Shown in pieces: positions 1 to 64,000 of a stretch of DNA of 64,000 nucleotides. This DNA comes from Vibrio spartinae. GTDB taxonomy: Bacteria; Pseudomonadota; Gammaproteobacteria; Enterobacterales; Vibrionaceae. Under the pieces are notes generated by a model. The model was not told where the DNA came from, ran no database searches, and was given only the letters and a program-made list of their open reading frames with translations. Position numbers and translations under genes: made by a program. The stretch covers positions 1,124,768 to 1,188,767 of the forward strand of contig NZ_AP024908.1 in assembly GCF_024347135.1 (NCBI RefSeq), read 5' to 3'. The stretch's first letter is position 1, and each line of letters opens with the position of its first letter.

Positions 1-174
1 GAAAAGATTTTTGAACCGTTTTATACCAGTAAAAGAGGTCATGGCGGGTCGGGACTGGGGCTCAATCTGGTCTTTAATCTGGTCACTCAGAGGCTGAAAG
101 GTCATTTGAAATTTACCTCAGAGCCGGGTCAAGGCGTTCAGTATCGCATTCAACTCCCGCAGACATTGGATTAA
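1..174 (+). CDS. Sensor histidine kinase, C-terminal fragment (cut by window edge)
   Basis: Reading frame 1 is open from the first base to a TAA at 172-174 and encodes 57 residues of a histidine kinase ATPase domain. The F-box (KIFEPFYT) and G2 box (GHGGSGLGL) are present; nothing further follows, so the kinase ends without a receiver domain. About two thirds of these residues are identical to the end of the next gene, so the two kinases are tandem paralogues. The upstream part, including the phospho-accepting histidine and sensor, lies outside the window. Identity as a kinase is secure; its signal is unknown. Confidence 0.88.
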   Translation, partial: EKIFEPFYTSKRGHGGSGLGLNLVFNLVTQRLKGHLKFTSEPGQGVQYRIQLPQTLD

Positions 175-228
175 TTTGAAAAACAGATGTCCCCAAGGTG
201 GACGATTGTCGGCTAGGGCCTCAAGAAT

Positions 229-2181
229 ATGACAACAGGTAAATACAGCACAGAATTGATTTCCCCGTTACGGAGCCGTCTTGGGCGACGCATGATTTTC
301 ATCCTGATTCTGATCAGTAGCGTGTTTACATTGATTTCCACAGTGACTCAGCTCTATTTCAATTACACACAACATATGGATCATATTGAAACACGCCATA
401 TAGAAATTCGCGACGTGCACGCGCATGTGCTGGCTTCGTTTATTTGGGACTTTAACCTGCCACGGTTGCAGCAGAGAATGGATCACTTGGTGCTTTTATC
501 TGATATTGACTGTTTAAAGGTTCAATCGGGTAATTACAGCCTCGCTGTTGGTAACCCGCGCACTTCAAAGGTGATTCGACATGTCTACCCACTGACTGTC
601 CGCGAACCGGTGAGTGATGAAACAAAATTGATCGGCACCATTACCGTTGAATCGAGCCTCGATAATATCTACAACATCCTGATTCGTGCATTTTTGACGA
701 CATTGGCGATTAATGCCCTCAAAACCACATTGGTCTGTTATCTGATCCTCGTTATTTTTCATCGAAGCATCAATCAGCGGATATATTCGATTGTGCGCTT
801 CCTGCAACGTTACAACCCGATGAACCCGGGGATGCAACTTGAAGTTTATCAGACGCCATTCATTACGCAGCACGATGATGAGTTATCGTTACTGGTCAAA
901 GAGACCAATAAATTAACCCAAAACCTCGGGGATTTTTACCAGAGCAATCATTTGGAACGGACTCGCTCAAGACATTTTGCACTGATATCATCGGACTGGC
1001 TCTGGGAAACGGATAACTCACTCCGGCTGACTTATGCCTCGGAAGGCATGTTGAACGCCTTACATCTATCGGAAAGTCATCCGACCCCTTTCAAGCAAAT
1101 CGAAGTGTTACAACCCGCACAGGAGCTACACCGCTTGCTCGCTCTCAAGCAGAGTTTCCAACAGTGTGAAGTCACCATCATTTTGGATGGTGCCCGACAG
1201 TGGTTTGTTTTTCAGGCACTGGCCCGCTATAGCGCCACGCATGAATTCCTCGGATTTCGGGGAACGGCTCTGAATATCACTGAGCTGAAATCCGGGCAGC
1301 TGGCCTTAAAGCAGTTCAATCAAGCGCTGGAAGATAAAGTCGAACAACGCACTGATGAGCTGGCACACAATGTGGCGCAACTCAAACAAGCTCAAACGCA
1401 ACTGATTCAATCAGAAAAATTTACCGCACTCGGAGGATTGGTTGCCGGTGTGGCGCATGAAGTCAACACCCCGCTTGGGATTGCCATTACAGCGACATCG
1501 GTCGCAGAAGATGTCAGAAAAATGCTGGAAGAGAGCTTCCATAATCAAACACTCACCACCCATCAGTTTACGGAACTGATCCAACAATTAAATTTAAGTG
1601 TCGATCTGTTGAAAGGCAATCTCACCCGGGCATCTCAATTAATGCAGAACTTTAAACAGACAGCGGTTGATCAAATCTCTGAGTGTCAGAGTCAATTTAA
1701 CATCTATCAGGTCTTGCAAGCCTTAATTGTCAGTATGTATCCGGAAACCAGAAAAGTGCCGGTTGAGCCAGAACTGGAAGGAGATGAGAACCTCATGATG
1801 AATAGTTTTCCGGGCGGTTTGACGCAAGTGATTGCCAACCTCATAATGAATAGCATCCGTCATGCATTCGACAACGAAAACACACCAGTCGCACCGCAGA
1901 TTATGATTCGTTTTCATGCCGAGGGGGAGTCAATTGTATTTGAGTATCTCGACAACGGCATTGGCATCCCTGAGAGTTTACATCAAAAAATATTTGAACC
2001 GTTCTATACCACCCAAAGAGGGCACGGTGGCTCGGGGCTTGGCCTGAGTTTAGTGTTTAATCTGGTGACCCAACAACTTCAGGGAACATTACAGTTTTCA
2101 TCCACTCCCGGACAAGGTCTCCACTATTGGCTCAAGCTTCCCAAGCAATTAAACATTCAAGAGCAAGAAACGGTATTGTAA
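229..2181 (+). CDS. Membrane sensor histidine kinase with PAS domain
   Basis: A 650-residue hybrid-free kinase. An N-terminal membrane segment (about residues 22-44), a periplasmic loop and a second membrane segment (about 150-177) precede a HAMP-like linker, a PAS-like domain (about 245-350) and a coiled coil. The H-box VAGVAHEVNTPLG carries the phospho-accepting His410; N-box (NLIMNSIRHAF), G1 (DNGIG) and G2 (GGSGLGLSL) boxes follow. The ATG at 229 lies 54 bp after the stop of the paralogous upstream kinase, suggesting one transcript. It ends 10 bp from the convergent HD-GYP response regulator gene, the obvious candidate partner. From memory, Vibrio cholerae chromosome II has a comparable kinase/HD-GYP pair. 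Signal unknown. Confidence 0.9.
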   Translation: MTTGKYSTELISPLRSRLGRRMIFILILISSVFTLISTVTQLYFNYTQHMDHIETRHIEIRDVHAHVLASFIWDFNLPRLQQRMDHLVLLSDIDCLKVQSGNYSLAVGNPRTSKVIRHVYPLTVREPVSDETKLIGTITVESSLDNIYNILIRAFLTTLAINALKTTLVCYLILVIFHRSINQRIYSIVRFLQRYNPMNPGMQLEVYQTPFITQHDDELSLLVKETNKLTQNLGDFYQSNHLERTRSRHFALISSDWLWETDNSLRLTYASEGMLNALHLSESHPTPFKQIEVLQPAQELHRLLALKQSFQQCEVTIILDGARQWFVFQALARYSATHEFLGFRGTALNITELKSGQLALKQFNQALEDKVEQRTDELAHNVAQLKQAQTQLIQSEKFTALGGLVAGVAHEVNTPLGIAITATSVAEDVRKMLEESFHNQTLTTHQFTELIQQLNLSVDLLKGNLTRASQLMQNFKQTAVDQISECQSQFNIYQVLQALIVSMYPETRKVPVEPELEGDENLMMNSFPGGLTQVIANLIMNSIRHAFDNENTPVAPQIMIRFHAEGESIVFEYLDNGIGIPESLHQKIFEPFYTTQRGHGGSGLGLSLVFNLVTQQLQGTLQFSSTPGQGLHYWLKLPKQLNIQEQETVL

Positions 2182-2191
2182 CGATTCAGAC

Positions 2192-3751
2192 TCAATCGGG
2201 CAGACTATTGCGAATGTTGATAAATTCATCCCAGTGTGCAATGAACAAGTCCACAAGCTGTGGGTCAAATTGTTTGCCTCGCTGGTCTAAAATTTCCTGT
2301 TTGATCTTGTCATCGGCCCAACTTTCTTTATAACAACGTTTCGCCCCCAGGGCATCGAAAACATCCGACAGTGCCGTAATTCGGCCACAAATCGGGATAC
2401 TTTCTCCGGATAAACCATGAGGATAACCGCTACCATCCCATCGCTCATGATGATACTCAGCGATGTCTTTCGCCATCACCATCAACGGACGCGCTGATTT
2501 ACTCAAAATTTCGACACCATACTCCACATGTTTTTGCATAATGGTCCATTCTTCATGATCCAACTTACTGCTCTTATGCAAAATGCTATCGGGCACGGCT
2601 ACTTTTCCGACATCATGTAACGGTGCTGCATGTTTGATCATTTTAACCTGCGTTTCATTCAAGCCATACAACTGAGCCAAACGCTCACTATACAATGACA
2701 CCCGCTGGACATGTGCACCAGTCTCTTTGCTACGAGCTTCAACAGCATTCGAGAGGTTATATACCAGCTCCACCGAGGTTTCCTGCAAATCGACAAACAA
2801 GTTGATATTGTCGAATGTCATGCAGATGTTCTGCATGTATATTTCCAACAACTGTTTATCAATATCCGATAATTCACCGTTCAAATTGACATAGAGGAGA
2901 TTCGAGACATCCCGTTCATCGCGGGTATGAAAAACATAAGCATCCCCATAATTTTGGGAGGCACATTTTGCCAAGACTTCCTGACAGCGCTGAGCGACCA
3001 AATCCGGGAGCACATTGAAACTACACTCTTTATAAAAGGAAACATATTTCCCTGTTGCGGCCAGTGTCAGAGCACGCTCGCCGTCTTCACGATCATGGGG
3101 ATAGACGATACAGTAAAAAGCAGAGGCTTCGAGCCCGAGAAGAGAAGTCAGTTGTTTCAATACCGTTGTCGCATAAGTTTTCAATGTTCTGGTATTTTGA
3201 ACCTTGGCTGAGGCTTCAATGACTCTGCTTAGTCCCTCCTTTTGTTCTTCAATGAGACATAAGTCCCGGTATGCTCTCAGCATCGAATAGAGTAAAGTCC
3301 GTAACTTCTGGGTGGTGAGCTCCGTTTTTTCTTTGTAGTCATCAATTTCATAATCTTGAATCACCTTTTCTTCCGGTGCCTGACCCGCTTGCCCTGTCCG
3401 TAGGACCAACCGGATAATACGATTACGACAGGTCTCCCGGATGAAGCGAACCAAATCCAGTCCCGCATATTCCGTTTCCATCACGACATCGATCAGTGCC
3501 AGTGCAATGTCATCTTCTTGTTTAAAGATGTCTTGCGCTTCACTGCCAGAGTAAGCAGAGATCAATTTCAAAGGACGTTTCTGAAAAACAAAATTACTGA
3601 GCGCCAGCTTTGTAATCTGGTGCATTTGTGCATCGTCATCGACCAGCAACACTTTCCAAGGCTCTAAACCCTGAACATTTGCCGATGAATGACTGTCTTT
3701 ATTTTCTTCATGATCTGAAGAGCCTGAACGCATATCTGCAAATAATTCCAT
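2192..3751 (-). CDS. Response regulator with HD-GYP c-di-GMP phosphodiesterase domain
   Basis: A 519-residue protein, REC - DUF3369-like middle region - HD-GYP. The receiver has the acidic pocket LLVDDD and the phospho-acceptor Asp in ALIDVV (about residue 88). The catalytic HD (LHDVGKVAVPD, about 379) and HHERWDGSGYP (about 434-444) are intact, so c-di-GMP hydrolysis to GMP is expected. I chose the ATG at 3751, preceded by AAAGAGG at 5 bp spacing; a GTG two codons upstream is less likely. It is convergent with the kinase at 229-2181. Regulation by one or both neighbouring kinases is an inference from position. Confidence 0.93.
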   Translation of the reverse strand: MELFADMRSGSSDHEENKDSHSSANVQGLEPWKVLLVDDDAQMHQITKLALSNFVFQKRPLKLISAYSGSEAQDIFKQEDDIALALIDVVMETEYAGLDLVRFIRETCRNRIIRLVLRTGQAGQAPEEKVIQDYEIDDYKEKTELTTQKLRTLLYSMLRAYRDLCLIEEQKEGLSRVIEASAKVQNTRTLKTYATTVLKQLTSLLGLEASAFYCIVYPHDREDGERALTLAATGKYVSFYKECSFNVLPDLVAQRCQEVLAKCASQNYGDAYVFHTRDERDVSNLLYVNLNGELSDIDKQLLEIYMQNICMTFDNINLFVDLQETSVELVYNLSNAVEARSKETGAHVQRVSLYSERLAQLYGLNETQVKMIKHAAPLHDVGKVAVPDSILHKSSKLDHEEWTIMQKHVEYGVEILSKSARPLMVMAKDIAEYHHERWDGSGYPHGLSGESIPICGRITALSDVFDALGAKRCYKESWADDKIKQEILDQRGKQFDPQLVDLFIAHWDEFINIRNSLPD

Positions 3752-4067
3752 AAACACCTCTTTTTCATCGGCCTAATATAGTTTTAGCACATCCCTATCA
3801 CTCTTAACGGTTTTATTCTGACTTATCGGAACAACATCAAAAAAGCATGGGCCTTTCACATGCGTTATATTTTCAAATCAAATAGTTACCTTTACGGGGA
3901 CAGTCACTACCTGGGTCACAAAGTTACAATTTAGGTTGCATCAATTTGAAACCGATACATTGTGCTCAGAGAACAGGTCAAAAGCATATTAAGTCGTATG
4001 GTGCGAAAGCACACTGAGCCGGACAAGCGTCCCTCAGGAATACAGGCACCAACTAATCACATATGAA
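3752..4067. other. Intergenic region upstream of the HD-GYP gene, no gene recognised
   Basis: This 316-bp stretch holds the promoter side of the HD-GYP gene and the region beyond the 3' end of the NadD-like gene. I see only short local hairpins (for example GTGC-GAAA-GCAC near 4001) and no open frame with a ribosome binding site. I compared it by eye with c-di-GMP-I riboswitch core motifs because of the neighbouring HD-GYP gene and found no match. Confidence 0.4.
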
Positions 4068-4152
4068 TCATTATTCACATAAAGTATCATTCATATGAAA
4101 CACTATTTGCATAAAGCATTATTCACATAAAACATTATTCACATGAAACATT
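4068..4152. repeat. Degenerate 16-17 bp tandem repeat at the 3' end of the NadD-like gene
   Basis: About five consecutive copies of a 16-17 bp unit resembling CATTATTCACATAAAA (variants TATCATTCATATGAAA, CACTATTTGCATAAAG, CATTATTCACATGAAA). The array starts at the stop codon of the minus-strand NadD-like gene and extends away from it. The units are AT-rich and lack dyad symmetry. It is one of several intergenic arrays in this window with the same period but a different sequence. Confidence 0.8.
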
Positions 4153-4666
4153 AGTGATAGAGCGATAGTGAATGGATCAATTGAGCAACAGACGGTGTCG
4201 TTAATGTATCGATCGTCTTGCCTTGCTGAAGTCCTTGGCGGATGTCCGTGCTGCGAACGGGCACTTTTTCCGGACAGGCCATGACATTAAATTGCTTGAG
4301 GATATCTTTCGCTCGAAAAAAACGGGCGAATTGAAACAAATTATCCGGGCCCATCACAAACGTCAGTTCATCCTGCGGATAAATGTCCTGTAATGCGGTC
4401 AATACCGCATAAGTGGTAATGTGCTTGCCGGGAAGATAAAGCTGCTCTTCAATTGCAGAGCGTTGAATATTATCACCGCCTAAATCGGATATCAGTGCAT
4501 CAACCAAGCGACATCGTTGCTCGTAAGGGAGCATCTTCTTTCCCCATGCATGAGCGAGACTCGGGACGAGTAAAATTTGATCAAAATGACTCAATGAATC
4601 AATCACACTTTTGTGACCCAAACTTGGTGGGTTAAAAGCGCTGCCAAATACAGCGATTTTCAACAT
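4151..4666 (-). CDS. Nicotinate(-nicotinamide) nucleotide adenylyltransferase, NadD family
   Basis: A 171-residue nucleotidyltransferase that would adenylylate nicotinate mononucleotide to deamido-NAD. It has the N-terminal signature GSAFNPPSLGH, a FVMGPDNLFQF segment typical of NadD, and a C-terminal RSTDIRQGL that matches the (S/T)xxR motif binding ATP phosphates. The longer frame starts at TTG (4684); I prefer the ATG at 4666, which has GAAAGGAAGG just upstream. It is divergent from NAD synthetase nadE, the next step in the pathway. It is shorter than E. coli NadD (213 aa) and may be a second, chromosome II paralogue, so I give no symbol. Confidence 0.85.
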   Translation of the reverse strand: MLKIAVFGSAFNPPSLGHKSVIDSLSHFDQILLVPSLAHAWGKKMLPYEQRCRLVDALISDLGGDNIQRSAIEEQLYLPGKHITTYAVLTALQDIYPQDELTFVMGPDNLFQFARFFRAKDILKQFNVMACPEKVPVRSTDIRQGLQQGKTIDTLTTPSVAQLIHSLSLYH

Positions 4667-4735
4667 ATCCTTCCTTTCTGGCAATTATCCGGTTTTCTAA
4701 TTCAACGAAATAGGTATGATACTAAAAAGTTGTTA

Positions 4736-4798
4736 TATACCCAAGTGACCTCAAGATACGGGATTGCGCGTATCTCCCGATCACGGTGACTTGAGCTT
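4736..4798. repeat. Imperfect palindromic element with ATATACCCAAGT end
   Basis: The stretch can fold into one hairpin: outer arms CAAGTGACC (4742-4750) and GGTGACTTG, inner arms AGATACG and CGTATCT around an 8-base loop. Partial relatives of the outer part occur at about 13528-13553 (ACCCAAGTAACC) and 40388-40414 (GCGACTTGGGTATATA). This suggests a dispersed intergenic repeat family; it lies in the nadD-nadE divergent region. Confidence 0.55.
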
Positions 4799-4803
4799 CA
4801 TAC

Positions 4804-4837
4804 TATCAGTTTATTCTTGTTATCAGTTTATTCTTGT
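4804..4837. repeat. Perfect 17-bp tandem duplication in the nadE leader
   Basis: TATCAGTTTATTCTTGT occurs twice with no gap (4804-4820 and 4821-4837), directly before the nadE ribosome binding site. It puts extra in-frame codons upstream of nadE that are unlikely to be translated. Confidence 0.9.
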
Positions 4838-4855
4838 ACGAAAAGGAATCTCAAA

Positions 4856-5686
4856 ATGGAACAGCTTATTCGCGAGGAAATGCGTGTCCAACCCACTATC
4901 AACCCAGAATATGAAATTCAGCGTCGTATTGACTTTATCAAACGCAAATTGACTGAATCCGGCTGTAAATCTCTGGTGCTCGGTATCAGCGGTGGCATTG
5001 ACTCGGCCACTTGTGGTCGTCTGGCACAGTTGGCGGTTAATCAGCTCAATGAGGCGCATCCAGACACCCCGTATCAATTCATCGCGGTCAGATTGCCCTA
5101 TGGTGAGCAAAAAGATGAAGATGAAGCGCAACTCTCTATCACCTTTATTGAGCCGAGCCATGCTGTTTCTGTGAATATTAAAGCGGGCGTTGACGGCCTT
5201 CACGCTGCGTCTCACCAAGCACTGGCAGGAACCGGATTACTCCCAGAAGACCATGCACAACTGGATTTCGTGAAAGGCAACGTCAAAGCTCGTGCCCGCA
5301 TGATTGCCCAATACGAAATTGCGGGTTATGTGCGTGGCCTTGTGCTCGGCACCGACCACTCCGCAGAAAATATTACTGGTTTTTATACCAAGTTTGGTGA
5401 TGGTGCATGTGACCTCGCCCCATTGTTCGGATTAAATAAACGTCAGGTTCGTCAGGTTGCTGCAACACTGGGTGCACCGGATGTACTGGTCAATAAAGTT
5501 CCGACGGCTGATTTGGAAGAACTGGCACCGCAAAAAGCGGATGAAGCAGCGCTGAATCTGACCTACGATCAGATTGATGATTTTCTGGAAGGAAAACCGG
5601 TTCCGCAGGGCGTCATTGATCGATTAGTCGCAATTTATCAGGCCACTCAGCATAAACGTCAGCCAATTCCGACAATTTACGACTAA
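4856..5686 (+). CDS. nadE: NH3-dependent NAD+ synthetase
   Basis: A 276-residue enzyme (E. coli NadE is 275) that amidates deamido-NAD to NAD+ using ATP and ammonia. The PP-loop [15 protein letters not shown] lies near residue 47, and later conserved segments ([27 protein letters not shown]) are intact. There is no glutaminase domain, so it depends on free ammonia. The start at 4856 is set by AAAAGGAAT at 4841-4849; the frame is open further upstream only through the duplicated 17-bp repeat. It diverges from the NadD-like gene, forming an NAD module. Confidence 0.96.
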
Positions 5687-5701
5687 TTTTCCCACCTAAA
5701 T

Positions 5702-5739
5702 GTTGTGGGAGATCAATCAACGGTATGATCCCCCACAAC
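5702..5739. terminator. Hairpin after nadE
   Basis: GTTGTGGGAGATCA and TGATCCCCCACAAC form a 14-bp stem with one mismatch around a 10-base loop. No long T-run follows, so it may work as a weak terminator or transcript stabiliser between nadE and the Dcu transporter. Confidence 0.6.
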
Positions 5740-5928
5740 CTATTAACACTCCCATCCAGTAAACAACACATCATATTTGCATCGCAGTCACGTTTTTATT
5801 CCATAATGTGAGTTCTCTCCGATCGCGTAACACTTTTAAAAAAACGACGAGTGAACATGATTATCGTCAATATTTTTTTCACCATATCGATGATGATGAA
5901 GTAACGAATTGTTATAGGAGTTTACAAT

Positions 5929-7257
5929 ATGTTGTATATGGAGTTTTTTTTCCTATTATTGATGCTTTACATTGGCTCTCGATACGGTGGTATCGGCTTG
6001 GGCGTGGTGTCTGGGATCGGTTTGGTTATCGAAGTATTTATCTTCAAAATGCCTCCGACTTCCCCGCCCATCAATGTCATGCTCATCATTTTGGCCGTGG
6101 TCACCTGTGCATCCATTCTTGAAGCCGCTGGTGGATTGAAGTACATGTTACAGGTCGCTGAACGCCTGCTACGGAAAAATCCCAAACGCGTTACCCTCAT
6201 CGCACCGTTTGTCACCTATACCATGACTTTTTTGCTGGGTACCGGCCATGCGGTCTATTCCATTATGCCAATCATTGGTGATGTCGCACTGAAAAATGGG
6301 ATTCGCCCAGAACGCCCGATGGCTGCCGCTTCTGTGGCTTCGCAAGTAGCGATTACAGCGTCTCCGATTTCAGCGGCTGTGGTTTATTATCTGGCTCAGT
6401 TAGTGAATGTTCAGGCTAATATCACACTCCTTTCTATTCTGATGGTCACTGTACCAGCCACACTTTGCGGTACACTCGCGATGTCGTTGTACAGTCTGAA
6501 ACGAGGAAAAGAACTGCAAGATGACCCAGAGTATCAGGCTCGTCTGAAAGATCCCGTTTGGCAAGAAGAGATCCGAAATACAACCGCAACAACGCTGAAT
6601 GAAACCCTACCGGCAAAAGCAAGAAACTCTGTTTTACTCTTTATTAGCTCCATTCTCTGTATTGTCTTGATTGCGATGGTGCCGGAAATCAGAACTATCA
6701 GCGAAGGGGCGAAACCCATCAGTATGGCCGTTGTAATCCAGATGATGATGCTCTGCTTTGGCGGGATTATTCTGCTGGTCACCCGCACAAATCCGAAAAA
6801 TGTCCCTGATGGCGTCGTCTTTAAATCTGGGATGGTTGCCGCCATTGCAATCTTTGGGATTGCCTGGATGTCAGATACTTATTTCCAATATGCGATGCCT
6901 CAGTTCAAGTCTGGGATTGTTGAAATGGTTCAGTTATATCCTTGGACCTTCGCGCTGGCGCTCTTCGTTGTTTCTGTCGTGGTCAACTCTCAAGCCGCAA
7001 CCGCTCGGATGATGCTGCCGGTCGGGCTGGCTTTGGGCCTGAACCCTGCATTGTTGATCGGCCTGATGCCTGCCGTTTATGGTTATTTCTTTATTCCGAA
7101 CTATCCATCGGATATCGCCACCGTCAACTTTGATGTCTCCGGTACGACGAAAATAGGAAAATGGTACTTTAATCACTCGTTTATGGCGGTCGGTCTCATT
7201 GCCGTTGTGACGGGCTGTATTGTCGGTTATCTGCTGGCTCAGGTGGTGATTGGCTAA
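5929..7257 (+). CDS. Anaerobic C4-dicarboxylate transporter, DcuA/DcuB family
   Basis: A 442-residue, very hydrophobic protein with 10 or more membrane segments, the usual Dcu length. Family signatures include GGLKYMLQVAERLLRKNPK, a GTGHAVYSIMPII segment, SQVAITASPISAAVVYYLAQL, NSQAATARMMLP and NYPSDIATVNFD.SGTTKIGKW. Features of both DcuA and DcuB are visible, so I do not choose a symbol. The family exchanges fumarate, succinate, malate or aspartate across the inner membrane, mainly in fumarate respiration. TAGGAG lies upstream of the ATG. A clear terminator follows, so it seems to be a single-gene unit. Confidence 0.92.
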   Translation: MLYMEFFFLLLMLYIGSRYGGIGLGVVSGIGLVIEVFIFKMPPTSPPINVMLIILAVVTCASILEAAGGLKYMLQVAERLLRKNPKRVTLIAPFVTYTMTFLLGTGHAVYSIMPIIGDVALKNGIRPERPMAAASVASQVAITASPISAAVVYYLAQLVNVQANITLLSILMVTVPATLCGTLAMSLYSLKRGKELQDDPEYQARLKDPVWQEEIRNTTATTLNETLPAKARNSVLLFISSILCIVLIAMVPEIRTISEGAKPISMAVVIQMMMLCFGGIILLVTRTNPKNVPDGVVFKSGMVAAIAIFGIAWMSDTYFQYAMPQFKSGIVEMVQLYPWTFALALFVVSVVVNSQAATARMMLPVGLALGLNPALLIGLMPAVYGYFFIPNYPSDIATVNFDVSGTTKIGKWYFNHSFMAVGLIAVVTGCIVGYLLAQVVIG

Positions 7258-7282
7258 ACTTTTACACACTCATCACGCAACA

Positions 7283-7307
7283 AGCCCCTGAATATCAGGG
7301 GCTTTTT
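7283..7307 (+). terminator. Rho-independent terminator of the Dcu transporter gene
   Basis: AGCCCCTGA-ATA-TCAGGGGCT, a perfect 9-bp stem, is followed by TTTTT. Confidence 0.95.
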
Positions 7308-7380
7308 CGTGATAACGCTGAACTGCCAATCACCTTGAATGATGAGTGAAATCACATGACCCCATTATTTCTCATCCCAC

Positions 7381-7428
7381 CTATTTTTTATCTAAACTAT
7401 TTTTCATCTAAGCTATTTTTCATCTAAC
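7381..7428. repeat. 16-bp tandem repeat duplicating the end of the carbonic anhydrase gene
   Basis: Three consecutive units, CTATTTTTTATCTAAA, CTATTTTTCATCTAAG and CTATTTTTCATCTAAC. The last one (7413-7428) is the coding end of the minus-strand gene, encoding Leu-Asp-Glu-Lys-stop. The two others repeat the same 16 bp, stop codon included, just outside the gene. Confidence 0.9.
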
Positions 7429-8126
7429 ACTACGCGCGCATTGCGTGCCTGAACGGGGCGATTGTTGTGCCCCATGACAGAAGCCAGTACATTCTCCTGC
7501 TTGGTCGAGAGCGTTTTCGTCTGTTTCATCACAAACCAACGTACCCCTTCACTACACGGTGGCGTGGTGAGCGAACCATTGAAACGATAATATTTCTGCG
7601 TTGGCGGCAGTAAATCTTTCACAGGGAAAGAAACCGGCACTGCGTCGCCTTTTCCCGGTAATTTCTGTGTCAACAGCGTCAACTCCTGATTCGCGCCCCC
7701 GATATCAAACATCACGGCAATAACAGCCAGATTGCCGTCACTGTCTTGATGAACAAAGTGAGCTTCCAAAGGATATTGGTGATTCTTAATCAAATTTTCG
7801 GAAGGGGTATGAAAATGAAATTGCTTTAGTTCAAAAAGCTTGCCATCAACGGTCAGCGTATTGTTACCGGTGATGGTTGCCTGTAACGTATGACCATTGT
7901 TGGTCAGGGTCGTCACTTGCCCTTGGTAATCAATCGCCAAAGGCTTCAGTTCGGATGTGACTGTCTCCGTCAGATTAATCGGACTCTGGTTTCTCCCGGT
8001 CTCACAAACCTTGGAGACATGCCCCCAGTGTTTCGGACCATGTTCACCAATATATCCCCATTCTGAAGCCTGAGTCATGGTGGAGAATAAAGCGCCTACT
8101 GATATTGCCAATATAATTTTTTTCAT
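7413..8126 (-). CDS. Periplasmic alpha-type carbonic anhydrase
   Basis: A 237-residue enzyme interconverting CO2 and bicarbonate. Residues 1-20 form a signal peptide (MKKIILAISVGALFSTMTQA) cleaved before SEWGYIG. The zinc ligands are visible in QFHFHTPSEN (two His) and EAHFVH (third His); NQSPINL and the C-terminal LTTPPCSEGVRW with its Cys are also typical of secreted bacterial alpha enzymes. The start at 8126 has GGAAAG upstream; a longer frame to 8207 would place 27 residues before the signal peptide. Its 3' end is tandemly duplicated. Confidence 0.95.
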   Translation of the reverse strand: MKKIILAISVGALFSTMTQASEWGYIGEHGPKHWGHVSKVCETGRNQSPINLTETVTSELKPLAIDYQGQVTTLTNNGHTLQATITGNNTLTVDGKLFELKQFHFHTPSENLIKNHQYPLEAHFVHQDSDGNLAVIAVMFDIGGANQELTLLTQKLPGKGDAVPVSFPVKDLLPPTQKYYRFNGSLTTPPCSEGVRWFVMKQTKTLSTKQENVLASVMGHNNRPVQARNARVVLDEK

Positions 8127-8242
8127 TGTCTTTCCATGTCGTGATATCAAATACGATTGCGATACAACGGATATGTGTTGTGTTGTCTTATTTTTATTTA
8201 TAATCAAAGACTAAGATGAAGATACCTTGTCGGTGTTTGAGT

Positions 8243-8590
8243 CTATCTCACCAAACTCCGGTACTCAATAACGACTTGATTGCCATCCACATAAACCGAA
8301 TCAATATCACCATCGATAATCACTCGATTGACTAGTTTGACTTGCTGTTGCCCTTCCCGTTGCTGTTTGATCAGGCTGGGCATGAACAGATAGGGATCGA
8401 CATGGAGATATCGACAGAAAGATTGTACGAATTGCTGCGTCAGTGGCTCACGCCCCCGCAAAATGTTGGACAGTTGGATTTGGGTCAGTCCCAACTGCTT
8501 AGCCACTTCCATCTGTGTCAGATGCATTCTCGCTTTTTGCGACATCCAAACATGATAAAGTGCGTCAAGATCATCCGATGTATATGCCAT
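8243..8590 (-). CDS. Small XRE-type helix-turn-helix regulator
   Basis: A 115-residue protein whose central part (MTQMEVAKQLGLTQIQLSNILRGREPLT-like, about residues 25-52) is a Cro/CI helix-turn-helix. The C-terminal part (KLVNRVIIDGDIDSVYVDGNQVVIEYR) looks like a small beta domain of unknown role. The ATG at 8590 has AGAGGAA about 8 bp upstream; a longer frame to 8641 would run into the repeat array. Five 17-bp direct repeats lie immediately upstream and could be an operator, but that is inference. Target genes are unknown. Confidence 0.8.
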   Translation of the reverse strand: MAYTSDDLDALYHVWMSQKARMHLTQMEVAKQLGLTQIQLSNILRGREPLTQQFVQSFCRYLHVDPYLFMPSLIKQQREGQQQVKLVNRVIIDGDIDSVYVDGNQVVIEYRSLVR

Positions 8591-8625
8591 AAAGGGATTT
8601 CCTCTAAGAATGTTGTCAACCAAAC

Positions 8626-8710
8626 CGACAGTTATCAACAATGGATAGTTATCAACAACGGATAGCTATCAACAACGGATAGTTATCGACAACGGACGGC
8701 GATCAACAAC
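8626..8710. repeat. Five 17-bp direct repeats upstream of the XRE regulator
   Basis: Units GGATAGTTATCAACAAC at 8643-8659, with near-identical copies at 8626-8642, 8660-8676, 8677-8693 and a weaker one at 8694-8710; a decayed sixth may follow. They are exactly head to tail with no spacer, 36 bp or more from the regulator's start codon. They could be iterated operators or slippage products. Confidence 0.9.
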
Positions 8711-8791
8711 AACTGATAGCGATAAATCCCGACAATATGACAGATGTGTATGAGTCATGTGTCAACCAATCGTCATGATTGATTGATGACA

Positions 8792-9649
8792 CTACTCCTG
8801 AGAAGGAGCCGTCAGCAAACTGTCAAACGTCTTATTGCCGTGCAGTCCTTCAAAGTCTGATTCTTCAGCAATGAACTCGCGCAGTGAAGGGCTGAGATCA
8901 ACGGCGAGCTGTAGATCGATAATCGCCTGTTCTTCTGCGCCCAAACACGCGTAGGCACAAGCGCGTTGATACAACGCCGGGCCGTTGGTTTCATCGAGCT
9001 CAAGCACGCGGTTACATAAGCTCATTGCCCAGTGATATTCTTTCATTTCCATCACAGCGTCAGCTTTATAGGTCAGTGCTTCTAAATCTCCCGGACGAAT
9101 TTTCAGAATTTCATCATAAACTTGCACTCGTTGTTCTGGTGTTTGCACACTCTGTGCTCTGAGCCACAAGTTGTGAATCTCATTGATAATCTCAATCTCG
9201 CGGTTATTGTCAGTGATGATCCGTGTTTTACGCTTCAGATCGCGCTCCAAGGCCAGAAATTTTTTCTCATAATCTTGCGCAATTTTATTTAAGCGTTTAT
9301 CGGCCAGCTCACGCGTGTTGTTTTTCACCTCTTTCAATGAATGCCAGCCAAATAAAGCGATCAATGACGCGGCAGCAGCGATAATGTAAAAGAAATAAGT
9401 AACCGTAACATTGGCATAATTCATTGATTTATCGGCAACGCTCAATTCCCGATCCGTTATCTGGATGGTCAGACGGCGCTCCAGATCTTGTTGATCTTGT
9501 CGTAGTGATTTCAGCTCATCAAGAATATAGCGCTCGATAAGCGGACGCTCCAAGATATCAGTTTGCGAGTATTTCTGTTCCGGTTCTGCAACGGCAGTTC
9601 TCAGAAAAAGAGACAGTATAATTCCAACCATCAGTATAATTTTTAACAC
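8792..9649 (-). CDS. Membrane-anchored TPR protein
   Basis: A 285-residue protein of unknown function. It starts with a signal-like segment (residues 1-21, ending AVAEP), then a mostly helical region, a membrane segment near 84-102 (VTYFFYIIAAAASLIALFGW), a charged coiled coil (about 105-150) and a C-terminal set of about three TPR-like repeats (about 165-260; for example DLEALTYKADAVMEMKEYHWAMSLC). The start is GTG with AGGGG upstream. It probably serves as an envelope scaffold; partners are unknown. Confidence 0.75.
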   Translation of the reverse strand: MLKIILMVGIILSLFLRTAVAEPEQKYSQTDILERPLIERYILDELKSLRQDQQDLERRLTIQITDRELSVADKSMNYANVTVTYFFYIIAAAASLIALFGWHSLKEVKNNTRELADKRLNKIAQDYEKKFLALERDLKRKTRIITDNNREIEIINEIHNLWLRAQSVQTPEQRVQVYDEILKIRPGDLEALTYKADAVMEMKEYHWAMSLCNRVLELDETNGPALYQRACAYACLGAEEQAIIDLQLAVDLSPSLREFIAEESDFEGLHGNKTFDSLLTAPSQE

Positions 9650-9758
9650 GGCAGACCCCTTATTTTTAAGACCACTTATCTTTCACACGGCAAGCGTCAT
9701 CCACATTGTCTAATGAAATACAGCACGAAACAATCCACAGTAGATAAAAAAACAATTA

Positions 9759-9772
9759 ATTTGTGCACAAAT
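9759..9772. promoter_or_regulatory. Perfect 14-bp palindrome in the proV promoter region
   Basis: ATTTGTGCACAAAT lies in the 291-bp AT-rich region (9650-9940) between the TPR gene and proV, with long A-runs around it. A perfect palindrome at this place is a plausible repressor site for the osmoprotectant operon; the protein that would bind is not identified. Confidence 0.45.
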
Positions 9773-9940
9773 AATTCCACAAAAACATGAAAAAAAAGGA
9801 GAAATAAATAATCATTTAAAATCAACATGTTATATAGATAAAAAAACATCAAGAAACAGAAGCGCTTGATTTATATCCAATTAATGCTTAGAGTTCATTA
9901 CATATAGTTGTTAATTTTAAACAATATGGGTCATGATGAC

Positions 9941-11128
9941 ATGGAAGCTATCTTAGAAGTAAAACAGCTTTACAAAATATTCGGAGAGTCAGTTGACACC
10001 GCCTTTCCCTTAATGGAAAAGGGGCTGGATAAAGACCAAATTTTTGAAAAAACAGGTCTCACTGTCGGTGTCAAAAATGTATCGCTCTCGATTCAGGAAG
10101 GCGAAATTTTCGTAATTATGGGACTGTCCGGCTCCGGAAAATCAACACTAGTCCGTTTGTTAAATCGTTTAATCGAACCAACCCAAGGCAGTGTCCTGCT
10201 CAAAGGGCGGGATATTGCACGCATCTCCGCGCCAGATCTCCGCGAAGTTCGGCGTAAACAAATTTCAATGGTTTTTCAGAATTTTGCACTGATGCCACAC
10301 ATGACAGTGATCGACAATACTGCGTTTGGCCTAGAGCTGGCGGGGATTGATAAAGCAACCCGCTATCAACGCGCCAAAGATGCACTGTCACGAGTCGGAC
10401 TGGATGCTTACGGGGACTCTTTCCCTGATGAACTTTCCGGAGGCATGAAACAACGGGTCGGACTTGCCCGGGCATTAACCAATGACCCGGATATCCTGTT
10501 AATGGATGAGGCATTTTCAGCACTCGATCCGCTCATTCGTACTGAAATGCAGGATGAGCTGATCCGCTTACAGAACGATGATAAACGGACCATTGTTTTT
10601 ATTTCCCATGATCTGGATGAAGCCATGCGTATCGGTGATCGAATTGCCATTATGCAAGATGGTGAATTCATTCAAGTCGGCACCCCGGACGATATTCTGC
10701 ACAATCCGGCCAATGATTATGTGAGTTCCTTCTTCCGCGGCGTGAATGTCGCCAACATTTTCACGGCAAAAGATATTGCCCGGAGAAAAATCGCCACGCT
10801 CCTGAAAAAACATGACAATGATGGACCAGCCGCTGCACTACAACTGTTACTGGATAATGACAGGGAGTTTGGCATTGTCGTTGATCGGGGCTATAGCTAT
10901 GAAGGCGTTGTCTCCATCGATTCACTCAAAGAAGCTCAAAAACAAAAACGCTCACTCTACAGTGCACTCCTGCAAGACACGATTCATGTTCATGCCGACA
11001 CTCCCATCAGCGAATTAATCGGTCAAGTTGCGACCGTCCCTTACGCGCTGCCTGTCATCGATGACAATAACCGCTATCTGGGTGTTATCAGTAAATCCCG
11101 ATTACTTCAGACTTTAGACAGAGAATAA
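9941..11128 (+). CDS. proV: Glycine betaine/proline ABC transporter, ATPase subunit
   Basis: A 395-residue ATPase, close to E. coli ProV (400). Walker A (GLSGSGKST), Q-loop, signature ([15 protein letters not shown]), Walker B ([13 protein letters not shown]) and H-loop (FISHDLDEA) are all intact. The C-terminal third is a pair of CBS domains, the part proposed to sense osmolarity or ionic strength in this family. The open frame starts earlier, at TTG 9908 and ATG 9926; I chose the ATG at 9941 because [15 protein letters not shown] aligns with the family start, but no strong ribosome binding site settles it. It is first in proV-proW-proX. Confidence 0.93.
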
Positions 11129-11130
11129 TT

Positions 11131-12150
11131 ATGGCAATGGAATCCTCACAAAACGTTGACCCTTGGGCGACAAGCACCACAGCGAACAGTGACTGGTTAA
11201 ATGCCAGCACACCACCACCAGAGACATTTCACTGGTTACACCCATTTAAAGACGCAGTCATACCCTTTGATCAATGGGTAGAAACGGCACTCAACTGGTT
11301 AGTAGAGCACGGACGGCCGCTATTTCAGGCGATCCGTGTTCCAATCGATTTAATCCTCAGCTCATTCCAGACCGCATTAGTCGCCACACCGGCCCCCGTC
11401 ATGTTAGTGATACTGTTTCTGCTGGCTTGGCAAATGGCGGGGCTGCGCATGGGAATCATTTCACTGGTTTCATTAATTGTGATCGGTCTGGTCGGTGCGT
11501 GGAATGGAGCAATGGTGACATTGGCCTTGGTCATGACCTCGGTATTTTTCTGCTTACTGATGGGGCTGCCGCTCGGCATCTGGCTAGCTCGGAATCAGAC
11601 GGCCGCGAAAATAATCCGGCCGGTGCTTGATGCAATGCAGACAACCCCTGCGTTTGTCTATCTCGTCCCCATTGTGATGCTGTTCGGGATTGGCAACGTC
11701 CCCGGGGTCGTCGTGACCATTATTTTTGCACTGCCGCCCATCGTTCGATTGACCATCCTCGGTATCCAACAAGTCCCCGAAGAGCTGGTTGAAGCAGGTC
11801 ATGCTTTCGGTGCAAGCCCGAAACAGATGCTGTATCGCATTCAGCTTCCTTTAGCGATGCCATCGATCATGGCTGGCGTAAACCAGACACTGATGCTATC
11901 ACTTTCTATGGTGGTCATCGCTTCAATGATTGCCGTGGGCGGATTGGGACAAACCGTATTACGCGGTATTGGTCGGCTCGATATGGGGATGGCAGCCGTT
12001 GGGGGACTTGGGATTGTGATTCTCGCCATTCTGTTGGATCGAATTACGCAAACCATCGGCATCGCAACCCGGGATAATAAAAGTCGTTGGTATCACGCAG
12101 GTCCCGCCAGTTTCATTTGGCGACTGGTTGCAAAAGCAAAAACCAATTAA
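11131..12150 (+). CDS. proW: Glycine betaine/proline ABC transporter, permease
   Basis: A 339-residue inner-membrane permease. A soluble N-terminal stretch of about 90 residues is followed by several membrane segments and the permease signature [26 protein letters not shown], which contacts the ATPase. It begins 2 bp after the proV stop, so translation is probably coupled. The gene ends with a short 8-bp tandem repeat (AACCAATT) across the stop codon. Confidence 0.94.
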
Positions 12151-12254
12151 CCAATTAACCATGGTTACCAAATAACAAAGCCATGACGTACGAGGAAATA
12201 CCGCCAGTCAGTCACGAACTCAACCATCAGTCTCGTTTCTGATTGGCTGACCAT

Positions 12255-12322
12255 AGAACCGGACCTTCACATCAATGAAGTGTGTTCCAGCGGTTCTTTT
12301 CCTTGAGGCCCGAAAGCCTCAA
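12255..12322 (+). promoter_or_regulatory. Two hairpins between proW and proX
   Basis: AGAACCG (12255-12261) pairs with CGGTTCT (12291-12297), followed by TTTT. TTGAGGC (12303-12309) pairs with GCCTCAA (12316-12322). They lie in the 231-bp gap before proX and could cause partial termination or protect the mRNA, setting a different level for the binding protein. The role is inferred. Confidence 0.55.
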
Positions 12323-12381
12323 ATGCGGAACATAGAGGATATTCGGGCATTGATAAGCTCATCTATATAAGGAAATCAAAT

Positions 12382-13389
12382 ATGAAATATACACGGAGAA
12401 TGTTGATAACCACCGGTCTGGTATTATCAGCGTGTCAAGCCTCACTGGCTTTCGCTGAAGATTTACCCGGAAAAGGGATTACGGTTCAGCCCGTACAATC
12501 CACAGTTGCAGAAGAAACCTTTCAGACGCTGATCGTCAACAAAGCGATGGAAGCTTTAGGCTACACCGTGTTACCCACCAAAGAAGTCGATTACAACGTC
12601 GGCTATACCTCGATTGCCAAAGGCGACGCAACTTACCTTGCTGTCGGCTGGTTCCCCCTGCACGTCAACAAATATGAAAAATCAGGTGGTGATGACGCGT
12701 TCTATGTTGCAGGCAACTATATTTCTGGTGCTGTGCAGGGTTATCTTATTGATAAAAAAACAGCCCAGAAATATAAGATTACTAATATTGAACAATTAAA
12801 AGATCCGAAACTGGCGAAGCTCTTCGATACCAATGACGATGGTAAAGCGGATCTCACCGGATGTAACCCCGGTTGGGGATGTGAAAGTGTCATTGAGCAT
12901 CAGTTAGATGCCTACGGTTTACGTCAAACCGTGACGCACAATCAGGGTAAGTATTCAGCACTGATTGCTGACACAATCGCTCGCTATCACAAAGGCCAAC
13001 CGATTCTGTATTATACATGGACACCATATTGGGTCAGTGGTGTATTGGTTCCGGGAAAAGATGTTGTCTGGTTGCAAGTACCGTTCTCAGCATTGCCCGG
13101 CAATCGGAAGAACATCGATACCAGTCTCCCCAATGGTAAAAATTATGGTTTCGAGATGAACACAATGAAAATTGTTGCAAACAAAAAGTTTGCGCAAGAT
13201 AACCCAGCCGCAGCGAAATTATTCTCACTCATGAAGCTCAACATCAACGATGTGAGTGCGGAAAACATGATGATGAGTCAGGGGAAAAATAGTACCGCGG
13301 ATATTGAAGCGCATGCCAATGGTTGGATCAAAGCTCACCAGAAATTATTTAACTCTTGGATAGAACAAGCGAAAGCCGCAGCGCAGTAG
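12382..13389 (+). CDS. proX: Glycine betaine/proline periplasmic binding protein
   Basis: A 335-residue protein with a signal peptide (residues 1-25, cleavage after SLAFA). The mature sequence is strongly ProX-like ([45 protein letters not shown]). Tryptophans expected to form the cage around the trimethylammonium group are visible in [14 protein letters not shown] and [14 protein letters not shown] precedes the ATG. It delivers betaine to ProW/ProV. A strong hairpin follows at 13407-13455. Confidence 0.95.
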
Positions 13390-13406
13390 TCACCACGCTA
13401 ACCCAT

Positions 13407-13455
13407 TCTGAAACCATCGTCAGGTCGCTCTTGAGACCTGTCTGATGGTTTCAGA
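13407..13455 (+). terminator. Long hairpin after proX
   Basis: TCTGAAACCATC and TGATGGTTTCAGA pair almost perfectly, with a second inner stem CAGGTC/GACCTG. No pronounced T-run follows, but its position right after proX suggests the operon end. Confidence 0.75.
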
Positions 13456-13611
13456 CATATTCTCCCAGAATCTCGCCACTTCCCTTTAATTTTTGTTCCT
13501 GCTGTTTTTATTCTTGAGTATCATAGCCACCCAAGTAACCGCAGGATTCGGTGTCTCTTTAAGACCACACATTCAGGAAACGGTCTGCCCCAATGGACAT
13601 CCCATAGCAAT

Positions 13612-15021
13612 ATGCTCCGGTGCAGATCTTTCTTGATGCCATATGGTGCTGAATACATTCTCGGAGTGAAAAAATTGAGCGTTCAAGAAGACTTATCCTT
13701 ATTTATTGAATCACTGACACAAGCCGATGAGATTGAACAGTCAAAACAACTGACCTCATATCTGAATCACGGCATGGATTCAGATACTGTGGCACGTTTA
13801 CTTGAAGCATTAAAAGTAGAGCAACGGGTCAAACTCTGGCGTGCTTTACCACTTGAATTTCATATTCCCGTTCTGACGGAAATGCGCTCAGAAGCACGGA
13901 TTTCAGTGATTCAGAGTCTGACACCGATAGAGCTAAAATTAATCCTCGCGAAACTGGATAACCTGTCGCTGCTGGAGTGGGAAGATTCCCTGCCTGACGA
14001 TATCATCAGTGAAGCACTACGATTAATCAGCCGGGATGAATTGGAGCTTTATGACCAAGCCAACCAGTATCATGACAACCAGCTGGGTCACTGGGCAAAC
14101 CGTAAAGTGTTTACTTTGCCGTTCAATATTCGGGTCAGTCGTGCCAGAATCTTGTTGGATAAATATCAGGATGGCCCGACACCTTATATTTATCTGATCA
14201 ATAAGGATAAAAAATTCCGAGGCCTGATCAGTTCCGCTGAGTTGCTGACCGCTGATCTTTCAGCACCGCTGAGTTCACTGAATAAAACCAATCTCACCCA
14301 ACTCAAAGCAACCGCACCGCTTTCAGAAGCCGTCAGTGCGCTTGAGCATTCGGAATACCCGACGCTCCCCGTACTGGGGGATTACGGCATCTTAATCGGT
14401 GCGGTTGACTGGCAGTTTACGCTCAGTGTTCAGCGAGAAATTTACGAAGCCCGCCTGATGGCGGGGACCGGTATTCACGAAGGGGATGACTTATTTGCAC
14501 CCGTTTTCAAAGGGGCACAAAAACGGGGGGTATGGCTCGGTATTAATCTGCTGACCGCAATTCTGGCTTCGATCACGATTGGAGTCTTTGAAAATGTAAT
14601 CGCGCAAGTCGTTGCGCTGGCCGTTTTGATGCCCATTGTTGCCTCTATGGGTGGCATTGCCGGCAGCCAAACCCTTACGTTAATGGTGCGGGCGATGGCT
14701 TTAAACCAGATCACGTCAGGCAACCGGTGGACCTTCCTGAAAAATGAATTGGGGATTGGCGCATTGAACGGCCTGCTCTGGGCATTGATTATCGGTGCAC
14801 TCACTGGCCTGTGGTATCAATCGCTGGGATTGGGAATGACAATCGCTTTCGCCATTGTCGTCAATATTGCAACGGCTGGATTGTTTGGGGTTTTAATCCC
14901 GATACTGCTGGATAAATTCAAGCTGGACCCTGCATTGGCAGGCTCTGTCATCCTGACAACCGTCACCGATGTTGTCGGCTTTTTTGCTTTCCTGGGGACG
15001 GCGGGTGCAATTTTACTTTAA
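13612..15021 (+). CDS. mgtE: MgtE-type magnesium transporter
   Basis: A 469-residue protein in the order typical of MgtE: N-terminal helical domain (about 20-150), CBS pair (about 155-290) and a C-terminal membrane domain with five segments (about 310-469). In the pore region MPIVASMGGIAGSQTLTLMVRAMAL is characteristic. The family is a gated Mg2+ channel. The start is uncertain: ATG 13612 has no clear ribosome binding site, while TTG 13675 has GGAG at good spacing and would remove 21 residues. Its last 4 bases overlap the convergent gene at 15018. Confidence 0.88.
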   Translation: MLRCRSFLMPYGAEYILGVKKLSVQEDLSLFIESLTQADEIEQSKQLTSYLNHGMDSDTVARLLEALKVEQRVKLWRALPLEFHIPVLTEMRSEARISVIQSLTPIELKLILAKLDNLSLLEWEDSLPDDIISEALRLISRDELELYDQANQYHDNQLGHWANRKVFTLPFNIRVSRARILLDKYQDGPTPYIYLINKDKKFRGLISSAELLTADLSAPLSSLNKTNLTQLKATAPLSEAVSALEHSEYPTLPVLGDYGILIGAVDWQFTLSVQREIYEARLMAGTGIHEGDDLFAPVFKGAQKRGVWLGINLLTAILASITIGVFENVIAQVVALAVLMPIVASMGGIAGSQTLTLMVRAMALNQITSGNRWTFLKNELGIGALNGLLWALIIGALTGLWYQSLGLGMTIAFAIVVNIATAGLFGVLIPILLDKFKLDPALAGSVILTTVTDVVGFFAFLGTAGAILL

Positions 15022-15812
15022 GCAGAATGACTGTCCGGTGTATTGCACTCAAAAGGTTGATGCAATGCATGTTTGACCATGAACTGTCGCTCGATCCCTT
15101 TGAGTTTAATGTCATCCAGAATCAGGTTGACCATATTGAGTAATCGCTGCTGCCCGAGAGGCAGCAGATAACTGAATTGATGTTGTTCCGTCGGTGTCAG
15201 TTCCCGAATGGCAATCAATGAGGATTCGGTTGCCTGATAAAACTGCGCAAATGGTGTTTCGGCCATCATCACATCGATCTGCCCGGCGTCTACGGCCAAT
15301 GGCATATTCAAGTAGTTCTCAAACGCCACAATAGTGGCTGCCGGAAAATACTGTTCAACCAACGTTTGATAAACTTGACCAACATGCACACCAATTTTTA
15401 CCTCAGGACGGTTGAGCTGTGCAAGGCTACTGAAGCGTGATTGGTTGTCTGCTGTTGCCATCAACACATGACGAAAAGTGAGGTAACCTTGCGTCTGCTC
15501 AACCTCATACTGACCAGAGACTGAGCGAGGAATACCGCCCATCGCGATATCAAACCGGTCAGAATACAGCCCGGAGACCAGTGCCTGCCGTTCAGTCAAC
15601 ACTAATTCAACTTCAACTCCCAACTGCTCAGCTAAATAAGCTGCAATATCAATGTCATAGCCAGAAAAGTTCTCACCATCAAAGTAGGATAGCAAGTGAT
15701 AATCTCCCGGAGTGCCGACCCGCAAGCGGCCCCGTTTTCGAATATGTGCTAATTGATCAGTCTGAGTGATAAAACGTAGACAACCGGCAATCAATATCAT
15801 CCATTCAACCAC
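15018..15812 (-). CDS. Periplasmic solute-binding-like protein (family 3)
   Basis: A 264-residue protein resembling family 3 binding proteins and cyclohexadienyl dehydratase-like sequences (RLRVGTPGDYHLLSYFDGENFSGYDIDIAAYLAEQLGVEVE-type start; RFDIAMGGI). The N-terminus is short (GTG at 15812, or ATG at 15800) and contains LIAGC, which could be a lipobox but lacks preceding basic residues. No permease or ATPase genes adjoin it, so it may be an orphan receptor or an enzyme. It overlaps the end of mgtE by 4 bp in convergent orientation. Confidence 0.72.
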   Translation of the reverse strand: MVEWMILIAGCLRFITQTDQLAHIRKRGRLRVGTPGDYHLLSYFDGENFSGYDIDIAAYLAEQLGVEVELVLTERQALVSGLYSDRFDIAMGGIPRSVSGQYEVEQTQGYLTFRHVLMATADNQSRFSSLAQLNRPEVKIGVHVGQVYQTLVEQYFPAATIVAFENYLNMPLAVDAGQIDVMMAETPFAQFYQATESSLIAIRELTPTEQHQFSYLLPLGQQRLLNMVNLILDDIKLKGIERQFMVKHALHQPFECNTPDSHSA

Positions 15813-15859
15813 TTATTTGTTTGATGTACCCAACCGATCTGCTCATATCATCCGGATTT

Positions 15860-16786
15860 TTATAACACCGTATTCCTGATCATATTCTGCTGCGGAGTGA
15901 GGTAGGCTTGCTGTAAATATCGCCGAATAGCCAGCATTGCTTGGGTAAAAGTTTTACCACGCTTCCAAGCTAAGCCGACACTCATCGGATCGATCACATC
16001 ATCCAGAGAACGTGTTTCAATCCGCCGCCCCTCTAAAGACCACGGCCTGTAAACGAGATCAGAAAGAATGGCGACGCCCAATCCGTTCGCAACCATACTG
16101 CGGACCGATTCCACTGAACTGGTGCGGAGTATCACATTGGGTTGCAACGATTTACGACACCAGTAACGCATAGCACTCACATCAGCTTCATCCACCGTCA
16201 GCATGATAAACGGCTCTTGTTCAATATCTTCCAAAACCAATGTTTTCTGCTGACTCAACCGATGGTGACTGGGTATCCAGAGCCTGCGTTCAGAACTGAA
16301 TAATTTTTCAGAAACAACCTCTGACGCTATTAAGTTATCCGTCAATACAATCGCCATGTCAATTGAACCATCTAATAATTTATCTTCAATCTCCATCCGC
16401 TCAAACTCGTACAAATCAATTGAGATATTGGGGTACCACTGTCTCAATCGCTGTAAGTGGTAAGGCAACAGATATCCCAACGCCGTATAAGTGGCCGCGA
16501 AGCGAACGGAACCACAGGCTTCTTCATCCGTATGTGGCATATTCAGCGCTTCATCAACACTTCTCAGAACCTGATAAGCATTATTCAAAAAGTGACGCCC
16601 CTGATCCGTCAACGTGACTCCCTGAGTGCTGCGCACAAACAAGGCCACCCCAAGTAATGATTCCAATTCCCGGATTGCAGTGGTCACCGCTGATTGTGAG
16701 ATATTCAACTGAATGGCGGCCTGAGAAACCTGCCCAAGTTCAGCTGCTGCAACAAAATATTTCAATTGCCGAATGGTCATTGACAT
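15860..16786 (-). CDS. LysR-type regulator of the 5-oxoprolinase operon
   Basis: A 308-residue LysR protein: N-terminal winged helix (MTIRQLKYFVAAAELGQVSQAAIQLNISQSAVTTAIRELE region) and a C-terminal effector-binding domain. The ATG at 16786 has GAGAG at 7 bp; the frame also extends to a TTG at 16801. It is divergent from pxpA, with a perfect 9-3-9 palindrome 15 bp upstream of its start. The classical LysR arrangement implies control of pxpA-pxpC and autoregulation. Oxoproline or a related amino acid as inducer is inference. Confidence 0.9.
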   Translation of the reverse strand: MSMTIRQLKYFVAAAELGQVSQAAIQLNISQSAVTTAIRELESLLGVALFVRSTQGVTLTDQGRHFLNNAYQVLRSVDEALNMPHTDEEACGSVRFAATYTALGYLLPYHLQRLRQWYPNISIDLYEFERMEIEDKLLDGSIDMAIVLTDNLIASEVVSEKLFSSERRLWIPSHHRLSQQKTLVLEDIEQEPFIMLTVDEADVSAMRYWCRKSLQPNVILRTSSVESVRSMVANGLGVAILSDLVYRPWSLEGRRIETRSLDDVIDPMSVGLAWKRGKTFTQAMLAIRRYLQQAYLTPQQNMIRNTVL

Positions 16787-16801
16787 ATGTTTATCTCTCA
16801 A

Positions 16802-16822
16802 GGTATCTGATTTTCAGATACC
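16802..16822. promoter_or_regulatory. LysR-type operator candidate
   Basis: GGTATCTGA-TTT-TCAGATACC is a perfect inverted repeat containing ATC-N9-GAT, which fits the T-N11-A pattern of LysR sites. It lies between the divergent LysR and pxpA genes, close to the regulator's start. Confidence 0.8.
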
Positions 16823-16920
16823 ACAATATCTAAAAATAAATCTTTTTTACAGTACGCAAAAAGCTATATATTGAACGGGTTGCGTAAATATATAACCATA
16901 AATAATGGTGGTAGAAAACG

Positions 16921-17691
16921 ATGTTATCTGTTGATGTAAACTCTGATATCGGAGAAGGATTTGGCCATTGGTCTGTCGGTGATAACGCAGACGCACAAAT
17001 CATACCGCTTATCAGTTCTGCCAATATTGCAACCGGGTTTCATGCGGGGGATCCATCCACAATGTATACCACCGTGGAACTTGCCAAAAAACATGGTGTT
17101 TCGGTCGGGGCGCATCCCGGGTATCGAGATCTACTCGGTTTTGGTCGTCGCCATATTCATACTTCAGCCCCCGAACTTATTCACGATATCATTTATCAGG
17201 TCGGTGCTTTGAGAGAGATGGCATCCGCTCACGAAATGACTTTACAGCATATCAAACCACACGGTGCATTATACATGCATCTGGCAAACGACTACGAAGC
17301 GGCTAACTTATTTATTCATCAGCTCCACCGTCTTGCACCAGAACTTATTTTATATGTGATGCATGGCTCACCGCTCCATCAGCTTGCATTAGACAAAGGC
17401 CACTCCGTCATTTGTGAATTTTATGCAGATCGAGAATACGATCAAAGTGGATCAATCGTCTTTACCCGGAAAACCGGAATGTTGGATCCGAATCAGGTTG
17501 CAAACAAAATCCTCAAAGCGTGTCGCGAAAACAAAGTTACGACCATTGATAATCAGGAAATTTCTGTACAATTCGACTCAATCTGTATTCATAGTGATGC
17601 CCCGGGCGCATTGGCACTCGTTCAAGTCGTCAGACAAACGCTGGAACAAGCCGGTATTTCGATTCAGGCGCCAAACCGTATGAATAATTAA
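16921..17691 (+). CDS. pxpA: 5-oxoprolinase subunit A (LamB/YcsF family)
   Basis: A 256-residue protein with the family start SVDVNSDIGEGFGHWSVGDN, the segments NIATGFHAGDPSTMYTTVELAKKHGVSVGAHPGYRDLLGFGRR and IKPHGALYMHL, and C-terminal ICIHSDAPGALALVQ. PxpA acts with PxpB and PxpC in ATP-dependent opening of 5-oxoproline (pyroglutamate) to glutamate. It is the first gene of the operon, divergent from the LysR gene. No good ribosome binding site is seen before the ATG other than GGTGG about 10 bp upstream. Confidence 0.94.
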   Translation: MLSVDVNSDIGEGFGHWSVGDNADAQIIPLISSANIATGFHAGDPSTMYTTVELAKKHGVSVGAHPGYRDLLGFGRRHIHTSAPELIHDIIYQVGALREMASAHEMTLQHIKPHGALYMHLANDYEAANLFIHQLHRLAPELILYVMHGSPLHQLALDKGHSVICEFYADREYDQSGSIVFTRKTGMLDPNQVANKILKACRENKVTTIDNQEISVQFDSICIHSDAPGALALVQVVRQTLEQAGISIQAPNRMNN

Positions 17692-17708
17692 AATGGTATA
17701 TCACCAAG

Positions 17709-17732
17709 ATTGAGGTAAAAATTGAGGTAAAA
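17709..17732. repeat. 12-bp tandem duplication of a ribosome binding site
   Basis: ATTGAGGTAAAA occurs twice in a row directly before the start of the biotinyl-domain gene. The duplicate gives two GAGG Shine-Dalgarno sequences; the second is at suitable spacing. Confidence 0.85.
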
Positions 17733-17733
17733 A

Positions 17734-17985
17734 ATGACAAATACATATCAAGTCACCTCGCCGTTGCCCGGTATTTTTTATCGGCGTCCGGCGCCTGACG
17801 TAGCGGAATTTGTCGCTGAAGGGAGTGAGATACACCGTGGTGAGGTGATTGGATTAATTGAAGTGATGAAACAATTTTCTGAAGTCACTGCAGATGTCGA
17901 TGGCATCCTAAAATCGTTTTATATTGAGAACGAAGCGTTTATTGAACCCGGCCAAGTAATTGCCAGTATTGAAACGCAAGAGTAA
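17734..17985 (+). CDS. Single-domain biotin carboxyl carrier-like protein in the pxp operon
   Basis: An 83-residue protein that is essentially one biotinyl/lipoyl domain: SPLPGIFYRRPAP at the start, the attachment motif IEVMKQF with Lys46, and VIASIETQE at the end. EVMK fits the biotin-accepting tetrapeptide of carboxyl carriers better than the lipoyl DKA pattern. It sits between pxpA and pxpB, where related operons in other bacteria often carry biotin carboxylase plus carrier genes. No carboxylase gene is present here, so its partner would have to be encoded elsewhere. Its role in oxoproline use is unknown. Confidence 0.85.
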   Translation: MTNTYQVTSPLPGIFYRRPAPDVAEFVAEGSEIHRGEVIGLIEVMKQFSEVTADVDGILKSFYIENEAFIEPGQVIASIETQE

Positions 17986-18078
17986 CCCGATACTCTCGAA
18001 GTTAAAACGATAAAAATGGTCGATGCAACAGCCTGTCAGGAACATTCACTGACCAGCAAGAGGAAGGAGAATTAGGAC

Positions 18079-18960
18079 ATGTCTGAACAATCAATCCGGT
18101 ACTCTTTCGGGGGCGATGAGCATCTATTTGCAGAGATCTCCGAGTCTATGTCTCTGCCTGCATTTTTCCGTGGGTTGGAAATAACCAATCGCTTGAAAGC
18201 GATGAATTTATCGGGGATTCTGGATATCTGTCTTGCCAACGCATCGTTTCAAGTTCGGTTTAATCCCGACCGGATATCACCACAAACATTGCTGGACAAA
18301 GTAAAATCCCTTGAGAGTGCGCGTAGCACAGCCCATCATCTCAACACTCGGATCATTGAGATTCCGGTGTATTACAATGATCCTTGGACACACGAAACGC
18401 TGATGCGTTTTCGGGATAGACATCAATCGCCTGAACAAACCGATTTAGAATATGCTGCGAGTTTAAACGGGCACGGCAACATTGAAGACTTCATTCGTGC
18501 ACATAGCCACTCCCCCTGGTTTGTCTCGATGGTTGGATTTGTTGCCGGGCTCCCCTTTATGTTTCAGATGGTCGAGCAAGAACAGCAACTTGAAGTCCCG
18601 AAGTATCTGACACCCAGAACAGATACGCCCAAACAGACTGTCGGTCACGGTGGATGTTTTGGCTGCATCTATTCCGTCAAAGGCGCAGGTGGTTATCAAA
18701 TGTTTGGGATGACCCCCGTCCCGATTTACGACCCTCTGCAATCGATGCCCCACATGCAGGAATCGATTGTGTTTTTCCGTGCGGGTGACATCGTGAAATT
18801 CCGTCCGATTGATCAGTTGGAATACCAACAAATCACTCAGGCGGTCGAGTCAGGGACTTATCAACTTCATACCCGGCCATTCAGATTCGACTTACAGGAA
18901 TACCTTGCCGATCCAGAAGACTACAAACGTCGCATCATGGAGGCGCTTTATGTCAATTAA
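18079..18960 (+). CDS. pxpB: 5-oxoprolinase subunit B (KipI / allophanate hydrolase subunit 1 family)
   Basis: A 293-residue protein with family motifs HSHSPWFVSMVGFVAGLPFM-type segment (VSMVGFVAGLPFM), YLTPRTDTPKQTVGHG and FRAGDIVKFRPID. AGGAAGGAG lies before the ATG. At 293 residues it is longer than B. subtilis KipI (about 240). It forms the catalytic complex with PxpC and PxpA. It overlaps pxpC by 11 bp, so the two subunits are translationally coupled. Confidence 0.92.
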   Translation: MSEQSIRYSFGGDEHLFAEISESMSLPAFFRGLEITNRLKAMNLSGILDICLANASFQVRFNPDRISPQTLLDKVKSLESARSTAHHLNTRIIEIPVYYNDPWTHETLMRFRDRHQSPEQTDLEYAASLNGHGNIEDFIRAHSHSPWFVSMVGFVAGLPFMFQMVEQEQQLEVPKYLTPRTDTPKQTVGHGGCFGCIYSVKGAGGYQMFGMTPVPIYDPLQSMPHMQESIVFFRAGDIVKFRPIDQLEYQQITQAVESGTYQLHTRPFRFDLQEYLADPEDYKRRIMEALYVN

Positions 18961-19927
18961 AGTCATCAAACCCGGCCTCAGTACAACCGTACAAGATGGT
19001 GGACGCGAAGGCTATTATCATCTGGGCATTCCGCCCTCGGGCGCCTTGGATCAGTTTTCGATGAAAGCGGCCAATCTATTGGTTGGAAATCCGGTCACTG
19101 AAGCGGTCCTCGAATGTACACTTTTGGGGCCAGAGCTGGCGTTTCTCAGCACAACGCTGATCGCAGTATGTGGGGCAGATATGCCACCCATGATCGATGG
19201 CGAAGTGATGCCGATGAATACGACCCTCAAAGTGCAGGCAGGCCAAAAACTTAACTTTGGCTACCCTCTGAAGGGCGCCCGAATTTATCTGGCCGTTGCC
19301 GGCGGATTCAATCTAGAGCCAACCTTAGGCAGTCGTTCAACCTATGTGTTGGGCAGCTTGGGGGGCATGAAAGGACGAACCATACAAAAAGATGACCTGC
19401 TGACGATCGGTTCCCCCACCGTGAAAGTCAGCAAAGGTCGCACGATTCCCAAACGGTTCTTGCGGCCGATTCATAAGGAAACAACGATTCGGGTCGTTGA
19501 AGGGCTATATGCGCATCGACTGATGCCAGCAAGCCTCCGCCGTTTCTATCGAGAAGAATGGCTGGTCGGCAGCGAAGCAGACCGCATTGGTTATCGCTTT
19601 AAAGGCGGTCACTCACTTGAATTCAAACCAAGAGTTCAGCCGTTTGGTGCCGGTTCTGATCCATCAAATATTGTCGATGCCTGTTATCCGATCGGCTCCA
19701 TCCAAGTCCCGGCGGGTAAGGAACCCATTGTGCTCCTTCGCGATGCCGTCTCAGGCGGTGGTTATGCCACTATCGGGACTGTCATCAGTTCAGACCTTGA
19801 TCTGATCGGTCAAATGCAGCCCAATTACAAAGCTCAGTTTGAGTCGATTACGATCGACGCAGCACTACAGGTCAGAGAAGAAACAAATTTGCGTTTACAG
19901 CAACTCTATGAACATCTGATACTGTGA
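18950..19927 (+). CDS. pxpC: 5-oxoprolinase subunit C (KipA / allophanate hydrolase subunit 2 family)
   Basis: A 325-residue protein starting MSIKVIKPGLSTTVQDGGR, a hallmark of the family; later segments GALDQFSMKAANLLVGN, CGADMPP and GGGYATIGTVISSDLDLIGQ are also typical. The ATG at 18950 is preceded by GGAGG and lies inside the end of pxpB; the frame extends upstream to 18809 only as a shadow of pxpB. It closes the operon and is followed by a bidirectional terminator. Confidence 0.93.
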   Translation: MSIKVIKPGLSTTVQDGGREGYYHLGIPPSGALDQFSMKAANLLVGNPVTEAVLECTLLGPELAFLSTTLIAVCGADMPPMIDGEVMPMNTTLKVQAGQKLNFGYPLKGARIYLAVAGGFNLEPTLGSRSTYVLGSLGGMKGRTIQKDDLLTIGSPTVKVSKGRTIPKRFLRPIHKETTIRVVEGLYAHRLMPASLRRFYREEWLVGSEADRIGYRFKGGHSLEFKPRVQPFGAGSDPSNIVDACYPIGSIQVPAGKEPIVLLRDAVSGGGYATIGTVISSDLDLIGQMQPNYKAQFESITIDAALQVREETNLRLQQLYEHLIL

Positions 19928-19962
19928 GATAGGGGTGACTGCATCAATATCGAATAAAAAAA

Positions 19963-19999
19963 CCATGGCCGTCATCTGTATGACAAGTCATGGCTTTTT
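19963..19999. terminator. Bidirectional terminator between pxpC and a minus-strand small ORF
   Basis: CCATG...CATGG outer and GTCAT/ATGAC inner stems, flanked by AAAAAAA on the left and TTTTT on the right. The T-run is good in both directions, which implies convergent transcription from pxpC and from the 24-codon ORF at 20088-20162. Confidence 0.8.
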
Positions 20000-20087
20000 G
20001 TGCCGACTGATGTTTCTATCTATCATCGAACATGACCAAAGTCTCTATCATGACACTCATTTTATAACCTCATCAAACGCGTCAATC

Positions 20088-20162
20088 TTAGCGGTTGATA
20101 CGGAAGTAAAGCGTCAACAAGACTCCAGTACATAACATCACCAATCCAACTTCGATAACCAT
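20088..20162 (-). CDS. Putative 24-residue single-pass membrane protein
   Basis: ATG at 20162, stop TAA at 20088. The product MVIEVGLVMLCTGVLLTLYF plus RINR is one hydrophobic helix with basic residues at its C-terminus. GGAG lies 8 bp upstream of the ATG, and the downstream terminator has a good T-run for this strand, both arguing for real expression. It sits alone between pxpC and tag. Small membrane proteins of this size often regulate transporters or sensors; I do not recognise this one. Confidence 0.5.
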   Translation of the reverse strand: MVIEVGLVMLCTGVLLTLYFRINR

Positions 20163-20371
20163 TCTGCTTTCTCCATTCGATCAAATCATTACTGCATCAT
20201 TTGCGATAATGAACATAGATGAATATAAACTTTATTATAATTGTAATGATATTAGTCACTATAAAGTGATTACTTAATTATATAGTTCTCAGGGTCTCGG
20301 TTGTCAAAATGAATGGATACGTTCCACAGTGGAAATCGCGATTGTCTCATTTATGAGAATTGTGATGACGA

Positions 20372-20977
20372 CTATGGCCGTTGAAAACCAGCCCGAACTT
20401 GTGCCACTTTTTCCCGAATCACACAGCCTTCTTCATGATCATTGACCAGTCCCATTGCCTGTAAAAATGCATATATCGTCGTTGGCCCGACAAACTTCCA
20501 TCCCATCTTTTTCAGTTGCTTCGACAAAGCTACTGATTCTGGTGAAATCGATACCGATTGCGGTTCTGGTAACGTGGCAGGATCCGGCTCATAACGCCAG
20601 AAAAAAGCTGCCAGAGATCCTTCCTGAGCCACCAGTTCCTGCGCTCGTTTCGCATTGTTAATCACTGCTTCAATTTTTCCACGATGCCGGATGATACTGG
20701 CATCCTGTAACAAACGCTCGACATCCTGCTCGGTAAACTGAGCCATTTGGTTAAAATCAAAATTCAGAAAAGCCCGCCGAAAATTCTCTCGTTTGGCCAG
20801 AATCGTTCGCCAGCTCAAACCCGACTGAAAACTCTCCAGACATATCTTTTCAAATAGGGTTCGGTCATCATCGACCGGAAATCCCCATTCATGATCATGG
20901 TAGTCAAGAAAATCAGTGGTCGTGCTACACCACCGACACCGCTTTTGACCATCAGGGCCAATATATTCATCACTCAT
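20372..20977 (-). CDS. tag: DNA-3-methyladenine glycosylase I
   Basis: A 201-residue base-excision repair enzyme that removes 3-methyladenine. RCRWC near the N-terminus, YHDHEWGFP, the FEKICLESFQSGLSWRTIL core and C-terminal NDHEEGC are intact; the Cys and His residues in these motifs match the zinc site of E. coli Tag. Gene order gives no operon partner. GAGAG precedes the ATG. Confidence 0.95.
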   Translation of the reverse strand: MSDEYIGPDGQKRCRWCSTTTDFLDYHDHEWGFPVDDDRTLFEKICLESFQSGLSWRTILAKRENFRRAFLNFDFNQMAQFTEQDVERLLQDASIIRHRGKIEAVINNAKRAQELVAQEGSLAAFFWRYEPDPATLPEPQSVSISPESVALSKQLKKMGWKFVGPTTIYAFLQAMGLVNDHEEGCVIREKVAQVRAGFQRP

Positions 20978-21179
20978 ATTTTTCTCTCAAACATATCAAC
21001 AAAAACAATAATAAACGGAAAAAATGCGCATCAGGGATATAATCTTTCATCTTCGATGCCAATTAGATATATTATGTGAAATTCAAGCAAATCTATTCAA
21101 AATCTAAATAGACTTCTTAGAAATAAATAAGTTACAATTTATTAACAATTTGGATGGTGAGCACCGTCGCAGACTCAAG

Positions 21180-21326
21180 ATGATGTTGTCTTTTTTTAAT
21201 ATAAGATATCGTAGAAAATATCAGGAAGTGTCTCAAATAACCTGCTTCTTGACTTTATTTCTGATTTTTCTCCCCCAAGAAAGTTATGCCGCTCTCTATA
21301 AAGTCAGCCTAGAGTGGGTGTGCTGA
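21180..21326 (+). CDS. Possible 48-residue leader or truncated secreted protein coupled to the next gene
   Basis: An ATG at 21180 opens a 48-codon frame whose TGA (21324-21326) overlaps the ATG of the next gene (TGATG). The product has basic residues, a hydrophobic stretch (CFLTLFLIFLPQ) and a signal-peptidase-like ESYA-ALYK boundary, leaving only 11 residues after cleavage. It looks like the signal peptide of a larger protein whose body is lost, or a short coupling ORF. No strong ribosome binding site is seen, so confidence is moderate. Confidence 0.42.
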   Translation: MMLSFFNIRYRRKYQEVSQITCFLTLFLIFLPQESYAALYKVSLEWVC

Positions 21327-21778
21327 TGAGAAGAGCACCGCAACGACATCGCTTCTATCACATATTTAGCTTTTGGCTGGTGCTGAACCTATTCAGTTTA
21401 TGTCCGCTCAGTTACGCCAAATCCCAGCCGAGTATTCTTGTCATCGCCAATGTGGCATCACACCTGCCAGCATTAACCCATCATGAAATCCGACAAATAT
21501 ACATGGGCGGGACACTCAGCCGTAAATATCAAGCGGTTGCTTTAGAGGTTGGCAACCCCACCCGAATACGGTTCAATACTAAAGTGATTGGTTTAACCGA
21601 AAGTCGGATTCAATCCTACTGGGCACAATTGCTGTTTACGGGACGAAATCACCCACCACTCGAATTCTCATCCGTTAAAGAATTACTGAACTATGTCACA
21701 AAAACAAATAACGCGATCGGCTACGTTCCGGCTCCAGTGGCGCTCCCTCACAATGTGATTGTGGTTTATCAAAAATAA
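21326..21778 (+). CDS. Small periplasmic PBP-like protein (phosphate-binding family fold)
   Basis: A 150-residue secreted protein with a signal peptide (about residues 1-31, ending SYAKS). The mature part (ILVIANVASHLPALTHHEIRQIYMGG; ESRIQSYWAQLLFTGRNHPP; ELLNYVTKTNNAIGYVP) matches short proteins related to one lobe of PstS-type binding proteins. Such proteins commonly precede GGDEF/EAL sensor genes, as here, and may form the ligand-sensing part of the pathway. The start ATG overlaps the stop of the 48-codon ORF; the alternative GTG at 21314 is less likely. Confidence 0.8.
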   Translation: MRRAPQRHRFYHIFSFWLVLNLFSLCPLSYAKSQPSILVIANVASHLPALTHHEIRQIYMGGTLSRKYQAVALEVGNPTRIRFNTKVIGLTESRIQSYWAQLLFTGRNHPPLEFSSVKELLNYVTKTNNAIGYVPAPVALPHNVIVVYQK

Positions 21779-21815
21779 CGACTGGCTAGAATACAACCAA
21801 AAACAGGATGGCTTG

Positions 21816-23945
21816 ATGTTAGCAGGGATTCATAAAAAACTGGGTATCCGAGGAAAATTTCTCTTCATCAGTACACTGTCGATTGCACTTTGTGCACTCT
21901 CAGTTTTTATGGTTTCTCTTAAAGAGTACGAAGCCATATACATTCATTCTGTAAAAAACAACCTCCAAGCTTTAATCGACAATGTTGCCGATGAGCTGCT
22001 CTTCACTTTTTCAGAGGAGCCGGACAGGTTCATTCTAAAAAATAAACTCCTCTCTTTCGAAAGATATGATCACATCCTCTATGCCGATGTTTATGACGCA
22101 AACTGGAATTTACTTGAACGCTACTCCAAAACGTCAGCCAAGCCGATTCATATCATTGATAATCCGCATTATCAGTCGCTCATTGCCCAAAAAAAACCAT
22201 TCCCGGTGACACATATTGATGATTTTCTGGTGAGTGTGGACACCATTGGCAACCCGAATTTTCCGGTTGGCTATCTGGAAGTCGTCCACGACTTCAACCA
22301 GCCGATTGCCAGTAGCCGGCGCGATCTTCTCATCAAGGCGATTCCTCTGGTATTGCTGATTCTGGTCATGTCTCTGGTCATTTCTTGGTATATGTTTCAG
22401 CGCATCGTGACACCTTTGATCCGCCTCTCGGCATTTACCAGACAGGTCAAACACTCCAGAAATTATACACTCCGCCATGCCGCTGAAGGCGTCAGCGAGG
22501 TGTTGCACCTGAGCCAAGATATCAATTCAATGCTGGAGACGATCAATCAAGAACATCAGCTCAATCAAGAACAGAATAAAAAACTGCGCCAACAACAAGT
22601 CTCCATGTTTCATCTCGCCAATTACGATCATCTCACCGATTTGCCAAACCGACGCTATGTGATGGAAACCCTGAGACAATATCTACTCAGTGCGCAACAG
22701 CATCACACCGATATGGCGATTTTTTTCCTCAATGTAGACCGTTTTAAAGATATTAACGATTTGATGGGACACACGGTTGGTGATGACCTGTTACGCCATC
22801 TGAGTCATCTCATTGCAAGGAGTCTACGGTCAAATGACACGCTTGCCCGCCTTGGTGGTGATGATTTTCTGGTGGTATTGCCCGATTTGCCGGATTCAAG
22901 TATCGCCAAACAGGTTGCCCAAACAATTACCGACCAACTGAAAACCCCGATTACCATCGGCCAGTGGAAAATCCAGACCAGTGTCAGTATTGGTATTGCG
23001 ATGGCCAAAGCGTCCGATTTCGACATCGATACCCTGATTTCTAACGCTGATATTGCGATGTCTCACAGTAAAAACGTTGGCAAAGGGTCATATCGGCTGT
23101 TTAAGCCTCAAATGTTACGTCAGAAACGGCGCACGTTGCAGATCATCAACCGCATCTCAGCGGCAATTGATAATCATGAATTCTTTTTGGTTTATCAGCC
23201 CAAAGTATCTCGCCAAGGTGAGGTGATTGGATTTGAGGCACTCATCCGGTGGAACAACCCAGATCTGGGTATGATTGCCCCTTCTGAATTTATTCCTATC
23301 GCAGAAAATGGTGGCAAAATCAGCGAAATTACAAGCTGGATGCTCTGTCAGGCAATTCAGGATTTAGATGAAATTCAATCAATTAGCCTCCATCCCGTCG
23401 TCGTCTCCGTCAATATTTCATCGAAAGATTTAATGACAACTCAACTGGAAAATGTCCTGCATCAGGCTTTAGCAACCCATCACCAAGATATTGCCCGACT
23501 GCAGTTCGAAATTACCGAGTCCAGCTATCTGGAAAAATTTGATTTAGCAAACCAATTCTTCTCTCGTATCCGGGCGCAGGGGAGTTCAATTGCACTCGAC
23601 GATTTCGGGACCGGCTATTCATCACTGAGCTATCTGAACCGTATTGATATCGATACCTTAAAAATCGACCGTCAGTTTGTCGTCAACTCATTTAACAGTG
23701 ATAAAGATGCTTCGGTTCTCAATGCCATTCTGGCGCTCGCCCAACAGCTCGGATTACACAGCTGTTGTGAAGGTGTAGAAACGGAAGAGCACGCCCGTTA
23801 CCTGATAGAAAAAGGATGCGATAGCCTGCAAGGGTACTACTTCTCTACCCCGGTGCCATTGGAAAATTTAGCGCAGGCCGTCTATTCATCGATACAAAAC
23901 TATTACCGGTTATTCACCGCTTTCGAACCACACGCTCACGATTGA
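21816..23945 (+). CDS. Membrane GGDEF-EAL cyclic di-GMP protein
   Basis: A 709-residue protein: membrane segment (about 14-34), periplasmic sensor region (about 35-165), second membrane segment (about 170-192), HAMP-like linker, GGDEF (about 255-420) and EAL (about 425-690). The diguanylate cyclase motif is GGDDF, with an RSND inhibitory site 5 residues upstream. The EAL half keeps EALIRW, the [13 protein letters not shown] loop and EGVET, so phosphodiesterase activity is likely. I chose the ATG at 21816 (AGGA upstream); the frame also opens at 21759 inside the preceding gene. Signal input may come from the adjacent PBP-like protein. Confidence 0.92.
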
Positions 23946-24012
23946 TCGTCGACAGGCCATTAACCATACAGCCCCGCGGACACCACTCGAATCGCCATAG
24001 ACTGCTTATCGT

Positions 24013-24138
24013 ATCATTCGCAATCCTGACTTCTCGCTGTAATCGCTTGCCAAGGTCATCCTGCAATGGCCGATCATTTAACCAAACTGAGTTCGCATTT
24101 TTTACCCGCCCGGTATAAGGAGAAATCGTACCGGTCAT
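24013..24138 (-). pseudogene. Remnant of a ROK-family fructokinase (Mak-like)
   Basis: Forty-two codons ([19 protein letters not shown] followed by ...[10 protein letters not shown]) match the middle of E. coli fructokinase Mak very closely (ISPYTG.VKNANS.WLN...DL..RLQREVR.AND). The roughly 80 residues before and 170 after this block are missing or out of frame in the 323-bp gap between the GGDEF-EAL gene and dgkA. It is therefore a decayed fragment rather than a gene. Confidence 0.7.
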
Positions 24139-24177
24139 CCCCGCCTGCGCTTTAAAGGTGACATCTCTTTTCTCCTT

Positions 24178-24194
24178 CTTAAGTCAATCTTAAG
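24178..24194 (+). promoter_or_regulatory. PmrA-type box upstream of dgkA-eptA
   Basis: CTTAAG-TCAAT-CTTAAG is a perfect direct repeat with 5-bp spacer, the consensus (C/T)TTAA(T/G)-N5-(C/T)TTAA(T/G) of PmrA/BasR-type response regulators. GATAAT at 24208-24213 could be the -10 element. The genes behind it encode lipid A phosphoethanolamine modification, the classic target of this regulator family. Confidence 0.72.
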
Positions 24195-24268
24195 ACTTGC
24201 TCATTACGATAATCCAATGTTTCAACCACATGTCAGATTTTTTACGACCTGATTCATATGAGGATGTT

Positions 24269-24625
24269 ATGAAAACAAGTCATCAAGGGCTCAAGCGGGT
24301 CTATTTCGCCACCATTTATTCGATGAAAGGCCTCCGCTCGGTCTGGATTCATGAAGCCGCCTTTCGTCAGGAGGTGATGGTCTCCATACCACTGATCATC
24401 CTCACCTTCTGGCTCAATGTCGCGTCAAGCGAGCAGATGCTCATGATTGCATCGTTGATCCTGATTTTAATCGCTGAACTGTTTAATTCTGCCGTCGAAG
24501 CTGTTGTTGACCGGATCAGCGACGAATTTCACGAATTAAGCGGCAGAGCCAAAGACATCGGCTCTGCGGCTGTTTTTATCACTATTTTACTGACTGCTTT
24601 TATCTGGACGTGGATTTTAGTATGA
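24269..24625 (+). CDS. dgkA: Diacylglycerol kinase
   Basis: A 118-residue integral membrane kinase (E. coli DgkA 122) recycling diacylglycerol to phosphatidic acid. The signature AELFNSAVEAVVDRISDEFHELSGRAKD-type region is intact with three membrane helices. The ATG at 24269 has GAGG at about 6 bp; the frame extends further upstream without support. Its stop overlaps the eptA start (ATGA). This pairing makes sense because phosphoethanolamine transfer from phosphatidylethanolamine releases diacylglycerol. Confidence 0.95.
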   Translation: MKTSHQGLKRVYFATIYSMKGLRSVWIHEAAFRQEVMVSIPLIILTFWLNVASSEQMLMIASLILILIAELFNSAVEAVVDRISDEFHELSGRAKDIGSAAVFITILLTAFIWTWILV

Positions 24626-26343
24626 AAATTAATCGCACTATGACGTTTTACCCGTTCTCATACACCATCATGACGCTGATCCTTTCAGCTTATTTTGCCA
24701 TATTTCTCAACCTGCCGATTTACTCGGATTTGAAGACCATTTTCAACAAGCTTGAGACGGTTGATACCGGCTTTATCATCTCAATTCCGCTATTTTTCTT
24801 CTGCACCTTAAATATTCTCTTTGCGCTGTTTACTTGGCCGAAAATCACCAAGATCTTCTTTTCTATTCTGATCATAACCTCAAGCATCGTCTGTTATGCG
24901 AGTTACAATTACGGTGTCATTTTTGACATCGATATGATCCGTAATATCGTCGAAACCAACGCCGGTGAGGCGACCTCATATCTGAGTATGAACTCTGTTT
25001 TGTGGGTCATCATTCTGGGGATCATTCCAACCATTTCGCTCTGGTTATCGCCGATCCGTCCAGAACGCAGCGTCCTGCGCTTAGTCGGTAAAAAGCTCCT
25101 GACGATCGGCATATCGCTACTGGGGATTATCATCATTGCCATGTTCTACTATCAGGACTACGCCTCCGTCGGCAGAAACAACAGCTATTTGCGGAAACTG
25201 ATCATTCCAACCTATTACGTACATAGTCTCGACCGTTTTATCCGCGAAAACTATCTGACAGCACCGATGGATTATCAACAGCTCGGTCTGGACGCCTATC
25301 AACCCACGCCAACCGCCAGTAATGGTAAACCGACACTCTTTGTTTTTGTGTTAGGAGAAACAGCCAGAAGTCAAAACTATCAGCTCAATGGTTATCCGAG
25401 AGAAACCAATCCATATACCAGCAAGTCTGATGTGATCGCTTTTCAACACGTCTCGTCATGCGGAACCGCGACTGCGGTGTCTGTCCCTTGTATGTTCTCG
25501 CGGCTGAATAAGTCTGACTACAATGAGCGAGTGGCACTCCATCAGGACAATGTACTGGATATTCTCAACCGGGCTGGTGTCGATGTTCTCTGGCGCGAAA
25601 ATGACGGCGCAGATAAGCATGTCCCCGCTCGCCTTCGGGAAGAAAACTTATCCCGGAGCAGCAGCAACCCATTGTGTAATGGCACAAGTTGCCTCGACAT
25701 CAAGCTGCTTGAAGATTTTCAGGACAAAGTCGCCTCGATGAAAGGGAATCGGATCATCGTCCTGCACCTGATAGGCAGTCACGGACCCACATATTATCAG
25801 CGCTATCCGAAAGAATTTGCCGCATTCCAACCAGACTGCCCGAGAGCGGATATTGAAAACTGTACTCAGGAACAGTTAATCAACACCTATGATAATACGA
25901 TCCGCTATACCGATTACGTTGTCGGGCAAACCATCGACCAACTGAAATCACTGGAAGATCGCTACAATACCGCCATGATCTATATGTCCGATCACGGTGA
26001 ATCGTTAGGTGAAGACGGGGTTTATCTGCACGGCCTGCCTTATAGCATCGCCCCGAAATATCAGACGCATGTCCCACTGCTGCTCTGGATGTCACCAGGA
26101 TTTAAACAAACCAAATCAGTCAATGAAGCTTGTCTGAAAACGGAGGCGCAACAAGCCCGGATCTCTCACGACTATCTTTTCGATACGTTGTTGGGCGCGC
26201 TGGATGTCACCACCCAAGCCTATCGTCCACAGCAAGATGTCTTTGCCAAATGCCGTGCATCCAATCCGGCCATGGCGATAGTGCAGCTATCGAAAAAATC
26301 GGCCGCTCCCCCTACGCCGCTCATCTCGACTGACACGCCGTGA
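24622..26343 (+). CDS. eptA: Lipid A phosphoethanolamine transferase
   Basis: A 573-residue protein: five membrane segments in the first 190 residues, then a periplasmic sulfatase-like catalytic domain. The catalytic Thr lies in SSCGTATAVSVPCMFS; metal-binding residues are visible in FVLGETARSQNY, SHGPTY and MSDHGESLGE. It transfers phosphoethanolamine to lipid A, lowering negative charge and giving resistance to cationic peptides and polymyxin in related species. ATG 24622 overlaps the dgkA stop; a GTG at 24610 is the alternative. Regulation through the PmrA-type box is predicted. Confidence 0.93.
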   Translation: MKINRTMTFYPFSYTIMTLILSAYFAIFLNLPIYSDLKTIFNKLETVDTGFIISIPLFFFCTLNILFALFTWPKITKIFFSILIITSSIVCYASYNYGVIFDIDMIRNIVETNAGEATSYLSMNSVLWVIILGIIPTISLWLSPIRPERSVLRLVGKKLLTIGISLLGIIIIAMFYYQDYASVGRNNSYLRKLIIPTYYVHSLDRFIRENYLTAPMDYQQLGLDAYQPTPTASNGKPTLFVFVLGETARSQNYQLNGYPRETNPYTSKSDVIAFQHVSSCGTATAVSVPCMFSRLNKSDYNERVALHQDNVLDILNRAGVDVLWRENDGADKHVPARLREENLSRSSSNPLCNGTSCLDIKLLEDFQDKVASMKGNRIIVLHLIGSHGPTYYQRYPKEFAAFQPDCPRADIENCTQEQLINTYDNTIRYTDYVVGQTIDQLKSLEDRYNTAMIYMSDHGESLGEDGVYLHGLPYSIAPKYQTHVPLLLWMSPGFKQTKSVNEACLKTEAQQARISHDYLFDTLLGALDVTTQAYRPQQDVFAKCRASNPAMAIVQLSKKSAAPPTPLISTDTP

Positions 26344-26382
26344 GCATAACCGGATAACGATACGGATAGCTCTCAATAAAAA

Positions 26383-26402
26383 AGAGCAGCGAATGCTGCT
26401 CT
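26383..26402. terminator. Hairpin terminator, mainly for the minus-strand phosphohexomutase gene
   Basis: AGAGCAGC-GAAT-GCTGCTCT, preceded on the plus strand by ATAAAAA, giving a T-run for minus-strand transcripts; GGTTGGTTTTG follows on the right, a weaker run for eptA. Confidence 0.85.
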
Positions 26403-26436
26403 GGTTGGTTTTGTCGTTACATGCGCAGCAAACGCG

Positions 26437-28170
26437 TTATTGCAGATGGATCTGATGTTCAGCAATCAGCATACTCAATTGTTCATCTGCGCGCTGCTGC
26501 GCATTCTGAAATGCTTCATCTGCTGCAATGTCGGTCACCAGTTCGTAATAACATTTTAGTTTCGGTTCCGTACCTGAAGGGCGGACAATCACTCTGGCGC
26601 CACCATCCAATTGATACACCAATACATCACTCACCGGTAAATCAATCGATTCAGTCTGTCCGTCAGCCAAATGGCGTTGCGATGTCTTATAATCTTCCGT
26701 CACCATCACTTGACGTCCGGCAATCGTCTGCGGCGGGTCCGCTCGCAATGCATCTCCGATTGGTGGCGTCTCCGGTGATAAGGCGATACTTTTCTGGGCA
26801 GTCACATACAGACCGTGCCGACGATAAATCGCTTCAAGCCGATCCCAGACCGTTTGTCCATCACGCTTGAGTGCCGTACACATCTGCACAAACGCCAAGA
26901 GAGTTGATAATCCGTCCTTATCCCACACTTGCGTACCGATGGTGTAACCCAGCGCTTCTTCATACGCAAATAAGAATGGCAGGTCTGCATGCTGTTGCTG
27001 CATGGCAACATTTGTGAGCCATTTAAATCCCGTCAGCGTCTTAAAATAAGTGGCATGATAATGCTCGGCGATTTTCTCCAGCAGACTGGAAGAAACAATG
27101 GTATTACCGACCAGTACCTGTTGCGTGTGTCCTTTCTCTTTCTCTAACACTTTCTCTAACAAATAATCGCCTAACAAACTGCCGACCTGATCGCCGGTCA
27201 GCATCTGAAAGTCACCCGAAGAATGACGCGCTGCAACCGCAAAGCGATCCGCATCCGGGTCATTGGCACAAGCCAAATCCGCCCCCACTTGTTCCGCCAA
27301 TGCAATCACGAGATCCATTGCCCCCGGCTCTTCGGGATTCGGGAAATTCACCGTCGGGAAACGACCATCGGGTTCACGCTGCTGTGCAACACTATGGACC
27401 TGTGTGAATCCGGCCTCCTGTAGCAATGCTTCAGCATAAGGTGCACCAACACCATGCATCGCGGTATAGGCAATCGTAATGTCATCCCCACTCTTTTCCT
27501 GAGCACCGGATTGTAATAATGGATGCTGATGTACCGCCAACCGATAGGCCTCGTAGTAGTCATCACTCAGCCATACGAGCCGCAACTCTGATTCAGCTTC
27601 GGTCAGACAAGTCGTGTGCAGTGGCTGCTGAGACGCCAGCTCAATCGCCTGTGCGATCCCTTGATCGTGTGGTGGAATAATTTGCGCCCCGTTTTCCCAG
27701 TACACTTTAAATCCGTTATATTCCGGTGGATTATGACTGGCGGTTACCACCACACCGGCTGCCGTATTCAGTTGACGAATCCCATAGGCAACCACCGGTG
27801 TCGGAGCGACTTGGTCAGTGAGGTATACTTTAATCCCTAACGCTACAAGCACGGATGCGGTATCGTATGCAAAATCTCTCGAATCCAAACGGCCGTCATA
27901 ACCAATGATGACACCGCGTTCTTTGGCCTGATCGACCTGTTGAATCAGATAGTTGCCTAATCCGGTTGCCGTTTCCTGAATGACCAGACGGTTCATCCGG
28001 TTGGGGCCACAGCCCACCTTGCCACGCAGACCTGCCGTCCCAAACGCTAGACGACTGTTAAACCGATCTTGCAGTTCTTCCTGATTCCCGGCATCAATCA
28101 ATGCTTGTAATTCATCTTGTGTTGTCCGATCTGGGTCTCTTGCCAGCCAACGAGAAAATTGTTCATTCAT
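26437..28170 (-). CDS. Phosphohexomutase (phosphoglucomutase/phosphomannomutase, alpha-D type)
   Basis: A 577-residue enzyme interconverting hexose 1- and 6-phosphates. The phosphoserine loop TASHNPPEYNG, the metal loop DPDADRF, the sugar-binding EEALGY and the phosphate-binding RPSGTEPK are all intact. The length fits the PgcA/ManB-like long group rather than E. coli Pgm (546). The start at 28170 has AAAGG upstream; the longer frame runs through a 17-bp repeat array. The preferred sugar cannot be settled from sequence, so no symbol is given. Confidence 0.9.
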   Translation of the reverse strand: MNEQFSRWLARDPDRTTQDELQALIDAGNQEELQDRFNSRLAFGTAGLRGKVGCGPNRMNRLVIQETATGLGNYLIQQVDQAKERGVIIGYDGRLDSRDFAYDTASVLVALGIKVYLTDQVAPTPVVAYGIRQLNTAAGVVVTASHNPPEYNGFKVYWENGAQIIPPHDQGIAQAIELASQQPLHTTCLTEAESELRLVWLSDDYYEAYRLAVHQHPLLQSGAQEKSGDDITIAYTAMHGVGAPYAEALLQEAGFTQVHSVAQQREPDGRFPTVNFPNPEEPGAMDLVIALAEQVGADLACANDPDADRFAVAARHSSGDFQMLTGDQVGSLLGDYLLEKVLEKEKGHTQQVLVGNTIVSSSLLEKIAEHYHATYFKTLTGFKWLTNVAMQQQHADLPFLFAYEEALGYTIGTQVWDKDGLSTLLAFVQMCTALKRDGQTVWDRLEAIYRRHGLYVTAQKSIALSPETPPIGDALRADPPQTIAGRQVMVTEDYKTSQRHLADGQTESIDLPVSDVLVYQLDGGARVIVRPSGTEPKLKCYYELVTDIAADEAFQNAQQRADEQLSMLIAEHQIHLQ

Positions 28171-28184
28171 GGGAGATACCTTTG

Positions 28185-28235
28185 CATCATTTCGTGATCT
28201 ACATGTTTTCATGATCAACATGTTTTCGTAATCAA
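28185..28235. repeat. Three 17-bp tandem repeats in the leader of the phosphohexomutase gene
   Basis: CATGTTTTCATGATCAA (28202-28218) is followed by CATGTTTTCGTAATCAA (28219-28235) and preceded by the diverged CATCATTTCGTGATCTA (28185-28201). The array lies 15 bp upstream of the minus-strand start codon. Confidence 0.82.
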
Positions 28236-28366
28236 CAGTGTATGATAGATCACGGATTATTTGTGAGTACGCAATCGATAAATAATAGAAATCCTTCATC
28301 GTATTTCAGCCACAATGAGAGATTGAATACAATGTATACCTTGTCACAACACCCCTTCAAACGCAG

Positions 28367-28384
28367 TGTACACTATTTTTTACA
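28367..28384 (+). promoter_or_regulatory. TyrR box candidate 1 upstream of DAHP synthase
   Basis: TGTACA-CTATTT-TTTACA matches the TyrR consensus TGTAAA-N6-TTTACA at 11 of 12 fixed positions. It lies 156 bp before the start of the DAHP synthase gene. Confidence 0.65.
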
Positions 28385-28396
28385 AACAATGCTTAA

Positions 28397-28414
28397 TGTA
28401 AAGATAGGTTTAAT
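28397..28414 (+). promoter_or_regulatory. TyrR box candidate 2 upstream of DAHP synthase
   Basis: TGTAAA-GATAGG-TTTAAT matches 10 of 12 fixed TyrR positions. Its centre is 30 bp (about three helical turns) from the stronger box, as expected for paired TyrR sites. Confidence 0.55.
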
Positions 28415-28539
28415 ATTGCATTTACATAAAAAAAATGATTGCAACATAATATTGAACCCGATACCTTACGTAAGTTAAAACATCTGAGGGTACCGTCCCC
28501 TTGACAGATGTGTCGTGATAAGAGAGGAAGAAGAACCGA

Positions 28540-29607
28540 ATGTTTCAGACTGATGATGTGAAAATAAAACGAATTAAAGAATTACTCCCGCCGGTAGCCA
28601 TACTTGAAAAATTTCCGGCAACTGACGTTGCTTCTTCAACAACATTTAATGCGCGTAAAGCCATTCATAATATTCTGAATGACAAAGATGACCGTCTCCT
28701 TGTGATTATCGGACCATGTTCTATCCATGATCCTGAAGCCGCAATCGAATATGGCAAGCAGCTGAAAAAAATGCGTGATGAGTTAAGTGATAATCTGGAA
28801 ATCGTCATGCGTGTCTACTTTGAAAAGCCCCGGACAACGGTTGGCTGGAAAGGTCTCATCAACGACCCGTACATGAATGATACCTATAAGATCAATGAAG
28901 GTCTGAAAATCGGGCGTAACCTGTTGCTCGAGCTGACCAATCTGGGCATGCCGACCGCCAGTGAGTTCTTGGACATGATCACCCCCCAATATATTGCCGA
29001 TCTGATCAGTTGGGGCGCAATCGGGGCGAGAACCACTGAATCACAGGTTCACCGTGAGCTGGCCTCTGGTTTATCATGCCCGGTCGGGTTTAAAAACGGC
29101 ACCGATGGCAACATCAAAATTGCAGCGGATGCCATTCGCTCAGCACGCGCATCTCACAACTTCCTTTCTGTAACTAAATTTGGTCATTCTGCGATTGTTG
29201 AAACCGCCGGAAACCCAGATTGCCACATTATTTTGCGTGGTGGTAAAGAGCCGAATTACAGTGCAAAACATGTTCAGGATGTCAAAGATAAACTAACCGA
29301 AACCGATCTGCCGCAAAAGGTGATGATTGACTTCAGCCATGCGAACAGCAGTAAGCAGTATCAGCGTCAAATGGTGGTCGCTGAAGACGTTTCAGCACAA
29401 CTTGCTAATGGCGAAGAGCAAATCTTCGGCGTGATGATTGAATCGCATCTGGTTGCAGGACGCCAAGATTTAGTCGATGGACAAGCCCTGACTTATGGTC
29501 AGTCGATTACTGATGCATGTATCGGCTGGCAGGATACAGAGCAAGTGCTACGTCAACTCTCTGCTGCGGTTGAAGCGCGTCGCAAAGCAAAAGCAGCTCG
29601 CGCTTAA
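28540..29607 (+). CDS. aroG: 3-deoxy-7-phosphoheptulonate (DAHP) synthase, class I
   Basis: A 355-residue enzyme joining phosphoenolpyruvate and erythrose 4-phosphate, the first step of aromatic amino acid synthesis. It is close to E. coli AroG throughout (IGPCSIHDP, FEKPRTTVGWKGL, EFLDMITPQY, GARTTESQVHRELASG, FKNGTDG, DFSHANSSKQ). It is likely feedback-inhibited, probably by phenylalanine, although the exact effector cannot be proven by eye. Two TyrR boxes upstream suggest transcriptional repression by aromatic amino acids. Confidence 0.9.
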   Translation: MFQTDDVKIKRIKELLPPVAILEKFPATDVASSTTFNARKAIHNILNDKDDRLLVIIGPCSIHDPEAAIEYGKQLKKMRDELSDNLEIVMRVYFEKPRTTVGWKGLINDPYMNDTYKINEGLKIGRNLLLELTNLGMPTASEFLDMITPQYIADLISWGAIGARTTESQVHRELASGLSCPVGFKNGTDGNIKIAADAIRSARASHNFLSVTKFGHSAIVETAGNPDCHIILRGGKEPNYSAKHVQDVKDKLTETDLPQKVMIDFSHANSSKQYQRQMVVAEDVSAQLANGEEQIFGVMIESHLVAGRQDLVDGQALTYGQSITDACIGWQDTEQVLRQLSAAVEARRKAKAARA

Positions 29608-29660
29608 TGCCGTAAGCGTTTATTCCCTCCCGGCTTGATTTAAGAATCACGCCATGAATA

Positions 29661-29690
29661 AAAACCCCGCTTGTCAGCGGGGTTTTTATT
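29661..29690. terminator. Bidirectional terminator between DAHP synthase and MATE genes
   Basis: AAAAACCCCGC-TTGTCA-GCGGGGTTTTT: a 6-bp GC stem extended by A-T pairs, with T-runs on both strands. Confidence 0.95.
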
Positions 29691-29725
29691 ATCATAACGA
29701 ACTGTCAGTCTTCGTCAGAAAGGCC

Positions 29726-31060
29726 TCAGTCAGACGATACCGCCTGCCCGATCTGCCGTATCGTTCTCCGATAAATCAGCCAGGCACACAGACCCGCAAG
29801 GATGTTGCCGATCATCGATCCGAGATAGATACCTTTCAATTCCGCTATCTGCGCACCGATCCACAAGCAAGGGAGGAAAAAGACAAACAGCCGCAACGCT
29901 GAGATCACCAACGCGGTGTATGATTTCGCCAACGCATTTTGGATCGACACCATCAACATACAAATTCCCAGCGGGCCAAGACTGATCGGGACAAAGATCA
30001 GATGCCATTGGAGTAATTGTTGAATCATCGCCGCATCGGACATCCACACCACAATCGAACCCGCCAGAAAAAAGACCAATACCGCAAGTACCGTCTGAAA
30101 AATCAGCACAAATCTCACCGCAATCCCGACCAAATGACGAATCTCGGTAATTTTTCGCTCACCAAGCATTCTGGCAACCATTGGCGGCATTGCCATCGTG
30201 AGTGCCAATACAGCCACCAGTGAGAAAAATTCAAACCGTGACCCCACCGCCCATGCGGCAACGGGTTCATTGCCGAATGAAGCCAGTATATGGGTTGCCA
30301 TCATCGAAGAAATTGGCGGAAGTAACTGACTCACCGTTGCCGGTCCCATCACCTGTAAAATCGACTTCACACTGGCCCGGATATCCAACCCTTCCCATTG
30401 AAATGACATCCAGTGACGGGACAACACTTTCACCGCAACCACGGCAATGCCAATCCCAAACGCACAGCTCGTTGCCCACGCTGCGCCATTTATCCCTAAA
30501 TCGAACGAGAAAATGAAAATCGGGTCCAGAATCAAGTTGACCAAACTGGTGATCATCATCATCGTGCCGGGGAGGATCGTATTACCATTGGCACGGCAGA
30601 TACTATACAAGAAGTACAACACGGCACCGGTCCAGGCACTGATCAGCCAGACACTCCAATATTGATCGATAATGGGAAATACTTCCGGTGTCGCGCCCAG
30701 TAATGCCAGAATCGGATGGCGTAGTAGATAGATCAGCACTGTTAGCACTGCCACACTGATACTGCCGATAGTCAATATCAGACCACCCAACTGTTTTGCA
30801 TCTTGCTGCTTACCGGCTCCGAGTACACGGGCAATCACAGATGTGGTCGCAATGCCCAGCCCGACCTGCAAACCAATGATGACCATTTGCATCGGTAGTG
30901 TGAACCCTTGAGCGGCCAGCGGCAAAATGCCCAATTGTGCGATAAAAATACTGTCAACCAACTGGAATCCCATCAGAGAAAGAACACCAAAGACCATTGG
31001 CCAGGTCATTTTGAAAAGCTGGCGACCCAGTGATTGCGGAACATTTACAGTTTTCTGCAT
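29726..31060 (-). CDS. MATE family efflux transporter
   Basis: A 444-residue membrane protein with about 12 segments in two similar halves, as in MATE (NorM/DinF) exporters. Typical features are WPMVFGVLSLMGFQLVDSIFIAQLG at the start and ATTSVIARVLGAGKQQDAKQ in the first half. The family exports drugs or metabolites against Na+ or H+ gradients; the substrate is unknown. I chose ATG 31060 over ATG 31096 because the family begins close to this point; GAGAAGAG lies upstream. Confidence 0.9.
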   Translation of the reverse strand: MQKTVNVPQSLGRQLFKMTWPMVFGVLSLMGFQLVDSIFIAQLGILPLAAQGFTLPMQMVIIGLQVGLGIATTSVIARVLGAGKQQDAKQLGGLILTIGSISVAVLTVLIYLLRHPILALLGATPEVFPIIDQYWSVWLISAWTGAVLYFLYSICRANGNTILPGTMMMITSLVNLILDPIFIFSFDLGINGAAWATSCAFGIGIAVVAVKVLSRHWMSFQWEGLDIRASVKSILQVMGPATVSQLLPPISSMMATHILASFGNEPVAAWAVGSRFEFFSLVAVLALTMAMPPMVARMLGERKITEIRHLVGIAVRFVLIFQTVLAVLVFFLAGSIVVWMSDAAMIQQLLQWHLIFVPISLGPLGICMLMVSIQNALAKSYTALVISALRLFVFFLPCLWIGAQIAELKGIYLGSMIGNILAGLCAWLIYRRTIRQIGQAVSSD

Positions 31061-31384
31061 AAAAATAAAAACTCTTCTCTCGTCAGATAAAATCAAACAT
31101 CATCGACACTCTGCCCACCGAACATCAGCACGGGACAAGCATGGTATTCGACTTCACGAATTGTGCTCATCTTGACGCTGTCGGGCTAAAAGGAACGCTA
31201 GTCTACTGACTCTATGATGATTATCAAAGTACTCTTTCCCCGGTCACCATGATTTCATGATTCGGTTACATTTCACCATAAACTGTTGATTATTTGTCCA
31301 ATCAGATACTAATCAGCGCTAAGTCACTAAAAATGCAAACAATTACATCTACACTGAATAAAAAAAGGAAGGCGTGAGGGAATC

Positions 31385-33745
31385 ATGGCAATCGAACGAC
31401 TACAAACACATCAGCTTTATCATGTTGCCAAGCTGGAAAAATTGTCCAGTAAGTCTACAAAAGATTTACCCCCTATCGATGAGATCGTTGGGCAAGAACG
31501 GGCACAAAAAGCGGTTGAATTCGCCATGTCGATCAAAGAGAAGGGATACAATATTTACGCCATCGGCAGAAACGGACTCGGTAAACGGACGATGGTTCTA
31601 CGCTATCTTAACCGTCACCGACACGAGCTGGATGCCCTGTTCGATTGGTGCTACGTCGCTAATTTTACCGAAAGTCGCACGCCGAAAGTCTTAAAACTGC
31701 CACGCGGGCTCGGCAATCAGTTGCGTCAGGATATCGAAAAGCTGCTCGAAAAACTGGTGGGGGCGATTCCACTGGCATTCGATAATGAGCTGTATATCGG
31801 CCGGGCGGAACAGCTCAAAAATCAGCTCGCCACCAAACAGCAAACCGAGTTAGAGCAAATCACCAAAGACGCGAAGGAAAAAGGTGTCAGTCTGACGATT
31901 ACTTCGCAAGGCGATTACCAGTTTATTGCCATGAATGGCGATGAGATGCACACCGAATCCACATTTGAGGCATTAACGAAAGAGGAACAGACTTATTTCG
32001 GAGAAACAATTGACGAACTGGAAATCAAACTGCGGAATATGGTTCGCCAACTCTCAGAGTGGGAAGAAAGTTACAACGAAAAAATCAAAAAGCTCAATGA
32101 TGGCGTCACCGGTGAAGTGCTCAATCACTTTATCAAAAAACTCAAAAAAAATTATTCGGGTTATCCGGAAATCAAAACCCATCTTGAAGATCTGCGCAAA
32201 GATATTATCGATAATGTCGATATCTTTCTTGAAGAAAGTGGCGAACAAGGCGAGATCGCGGCAGCCGCGCTGGACAAAAAATTACCGCGTCGCTACAAAG
32301 TGAATGTATTGGTCAGTCATCCGGAAGATTGCTTCCCGATCGTGGTTGAAGAGAATCCGAATTATCACTCGCTGTTCGGCTATATTGAAAACGCTACCTA
32401 TAAAGGAACCGTATTCACCGATTTTTCACTGATTCGCTCAGGGAGTTTACACCGTGCCAATGGCGGCGTTCTGCTCATGGACGCAATTAAGGTGTTGGAA
32501 CGTCCCTACGTCTGGGACGGCTTGAAGCGTGCCCTGCGTTCACGTCAGATCAGCATGACGTCGCTGGAGAGAGAAGTCACGTTAAGTGGTGCGATTTCGT
32601 TGGATCCTGAACCCATTCCACTGAATGTGAAAATCATTCTGTTCGGAGATTATCGAACCTACCAACTGCTGACGAATTATGATCCTGAGTTCGGTGAGCT
32701 CTTCCGGGTCACCGCTGATTTTGAGGATGAAATGCTCCGCAACGCAGACTCGGAACTACAATATGCGCGATTTATCTCCAGCTTCGTGCACGACAACAAC
32801 TTGCTACACTGTGATCGCAAAGCGATGGGGCGCATCATTGAACACAGTTCCCGCATTGCCGGGGATCAAAATAAGCTGTCGTTGCACTCAGCGCATATCG
32901 CGAATCTGCTACGCGAATCAAACTATGTTGCCAAGCAAGCCAACTCGAATATGATTCGTCAGGGACATGTTGACGCAGCACTGCACAATCAGGAACTGCG
33001 GGTCAACCGTATCCAGCATAATGTGATGGAAGGGTTTCTCAACGGCACCACGTTGATGCAGACAGAAGGACATGCAATTGGTCAAGTGAACGCGCTGTCG
33101 GTACTCAGTACCACCGATCATATGTTTGGCGTACCGAATCGCATTACGGCAACCACCTGTTACGGTGAAGGCGACATTATCGATATCGAACGGAGCGTTG
33201 ATCTCGGTGGCAGTATTCACTCAAAAGGCGTGATGATCCTCACCGCATACCTCCATTCGGTACTGGGTAAGAATGCCAAACTCCCCCTCACCACAACACT
33301 GACCTTTGAGCAATCCTATGGGGGTGTCGATGGTGACAGTGCCAGTATGGCGGAGTTCTGTGCCATCCTTTCTGCTTTCTCAAAACAGCCCAACCGGCAG
33401 GATATCGCGATTACCGGCTCGATGAATCAGTTTGGAGAATCGCAGCCGATTGGCGGGGTGAATGAAAAAATTGAGGGGTTCTTCGATGTATGCACCATCA
33501 AAGGCCGTCACCCACAACAGGGGGTGATTATCCCCCGCTCCAATGTACATAACCTGATGTTACGTCATGATATTGTCAATGCGATTGAAAAGCAGGAGTT
33601 CCATATCTGGGCGATTAACCATGTTACCGACGCGATCGAAATCTTCACCGGCAAACCCGCCGGCATTGCAACTGAAGACGCTAGTTATCCGATCAATTCG
33701 ATCTTTGGCATTGCCCAAGCCAAACTCAACGCAATGCGCAAGTAA
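31385..33745 (+). CDS. Lon-like AAA+ protease
   Basis: A 786-residue protein of the Lon-related family without the classical Lon N-terminal domain. The ATPase region starts with a degenerate P-loop (AIGRNGLGKRT, about 58-68) and is interrupted by a long helical, coiled-coil insert (about 120-300). The C-terminal protease domain has the serine in DGDSASMAE and the lysine in GGVNEKIEGF, the Ser-Lys dyad. The family is related to E. coli LonH/YcbZ but longer. Substrates are unknown. GAGGGA lies close to the ATG and a terminator follows. Confidence 0.88.
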   Translation: MAIERLQTHQLYHVAKLEKLSSKSTKDLPPIDEIVGQERAQKAVEFAMSIKEKGYNIYAIGRNGLGKRTMVLRYLNRHRHELDALFDWCYVANFTESRTPKVLKLPRGLGNQLRQDIEKLLEKLVGAIPLAFDNELYIGRAEQLKNQLATKQQTELEQITKDAKEKGVSLTITSQGDYQFIAMNGDEMHTESTFEALTKEEQTYFGETIDELEIKLRNMVRQLSEWEESYNEKIKKLNDGVTGEVLNHFIKKLKKNYSGYPEIKTHLEDLRKDIIDNVDIFLEESGEQGEIAAAALDKKLPRRYKVNVLVSHPEDCFPIVVEENPNYHSLFGYIENATYKGTVFTDFSLIRSGSLHRANGGVLLMDAIKVLERPYVWDGLKRALRSRQISMTSLEREVTLSGAISLDPEPIPLNVKIILFGDYRTYQLLTNYDPEFGELFRVTADFEDEMLRNADSELQYARFISSFVHDNNLLHCDRKAMGRIIEHSSRIAGDQNKLSLHSAHIANLLRESNYVAKQANSNMIRQGHVDAALHNQELRVNRIQHNVMEGFLNGTTLMQTEGHAIGQVNALSVLSTTDHMFGVPNRITATTCYGEGDIIDIERSVDLGGSIHSKGVMILTAYLHSVLGKNAKLPLTTTLTFEQSYGGVDGDSASMAEFCAILSAFSKQPNRQDIAITGSMNQFGESQPIGGVNEKIEGFFDVCTIKGRHPQQGVIIPRSNVHNLMLRHDIVNAIEKQEFHIWAINHVTDAIEIFTGKPAGIATEDASYPINSIFGIAQAKLNAMRK

Positions 33746-33758
33746 GCAGCGTATGAGT

Positions 33759-33790
33759 CGGGGTAAATTGCGCTTTACCCCGCTCCCATT
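33759..33790 (+). terminator. Terminator-like hairpin after the Lon-like protease gene
   Basis: CGGGGTAAA-TTGCGC-TTTACCCCG, a perfect 9-bp stem; the following CTCCCATTTTC has only a short T-run. Confidence 0.75.
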
Positions 33791-33849
33791 TTCTTGCAGG
33801 CCCGACTCACAGCCCATCAAAAGCTTTATGGGTCTGGCTTAAGAAAACG

Positions 33850-33984
33850 GTAGAACAGCAATTTAACCATGTGATGTCAACCAATGAAGTCGCTGTCAGG
33901 TTATGGCAGAAGCTCGGTTTTACGATCATAGGAACCATTCCGAAAGCCTATCAGCACGCTCGATTAGGATTTGTTGATAGCGAC
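33850..33984 (+). pseudogene. C-terminal remnant of a GNAT acetyltransferase
   Basis: QQFNHVMSTNEVAVRLWQKL followed by GFTIIGTIPKAYQHARLGFVDSDI matches the last third of GNAT enzymes (QFN.VVSTNE.AVRLWQKLGF.I.GT.P.AF.H...G.VD). The acetyl-CoA-binding part upstream is absent and the end is disrupted after VDSDI. There is no promoter or ribosome binding site. It is a decayed gene. Confidence 0.7.
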
Positions 33985-34185
33985 ATCAAATCGATAAGCA
34001 ATCGGCTAATTCTACCATTACCTTCCCTGAAGGGGTGGATAAGGATAAATTCTAGGCGGGCATAAAAAATAATTCAATGCAACGGACCATTCACTCTTAG
34101 AGACAAAATATTTTTGTGAGCAAGCCTACTATTTTTTATAATTATGATTATCCATAAGATATTGAATTTATTAATGAAGGCAACA

Positions 34186-34671
34186 ATGAAGATACAAAGC
34201 TACTCACCAGAATGGGCCAGAGAGATTGCTGACTTGTTTTATCAGTCGGTACATGCCATTGATCCTTCGGTATATACTCCTGAACAAAAGGAAGCTTGGG
34301 CCCCGACACCGATTAATTATCAGTTGTGGTCTGAGCGACTCAGTTACAAGCAACCATTTGTGGCAATCATTGACAACCGTGTTGCCGGTTTTATCGAACT
34401 CGATAGTGATGGCCATATTGATTGCACCTATACACATCCAGATTTTCAGGGCAGCGGTGTTGCCGCTTCACTTTATGAACACTTACTTGCAAAAGCGACA
34501 GAAGCCGGTATTGAACGCTTATATGTTGAGGCATCACTTATTGCTCAAACTTTTTTCGAACGCCGTGGCTTTGCTGTGATCAAGAAGAATGAAGTACAAC
34601 GCAACGGCGAGTCTCTCATCAATTTTTCAATGGAAAAGTATCTTCGCCCGAATCATCAGACATCGGTGTAA
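34186..34671 (+). CDS. GNAT family N-acetyltransferase
   Basis: A 161-residue acetyltransferase resembling the YafP group (IADLFYQSVHAIDPSVYTPEQKEAWAP near the start). The acetyl-CoA loop is in THPDFQGSGVAASLYEHLLAKA. The C-terminal ERRGFAVIKKNEVQRNGESLINFSMEK is typical. The ATG at 34186 has AAGG at 6 bp; the frame extends to 34144. Its substrate is unknown. It lies among small standalone genes and gene remnants, an accessory-looking patch. Confidence 0.85.
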   Translation: MKIQSYSPEWAREIADLFYQSVHAIDPSVYTPEQKEAWAPTPINYQLWSERLSYKQPFVAIIDNRVAGFIELDSDGHIDCTYTHPDFQGSGVAASLYEHLLAKATEAGIERLYVEASLIAQTFFERRGFAVIKKNEVQRNGESLINFSMEKYLRPNHQTSV

Positions 34672-34835
34672 AGTGTGAATTGGCATGAGTGAGTAACACT
34701 TGAAGTTGCATGCTGATTTGACGACGTTTGCTGAGGGGCGTGAAAATGGGAGCACATACACATCGTTGTCGTTTCATCACTGATATTTTAAAATCATGTA
34801 AGTGACGACATGCATACTTAAATGGTGATAAAAAT

Positions 34836-35381
34836 ATGAGTGAATTTGAGAAAATGAGTTTAGGTTTGGAATTCGATGCAACCAGTTCCGAATTTACAGA
34901 GTTGAGAAATGAAGCGTTTGATTTACTGAAAGACATAAATTCGCGTCAATTTGAAGCGGCTAAACCTTACGTTGCCCAGCTATTCAAGCATGTGGGAGAA
35001 AATACGATCGTGTGTCCGCCATTCCTCTGTGAATATGGGAAAAACATTTCTATCGGTAGCAATACCTACATCAACATGGGTGTAACGATGCTGGATAATG
35101 CACCGATCACTATCGGCAATGATGTTTTAATTGGCCCAAGTGTCCAATTTTATACGCCGACCCATTCGTTAGATCATCGCCAACGTAAAAATTGGAAATT
35201 TCAGTGCTTGCCGATCGTCGTCGAAGATGATGTCTGGATCGGGGGAAATGCCGTGATTTGCCAAGGTGTCACCATCGGTGCTCGCTCAGTGATTGCAGCA
35301 GGCTCTGTAGTGACCAAAGATGTTGCGCCAGACACCTTAGTGGGTGGCGTACCGGCTAAATTCATCAAAACCACCAGATAA
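34836..35381 (+). CDS. Sugar O-acetyltransferase, maltose/galactoside acetyltransferase type
   Basis: A 181-residue left-handed beta-helix acyltransferase. Hexapeptide repeats run from about residue 70 to 175 (for example ISIGSNTYINMGVTMLDN, VWIGGNAVICQGVTIGARSVIAAGSVVTKDVAP). The catalytic His is in FYTPTHSLDH. The family acetylates sugars with acetyl-CoA in the cytoplasm. The N-terminal helical part is shorter or more diverged than in E. coli Maa (183). It is unlinked to other sugar genes. Confidence 0.88.
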   Translation: MSEFEKMSLGLEFDATSSEFTELRNEAFDLLKDINSRQFEAAKPYVAQLFKHVGENTIVCPPFLCEYGKNISIGSNTYINMGVTMLDNAPITIGNDVLIGPSVQFYTPTHSLDHRQRKNWKFQCLPIVVEDDVWIGGNAVICQGVTIGARSVIAAGSVVTKDVAPDTLVGGVPAKFIKTTR

Positions 35382-35427
35382 TTCACCACTAACAAACTCA
35401 GGCCCCTTTTCAACTGGCGGTATCTGA

Positions 35428-35598
35428 TTCTTATCCGACTTCCGCTTGAAACAGTTGTTGTGTCATCAAGTGGAAAAAGAAGATACCTTAATCGAAGATA
35501 CCTTCGATTCCTGCTTTCCGGACAGCCATTCGCTTGAGCCTTTCTATGAACAAGAGATTGGTTTAACCGTTGGGCAATATAACGAGGAGAAAATATGA
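35428..35598 (+). pseudogene. C-terminal remnant of an AraC-type regulator fused into the leader of the MAPEG gene
   Basis: An open stretch of 56 codons, with no start codon of its own, ends at a TGA overlapping the ATG of the next gene. Its sequence IEDTFDSCFPDSHSLEPFYE followed by QEIGLTVGQY fits the last helix-turn-helix of AraC proteins (I..IA...GF.D.SHFSR.FKQE.GLT..QY). The segment EDTLIEDTF includes a 15-bp near-duplication (GAAGATACCTTAATC / GAAGATACCTTCGAT) that may have helped break it. The rest of the regulator is absent. Confidence 0.55.
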
Positions 35599-36017
35599 CT
35601 TCTATAGATTTATATACCGCATCTTACTGGGGTATTTTTGTTATGCTGATTACATGGCTGATTCAAAGTCTTGTGGCATCTGTATCGAAAGGCTCTCAGC
35701 CAGGAGCAGTCCCCGGGAAAATTGACGAATCACTGAGTCACGACTCATTTGTTTTCAGATCTCACCGTACTTTTATGAACTCGCTGGAAAATCTTCCAAT
35801 GATGTTGGGAACAGCATTTTTAGCTATTTTAGTGGGCACAAATGTATTCTGGACGGGGGTTTTTATCTGGGTTTTTGCCGGGGCGAGAATTGTGCATATG
35901 GTGCTTTACTATGCCATTGCCACAGAAACCAACCCTAGTCCGCGTTCCTATTTCTTCTTACTCGGTTTATTGTCCCATATATGTTTACTTGTGTTATGTG
36001 CTCTAGCCCTTGTCTGA
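35595..36017 (+). CDS. MAPEG family membrane protein
   Basis: A 140-residue protein with four predicted membrane helices. The central RSHRTFMNSLENLPMMLGTAFLAIL matches the MAPEG signature (HxRxxxNxxExxP-like), a family containing microsomal glutathione S-transferases. GAGGAG lies at good spacing before the ATG, which itself overlaps the stop of the AraC-like remnant. Function in bacteria is mostly unknown. Confidence 0.88.
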   Translation: MTSIDLYTASYWGIFVMLITWLIQSLVASVSKGSQPGAVPGKIDESLSHDSFVFRSHRTFMNSLENLPMMLGTAFLAILVGTNVFWTGVFIWVFAGARIVHMVLYYAIATETNPSPRSYFFLLGLLSHICLLVLCALALV

Positions 36018-36098
36018 CTAAGTCAGGTAACCACCAGACTCACGATACGCAAGAGATAACCAAACGAGCCGACAAACAAGTATCCTGAATCATCAAAC

Positions 36099-36135
36099 GA
36101 ACCTTGAGCCACCATTGTACTCAAGGTTCATTTTA
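36099..36135 (+). terminator. Terminator after the MAPEG gene
   Basis: GAACCTTGAG and CTCAAGGTTC form a perfect 10-bp stem with an 11-base loop, followed by ATTTTAAA. Confidence 0.8.
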
Positions 36136-36137
36136 AA

Positions 36138-36168
36138 GGTAAAAGGTGAAGGGGGATTCACCTTTACC
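36138..36168 (-). terminator. Terminator of the GH30 xylanase gene
   Basis: GGTAAAAGGTGAA and TTCACCTTTACC pair with one bulge, 9 bp past the stop of the minus-strand xylanase gene; on that strand TTTTACCTTTAAAA follows. Confidence 0.75.
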
Positions 36169-36176
36169 GACATCAA

Positions 36177-37397
36177 TTACTCAGATACAAATGTGAGCAC
36201 TGACCAGGGGTCTGCATAAGCAGTAAAGCGATTGTTACTCACTGCGTATTTGCCGCCATAACTTACGTTCTTCGACGCTGAAGTCACATATTTTGTCATT
36301 GAACCAACAGTGCCGTTTTGCAGCGTAAATTTCAGCTCTTTATGAGAGTTGCTTCGGTTGACAACCGCAACAACCAGTTTGCCGGATCTGTTTTTATAAG
36401 CAGTCACATAGACATTACTTTCTGGAACTTCAGTTGCCGCAATACGCACATCACCCGGACGAATGAATTTTGAGTATTGTGACATCACATAACCACGTTT
36501 ACTGATGTTACCATTTTCAGTTAACAAGCCATAGCTACGACGAATATACCACCAGATATAAGCGCTATAGTTCGCAACCATACTTTGATGCAGCTCTAAA
36601 CCAACATCCATAGCTTTGTTCCAGTTGTTTGCATCTTCATTATCGGTATAGTGCTCTGTCATCCAGAGTTTTTTACCTTTTTGTAATGCAAGCGGATAAT
36701 TTTTCGGTTTCACACCATATAAGTGACCACCGATAATATCAACATGGTTACGGGCTACATAGTTATTTAGAATCGGATCAGAAAGGGCAGGATTAAAACC
36801 TAATGATTCAGGCGCTAAAATTTTAAGCGAAGAGTCCAGTCGCGATCCTTGAGAATTTAAATAATTGACGAAATCTGCACCAGACCAGTCACAAGACTCA
36901 TAATTAGGGTGCCAGTCTGGTTCATTTTGGATTGACAACGCGTAAATCGGTGCATTTCTACCTGCCATATAATGGGTAAAATCCATTAAATGGTCGGTAT
37001 ATCCCCAATAATGTTCTTTTTTAAGTTTACCACCATTATTGACGTTGTTATTGGTCTTCATATAAGCCGGTGGAGACCAAGGTGTTGCCAATAGTTTGGC
37101 ACCATAAGAATGCGCAATTTGAGCAACCGGTACTTGTCTGTACCATTGGTTTGAATCAGGATCGATACGCATACGCATGATGGATAAACCCATTTGACCA
37201 TTACCATTACCAAATGCCGTCGTCGCCTGTGCCGATGTTAAATCATTAATCCAACCTGGTGCATTCATGCCTCCAAACCCATCAATTTCTTGATATTCGG
37301 CATTAAAATTCACGTATACAGAACCAGCAACGGCACTTAAGCTCATCGAACTAAGCAAAAAAACCGTTGAAATCCCTAGTAATTTTTTCATCTCCAT
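36177..37397 (-). CDS. Secreted GH30 glucuronoxylanase (XynC-like)
   Basis: A 406-residue glycoside hydrolase that should cleave glucuronate-substituted xylan. A signal peptide (about 1-24, ending SAVAG) precedes the (beta/alpha)8 barrel and side beta domain. The acid/base Glu is in ALSIQNEPDWHP and the nucleophile Glu in LWMTEHYT. The segment WWYIRRSYGL contains the arginine that binds the glucuronic acid side group in subfamily 8 enzymes. It stands alone, without xylose genes nearby, and its flank is unusually AT-rich, consistent with acquisition by transfer. Confidence 0.92.
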   Translation of the reverse strand: MEMKKLLGISTVFLLSSMSLSAVAGSVYVNFNAEYQEIDGFGGMNAPGWINDLTSAQATTAFGNGNGQMGLSIMRMRIDPDSNQWYRQVPVAQIAHSYGAKLLATPWSPPAYMKTNNNVNNGGKLKKEHYWGYTDHLMDFTHYMAGRNAPIYALSIQNEPDWHPNYESCDWSGADFVNYLNSQGSRLDSSLKILAPESLGFNPALSDPILNNYVARNHVDIIGGHLYGVKPKNYPLALQKGKKLWMTEHYTDNEDANNWNKAMDVGLELHQSMVANYSAYIWWYIRRSYGLLTENGNISKRGYVMSQYSKFIRPGDVRIAATEVPESNVYVTAYKNRSGKLVVAVVNRSNSHKELKFTLQNGTVGSMTKYVTSASKNVSYGGKYAVSNNRFTAYADPWSVLTFVSE

Positions 37398-37964
37398 ATT
37401 TGTCCAACCTTGTTAGCGAGTGTTAAATATTATATGGCAGACATCACTGCCAATTGATTGACTCAACCAGACATAAATGTCTGACTGAGTAAAACGTAGT
37501 GAGAACAACTTAATAAAATAAATCACTGTAAAACAGACCCCAATATTTCTATATTAGGTGGTTCTGTCAACTATGCCATCCTATATAATATATATAATCC
37601 AAAAAAAATCAGAATATATGACTAACACCCAGTAATTACAGGGTAATAAAATATATTTAATTCAATAAAGACCTTGTTTATTGTGATGTGAGTCGTACCG
37701 AATTCAATACCATTAAAATCAATACATTCATTTGCCATGAATTGGTTCAAATCATATTACTCATTGAGTTTTCATCAAAAAATCAATGCGGGACATTACT
37801 TGTTGATATATAAATAAAAAAATATATCATAAAATTCAAAACTTAATTTCTATAAAATATAAGGCAAATTTCACCTTAGCATGCACACTAAAAAATCGCG
37901 CCCAGATAAAATATAAAAATCTGAACCGGAACGATTCGATAAGGACGGTTCAAAGCAAAACAAA
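37398..37964. other. AT-rich intergenic region upstream of the xylanase gene
   Basis: This 567-bp stretch, clearly richer in A+T than its neighbours, has no open frame with a ribosome binding site. It must contain the xylanase promoter on the minus strand; I cannot place it with confidence. Such composition would be expected to attract H-NS-type silencing. Confidence 0.4.
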
Positions 37965-37995
37965 AGAGAGCCCCCCGAGTCGGGGTAGGCTCTCT
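37965..37995 (-). terminator. Terminator of the hydroxyarylic acid decarboxylase operon
   Basis: AGAGAGCC-CCCCGAGTCGGGGTA-GGCTCTCT makes a long double stem; on the minus strand it is followed by TTTTGTTTTG, 22 bp past the last gene of the operon. Confidence 0.9.
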
Positions 37996-38016
37996 GATAC
38001 TTTTCCTTCTCTGGGA

Positions 38017-38253
38017 TTACCGTTCATTCTCAGGGAGTAATGGAGGGATTTCCGGTAGTAGTATCGCGTTATCGATATCTGCCTGTGTCATTTTAAATGC
38101 ATCAGGAAAATGCTCGCGACTTATCCGTCTGAGCGGTTCTGTAGAACGCCAAGTATACAAGCATCGTTGGCATTGATAGACCGTCCATACATCGGGGACC
38201 GGTGACAGAGCAAGTGTCATTATCTCTTTATGGGCACAGCGTGGACAAATCAT
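38017..38253 (-). CDS. Non-oxidative hydroxyarylic acid decarboxylase, subunit D
   Basis: A 78-residue protein similar to VdcD/BsdD: two CxxC pairs (MICPRC and YQCQRC) likely bind zinc, followed by LYTWRSTEPLRR and a PEIPPLLPE tail, as in the B. subtilis protein of about 75 residues. It overlaps the C subunit by ATGA, so both are made together. The small subunit is needed for full activity in related systems; its exact job is not settled. Confidence 0.9.
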   Translation of the reverse strand: MICPRCAHKEIMTLALSPVPDVWTVYQCQRCLYTWRSTEPLRRISREHFPDAFKMTQADIDNAILLPEIPPLLPENER

Positions 38254-39689
38254 TGTTTACCTTCCTTTGCTTCGTCAAGCATACGCGTTAATTTGGATAC
38301 CCACTCTTGCGTCTCAGGTAGATCTTTCACAGGCATCCCGTAGTTTCCTCGATTATCCGGAGCAACCGGCGTTGTCGCATCGATAATCAATTTATCCGTC
38401 ATCCCCGCCGGTGATGAGCCGGGATCCAGTTCCAGTACCGACATATTATTCAGTTGAACCAAGTCACCTGCCGGGTTCACTTTCGATGACATCGCCCACA
38501 TCACTTGTTTTAAATCGAAAGGATCCACATCTTCATCGACCATAATGACCATTTTGACGTAGCCAAGACCATGCGGTGTGGTCATGGCACGCATCCCGAC
38601 CGATCTGGCAAAACCTCCGAAACGTTTCTTCGTCGAGATAATCACCAGTAAACCATGTGTGTACATGGCATTCACCGCTTGGACTTCAGGAAACTCAGCT
38701 TTGAGTTGTTGGTACAAAGGGACGCAAGTCGCAGGCCCAATCAAATAATCAACCTCGGTCCACGGCATTCCGAGATATAAAGATTCGAAAATTGGATTGC
38801 TCCGGTAAGAAACCTTATCAATTCTGACGACTGCCATTCTCCGGCCACCGGAATAATGTCCGGTAAACTCACCGAATGGCCCTTCGATCTCACGGACACC
38901 ACACTCAATAACCCCTTCGAGCACAACTTCAGATCCCCAAGGCACATCAAATCCGGTCAACGGTGCTTTCACAATCGGATAAGGCGCTTCTCTGAGAGCC
39001 CCCGCCATATCGTATTCAGACTGATCATATTTAAGTGGTGTTGCGCCCATCAGCGTGATGATTGGATCATTACCGAGCACGATCGACACTGGCAGATCCT
39101 CTCCCCTCTCCTCTGCTTTATGCAAATGAATCGCAATGTCATGCATCGGAATCGGCTGCAAACCCAACTTTCTTTTGCCTTTGACTTCCAGCCGATAAAT
39201 CCCGACATTTTGCTTATCAAAGTTTTCTGGATCCGTCGGATCCCGAGAAACTGTACATGCCTTATCGAGATAGAATCCGCCATCCCCATCGTTGAGCCGG
39301 AAAAGAGGCAGAATCTCAAACAGATTGATCGCTTCACCATCGACGGTATTTTCTGCCCAAGGCGGGTTGTCCCGATATACAGGCGCCACCGGGAAATTAT
39401 CCCAACGGCGAATAAATTCATCGATCTGTTTTTTCACCGGTGTATTGGGTGGTAACCCAATTGATATCGCGTGATTTGGCCATGATCCAACGGTATTCAT
39501 CGCCACTCTGGCGTCGGTAAATCCCTCGATATTATCGAACCAAAGTGCCGGTGCACCGTCACCAATTCTTCCGGCCGCATTAGCCGCAGCGCCAATATCC
39601 GGTTCCGCTTTAACCTGCTCGGTAATTCTCAGCAGCTGGCCTTGCTCTTCTAACGCATTTAAATAACTTCTTAAATCATCAAAAATCAT
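38250..39689 (-). CDS. UbiD-family hydroxyarylic acid decarboxylase, subunit C
   Basis: A 479-residue UbiD-type enzyme that uses prenylated FMN to decarboxylate aromatic acids such as vanillate or 4-hydroxybenzoate. Segments DLRSYLNALEEQGQLLRI, GIYRLEVKGKRKLG, HIALHLHKAEERGE-like region and GPFGEFTGHYSGG (with the conserved acidic residues) are in place. The ATG at 39689 has GAGGAA at 8 bp; it overlaps the UbiX-like gene by 11 bp. Substrate cannot be read from the sequence. Confidence 0.92.
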   Translation of the reverse strand: MIFDDLRSYLNALEEQGQLLRITEQVKAEPDIGAAANAAGRIGDGAPALWFDNIEGFTDARVAMNTVGSWPNHAISIGLPPNTPVKKQIDEFIRRWDNFPVAPVYRDNPPWAENTVDGEAINLFEILPLFRLNDGDGGFYLDKACTVSRDPTDPENFDKQNVGIYRLEVKGKRKLGLQPIPMHDIAIHLHKAEERGEDLPVSIVLGNDPIITLMGATPLKYDQSEYDMAGALREAPYPIVKAPLTGFDVPWGSEVVLEGVIECGVREIEGPFGEFTGHYSGGRRMAVVRIDKVSYRSNPIFESLYLGMPWTEVDYLIGPATCVPLYQQLKAEFPEVQAVNAMYTHGLLVIISTKKRFGGFARSVGMRAMTTPHGLGYVKMVIMVDEDVDPFDLKQVMWAMSSKVNPAGDLVQLNNMSVLELDPGSSPAGMTDKLIIDATTPVAPDNRGNYGMPVKDLPETQEWVSKLTRMLDEAKEGKQ

Positions 39690-40284
39690 TAACGATTTCC
39701 TCATCATGTCTATTGGTTCTTTGAGAAAGACCTTGCCAGCGTTTTGCAAACGGAGCATCTAGGCCAAACTGGTCCAGCACTCTCGTCACAATATGCTGTT
39801 TAATATCCTCGACAGACTCAGGTCGGTTGTACCACGCTGGCATGGGGGGCACCATCGAGACGCCCAATTTGGCAAGCGCGAGCATATTTTCTAAGTGGAT
39901 CGGATTGAGCGGCATTTCGCGAGGAACAAGCACCAATCGACGTTGCTCTTTTAAGATCACATCAGCAGCCCGACCAATTAAACCCTCAGCATATCCGGAT
40001 CGGATACCAGCCAAAGTCTTCATACTACAAGGCATAATGATCATGCCGTCTGTTCTGAATGAACCGGATGAGATCGCAGCCGCCTGATCCGCGGAATGAT
40101 AAGTCACATCGGCCAAGAGACTGACTTCTCTGGCGGTCATCGACGTTTCGAGTTCAATCGTCGTTTTTGCCCAACGCGACATCACAAAATGTGTTTCTAC
40201 ATCCGGGATTTGCTGTAAAGCCTGCAACAGCGTGACAGCCAAAGGGGCCCCGGTAGCACCTGTCATTCCAACAATTAGCCTCAT
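39679..40284 (-). CDS. UbiX-type flavin prenyltransferase, subunit B of the decarboxylase
   Basis: A 201-residue protein attaching a dimethylallyl group to FMN to make the cofactor for the UbiD-like partner. The flavin-binding start MRLIVGMTGATGAPLAVTLL, the SGSFRTDGMIIMPCSMKTLA segment and the LVLVPREMPL motif are typical. It is first in the operon (B-C-D), directly behind a palindromic operator and divergent from a MarR regulator. GAGGG precedes the ATG. Confidence 0.93.
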   Translation of the reverse strand: MRLIVGMTGATGAPLAVTLLQALQQIPDVETHFVMSRWAKTTIELETSMTAREVSLLADVTYHSADQAAAISSGSFRTDGMIIMPCSMKTLAGIRSGYAEGLIGRAADVILKEQRRLVLVPREMPLNPIHLENMLALAKLGVSMVPPMPAWYNRPESVEDIKQHIVTRVLDQFGLDAPFAKRWQGLSQRTNRHDEEIVNDF

Positions 40285-40308
40285 ACACCCTCAAAATTGT
40301 GATTGAAA

Positions 40309-40332
40309 ATATTGTTCGCATACGAACAATAT
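40309..40332. promoter_or_regulatory. 24-bp palindromic operator, MarR type
   Basis: ATATTGTTCG-CATA-CGAACAATAT, perfect 10-bp arms with a 4-bp spacer, starts 25 bp upstream of the UbiX-like gene and faces the divergent MarR gene. Size and symmetry fit MarR dimer sites. Confidence 0.82.
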
Positions 40333-40516
40333 GGTTAAACTAAATCTTATATACACAAAAAGCAATATTAAAATTTCAAATCAGTGATACCTCAGTTCCC
40401 TTGCAGCGACTTGGGTATATAATTAACAAAATACGTAATGAATGGATATTTTGCATGACGATATTATGCATAACATTGTGCTTCTCTTTCATTAAGACCA
40501 AGGATAACCTGAACAG

Positions 40517-40933
40517 ATGACTCAACCATTAGATTCAGCCGTATTTCACTTAATGCGAAAACTATTTCAAGAACATACGTCCTATTGGCAAGAAGCATTA
40601 CCCCATGTGACGAAACCACAGTTTTCAGTTTTACATGCGATTGCTCAATCTCCGGGAATTGAACAAGTTGATCTTGTGGAGGCAGCCATTACCACCAAAG
40701 CAACATTAGCAGAACTACTGGGTAGAATGGAGAAACGGGGGCTGATTAACCGACAGCATAGTACGCAAGATAAAAGACGCCGTTTTGTCTATTTAACTGC
40801 GGAAGGCGAAAAGCTTTACCATGACTCAATGGTCGTCGTTCAGTCACTCGATATGCGGTTTCTGAGTCGTATCCCAGCAGCGGATCATCAACAGTTGTTA
40901 CGTATTCTGAATACATTATCTGTCAGCCGTTAA
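40517..40933 (+). CDS. MarR family regulator of the decarboxylase operon
   Basis: A 138-residue winged-helix protein: dimerisation helices at both ends, recognition helix region TTKATLAELLGRMEKRGLI, and the wing STQDKRRRFVYLTAEG. Divergent placement and the shared palindrome suggest that it represses the UbiX/UbiD operon and is released by a phenolic acid. AAGGA lies upstream of the ATG. Inducer identity is inferred only from the target genes. Confidence 0.9.
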   Translation: MTQPLDSAVFHLMRKLFQEHTSYWQEALPHVTKPQFSVLHAIAQSPGIEQVDLVEAAITTKATLAELLGRMEKRGLINRQHSTQDKRRRFVYLTAEGEKLYHDSMVVVQSLDMRFLSRIPAADHQQLLRILNTLSVSR

Positions 40934-40950
40934 GCACAGCGCCAAACCGT

Positions 40951-40985
40951 CAAAAGCACCGACAACTTGTCAGTGCTTTTGCATT
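40951..40985 (+). terminator. Terminator of the MarR gene
   Basis: CAAAAGCAC and GTGCTTTTG with an inner GACAA/TTGTC stem, ending in CTTTTGCATT. Confidence 0.8.
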
Positions 40986-41180
40986 ATCGCTTCTTGTCGG
41001 AAGCATCAGCCGCCGGCAACCCACTGATGCTTGGTTTTGATACTGGAAATCAGATAGGACAACAGGAATAGGAAATTTTCGCGGCGAATATCGCGCTAAC
41101 GCATCAAAAGATAAAATGAAAAATCGTAGTCTTAACGGTTAATAATTTTTATAACAATCAACCAATCCATCGCTTTTCAG

Positions 41181-41576
41181 TCAGGCTTGCAAACGGTCAA
41201 TCAGTTGATGAACCAAGGTATCCACCATGTCAGGAATCTGCGTAAGATGCTCCGGCTTCGCCTGATCGATATGAATCCCACAACTGACCGAAACAACACA
41301 ATTGAGGGCAGCAGCCATCACCTGAGCCGTACGATGCGCAAGCAGATCTTCTTTGTGGCCTAATACACACAGCACCGACGTCGATGCACTCACCTTCGAT
41401 GCATCTTGCAAGCTTGCCCGCGGTTGCGCCAGTGCCACAGCACCGACATGTGCTGCATCACCACCATGGATGGTCACGAGCAAATCCCGACCCACGCTAA
41501 CAGCAACTAAATCAATCACAATCCCGTCAGCTTCCAGTTTTAACTGCACAATGTGATCGGATGGATATGGCGTCAT
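41181..41576 (-). CDS. LpdD-like prenylated-flavin chaperone
   Basis: A 131-residue protein resembling LpdD, the small D protein of gallate-type decarboxylases, now viewed as a chaperone for prenyl-FMN. Characteristic parts are LLVTIHGGDAAHVGAVALAQ, STSVLCVLGHKEDLLAHRTA and VVSVSCGIHID. GGGAG precedes the ATG. It is separated from the UbiX/UbiD operon by the divergent MarR gene, so it has its own promoter. It probably matures the same decarboxylase. Confidence 0.78.
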   Translation of the reverse strand: MTPYPSDHIVQLKLEADGIVIDLVAVSVGRDLLVTIHGGDAAHVGAVALAQPRASLQDASKVSASTSVLCVLGHKEDLLAHRTAQVMAAALNCVVSVSCGIHIDQAKPEHLTQIPDMVDTLVHQLIDRLQA

Positions 41577-41771
41577 ATATGTTGTCTCCCTATTTTCAAT
41601 GATGACTTTCGTGTGGGCTTAGGGGATTATACCTGAGGGGATGAAAAATAAACCACAATTGAGGAGAGTGTGTTTGTTTTTGTTGTGAAAATGTTACCCT
41701 GACAATCAAGATACACGCCTGAGCAACTCAGATTGCTTCAGTCAACTCAATCAGTGCACGATGGAGGCATA

Positions 41772-42050
41772 GTGATTCATACAACAAAGACAAAGCTGGA
41801 CATCAATATCGGTGGCGAACATCTGGTCATCCAGCAACGTTATGAGGCATTGAGTGCCTTCAATGATCTGCTCATTGCGATCTGGTTTCTGATCGGTAGC
41901 TTCTTTTTCTTAAACGATTCGTTGGTTGAAAGCGGGACTTGGCTATTTATCGCCGGTAGTGCTCAGCTCCTGATCAAACCATTGATCAAACTAACTAGCC
42001 TGGTTCATCTTTATCGCATTCAAAACCGCTACAATGATGCGCAACAGTGA
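41772..42050 (+). CDS. YrhK-like small membrane protein
   Basis: A 92-residue protein with two membrane helices (about 30-50 and 58-78) and the YrhK-type core YEALSAFNDLLIAIWFLIGSFFF and FIAGSAQLLIKPLIKL. The start is GTG at 41772 because GGAGG sits 5 bp upstream; an upstream TTG at 41733 has no such support. Function is unknown. A hairpin at 42072-42105 follows. Confidence 0.8.
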   Translation: MIHTTKTKLDINIGGEHLVIQQRYEALSAFNDLLIAIWFLIGSFFFLNDSLVESGTWLFIAGSAQLLIKPLIKLTSLVHLYRIQNRYNDAQQ

Positions 42051-42071
42051 TGAGCGGCAACGATAAAATGA

Positions 42072-42105
42072 CATCGGCTCCCACATATTCACGTGAGAGC
42101 CGATG
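42072..42105. terminator. Hairpin between the YrhK-like and lipoprotein genes
   Basis: CATCGGCTC-C-CAC pairs with GTG-A-GAGCCGATG across a short loop. Without a T-run on either side it is only a likely shared transcript end for the two convergent genes. Confidence 0.65.
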
Positions 42106-42137
42106 ACTCAGGACCAATAATCAGAAAATGACGAGCG

Positions 42138-42455
42138 TTATTTCTCTTGATGCTTATCATTGCCTGCATCTGAAGAATCTCCGATCACACCCTGACTCAT
42201 TTCAGGCGCTTCTCCCATCATTTCTTGATCAGTTTTCGGTGCAGTTGGCTCATATGAACCCTGACCATCATTATCCATCGTCTGAACACCGTCCATTGTC
42301 GCTGGATCGCCCGCATCCATGGTTGCAGAATCTGTTTGCTCGCTGCTGGACGTGGTTTTTTCAGTGGTTGCATTATCATCGTTACATGCCGTTAGGCCGA
42401 AAGCAATTGCGGTTGTTAGTAGCATCATGGCAATCGGGTTTGATAGTTTAGACAT
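42138..42455 (-). CDS. Small acidic, Met-rich lipoprotein
   Basis: A 105-residue protein with a lipoprotein signal (residues 1-24, lipobox LTAC). The mature part is low-complexity, rich in Asp, Thr, Ser, Gln and Met (repeats such as DPATMDGVQTMDND), with no recognisable domain. AGGAG precedes the ATG. Presumably attached to the outer membrane; function unknown. Confidence 0.8.
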   Translation of the reverse strand: MSKLSNPIAMMLLTTAIAFGLTACNDDNATTEKTTSSSEQTDSATMDAGDPATMDGVQTMDNDGQGSYEPTAPKTDQEMMGEAPEMSQGVIGDSSDAGNDKHQEK

Positions 42456-42698
42456 ACTTATCTCCTGTTTTTCGAACGGCTGATGCGTTCACACATTAAA
42501 TCAACTGGAGCCAGTGTAGTGAATTACGCAGAGAAGATTTCAAATTTCAGGTCAAGAGTTCGTACTCATTGTGTAAGAAATCAAACATTTCCCTGACCTG
42601 AAAAATAAACTGTGTTGCAAACAACAGATCAAGGCATCGAAAAACAGCTATATTGATTATTCGTGAATCCCATCATAAAAAATCAAATAGGTAGAATC

Positions 42699-45527
42699 AT
42701 GCAATGTCAGCCCTCGGAAGTTTCTGCACCATACCAGAATCTCATCTCCCGCTTATCCTCTCGGCTTGCGCCTGAATGTATTATCACGCAGCCGGAGCAA
42801 CGGTTAGCCTACGGCACCGATGCCAGTTTTTATCGTTTAATCCCACAAGTCGTACTCCGGTTGAAAAATGTCGATGAGGTCATATTTACTCTACGCATTT
42901 GCTATGAACTCGATATTCATCTGACATTCCGGGCTGCGGGCACCAGCCTGTCCGGACAGGCTGTTTCAGATTCAGTGCTGGTGACCCTGACCGATGACTG
43001 GCGCAACTATCAGATTTCAGAGCAGGGTCATCAGATCAGACTGCAACCCGGCGTGATCGGAGCGGACGCGAACCGCTATCTGGCCCCCTACCAACGAAAA
43101 ATCGGGCCGGATCCGGCATCGATCAATGCATGTAAGATTGGAGGAATCGCTGCCAATAATTCCAGTGGTATGTGCTGTGGCACCGCGCAGAATTCGTATC
43201 AGACCATTGCAGACATTCACATTATTTTTGCTGACGGAAATGAACTCAATACGGCTGATCCCGAGAGCGTTCAAACCTTCAAACAACAAAATCCAGCGTT
43301 GATCAGCGGGATTCAGACGCTCTGCGAACAAACACGGCAGAACCACCAACTGACCGATTTGATTCGGCATAAATACCGCCTGAAAAATACCACCGGTTAC
43401 GCACTCAATGCGCTGATTGATTATACCGATCCGATTGACGTGATTAAGCATTTGATGATCGGCTCCGAGGGAACGCTGGGATTCATTGCCGAAATCACCT
43501 ACCACACCGTGGCAGAACATCCGTTTAAAGCTTCAGCGCTGCTGGTTTTTCCCGACATCGAGCAAGCCAGTCAGGCCGTCACAACACTCAAAACAACCCC
43601 AGTGGCTGCTGTGGAAATGATGGATGGCCGCTCACTCCGGGCAATCGCTGATAAGCCGGGTATGCCGGATTTCATCGCCACGCTGGATGAACATGCGACC
43701 GCATTACTTATTGAATCTCATAGTCAGAGTGAAGCGCAACTCACGATGCAGTGTGATCAGGTCATGCAGCAGCTCGCGACTTATTCGATTCTGGAATCTG
43801 TCCCATTTACCACCGATCAACAGACGGTCACCACACTGTGGGGAATTCGTAAAGGGCTTTTCCCGGCAGTTGGTGCAGTGCGTGAAACCGGCACCACGGT
43901 GATTATTGAAGATGTGGCCTTTCCGATTGAACATCTGGCCGGTGGTGTGCGCGATTTGCAGACGTTATTTAACAAACATCACTACCATGAAGCGATTATT
44001 TTCGGTCATGCACTGGAAGGTAATTTGCATTTTGTCTTTACACAAGGCTTCGACCAACCGGAAGAAATTGCACGGTATAGCGCGTTTATGGATGATGTCG
44101 CGCAACTGGTCGCGGTGAAATACGGTGGCTCACTGAAAGCAGAACATGGCACCGGGAGAAACATGGCGCCTTATGTTGAGCTGGAGTGGGGAAAATCGGG
44201 TTACGCACTGATGCAACAGATAAAGAAATTATTTGACCCCACAGACAGGCTCAACCCCGGAGTGATTATCAATGCGGATCCGCAGGCACATGTCCAACAT
44301 CTCAAACCCATGCCACCAGCCAACCCATTGGTTGATCGCTGTATTGAATGCGGTTTTTGCGAGGCAGTCTGCCCGTCCCGAACACTGACACTCTCCCCGC
44401 GGCAACGAATTGTGCTGTACCGGGAATTACAGCATCGCCGTACGCTTGAAGACAGCACTGACGTTCAGGCGTTAGAACAAGCCTTTGAATATCAGGGAAT
44501 CGATACGTGTGCCGCAACAGGCTTGTGTGCGACACGTTGTCCGGTCGGCATTAATACCGGTGATTTAGTGAAACAACTGAGAACCGAGAAATACCATCGC
44601 TATGATTCTATTGCCCGGTGGACCGCGAACCATTTCACCACGACGACACAACTTGCCAAAACAGGATTAAAACTGAATGCATCGGCAACACGTCTGCTTG
44701 GTGCGAAACGAATGCAGCACTGGAATCAACGCTTACGTCACCATATGCAAATACCGAAGTGGTTGCCAGAAATCCCGACGCCAAATCGTGATGCTATCGC
44801 CAAGCACCGTGACAGTCCGGCTAAAAATAAGGTTGTCTACTTTCCGTCCTGTGCCAGCCGAACCATGGGAACAACGCCACAAGGCGAGGATCAACGCGCG
44901 CTCACTGAAGTCACACGTCGGTTGCTGAATAAAGCCGGATTTGAAATCATCATCCCCAACCATTTAAACGAACAGTGCTGCGGGATGCCTTATGACAGTA
45001 AAGGGATGACAGCACACGCCCAACACAAAGCGCATCAGTTAGAGCAGGCTTTACTCGATGCCTCTGAACAGGGTCGCTATCCGGTTCTGATGGACACCAG
45101 CCCGTGTGTACAGCGACTGAAAACCGAATTGCGTTCAACGATACCACTCTACGAACCGGCCGAGTTTGTCAGTCGCTACCTGTTGGAATTGCTGACCATT
45201 ACCCCAACCGAAGAAACGATTATGCTTCACATTACCTGTAGTGCCCGAAAAATGGGATTGGAAGATGTGATGTTAAAATTGGCTCAGGCCTGTGCCCGTG
45301 AGGTCATCGTCCCGGAACATATTCAGTGTTGTGGCTGGGCCGGAGACAAAGGCTTCACCACACCAGAATTGAATCAGGCCGCATTACAACCGTTGAAAAG
45401 TCAGATACCGCCGGGTTGTAAACGCGGCTTCAGCCATAGCCTGACCTGTGAAATCGGCCTTTCACACCACAGCGGTATTCCTTATCAATCCATTCTGTAT
45501 CTGGTGGATGAAGTGTCCGGGGGATAA
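42699..45527 (+). CDS. FAD- and Fe-S-containing D-lactate dehydrogenase-type oxidoreductase
   Basis: A 942-residue fusion: FAD-binding PCMH domain (about 35-260; RAAGTSLSGQAVSD and IGGIAANNSSGMCCGT), FAD-oxidase C-terminal domain (to about 530; LKAEHGTGRNMAPYVE), two 4Fe-4S motifs (CIECGFCEAVCPS; CAATGLCATRCPVG) and a CCG-rich cysteine domain (EQCCGMPYDSKG; QCCGWAGDKGF). This is the organisation of quinone-linked D-lactate dehydrogenases; other 2-hydroxyacids are possible. I prefer ATG 42699 (AGG upstream) to GTG 42663. It is transcribed alone. Confidence 0.88.
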   Translation: MQCQPSEVSAPYQNLISRLSSRLAPECIITQPEQRLAYGTDASFYRLIPQVVLRLKNVDEVIFTLRICYELDIHLTFRAAGTSLSGQAVSDSVLVTLTDDWRNYQISEQGHQIRLQPGVIGADANRYLAPYQRKIGPDPASINACKIGGIAANNSSGMCCGTAQNSYQTIADIHIIFADGNELNTADPESVQTFKQQNPALISGIQTLCEQTRQNHQLTDLIRHKYRLKNTTGYALNALIDYTDPIDVIKHLMIGSEGTLGFIAEITYHTVAEHPFKASALLVFPDIEQASQAVTTLKTTPVAAVEMMDGRSLRAIADKPGMPDFIATLDEHATALLIESHSQSEAQLTMQCDQVMQQLATYSILESVPFTTDQQTVTTLWGIRKGLFPAVGAVRETGTTVIIEDVAFPIEHLAGGVRDLQTLFNKHHYHEAIIFGHALEGNLHFVFTQGFDQPEEIARYSAFMDDVAQLVAVKYGGSLKAEHGTGRNMAPYVELEWGKSGYALMQQIKKLFDPTDRLNPGVIINADPQAHVQHLKPMPPANPLVDRCIECGFCEAVCPSRTLTLSPRQRIVLYRELQHRRTLEDSTDVQALEQAFEYQGIDTCAATGLCATRCPVGINTGDLVKQLRTEKYHRYDSIARWTANHFTTTTQLAKTGLKLNASATRLLGAKRMQHWNQRLRHHMQIPKWLPEIPTPNRDAIAKHRDSPAKNKVVYFPSCASRTMGTTPQGEDQRALTEVTRRLLNKAGFEIIIPNHLNEQCCGMPYDSKGMTAHAQHKAHQLEQALLDASEQGRYPVLMDTSPCVQRLKTELRSTIPLYEPAEFVSRYLLELLTITPTEETIMLHITCSARKMGLEDVMLKLAQACAREVIVPEHIQCCGWAGDKGFTTPELNQAALQPLKSQIPPGCKRGFSHSLTCEIGLSHHSGIPYQSILYLVDEVSGG

Positions 45528-45555
45528 AGTCTCCGCCAAGATCTGCGCCTGACAA

Positions 45556-45592
45556 ATAACAGCCCGATTTACAATGTAAATCGGGCTGTTAT
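45556..45592. terminator. Perfect 18-bp inverted repeat between convergent genes, containing a parS2 site
   Basis: ATAACAGCCCGATTTACA and its reverse complement are separated by one base. It lies between the dehydrogenase and glgB stops. There is no T-run. The centre (45567-45581) is listed separately as a parS2 match. Confidence 0.85.
45567..45581. promoter_or_regulatory. parS2: parS2 centromere site (ParB2 binding)
   Basis: ATTTACAATGTAAAT matches NTTTACANTGTAAAN, the published consensus of Vibrio chromosome II parS sites, at every defined position. It is about 18 kb from the second match near the origin. Confidence 0.75.
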
Positions 45593-45612
45593 GCTGTCGT
45601 GTTCTACAAACA

Positions 45613-47805
45613 CTAAGATTCTAATTTATAATAGACCGTCGCCAATGGCGGAATCCGTAACAATAAAGAGTGCGTCAGTCCCTGACTCTCTACCGTTTCA
45701 GTTGTCGCAACACTGACCACCTTGTACCCACTACCGCAATATTCCTGGTCATCTGAGTTCAACATCAGACGGTAGTTCCCCTGCACCGGCATTCCCAAAC
45801 GGAAATCATCATGCGGGACTGGGGTAAAATTACTGATAACCAGAATCCGCTCACCGGATTCACTGATGCGTTCATGGGCCAAAATACTGATCTCTGCGGC
45901 ATCCCCGAGGCGCCACTCGAACCCTTCCGGCACAGAATCACTCTCATATAATGCTTTTTCCTGACGATACAGGGCATTCAAATCCTGAGTCAGCTTCAGC
46001 ACCCCCTGATGCCGTTCATATTCCAACAAGAACCATTGAAGCTGGCTCTCATGTTGCCACTCTCCGGTTTGCCCGAATTCAGTCCCCATGAAGTTGAGCT
46101 TCTTACCCGGTTGACCATACATGTAACCGAGGTAAGCTCTGAGATTGGCGGTCTGTTGCCATTCGTCCCCCGGCATTTTGTCATGCAGAGACCGCTTACC
46201 GTAAACCACTTCATCGTGAGAAAGCGACAGAATATAGTTCTCACTGAATGCATACAACAGCGGGAATGTGACCACATTATGATGGTATTTACGGTGTACC
46301 GGGTCGTGCTGAATATACTCAAGACTATCGTGCATCCAGCCCATATTCCATTTAAAACCGAACCCTAGCCCACCGAGAAATGTCGGCATTGAAACCCCGG
46401 GAAACGCGGTCGATTCTTCAGCAATGGTCATGGCATTGGGGAAATGTTTATACACTTCCTCATTCATCCATTTTAATGTCGCGATGGCATCATAATTCTC
46501 CCGTCCCCCGTCAACATTCGGGATCCATTGATCATGACTGCGCGAATAATCGAGATAAAGCATGGAAGCGACGGCATCAACCCGAATGCCATCAATGTGG
46601 AATCGGTCAAACCAGTACAATGCGTTAGAAACCAGAAAACGGCGCACATGTTCACGTCCCATATCATAGATATAAGAGTTCCAGTCCTGATGCCAGCCAC
46701 GACGTGGATCCGGGTCGTGATAGAGCGGTGTCCCGTCAAAATTATTCAGGCCATGTCCATCGGCTGGGAAGTGCGCCGGCACCCAATCCAATACCACACC
46801 GATATTCGCTTGATGACACTGATCGACAAAATACTTGAAGTCATCGGGTGAACCATAACGGCTGGTCGGTGCAAACAAGCCGATTGGCTGGTAGCCCCAC
46901 GACCCATAAAAAGGATGTTCGGCCACCGGCATCAGCTCAACATGGGTATATCCCATATCGGTCAGATAAGGCACCAACAGATCAGCCAGCTCCCGATAGT
47001 TAAGAAATTGCTCATCAGGACCAAGTTTCCAGGAACCGACATGCAATTCATAAAATGACAATGCTTCTTTGCGTTTTTCCGTGATTGGCCGGTTTTGCCA
47101 ACCCTCATCCTGCCAGACATAACGCGCATGATCATAAGTCACAGAAGACAATGACGGGAACTGTTCTGCATAAAAACCCCATGGATCGGCTTTATGAGGC
47201 AGCCCCTCACCATTCGGGCCTTTGAGCTCAAATTTGTATTGTGTGCCTTCCGTCATTTCCGGGATAAAAATACCCCAGATCCCATAATCAAGTCGCTGCA
47301 TCGGGTAACGACGTCCATCCCACTGGTTAAAGTTGCCGATCACAGAACAAGATGAAGCGTGTGGCGCATAGACTAAAAAGCGAACCCCCTCGATCTGCTT
47401 GCCGCCCCGCTCCAGCGTAACGAACTGCGCACCAAGATGTCGATACATGGCAATCGGGGTGTGTAAATGGTCGTATTCGGCATAGATTGCATGATACTGA
47501 TATGGGTCATCAAGGATCTGCTCTCCCCCTTTCCAGCGCACCAACAAGCGGTAGTGGGTCAGGCGTAACCCCATGTCCGACTGAAGAATAAAACCGCCAT
47601 TCTCTTCTGGCGACATTTCAATCGGGTCTTGTTCATCGAGTAACACGAAGACTTGGAGCGCTCCGGGCATCCATACGCGAAGAACCCCTTGCTCAGGAGA
47701 GATAAATGGCCCTAAAAAGGCAAATGGATCAGCAAATGAAGCCTGTGCCAGTTTCTGATAAGTCTGCTGCTTTTTTGTCAGCTTCTGTTTCTGAACGGTT
47801 TTCAA
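45613..47805 (-). CDS. glgB: 1,4-alpha-glucan branching enzyme
   Basis: A 730-residue GH13 enzyme (E. coli GlgB 728) that makes alpha-1,6 branches in glycogen. An N-terminal CBM48 region is followed by the barrel with [16 protein letters not shown] (nucleophile Asp), [11 protein letters not shown] (acid/base Glu) and [11 protein letters not shown] (third Asp). The start is a TTG at 47805, supported by GGAG 8 bp upstream. It is the last gene of malP-malQ-glgB; a 17-bp repeat array lies in the gap before it. Confidence 0.95.
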
Positions 47806-47892
47806 TATCCTTACTCCTAGCCTAACGAACCTATCTGTTTACCCATAAGCAGACCGATCCCCTATCTTGACGCGGTCAAATCTCCGGGTGCT

Positions 47893-47960
47893 ATCGATCT
47901 GTTAATAAAATCGGTCTGTTAATAAAATCGATCTGTCACTAAAACCGATCTGTTGATAAA
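47893..47960. repeat. Four 17-bp tandem repeats between malQ and glgB
   Basis: ATCGATCTGTTAATAAA (47893-47909), ATCGGTCTGTTAATAAA, ATCGATCTGTCACTAAA and ACCGATCTGTTGATAAA follow each other exactly; a decayed copy may follow. The array lies in the 242-bp gap that also holds the glgB ribosome binding region. Confidence 0.9.
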
Positions 47961-48047
47961 ACGACCTAATCTGCAGTTTACAAAACAACCCGATACGATT
48001 GAGTGACTGCAATTCAATTTATAGATGATGCCTGTCACAACCTATCG

Positions 48048-50219
48048 TTATTGTGCTCTCATCGCTGAAATTCGTGCTGCCAGCCGTTGTATCGCCGGCT
48101 GTGAAAATAATGTTTCTAACGGTTGACTGAGCTTACGCCGCCAGTTGGGATATTCCGCAACCGTTCCCGGAATATTGACGGGGTTATCCATTTGTAACCA
48201 ATCTTCCAGTTGAATACTCATCAGTGCTGATGTACCGGCAGCCATATGTAAATGCATTGCCTCACACAGCGCTTCACTCATCGGTACAGTCATCGCATCC
48301 CGTCCGACACTTTCAGGCAGTAAACCATGCCAAGCGATCGAATCCAAAATCGCTTGTTTATGATGTAAACGGACATCCATTCTGAATTTAAATTGCGCCT
48401 CATCGGGATAAAGCCCGATATCGCGTCCCATATTCAAATCCAGGCAGTGCCAGAACCCTCGTAACGTCGGCATATCATGAGTACATAATGCAGACATCGA
48501 CTGAGCGGTATAATGAGCCGGAGAAAAATATCCCCCGTCTTCAGCCGTTTGAAAAAAGAAAATTTTATAGGAATAAATACCGGCATCCGCTAACAGAGAA
48601 ACGATTTCCTGCGGGACGGTGCCTAAATCTTCACCAATGATACTGCACTGATGGCGGTGAGATTCGAGTGCTAAAATAGCGAGTAATTCATGGACGCGAT
48701 AATAAAGATAGGCCCCTTCCGTCGCCTTTTCTGCCCGGGGGATCCACCAGAGTCGCAACAATCCCAGAATATGGTCGATCCGCAAGGCTCCACAAGATTT
48801 CATGTTGGCGCGCAGGAGCTGAATAAAGGGTTCATAGGCCTGATGTCTGAGCGTCAGTGGATTGAGTGGCGGCAGTCCCCAGTTCTGCCCAAGTGGTCCC
48901 AGTTCATCGGGCGGCGCACCAATACTGACATCGAGTAATAAATCTCCCTCATCTGCCCATACTTCAGCGCCGGATTCAGCCACACCGACCGCAAGATCGC
49001 GATAGAGTCCGATCACCATCCCCTGCGCTTCAGCGGCACGTTGGACTGCCTGTATTTGTTCATCGGCGATCCATTGCATGTAGAGATACAAATTGATGCG
49101 CTCCTGATTTTCGCGCAAATAATCTTGCACCGCTGCACTGTGAAAATGCCGATAGTGCTCGGGGAACACCTGCCATCCCCAAATATCGGCATCTTGCTCA
49201 CACAGGTCAGCATGAATGGCATCAAAGGCGGCCTGCGATAGTAAAGACTCACCACCTTGCTCAACAAAATCATGGAATGCCTGTCCACGTTCAGTTAAGG
49301 AATCCAAATGCTGATGTTTGAACGTTGCATAGAGCAGCGGCAGAATGTCCATTTTCAGCGCAGTAACATCGGTATACTGAACCCACTCACTGGCTCTTGC
49401 TGCGCTCAGGCGTTGGCAGAAATCGGGACTCGATATCTGTTGCTGTGCCTGTGGACAGTCGTTCAATTCAGGAATCGCACTCACATCAATGTATAGAATA
49501 TTCATCCAACGGCGAGAAGAAGGACTGTAGGGGCTGGCACTTTCAGGATAGGCCGGGAACAAAGCATGAATGGGGTTTAAGCCGACAAAATTTGCGCCCA
49601 ATTCCGCCATTTTGATGACCAGTCGTTTCAAGTCACCGAAATCACCAATCCCCCAGTTCTGTTGTGAACGCAGGGTGTACAATTGCACACTGGGGCCCCA
49701 CAATTTCTCACCTTGTTGCAATGCCGGTTGTTTGAAACACGCCGGGGGCGCGACAATAATTCTGGCCTGGTAAGGACTCTGACGCCCTTTGCGTAGCACA
49801 AATAAGGTGTGATAACCCATGGGAAGCGCCATCGATAAAGAAAAAACCAGCGGCCCGCCTTCATCACGCGCATCGCTGACAATCTGTGACTGAAGGTAAC
49901 CTTCGTAACGCTCTCCTTGCTCTGTTTCCAGCGTCCATTGAAAATCACTTTCTCTCGCACTACTACCCAAATGTAATGGCACTTCGATGACCTGATCAGC
50001 CTGACCAAACAAAACCGGCTCCAGAATCGGCTGTTTATGAATTCTCTCCGCTGAATGAAGTAATGCTTCCTGTGACTGAGTCTCATAGCCTAACGCATTG
50101 AGTAAGTATTCAAGCGTCTGACGACTCACAGCCGCTTTTTTACCTAAATTACTGGTATAGTGATCGGCAATCCCGGCTTGGCGGGCGACCGCCAATAAGC
50201 GGTCTTGTTCAATTTCCAT
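48048..50219 (-). CDS. malQ: 4-alpha-glucanotransferase (amylomaltase)
   Basis: A 723-residue GH77 enzyme that disproportionates maltodextrins. Typical parts: WGIGDFGDLKRLV, ASPYSPSSRRWMNILYIDV, GLYRDLAVGV (with the nucleophile Asp), IIGEDLGTVP (acid/base Glu) and CTHDMPTLRGFW. ATG 50219 has GGGGGAG at 7 bp, so I prefer it to 50261. It lies 99 bp after malP, in the same operon. Confidence 0.95.
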   Translation of the reverse strand: MEIEQDRLLAVARQAGIADHYTSNLGKKAAVSRQTLEYLLNALGYETQSQEALLHSAERIHKQPILEPVLFGQADQVIEVPLHLGSSARESDFQWTLETEQGERYEGYLQSQIVSDARDEGGPLVFSLSMALPMGYHTLFVLRKGRQSPYQARIIVAPPACFKQPALQQGEKLWGPSVQLYTLRSQQNWGIGDFGDLKRLVIKMAELGANFVGLNPIHALFPAYPESASPYSPSSRRWMNILYIDVSAIPELNDCPQAQQQISSPDFCQRLSAARASEWVQYTDVTALKMDILPLLYATFKHQHLDSLTERGQAFHDFVEQGGESLLSQAAFDAIHADLCEQDADIWGWQVFPEHYRHFHSAAVQDYLRENQERINLYLYMQWIADEQIQAVQRAAEAQGMVIGLYRDLAVGVAESGAEVWADEGDLLLDVSIGAPPDELGPLGQNWGLPPLNPLTLRHQAYEPFIQLLRANMKSCGALRIDHILGLLRLWWIPRAEKATEGAYLYYRVHELLAILALESHRHQCSIIGEDLGTVPQEIVSLLADAGIYSYKIFFFQTAEDGGYFSPAHYTAQSMSALCTHDMPTLRGFWHCLDLNMGRDIGLYPDEAQFKFRMDVRLHHKQAILDSIAWHGLLPESVGRDAMTVPMSEALCEAMHLHMAAGTSALMSIQLEDWLQMDNPVNIPGTVAEYPNWRRKLSQPLETLFSQPAIQRLAARISAMRAQ

Positions 50220-50318
50220 GGCTGCTCCCCCTGATATAGAAGTGATGACGTTTTCAGTCACTGTTCACGTTCGATGGTCAGCCGTTATCTACAACCACCG
50301 GCAAACCGCGCCATCGCC

Positions 50319-52772
50319 TTAGCGAGGGACCGATTTAAGCTTCCATATCTGATCGACATAATCACGAATACTTCGGTCAGAACTGAATTTTCCGACCAAG
50401 GCGGTATTCAATATGGCTTTTTTCGCCCATCCTGCCGTATCGCGATACTGCGCATCAATCTGACCATGCGCCTCGATATAAGAGGCAAAATCAGCAAGCA
50501 CCAAGTAAGGATCACCACCATCTAAAAGGCTTTCATAGGTAGCTTTGAGTTTTCTCGGCTCTCCGGGAGTAAATTCTTCACCATTTAGTAAATCAAGCGA
50601 GGCTTTGAGCAACGGATCCGCATTGTAGTAATGAAATGGGTTGTACCCGCTGGCTTTGAGACGATTGATATCCTCGACTTCTAATCCAAAAATATAGATA
50701 TTCTCATCGCCAACTTCTTCACGGATCTCAACGTTTGCGCCATCCATCGTCCCGATCGTCAATGCACCATTCAGCGCCATTTTCATATTACCGGTCCCGG
50801 ACGCTTCTTTACCGGCAGTTGATATTTGCTCAGACACATCTGCTGCCGGAATGATAATCTCAGCCATACTGACCCGATAATCGGGAATGAACACAATTTT
50901 CAATTTGTCATTCACCCGCTCATCACTGTTGATACTCTCCGCGATCTTATTAATCGCATAGATAATCTCTTTGGCAAGGTAATAGCCCGGCGCAGCTTTA
51001 GCAGCAAAAATGAACACGCGGGGCACCATGTCAAAATCAGGATGATTGAGCAATCGATGGTACAGCGAAAGAATATGCAACATATTCAAATGTTGCCGCT
51101 TATACTCATGAAGCCGTTTAATCTGCACATCGAAAATAGCGTCGGGATTCAGCTCAATATCCATATTACTTTTGACCCACTTGGCCAAACGCACTTTGTT
51201 GTCTTTTTTGACCGCCATAAATGCCCGCTGAAACTCGGCATCATCGGCCCATTGAGATAACTGTGCTAGCTCATCCAGCGCAACGGGCCAGTTATCCCCT
51301 ATTTTTTCGGTAATGAGATGGGATAACCCCGGATTACAATACTGCAACCAGCGCCGCGGGGTGATGCCATTGGTGACATTCTTCAGCCGATTCGGATACA
51401 GTTCATTAAATTCGGGAAACAGGTCTTGTTTCACCAACGCAGAGTGTAGCGCAGCAACCCCATTGACCGCATAAGCTCCGACAACAGAAAGGTTTGCCAT
51501 TCTCACCATCCGGTGAAAGCCTTCCTGAATAATCGAAAGCTTCTGCTGCTTATCACCATCCCCAGGCCATTTTTTCCGGACTTCCTGTAAAAAACGGTGA
51601 TTAATTTCATAGATGATTTCCATATGGCGCGGTAGCAGACGCTGGATCAATGCTTCATCCCATGTTTCCAACGCTTCAGGCAACAACGTATGATTGGTAT
51701 AGGCAAATGTCTGACTACAAATGCCCCATGCGTCCTCCCAAAGCATGTTTTGTTCATCGACAAAAATCCGCATCAATTCAGGGATAGCAATGGCTGGGTG
51801 GGTATCATTGAGCTGAATCGTTTCATACTGGGGCAACTCGGCCAGTTGATGTCCTGCCGCCTGATGACGACGCAGAATATCCCGGACAGAAGCAGCACTG
51901 TGAAAATACTGCTGCATCAAACGCAGTGTCTTACCTTTTTCATGGTTATCATTCGGATAGAGCACTTTGGTAATGTTGCCGGCATCAATCAAGCCGTGTT
52001 GTGCTTCAAAGTAGTTGCCGTTGTTAAAGCTTTCTAAAGAAAATGGCGCAATCGCCCGACACTCCCATAAACGCAGCGGATACACGGTCTCACTTTTATA
52101 TCCGACCACCGGAATATCCCACGGCATTCCCTTAACCGTCATGCCCGGAACCCATTTGCGTCTTTCTTGCCCATCAACCGTTTCGGTGGTGACATAACCG
52201 TAGAAACCAATTTCCTGTGCCAGTTCTGGCCGTGCAACTTCCCACGGATATCCTTCGATCCCACACCAAGCATCCGGGGCTTCTTTCTGATGGCACGCTT
52301 CAAACGACTGTTTGAACAAGCCATATTCATAGTGCAGTCCGTAACCGACTGTCGGAAATTCCTGAGCTGCCAGTGAATCCATAAAACAAGCAGCCAAACG
52401 TCCTAAACCACCATTCCCCAATGAAGGATCCCGCTCTTCTTCAAGCAGATCGGTTAAATCGAGCCCCAGTTCAGCCACGGCGTCACCAATGGCCTCGTAA
52501 ACGCCCATATTGAGTAAGTTATTACCGGTCAAACGACCAACCAGAAATTCCAGAGAAAGATAATTGACACTTTTTGCATTCAGAATTCGTTCATCCTGCT
52601 CAGTTTCCAGTAGATCAAATGTGGTGAGTTCTGCCAACGCACGGGACATAGCCAAATACCAAGAGCGCTTGGTCGCATTTTCGACGGTTGTCGCATAAGT
52701 TGATGTCAGATGACGCTTTACATTCTCCAAAAATAGCGTCTTATCAAACGACTTCTGCAATACTGCTTTCAT
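50319..52772 (-). CDS. malP: Maltodextrin/glycogen phosphorylase
   Basis: An 817-residue GT35 enzyme releasing glucose 1-phosphate from alpha-1,4-glucans. The pyridoxal phosphate lysine is in EASGTGNMKMALNGALTIGTMDGANVEI-type sequence (SGTGNMKMALNG). GNGGLGRLAACFMDSLA and the active-site VQIKRLHEYKRQ are intact. ATG 52772 has GGGAGGGG upstream. Being next to malQ argues for maltodextrin use; glgB downstream links it to glycogen as well. A CRP-like site lies about 265 bp upstream. Confidence 0.94.
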   Translation of the reverse strand: MKAVLQKSFDKTLFLENVKRHLTSTYATTVENATKRSWYLAMSRALAELTTFDLLETEQDERILNAKSVNYLSLEFLVGRLTGNNLLNMGVYEAIGDAVAELGLDLTDLLEEERDPSLGNGGLGRLAACFMDSLAAQEFPTVGYGLHYEYGLFKQSFEACHQKEAPDAWCGIEGYPWEVARPELAQEIGFYGYVTTETVDGQERRKWVPGMTVKGMPWDIPVVGYKSETVYPLRLWECRAIAPFSLESFNNGNYFEAQHGLIDAGNITKVLYPNDNHEKGKTLRLMQQYFHSAASVRDILRRHQAAGHQLAELPQYETIQLNDTHPAIAIPELMRIFVDEQNMLWEDAWGICSQTFAYTNHTLLPEALETWDEALIQRLLPRHMEIIYEINHRFLQEVRKKWPGDGDKQQKLSIIQEGFHRMVRMANLSVVGAYAVNGVAALHSALVKQDLFPEFNELYPNRLKNVTNGITPRRWLQYCNPGLSHLITEKIGDNWPVALDELAQLSQWADDAEFQRAFMAVKKDNKVRLAKWVKSNMDIELNPDAIFDVQIKRLHEYKRQHLNMLHILSLYHRLLNHPDFDMVPRVFIFAAKAAPGYYLAKEIIYAINKIAESINSDERVNDKLKIVFIPDYRVSMAEIIIPAADVSEQISTAGKEASGTGNMKMALNGALTIGTMDGANVEIREEVGDENIYIFGLEVEDINRLKASGYNPFHYYNADPLLKASLDLLNGEEFTPGEPRKLKATYESLLDGGDPYLVLADFASYIEAHGQIDAQYRDTAGWAKKAILNTALVGKFSSDRSIRDYVDQIWKLKSVPR

Positions 52773-53034
52773 CGTAACCCCTCCCAAACAGGTAACGAGC
52801 TGACTGAAATCCGTCTCCGCCAGTTCAGGGACGAAGATATGTCGGATACGAAGCAACTGTCGCAGTCACTTCCGTTCAGTCATAAAAATCATATGGTATA
52901 CAGCAGACTTACCATGTTGAGGTGTGATAGATGTCAACTTCTGTGTTGAACACGATTCACAATACCTTTAGATAGTAACCTTAGTCGTTAAATTGAACTC
53001 CTTGTGTCATTTTCAGTTAAGAAAGTCTACAAAA

Positions 53035-53050
53035 AGTGACAAATATCACA
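53035..53050. promoter_or_regulatory. CRP site candidate upstream of malP
   Basis: AGTGA-CAAATA-TCACA matches the CRP consensus TGTGA-N6-TCACA at 9 of 10 positions. It is in the 530-bp region (52773-53302) between malP and cyoE, in which I see no gene. I found no clear MalT boxes by eye. Confidence 0.6.
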
Positions 53051-53252
53051 TATTGATAACATAATATCGGCTCAAAGTACCAGAGATATGATCTTTTTTT
53101 TCTCAATTTTTCGTCTTAACCAGACAGAGTCATGGTACTTCAGCATAACGACATCGAAATGTAAGTAAATACTTACATTCAAATCAAGCGTTATTCAAAA
53201 AAGCGTATAGGCAAGAGACATTCACAGATGTGTGATTGAAGGTGATAAAAAT

Positions 53253-53274
53253 AAAGGCATCGAATGATGCCTTT
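53253..53274 (-). terminator. Terminator of the cyo operon
   Basis: AAAGGCATC-GAAT-GATGCCTTT, with TTTATTTTTATC following on the minus strand, 29 bp past the cyoE stop. Confidence 0.92.
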
Positions 53275-53302
53275 ACAATTCTCATATGAAGATGTGTACG
53301 AG

Positions 53303-54169
53303 TCAGAAACTCAGTGGAATCAGTTCAATACCGAGAACAGCACTAAAACTCATCACCACAATCAACGAGTGTTTGAACACCGCTTTTGACCATGCTTCGA
53401 AGTTATCCGACGTCATACGCCGGAATGTCACTCGGGTCCACATCAAGCAAACAACCGAGGCGACCACCAAGTATTCGTAACTTGTATTACCGACGAGGTA
53501 TAACCCCAGCGCAACAACATTGAAGGCAACCACATAAGCTATCATATGTTTGCGAGCCTTATCGATCCCTGCAACCACCGGCAGTACCGGAATCCCGGCC
53601 TGACGATAGTCCTGCAGTCTGAACATCGCGATCGCATAAGAGTGCGGCATCTGCCATAGACAAAATAAGCTGAACAGCAAAACACCTTCCAGACTGATGT
53701 AGTTAGTGACTGCCAGATAACCCGCCAATGGTGGCACTGCGCCAGAAATACTCCCAACCAATGTGCCGTATACAGACGTCCGCTTGTACCACATCGTATA
53801 AAAGAATACGTAAAAGACATAGCCCAATAAAACCACAACAGCGGTCAGCGGGTTAGTCTGTTGGTACAGCAGCGCTGTTCCGGCGAGTAGCAAGACAATG
53901 GCGTAGATGAATGCATGATCGACATTAATCTCACCGCGCACCAACAATCTCTGACTGGTACGTGCCATTTTGCTATCAATATCACGGTCAAAAATATTAT
54001 TGATGACACACCCTGACGCGATGACCAAAGCCACACCGGCCAACGTACAAAGCAGTAACATTGATGTTGCTGATTCAGCCTTGGCTGCGAGAAAAAATCC
54101 CGCAGCCGTAGAGATCAGGTTACCAACGATAATGCCCGGTTTGGTGATCGACAGATACCCTTTAATCAT
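53303..54169 (-). CDS. cyoE: Protoheme IX farnesyltransferase (heme O synthase)
   Basis: A 288-residue UbiA-type prenyltransferase with about nine membrane helices. The first Asp-rich motif is NNIFDRDIDSKMART and the second region (YTMWYKRTSVYGTLVGSISGAVPPLAGY) is complete. It converts heme B to heme O for the bo3 oxidase encoded by the same operon, in which it is last. Confidence 0.96.
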   Translation of the reverse strand: MIKGYLSITKPGIIVGNLISTAAGFFLAAKAESATSMLLLCTLAGVALVIASGCVINNIFDRDIDSKMARTSQRLLVRGEINVDHAFIYAIVLLLAGTALLYQQTNPLTAVVVLLGYVFYVFFYTMWYKRTSVYGTLVGSISGAVPPLAGYLAVTNYISLEGVLLFSLFCLWQMPHSYAIAMFRLQDYRQAGIPVLPVVAGIDKARKHMIAYVVAFNVVALGLYLVGNTSYEYLVVASVVCLMWTRVTFRRMTSDNFEAWSKAVFKHSLIVVMSFSAVLGIELIPLSF

Positions 54170-54179
54170 CAGTCTGCGC

Positions 54180-54494
54180 CTACATCATCATATTGACGTT
54201 CAGGTTCCACATAATCCAGATAGAACCAGCTATCAGGATCAGAACAACAATCGCGGAAAACACCAGTGAAATAAAATTCCAGCGACCGTCACTCGTCTTG
54301 ATTTCCATATGCAGGAAGTAGGCAAAGTGAACAATCACCTGAACAATGGCGCAACCGAACAGCACAGCAAATGTCGTCCCGGTCGATAGGCTTTGTGTCG
54401 CAGCATAGTAAAAAGGAATAATCGTTAAGATCAGAGAGGCAACAAAGCCAATCACATATCCCTTCACTCCTGAGTCAGCGTGTTGGTTACTCAT
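54180..54494 (-). CDS. cyoD: Cytochrome bo3 ubiquinol oxidase subunit IV
   Basis: A 104-residue protein with three membrane helices; [17 protein letters not shown] segment ([10 protein letters not shown]) and [14 protein letters not shown] end match CyoD (109 in E. coli). ATG 54494 overlaps the cyoC stop (ATGA); a longer frame to 54533 is not needed. Accessory subunit helping assembly of the CuB site. Confidence 0.95.
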
Positions 54495-55096
54495 GATGTC
54501 ACCCCAACTAAATAAACGAATGTAAATACACAAATCCAGACGATATCAAGGAAGTGCCAGAACAAGCTTAGACAGCCAAATCGAGTTTCGAGCATGTCGG
54601 TCAGACCTTTGGTATTCAATTGCCAGAAACACACAAACAACCAAATCAAACCAAAGGTCACGTGAAGACCGTGGGTTCCAACCAGCGTAAAGAACGCAGA
54701 CAGGAACGCACTGTGATCAGGTCCATAACCTTCAACAATCAAATGATGGAATTCATAGATTTCCATCCCGATGAAGCCGACCCCAAACAGGAAGGTAATC
54801 ACCATCCATAACTTTAGGGCCCCGATCTGTTTGCGTTTCATCGCAATCATGCCAAAGCCAAAAGTAATACTACTTAGCAACAGCAACATGGTTTCGACAA
54901 AAACAAATGGTAACTCAAAGATTTCTTTACCGCTGGGACCACCAGCGGTTGCATTAGCCAGCACTGCATAAGTTGCAAATAACGATGCAAACAAAATGCA
55001 GTCACTCATCAGATAAATCCAGAAACCGAACAGCTTGTTACCACCGGTATCATGGTGGTGATCATGTGCGTGAGCTGCAACAGAATTAGCCTGCAT
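54491..55096 (-). CDS. cyoC: Cytochrome bo3 ubiquinol oxidase subunit III
   Basis: A 201-residue protein with five membrane helices. A His-rich N-terminus (AHAHDHHHD) precedes [34 protein letters not shown] and [17 protein letters not shown] are standard for subunit III. It overlaps cyoB by 11 bp and cyoD by 4 bp. Confidence 0.96.
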
Positions 55097-57110
55097 AGTT
55101 CACCTCCATATCATCTTTCGATTGAGACGCCGCCTTTGCTTTCGCAACTTCATCACGGTGTTCATCTTCAATCGCCTTGATTTCATCCACCTGAACATAA
55201 TAATCAACATCGTCGTTGAAACTATGCCAGATGCTCGTTACAACAATCCCGATAAAGCCAATAGCTGCCAGCCACCAGATATACCAGATCATCGCGAAAC
55301 CAAAGACCAGAGCACATGCAGAGACATACATACCAGTCGGTGTATTTTTCGGCATATGAATGGGTTCATATTCGACTTCTTTATCAAGCGAATGCTCACC
55401 CTTCTGTTTCTGATACCAGAAAGCATCGATCTCATCCACTTTCGGGATCACCGCAAAATTATAAAACGGTGGTGGAGAAGAAGTAGACCATTCCAGCGTC
55501 CGGCCATCCCACGGGTCACCCGTGACATCACGGTTTTGCTCACGATCTCTGATACTGACAACGATCTGAGTCACCTGACACACCACCCCGAGGGCTACAA
55601 TTGCAGTCCCGACCGCTGCTGTCGCAAGCAGTGGGAAGTAGTCAGCACTGATATCCTGACTCAAACGACGTGTCATGCCCATAAAGCCAAGTGCATACAA
55701 TGGCAGGAAGGCCAACAGGAAGCCAATCAGCCAACACCAGAAAGCCCGACGTCCCCATGCTTCATTAATCATGAAACCAGTCGCTTTCGGGAACCAGTAA
55801 GTAATTGCTGCAAAGCAGCCGAAGACCACACCACCGATAATGACGTTATGGAAATGCGCAACCAAGAAGACACTGTTGTGCAGCACAAAATCAGCACCGG
55901 GAACAGCCATCAGAACCCCAGTCATCCCACCAACACTGAATGTAATCAGGAATCCAATCGTCCACAGCATCGGTGACGTAAACTGAATACGTCCTTTGTA
56001 CATCGTAAACAGCCAGTTAAATATCTTCACCCCTGTCGGGATAGAGATAATCATGGTTGCAATCCCAAAGAAGGCGTTTACATTTGCACCGGCTCCCATG
56101 GTAAAGAAGTGATGCAGCCAAACAATAAAGGCCAGAATCGTGATGACAATCGTCGCCCAAACCAGAGACGTATAGCCGAATAGCTTCTTGCGCGAGAAGG
56201 TCGCGGTCACTTCAGAGAACACCCCGAAAATAGGCAGAATAAGGATATATACCTCAGGGTGACCCCATGCCCAAATCAGGTTGATATACATCATCATGTT
56301 CCCACCCATATCGTTGGTGAAGAAGTGGAAACCTAGATAACGGTCTAACGTCAATAGTGCGATCGAAACAGCAAGAATTGGGAATGAAATAATGATCAGA
56401 ATGTTGGCACACAATGAAGCCCAGGTGAAAACAGGCATCTTCATCAGTGGCATTCCCGGTGTACGCATCCGCATAATGGTGACAAAGAAGTTCACCCCAG
56501 TCAGCGTTGTCCCGACACCCGATATCTGTAGCGCCCAAATCCAGTAGTCAACACCGACCCCCGGACTAGCACCGATACCTGACAGTGGTGGATAAGCCAA
56601 CCAACCGGTACGGGCAAACTCACCCAAACCCAGTGATAGGTTGGTCAAAATCACCCCCACAACAAACAACCAAAAACTCAGGTTATTCAGATACGGGAAA
56701 GCGACGTCACGCGCACCAATCTGTAATGGCACAACAATGTTCATCAAACCGATAACGAGTGGCATTGCCACAAAGAAAATCATGATGACACCGTGAGCGG
56801 TAAAGATCTGATCATAGTGATGTGGCGGCAGATAACCGGCTTCACCCGCAGCAGAGAGCGCTTGCTGACTTCGCATCATCACCGCATCGGCAAAGCCACG
56901 GATGAGCATGACAAACGCGACAACAATGTACATGAAGCCTAATTTTTTGTGGTCTACCGAAGTAAACCATTCATTCCATAGATACTGCCATTTACCAAGA
57001 CGCGTTACCCAAATCACGACTGCCAAACCGACAACTGCGATGACAGAGAGGGTAATCATGATAATGGGCTCATGGTATGGAATGGAGTCCAGTGTTAATC
57101 TTCCAAACAT
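55086..57110 (-). CDS. cyoB: Cytochrome bo3 ubiquinol oxidase subunit I
   Basis: A 674-residue heme-copper oxidase subunit (E. coli CyoB 663), holding low-spin heme b, heme o3 and Cu[16 protein letters not shown] contains a heme b ligand, [14 protein letters not shown] the crosslinked His-Tyr, WLHHFFTMG two CuB histidines and [11 protein letters not shown] the heme ligands. ATG 57110 fits the family start [15 protein letters not shown]; a frame to 57128 would extend into cyoA. It pumps protons while reducing oxygen with ubiquinol. Confidence 0.97.
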
Positions 57111-57117
57111 AATCTCA

Positions 57118-58053
57118 TCACCCTTCATGCTCAGTCATCGAATGATGACCCATTGGTTTATCCATATCCATATCCAGTCCATCTCCCATGTGCATATTCA
57201 TACTACCTGGGAACTGGGTTACCACAGCGTTGAACAGGCCGTCCGGAATATGAGAATAATAAGTGACGGGAACATCGATGCTTGGCTTCGCTAAAGCACG
57301 ATAATCAGCGAAATCATGAATCTGCTGTTCAGAAGACTTCACTTTCTCAACCCATTGTTCGAAGCTGGCCATATCCGGTGTTGCCGTTGCAGTGAATTTC
57401 ATATGTGAGAAACCATCACCACTAAAGCTTGCGGCAATACCTTTATAATCCCCAGCATGATTGGCAATTAAATGCAGACGAGTCACCATACCGGGCATCG
57501 CATAAAGTTGGCTACCCAATCGAGGGATAAAGAAAGAGTTCATGATGTTATCTGAAGTCAGCTTGAACTTCACCGGAACATCTTTTGGAAATGCAACATA
57601 ATTCAGCGTTGCTATTTTCTGTTCCGGATAAATGAACAACCATTTCCAGTCAAGTGACACCACTTCAATTGTCATCGGTTTCATATCACTGACTAAAGGC
57701 TTAGAAGGTTCAAGATGGTGCGTTGAACGCCAAGTGATAGTCGCCAAAATGACGATAATAATGATTGGGATCGTCCAGACAACAAGCTCAATCTTTGTTG
57801 AATGGGACCATTCTGGTGTGTATTCTGCGTTCGAATTACTTGATCGATATTTATACGAGAAGTAGATCGTCATCAGTATCACAGGGATAACAACGATCAA
57901 CATCAGGAATAGAGCTGTAATGATCAACTCTTTTACCTGAACACCCACCTCTCCTTTGGGATCAAGTAGCGCAAACTTACACCCTGAGAGCATCAGCACT
58001 GTGAGTAACAGTCCGAGTCTCGATATGATGCTTTTATATCGTGAGGCTTCCAT
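57118..58053 (-). CDS. cyoA: Cytochrome bo3 ubiquinol oxidase subunit II
   Basis: A 311-residue lipoprotein (lipobox LSGC near residue 25), with two membrane helices (about 43-67 and 88-108) and a periplasmic cupredoxin domain lacking the CuA ligands, as in quinol oxidases. The tail beyond the cupredoxin domain is rich in His and Met ([21 protein letters not shown]), which might bind copper. First gene of cyoABCDE. Confidence 0.95.
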
Positions 58054-58571
58054 TTACTTGTACTTTCTCTTTTTGGCAGAGACCCTGATAACCGACACTT
58101 CCTTATCAAGACTCCGCAGTTGTTTTTAATAAGAGTATTTGAATCTGCAACAAATTATCCTTATCTGATACAAATCCACTTAACTCTACGAAATGATGAC
58201 ATTCCACATCCAGCTTATCGAAGAAGATAAATATATTTGTTACAAGAAAGAACACTTTGCTACATCCGACACATCATAGTAACAATACGTCGAGGGGCAC
58301 TATATTAAAGTGCAATCTTAAGTTACGCAAATCTGACGTTCATAAAAAGCAGATCCGCCACATCTACGAAATCAAAGACATAATCTATTGTTATCTATAT
58401 ACTTTTTAGAACATATTTCACTTTCTGCCAGACATTATCCGCAGCGGTTTTTTTTTTCACTATAATTTATGAACTCTATCACGGAATGCAATGCAATTTA
58501 TTTTATAAACCGAAGAATACTGAGCGCATGAAAAATCATGATTTGTGATACCAACCGAATCCGAAAGACAT
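58054..58571. promoter_or_regulatory. Upstream region of the cyo operon, no gene seen
   Basis: A 518-bp AT-rich stretch between cyoA and the YebC-like gene's terminator. It must hold the cyo promoter; I cannot point to a convincing ArcA or FNR site. No open frame with a ribosome binding site was found. Confidence 0.4.
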
Positions 58572-58607
58572 AAAAAAACGCCCCATGTCATATCAAGGGG
58601 CGTTTTG
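58572..58607. terminator. Terminator of the YebC-like gene
   Basis: AAAAAACGCCCC and GGGGCGTTTT with a 12-base loop, with A/T runs on both sides, so it can work in both directions; the minus-strand gene ends 34 bp away. Confidence 0.92.
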
Positions 58608-58641
58608 CAATCCGTTTTGTCATGAAAGTGAGAATGAGCGG

Positions 58642-59361
58642 CTACTCAATCTCCGCATTATGATAAACCTGTTGGACGTCATCGCTATCATCCAGCAGAT
58701 CAAGAAACTTCTGGAATTTCTCAGCATCTTCTCCGGCAATTTCAGTCCGGTTTTGTGGCACGAACGTAATCTCTTCCACATCCAAGGTGACGTCAGGGAA
58801 AGCCTCAGTCAACGCAGTCTTTGCTTTGAAGAATTCGGTGTGGGGTGCAAATACAGTCATCACACCATCTTCCAGCTCAATATCAGCTACATCAACATCA
58901 GCCATGACTAATGCTTCTAACACACTTTCTTCATCATCCCCCTGAAACTGGAATACAGCCTGATGATCGAACATATGCGCAACAGTCCCCGGACTACCAA
59001 TCTTTGCGCCTGTCTTCACAAAGCACTGCCGGACATCCTGAAAAGTTCGATTGCCGTTATCCGTTAAACAGTCAACAATCACACTGATACCACCGGGGCC
59101 AAACCCTTCATAACGAGCTGGCTGGTAATCTTCACCCGCTCCTCCCGAGGCTTTATCCAGCGCTTTGTCGATCACATGTCCGGGAACCTGATCTTTCTTC
59201 GCTTTAGTGATCAAGTGTCGCAAAGAAAGGTTGGTATCCGGATCGGCCCCTCCATTTTTTGCACACACATAAATCTCTTTGCCGTATTTGGAATAAACTT
59301 TAATCTTTGCGCCTTGACTCTTCGCCATGGAAGCTTTACGCACTTCAAAACTTCTTCCCAT
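58642..59361 (-). CDS. YebC/PmpR-family regulator, YeeN type
   Basis: A 239-residue protein close in length and start ([19 protein letters not shown]) to E. coli YeeN (238). Typical segments are [60 protein letters not shown] and DDVQQVYHN at the end. The family has been linked both to transcription control and to relief of ribosome stalling. Start chosen at ATG 59361. From memory, the V. cholerae gene in the same place beside rctB is also of this family. Confidence 0.9.
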
Positions 59362-59447
59362 CGGGATATTCTCTCTCATTAATTGAACGCGACGGATTGT
59401 AGAAAAAACACAGAACCATTTCAATTTCTGCCAGTTCAGGGAGCGGT

Positions 59448-59657
59448 TTACATCACACCCATGACCCTTTTATATTTATCCACTGATTGTTGAAAGCATG
59501 TCTGTTCATCGGTTGTTCGCAACGTTTCCTGATGCTGAGTAAATACTTCAGGCCCTGCCTTTCCTTGTTTCAGTTTCCAGACTAAAAAGGCTGCCTGCTT
59601 ATCCAACTCGATCCGATTTTTCTCTTCAGCACTCAATTCTGCAAGATTAAAAGACAT
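59448..59657 (-). CDS. Small conserved Vibrio protein (DUF3283-like)
   Basis: A 69-residue, highly charged, helical protein ([20 protein letters not shown] start, [20 protein letters not shown] middle). It resembles the DUF3283 family found in vibrios. GGCGGGTG lies before the ATG at 59657; an upstream frame to 59708 is not supported. Function unknown. Confidence 0.72.
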
Positions 59658-59753
59658 AAAATCACCCGCCATCTGTAAACAAGTTATGCAATATACCACA
59701 GGAATCAAGAAAATTAAGCGCTAACTGAGGTTCGTACCAGCCGCTCTCATGCA

Positions 59754-59786
59754 GAAAAAAAAGGGCAGCTAAGCTGCCCCTTTTTA
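59754..59786. terminator. Terminator of the PA3496-like gene
   Basis: AAAAAAAA-GGGCAGCT-A-AGCTGCCC-CTTTTT: strong stem with T-runs for both strands, 14 bp from the stop of the minus-strand gene. Confidence 0.92.
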
Positions 59787-59799
59787 TCCAATATAAAAC

Positions 59800-59997
59800 T
59801 TAATGAAGTAAGCCAAGTTCCCTAGCTTCTTCAAGCGTTAAACCACTTTCACGAATTTCTCTCATCACTTCAATCCGGCGTCGGGCTTCGGCTGACTTGA
59901 GGGTTTTCGTCGGTTTTTGCAATTCAACTTCGTCCGTGAAGTCCCATTTATTTGCGATATTCGTCATTTCATCATGGTCGATTGAATTGATAGACAT
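59800..59997 (-). CDS. Small PA3496-like protein
   Basis: A 65-residue protein with a C-terminal motif SAEARRRIEVMREIRESGLT that fits the PA3496 family of short bacterial proteins, sometimes linked to envelope integrity. The ATG at 59997 has a strong GGAGGTGG site. The 5' end appears partly duplicated about 300 bp upstream (60270-60315). Confidence 0.72.
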   Translation of the reverse strand: MSINSIDHDEMTNIANKWDFTDEVELQKPTKTLKSAEARRRIEVMREIRESGLTLEEARELGLLH

Positions 59998-60241
59998 AAA
60001 CCACCTCCGGACAAACCATGTTAGGGACACGTATTCTATAGCGAAGCTGAAAAACCTTGTTAAGCAAAATTATCCAAGATTGTGATAATGGCTATAGTTC
60101 TGTAAAAATATTGATAGATGTAAAAATAAAATTTTGCGTCTATTTTAACAGCGCTGTATTTTTAAAAGATTGCTCTCGATTTTTTGCTTAACTCATTCCC
60201 CCGACTCTCCTCGCTCGTTTTCTCTGATTCACATCATATAC

Positions 60242-60254
60242 GGAACAATGATCA
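60242..60254 (+). promoter_or_regulatory. RctB long-site motif downstream of rctB
   Basis: GGAACAATGATCA (continuing AAGG) is identical over 16 bases to 63325-63340 in the origin region. It lies about 300 bp beyond the rctB stop, separate from the main origin cluster, and may be an extra RctB-binding site. Confidence 0.65.
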
Positions 60255-60269
60255 AGGGTGTGATTGCAT

Positions 60270-60315
60270 TCATGAAGAGATTCGTCATGGTCGATTGATT
60301 TGATGGCCGAGCTGA
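60270..60315 (-). pseudogene. Decayed partial copy of the PA3496-like gene start
   Basis: On the minus strand the codons read IKSIDHDE, against INSIDHDE in the intact gene at 59800-59997; TCATGGTCGATTGATTTGAT differs from the gene by one base in 20. Similarity ends after this block. Confidence 0.5.
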
Positions 60316-60335
60316 TGTACTCACTTTCTGACAGG

Positions 60336-60364
60336 CAAAAAAAAGCGAGCATGGGGTGCTCGCG
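60336..60364 (-). terminator. Terminator of rctB
   Basis: GCGAGCA-TGGGG-TGCTCGC preceded on the plus strand by AAAAAAAA, which gives a strong T-run for minus-strand transcripts. Confidence 0.9.
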
Positions 60365-60551
60365 AAAATGCTAAGTATGAATATAACAACATGAACCTAA
60401 CCAATGACATCGGTAGGATATCGGTTGTCTTTCGAGGTAGAGAATAGCGGTCTCAACACCCGCTTCTGTCAGGAAGATGTCAGAGCTGTGCAAAGACAAT
60501 CAGGGTTTGTAACCTTGGTTCCATTTTACCGTTCGCCAGTCTTTAAATGCT

Positions 60552-62528
60552 CTAGATACCAATTGCCACTTCATCAAGCACTAAAAACACCGACTCGTCT
60601 AAATGCCCTTCACTAATCTGTTTACACACTTTACGCCGAACCGCCAATCCTGAGATCAATCGTTCAATTGACAAATGTTTATTACGACTACGGGAATTAT
60701 ACAACTCAATGGTCTTGCTCAGAATCTCGTAAGAGAGCACCGTATCACTGACCCTTAGCCAATCGAGCTTATCAATCAACTCCTGACACTCTTCTCGGAT
60801 TAATGATGGTGAGTGTCCGGTCATCGCAGATAAAGCGCTTATACTGCGTTCCAGAGCCTCTCGTGAGGTATATTTTGATAAGGTGATCGTAATCTCATCA
60901 GCATTGATCTCTACCAGATGTTTACGTAACTTGACCCGGCGGCCTAAATTGCCTCTGGGAGATGGTGCTTTACGTTGGATAGGTTCAAATTCCCCATCAA
61001 TAATTGAAGCGAGTTCTTCCAGTTTCTGCTTAGAGACCATCTCATGGCGAAGTGGATTGGGTAACGTCGGTGCCATATTGCGTTTTCCAGCATTGGTTGT
61101 TCTCGCTCTAGAGAAACGCAACACCTCTTCAACATCACATTTAATGTCGACTTCATAATCCGAAATCTTGCCTTTGGTATGAATGGAACGGACAGAAAGA
61201 TGATATCCCCATAGATTGACGACAAATAGATCATCATCCCCTTTCCCTTCGGATAAACGCCGCAACTCCCGGATCAGATCCATCGAAAAACGTCGCCATT
61301 CAATATTACGGGCCAATTTCTGATTCAGCTCAGATAACAGCATGGTTTCATGATGCCGACGGGACATCCGGCTCCGAAAATAAGAATAGAGTTGGAATAC
61401 CAGCGTATGCTGTTTCAGAATCTCTGGTGGAAACAGGAAAAAGTAATCCCGCGTCAGCAGTTCTTCATAAAATGAAGGTTCCCAAACCAGAATATAGAGA
61501 TTGGGTTTGATCTTAATCTCGCCATCGGCGCCTTCAACTGGGGCTTCTTCTGAAGCCGTGATCGTTCGGGCCAAAAAGCGGAAACGATCACTTTTAAATC
61601 CTTCCGGCATATTTTCACTGAGCCAACGACCGGTGAGTTCATGGAGCTGAAAGTCAGTAAATTCAATGCGATCAATACTGTCCCGAATAGAATCTCTCGC
61701 CGGCCCGCTATCCTTCTTGCCCCGAAGTGACAAGATATCTGTGATATACAGCGGTGTCTTATTCGGAATTTGTTTGGCGTTCAGATGATATTCTTCACGC
61801 TGATGATCATGGTATTGAACCGTTAACGTAAACAGGGCAAACAGCGTCATCAGATCATCAACAGTCATAATATTTTTGGATGATCTTGTTTCGATCACAG
61901 CGCGAGTCCCAGAAATTGAGACCATTGATTTCTGGTAACTCTTACGTGTTCTTGGCGGTGCCAATGCTTGATCGATAATGCCCGCCCAATTGGTCGGTGA
62001 GACCACAAATTGATCAGCTTCATCTTTGATTGCAGGGGGCGTATTTAATCCATATTCATTTAACAGGCGCTGATTCACTTGTGTTTGTGCCAGCGCTTTT
62101 GAGCGTTTTTGTTTCTCTGATTGTTTTACCGATTCGGTAATCAGGCTGGTGGCTCCCAATGATGAGATCAACTGACTGGGATTAATAAACTTATGCAGCA
62201 TTGTTTTGCCTGCCAAACCTTCCTCGAACCGAACAGGGATTTGTTCAAAGAGGCCAATACTGACAGCTGCGCGTAATCGCTGTTGAATTGCGGCTCTGGT
62301 TAACTGTCCATCAGCAGCTTCAATCAACTCTGTTGTTGAAACTAAGCCATCCTTACTACTCATGCCTTTTAGAGAGACTAAATTCAGTAGTTCAATGATG
62401 CTTCTGGTCACCCCTTTAAAGTGCTGATACTGTTCTATCCAGTTGATCGATGCTTCCGATACTTGAAAGAGATGTCCATCTTTATGATTTCTGGGAGCTT
62501 TGATTAATATTTTTTCGTGGGTGCTCAT
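60552..62528 (-). CDS. rctB: Chromosome II replication initiator RctB
   Basis: A 658-residue protein, the same length as V. cholerae RctB, with the family start KAPRNHKDGHLFQVSEASIN and the strongly conserved block GLVSTTELIEAADGQLTRAA followed by IQQRLRAAVSIGLFEQIPVRFEEGLAGKTMLHKF. RctB is specific to Vibrionaceae; it binds 12-mer iterons and longer regulatory sites at oriCII, melts the origin, and represses its own promoter. Central winged-helix domains resemble plasmid Rep proteins. ATG 62528 has AGGA just upstream, rather than ATG 62540. Its upstream region is the origin itself. Confidence 0.98.
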   Translation of the reverse strand: MSTHEKILIKAPRNHKDGHLFQVSEASINWIEQYQHFKGVTRSIIELLNLVSLKGMSSKDGLVSTTELIEAADGQLTRAAIQQRLRAAVSIGLFEQIPVRFEEGLAGKTMLHKFINPSQLISSLGATSLITESVKQSEKQKRSKALAQTQVNQRLLNEYGLNTPPAIKDEADQFVVSPTNWAGIIDQALAPPRTRKSYQKSMVSISGTRAVIETRSSKNIMTVDDLMTLFALFTLTVQYHDHQREEYHLNAKQIPNKTPLYITDILSLRGKKDSGPARDSIRDSIDRIEFTDFQLHELTGRWLSENMPEGFKSDRFRFLARTITASEEAPVEGADGEIKIKPNLYILVWEPSFYEELLTRDYFFLFPPEILKQHTLVFQLYSYFRSRMSRRHHETMLLSELNQKLARNIEWRRFSMDLIRELRRLSEGKGDDDLFVVNLWGYHLSVRSIHTKGKISDYEVDIKCDVEEVLRFSRARTTNAGKRNMAPTLPNPLRHEMVSKQKLEELASIIDGEFEPIQRKAPSPRGNLGRRVKLRKHLVEINADEITITLSKYTSREALERSISALSAMTGHSPSLIREECQELIDKLDWLRVSDTVLSYEILSKTIELYNSRSRNKHLSIERLISGLAVRRKVCKQISEGHLDESVFLVLDEVAIGI

Positions 62529-62576
62529 ATTCCTGTCCATATCACATTTGATGTAATATTGATATTTTTCCGAGCT

Positions 62577-62735
62577 TATAGAAAAAGATTCTATAAATAA
62601 AGAAAAAAATTATTGCTCTTAAAAACTGATCTTTATGATTATTACTGATCTTAAATGTTTATATGATCTTATGATCTGGGCAAGAAAATGCTTGTAATCA
62701 ATTGTAATAAAACAATATTTTTATTTGGTTTCTGA
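62577..62735. other. AT-rich unwinding region (DUE) of oriCII
   Basis: A very AT-rich segment between rctB and the iterons with four TGATCT sequences (62627, 62646, 62664, 62672) and extra ATCA triplets. Position and composition match the DNA unwinding element; each GATC is also a Dam site. The rctB promoter must lie here too. Confidence 0.65.
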
Positions 62736-62739
62736 AAGC

Positions 62740-62860
62740 ATGATCATGGCTGGTCAGGAACGATGATCAATTAGATATTGAAAGCATGATCATTAATCGA
62801 CTGAAGCATGATCATTTGTATTTCGGAATCATGATCATTATCTTTTTTGAAGCATGATCA
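62740..62860 (+). repeat. oriCII iteron array: six RctB 12-mer sites
   Basis: ATGATCA begins at 62740, 62763, 62786, 62808, 62831 and 62854, with steps of 23, 23, 22, 23 and 23 bp, that is two helical turns. Five have the form CATGATCA. This regular array of six, each with a Dam site, corresponds to the minimal origin of chromosome II. The second copy is embedded in GGAACGATGATCA (62757-62769), a long-site variant that may serve rctB autoregulation. Confidence 0.92.
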
Positions 62861-62875
62861 AGATGGATACACAAC

Positions 62876-62884
62876 TTATCCACA
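62876..62884 (+). promoter_or_regulatory. DnaA box of oriCII
   Basis: TTATCCACA, the perfect DnaA consensus, lies 16 bp after the last iteron. A single DnaA box is expected in this origin type. Confidence 0.85.
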
Positions 62885-62950
62885 TGCTTGATCTGCTGGT
62901 TATTATTCGTCAGATGATATTTTGCTTTAATTCTGGACAACCCCGTAAGC

Positions 62951-63080
62951 ATGATCAAGGTGTCTTGTTTCTCCCTTCCCTTCTCTGACGATTTTGCTGA
63001 CTTTTGGGGAATCAAAAGACACATTTTTTTGGGAGATGACTCGATATATGTCACGTTCAGTCGTCACGTAAGCATGATCA
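62951..63080 (+). promoter_or_regulatory. Two separate RctB 12-mer sites
   Basis: AGCATGATCAAGG occurs at about 62949-62961 and 63072-63084 (ATGATCA at 62951 and 63074). They lie outside the regular array, in the region that in V. cholerae carries negative control sites. Confidence 0.7.
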
Positions 63081-63222
63081 AGGATGATTAGGGCCTACTT
63101 TCCTGAAAGTCTGTCATTTCAATTTAGCGACCAATCTAAATAAATACGACGGATCCCCCAGTTGAATTGACACCTTCCGTAGTTATAGCAAGAAAACTCA
63201 TGCTTCCGAGATAAATTATTCT

Positions 63223-63363
63223 TGATCATTGTTCCGACTATTTGATCATAAGATCATAAATGAATTCACTGAATTTACATGACTCATATCCCTTGATCAT
63301 GCTTCTATTTTTTCTCTGGCTCTTGGAACAATGATCAAGGTGTTGTGCCATGATCATTGTTCC
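63223..63363. promoter_or_regulatory. Cluster of long RctB regulatory sites (39-mer type) and an inverted 12-mer
   Basis: GGAACAATGATCA occurs at 63223-63235 (minus), 63325-63337 (plus) and 63351-63363 (minus), the last two facing each other. An inverted 12-mer (GCATGATCAAGG on the minus strand) is at 63291-63302. In V. cholerae the longer sites inhibit initiation through RctB handcuffing; the same role is inferred. Confidence 0.75.
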
Positions 63364-64000
63364 GATGGGTTGCTTACCGTTTTATTGTCCATCTGTTGTG
63401 TGATTCATTTGATTAAATGACGATTTACGACTGATATTTTTCGTTATTCTGGCATTTCTGCTGTTTTTTTTGACAGAATAAAACTAATTATTGATGAATA
63501 AGTGCCCTTTTTAAGGGATTCGGCTTGCAAGATATTCGGATTTTCAGCATCTTAGCGAAAAGAAACGTATAAAATGTTCGCAATTAATACTGATGATAGC
63601 AGTTTGGAAATATCGTATGCAGTTGAAATCACAATTACCGTAAGTATCGCGCATCTTTCAATCGTTCCGGTATCGTGATTGATGGTCATCGATGTGTATC
63701 ACGGTCTATTGTTTTGGTAACCTCATCATCCTGGATATTATTCTCCTTATAGAGGAAGCTGTTCATTTTGATAGGAAGAATGAAATTTACAATGTAAAAT
63801 GTGACAATGTAACACTTTTATGAAATGTTGTTTTTAAGGTAGAGATGAATCAATTTTTTGATGTGAATTTTCATATTTTTCATTAAATCGTCTCTTAGTA
63901 GACACTTAACTGTGATATTAATCTAAAATTGATCGTACACCTTTTTATTGTCAACAAATAAAATTGCTGTACAATGGCGTTATGTCACTCATTATGGATC
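63364..64000. other. Origin flank (rctA-like region) without recognisable gene
   Basis: AT-rich sequence to the window edge. No frame of useful length with a ribosome binding site is seen. In V. cholerae this side holds the transcribed but poorly conserved rctA and then parAB2, which would lie beyond the window. It contains one parS2 match at 63785. Confidence 0.5.
63785..63799. promoter_or_regulatory. parS2: parS2 centromere site near oriCII
   Basis: ATTTACAATGTAAAA fits NTTTACANTGTAAAN exactly. Its location beside the origin is where chromosome II ParB2 sites are concentrated. Confidence 0.8.

Follow-up and report, generated by a model that had tools for sequence, protein, structure and literature searches.

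The region at 62511-63798 of the window (the whole stretch of DNA that was analysed, 64,000 bases) is almost certainly ori2 (oriCII), the origin of chromosome II of a Vibrio close to V. ruber, and its elements follow the arrangement of the V. cholerae origin. The origin is ordinary in kind, one more ori2, and its novelty lies in small departures. The window is the 64,000-base end of contig C2 (1,188,767 bp), one of the two contigs of a 5,192,394-bp genome. A sequence-only reading had taken the locus for a Vibrio oriCII, an identification now backed by RctB, the iteron array, the DnaA box, the unwinding region, the 39-mers, parS2, parAB2, crtS, GC skew and a dif-like site. The features located, in their order along the window, were as follows.

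45568..45580, no strand: second parS2-like site in the window (parS2 pattern)
60242..60257, plus strand: extra iteron-like site GGAACAATGATCAAGG, in the gap after rctB (iteron profile)
60552..62528, minus strand: rctB, chromosome II initiator (Pfam and PDB chain matches; start from sequence and alignment)
62542..62571, minus strand: 29-mer position, diverged operator of the rctB promoter, CATCAAATG (most loci CGGnnnnTG)
62577..62733, no strand: A+T-rich unwinding region (A+T content)
62627..62677, minus strand: ATCA repeats of the unwinding region, five of the usual six, the third being AACA
62734..62863, plus strand: six-iteron array, ATGATCA at 62740, 62763, 62786, 62808, 62831 and 62854
62876..62884, plus strand: DnaA box TTATCCACA, 15 bp after the last ATGATCA
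62945..62960, plus strand: ori2-inc iteron GTAAGCATGATCAAGG (iteron profile)
63068..63083, plus strand: ori2-inc iteron GTAAGCATGATCAAGG (iteron profile)
63168..63207, minus strand: central 39-mer (GGAAGCATG ... TACGGAAGGTGTCA), without the ParB2 half-site TGTAAA
63220..63235, minus strand: ori2-inc iteron GGAACAATGATCAAGA (iteron profile), containing GGAACAATGATCA at 63223-63235
63291..63306, minus strand: ori2-inc iteron AGAAGCATGATCAAGG (iteron profile)
63325..63340, plus strand: ori2-inc iteron GGAACAATGATCAAGG (iteron profile), containing GGAACAATGATCA at 63325-63337
63348..63363, minus strand: ori2-inc iteron GGAACAATGATCATGG (iteron profile), containing GGAACAATGATCA at 63351-63363
63629..63668, minus strand: outer 39-mer (pattern GGAAnnAT...TACGG...TG)
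63786..63798, no strand: parS2-like site TTTACAATGTAAA beside the outer 39-mer

Core origin and its replicon

The product of rctB matched the Pfam models RctB_central (730 bits) and HTH_55, the RctB helix-turn-helix domain, and by PDB sequence match the solved RctB chains 5ubf, 8rv3, 5ube and 5ubd, together with 5tbf, which is filed under another molecule name. The likely start is the ATG at 62528, since AGGA stands before it, while the longer ORF, starting at 62540, lacks a site of this kind. Among the best 80 of 185 RctB matches the nearest named relatives were Vibrio sp. MEBiC08052 and V. ruber DSM 16370 (98 % identical each), which we take to be members of the gazogenes group. Close to the origin, at 55086-57128, is a gene for cytochrome oxidase subunit I (Pfam COX1).

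The last base of the window joins C2:1, the start of a ParA-type gene that is followed by a ParB-family gene. The first protein across this join matched the solved ParA-type ATPase 7npd over its full length; the second matched a ParB family model and had no match in Pfam. Position is the basis for naming the two genes parA2 and parB2. The junction between contig end and parA2 is unbroken in Vibrio sp. MEBiC08052, with GGATA there and GGATC here. All 12 GC skew samples of the 1.19-Mb replicon between C2 0 and 0.59 Mb were positive and all 13 between 0.60 and 1.19 Mb negative, with the cumulative minimum near window position 62000, and a dif-like site lies half-way round the replicon at C2:594766, without mismatch to the dif motif. 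Skew and dif-like site agree with replication starting at this predicted origin. The pattern TTTACANTGTAAA, representing parS2, occurred ten times in the genome (nine on C2, one on C1), compared with once for a reversed control pattern.

The array steps between ATGATCA starts are 23, 23, 22, 23 and 23 bp, and the six sites and their 22-23 bp spacing were as the sequence-only reading had given them. In the last 4 kb six TGATCA sites follow one another at 20-25 bp spacing, against runs of at most two in 2,000 dinucleotide shuffles, so that the array cannot be chance. The DnaA box, the only TTATMCACA match in the window, had also been recognized, but 16 bp from the array instead of the 15 bp measured here. 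On the rctB side an AT-rich region with TGATCT repeats had been proposed and was readily located: 62577-62735 is 78.6 % A+T compared with 54.4 % for the window, and TGATCT stands at 62627, 62646, 62664 and 62672, these being ATCA repeats read on the opposite strand. Such repeats have a role in the V. cholerae unwinding region (PMC11711613, in excerpt). Loss of the third repeat as a clade-specific trait was dropped, that repeat being missing also in 8 of 76 non-clade loci. GATC occurs 20 times in the interval 62577-63380, where the rate of the whole window predicts 4.3. Near the array no site fits the IHF consensus exactly, and one, at 62725, fits it with a single mismatch. There was no Rfam match at gathering scores in 58000-64000.

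By analogy with V. cholerae, from which every binding and timing step is drawn, RctB would bind the six Dam-methylated iterons, open the A+T-rich region toward rctB and hold its ATCA repeats, and RctB and DnaA at the single box would help to load the helicase. The two 39-mers (in V. cholerae also the rctB-promoter 29-mer) would keep the origin off through RctB bridging until crtS on chromosome I had been copied, with RctB presumably tuned by ParB2 and spare iterons. It is exceedingly improbable that the TGATCA array arose by chance or is a repeat of some other kind, such as a titration locus. V. cholerae does have a region lacking origin activity in which two iterons occur with a poor DnaA box (PMC3937223, in excerpt). 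Here, however, no shuffle placed more than two sites in a row; rctB, the DnaA box, the unwinding region, parAB2 and the skew switch all coincide at this locus; and the titration-like cluster of this genome lies apart from the six-iteron array, at C2:14-20 kb.

Regulatory sites and comparison with other ori2 loci

Beyond the DnaA box, the 12-mers reported at 62951 and 63074 and the inverted one at 63294 were all present in the sequence. So were the longer GGAACAATGATCA sites on the far side, but they do not correspond to the 39-mers, the longer regulatory sites known from V. cholerae. Their assignment as inhibitory 39-mers was rejected: they have a Dam site and fit the iteron profile, with scores of 22.6-23.1 against 17.1-24.3 for the array iterons, a fit that is partly by construction, the profile being made from TGATCA sites of other species, outer ones included. 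As described in the available part of PMC6090056, 39-mers carry no Dam site, and the GGAACAATGATCA sites were therefore grouped with the iterons.

Bounds of 62577..63380 had been given for a complete origin; they miss the outer 39-mer, the rctB operator (29-mer) and parS2, and the central 39-mer, which falls inside them, had been passed over. Among 81 distinct loci (after removal of three duplicate rows), 70 had a central and 78 an outer 39-mer of the form GGAAnnAT...TACGG...TG. Loss of TGTAAA from the central 39-mer was dropped as a clade-specific trait, the half-site being present in just 18 of 70 central 39-mers. The V. cholerae 39-mer consists of two 9-bp boxes and a spacer, both boxes being required for RctB binding (PMC3688505, in part). 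Iterons and 39-mers share a left end, GGAA, two variable bases and AT; the two are described as without similarity in a review (PMC6090056, in excerpt), and an iteron nested in a 39-mer is on record at one published V. cholerae site (excerpt of PMC3937223). This genome has such a nested site at C2:16767-16803, kept in genome G131.

An iteron-like site within about 650 bp after rctB, as at 60242..60257 here, was found in 73 of 80 loci compared with 27 of 537 control windows further on; no mention of it was found in the portions of the literature covered, and it may already be known. High-scoring iteron-like sites at C2:14019, 16788 and 19889 (21.6-24.7) had counterparts in G131. Elsewhere on C2 a 400-kb sample gave no score above 15.4, and window 1-59900 held no site above threshold.

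Eighty named loci were fetched by RctB (best 80 of 185), 77 of them with at least 900 bases upstream, which with the window gave 78; L045, L087 and L115 were dropped from the array comparison. Six phased iterons were present in 78/78 loci, with the exact 23-23-22-23-23 steps in 69, and the DnaA box stood 15 bp from the array in 76 of the 78, at 16 bp in L100 and without an exact match in L112. The array starts 605 bp from rctB in V. hepatarius E3R11 (L111) and 427 bp in V. tetraodonis (L112), the usual distance being ~325 bp. The 599-kb record of Vibrio sp. HDW18 labelled 'plasmid p_unnamed1' (L051) has rctB as well as an ori2 in which array, DnaA box and both 39-mers are present, and is a small chromosome II. 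Two RctB matches, second copies or split genes, were seen in 14 of 227 genomes (G004, G026, G038, G058, G072, G087, G094, G116, G129, G146, G151, G174, G196 and G224).

V. mimicus and V. metoecus stood in for V. cholerae among the loci, facts on V. cholerae itself being taken from papers. Compared with its published ori2, which was not aligned, the present origin has the same rctB, 29-mer position, ATCA unwinding region, six head-to-tail iterons, single DnaA box, inc iterons, two 39-mers, parS2, distal iterons, one iteron nested in a 39-mer and crtS on chromosome I. It differs in a 29-mer without TACGG, the lost third ATCA repeat, a central 39-mer without TGTAAA, a crtS relatively far from ter1 and a titration-like cluster 14-20 kb from the origin, compared with about 40 kb or more in V. 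cholerae. V. ruber DSM 16370 (L037) and MEBiC08052 (L036) share the array, DnaA box, 39-mers and deviant 29-mer letter for letter, whilst differing in iteron spacer letters and in having one GGAACAATGATCA form in the origin region instead of three. The origins of plasmids P1 and F are likewise iteron-based with a plasmid-type initiator, whereas the Vibrio system is marked by Dam-dependent RctB iterons, 39-mers and crtS licensing (PMC8826520 and PMC6090056, both in excerpt).

The changed rctB operator

At the 29-mer of the rctB promoter TACGG was kept in 73 of 83 loci and absent in 10, six of which belong to this clade, where the site reads GGAAAAATATCAATATTACATCAAATGTGA throughout. The ori2 family thus varies at that site, so TACGG in the 29-mer was not counted as defining for ori2, and the other ori2 features stand. 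Of 227 Vibrio genomes, 6 had an exact copy of a 24-base piece taken from the 3' part of the 29-mer and its flank. Across the six clade genomes 30/30 bases of the 29-mer were invariant, compared with 49/55, 44/51, 29/56, 105/130 and 20/37 bases (52-89 %) in five neighbouring ori2-min parts. TACGG was absent in other ways from V. salinus, V. litoralis, Vibrio sp. CK2-1 and V. rumoiensis. The loci of other Vibrio lineages without it include L052, L099, L105 and L114; in L099, L105 and L114 no central 39-mer was found and two ATCA repeats are missing. In a quick RctB tree ten rows grouped no more than weakly (support 75), three of them with TACGG retained, and the tree does not decide between a single and a repeated rise of the changed 29-mer.

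In V. cholerae the 29-mer represses rctB and joins in inhibitory bridging (PMC11711613, in part). As the site here is without TACGG, this step is probably altered in the clade, and with the third ATCA repeat and the ParB2 half-site also changed, control of the origin need not equal that of V. cholerae. One reading is that the 29-mer has drifted into a weak site, leaving RctB autorepression and the bridge between 29-mer and 39-mer weak and ori2 less inhibited, which is possible at rather less than an even chance. It accords with the absence from all six clade genomes of a motif kept in most loci, with the need of V. cholerae RctB for both 39-mer boxes (PMC3688505, in excerpt) and with the 29-mer change C21>A, which lets V. 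cholerae RctB reach the iterons (excerpt of PMC11711613); a site invariant at every base beside parts at 52-89 %, however, looks selected rather than decayed. That same invariance argues for a retuned 29-mer, still bound by the RctB of the clade or by another factor, with TTACATCnAATG in place of the TTACGG box, as does the occurrence of TTTACATCCAATG at the same place in V. litoralis and Vibrio sp. CK2-1. The retuned operator comes close to an even chance. Against it, TACGG is retained in both 39-mers of the clade, so that RctB presumably still reads that box, and the promoter or rctB leader may account for part of the invariance. A clade in which the 29-mer has been rewritten and then kept base for base is a natural test of what the 29-mer is for.

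crtS and replication timing

The crtS pattern was taken from PMC5854411 (in excerpt). It had one match in the genome, at C1:835172-835196, with an EngA-type GTPase gene on one side and xseA on the other, and with up to three mismatches was found in at least 225 of 227 Vibrio genomes. Timing excess was defined as the distance from crtS to ter1 (midpoint) minus half of chromosome II, with the gidA start assumed to represent ori1. The set comprised the 37 genomes, a non-random sample, that had crtS, gidA and both chromosome lengths among the matches listed. Outside it were G013, G023, G058, G080, G099 and G110, whose chromosome lengths were available but which had no gidA place among the matches listed, and also G098, G085 and G154; for G018 and G077 the rctB contig, which was not among the matches listed, was assumed to be C2.

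The timing excess of this genome, 0.572 Mb, was the largest of the 37 compared; clade mates had 0.419, 0.384 and 0.270 Mb, and the 33 others a mean of 0.133 Mb (SD 0.103, range -0.047 to 0.362). Measured by dif-like sites the excess was 0.487 Mb, the largest of eight, followed by G060 (0.372) and G033 (0.319); G061 and G131 had no chromosome I dif-like site within three mismatches. From this excess, chromosome II may finish early. Several points stand against an early finish: as a share of the arm the crtS position is not unusual (0.417-0.469 for the clade, a mean of 0.431 for the rest), the excess as a rule tracks the ratio of chromosome sizes (rank correlation 0.83), G061 ranks only eighth, the 4.0-Mb chromosome I may have been enlarged recently, and delays vary in the available part of PMC5854411.

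It is unlikely that the V. ruber group has a variant licensing, in which a retuned 29-mer alters the RctB off-state and crtS, relative to ter1, is copied early enough for chromosome II either to be done well ahead of chromosome I or to delay far longer once crtS has been duplicated. If true, it would break the termination synchrony described for the Vibrionaceae. A search for V. ruber together with crtS found no literature. The genome with the largest crtS-to-ter1 excess of 37 offers a test of whether synchronous termination is really enforced.

In G098 a single 3.24-Mb contig (C1; L270) carries gidA, crtS, two dif-like sites (one of them dif1-like), parB2, and rctB with a phased TGATCA array. 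That genome has no other rctB match, its 1.20-Mb contig having none, and the record represents either a natural fusion of both chromosomes near ter1 or an assembly error.
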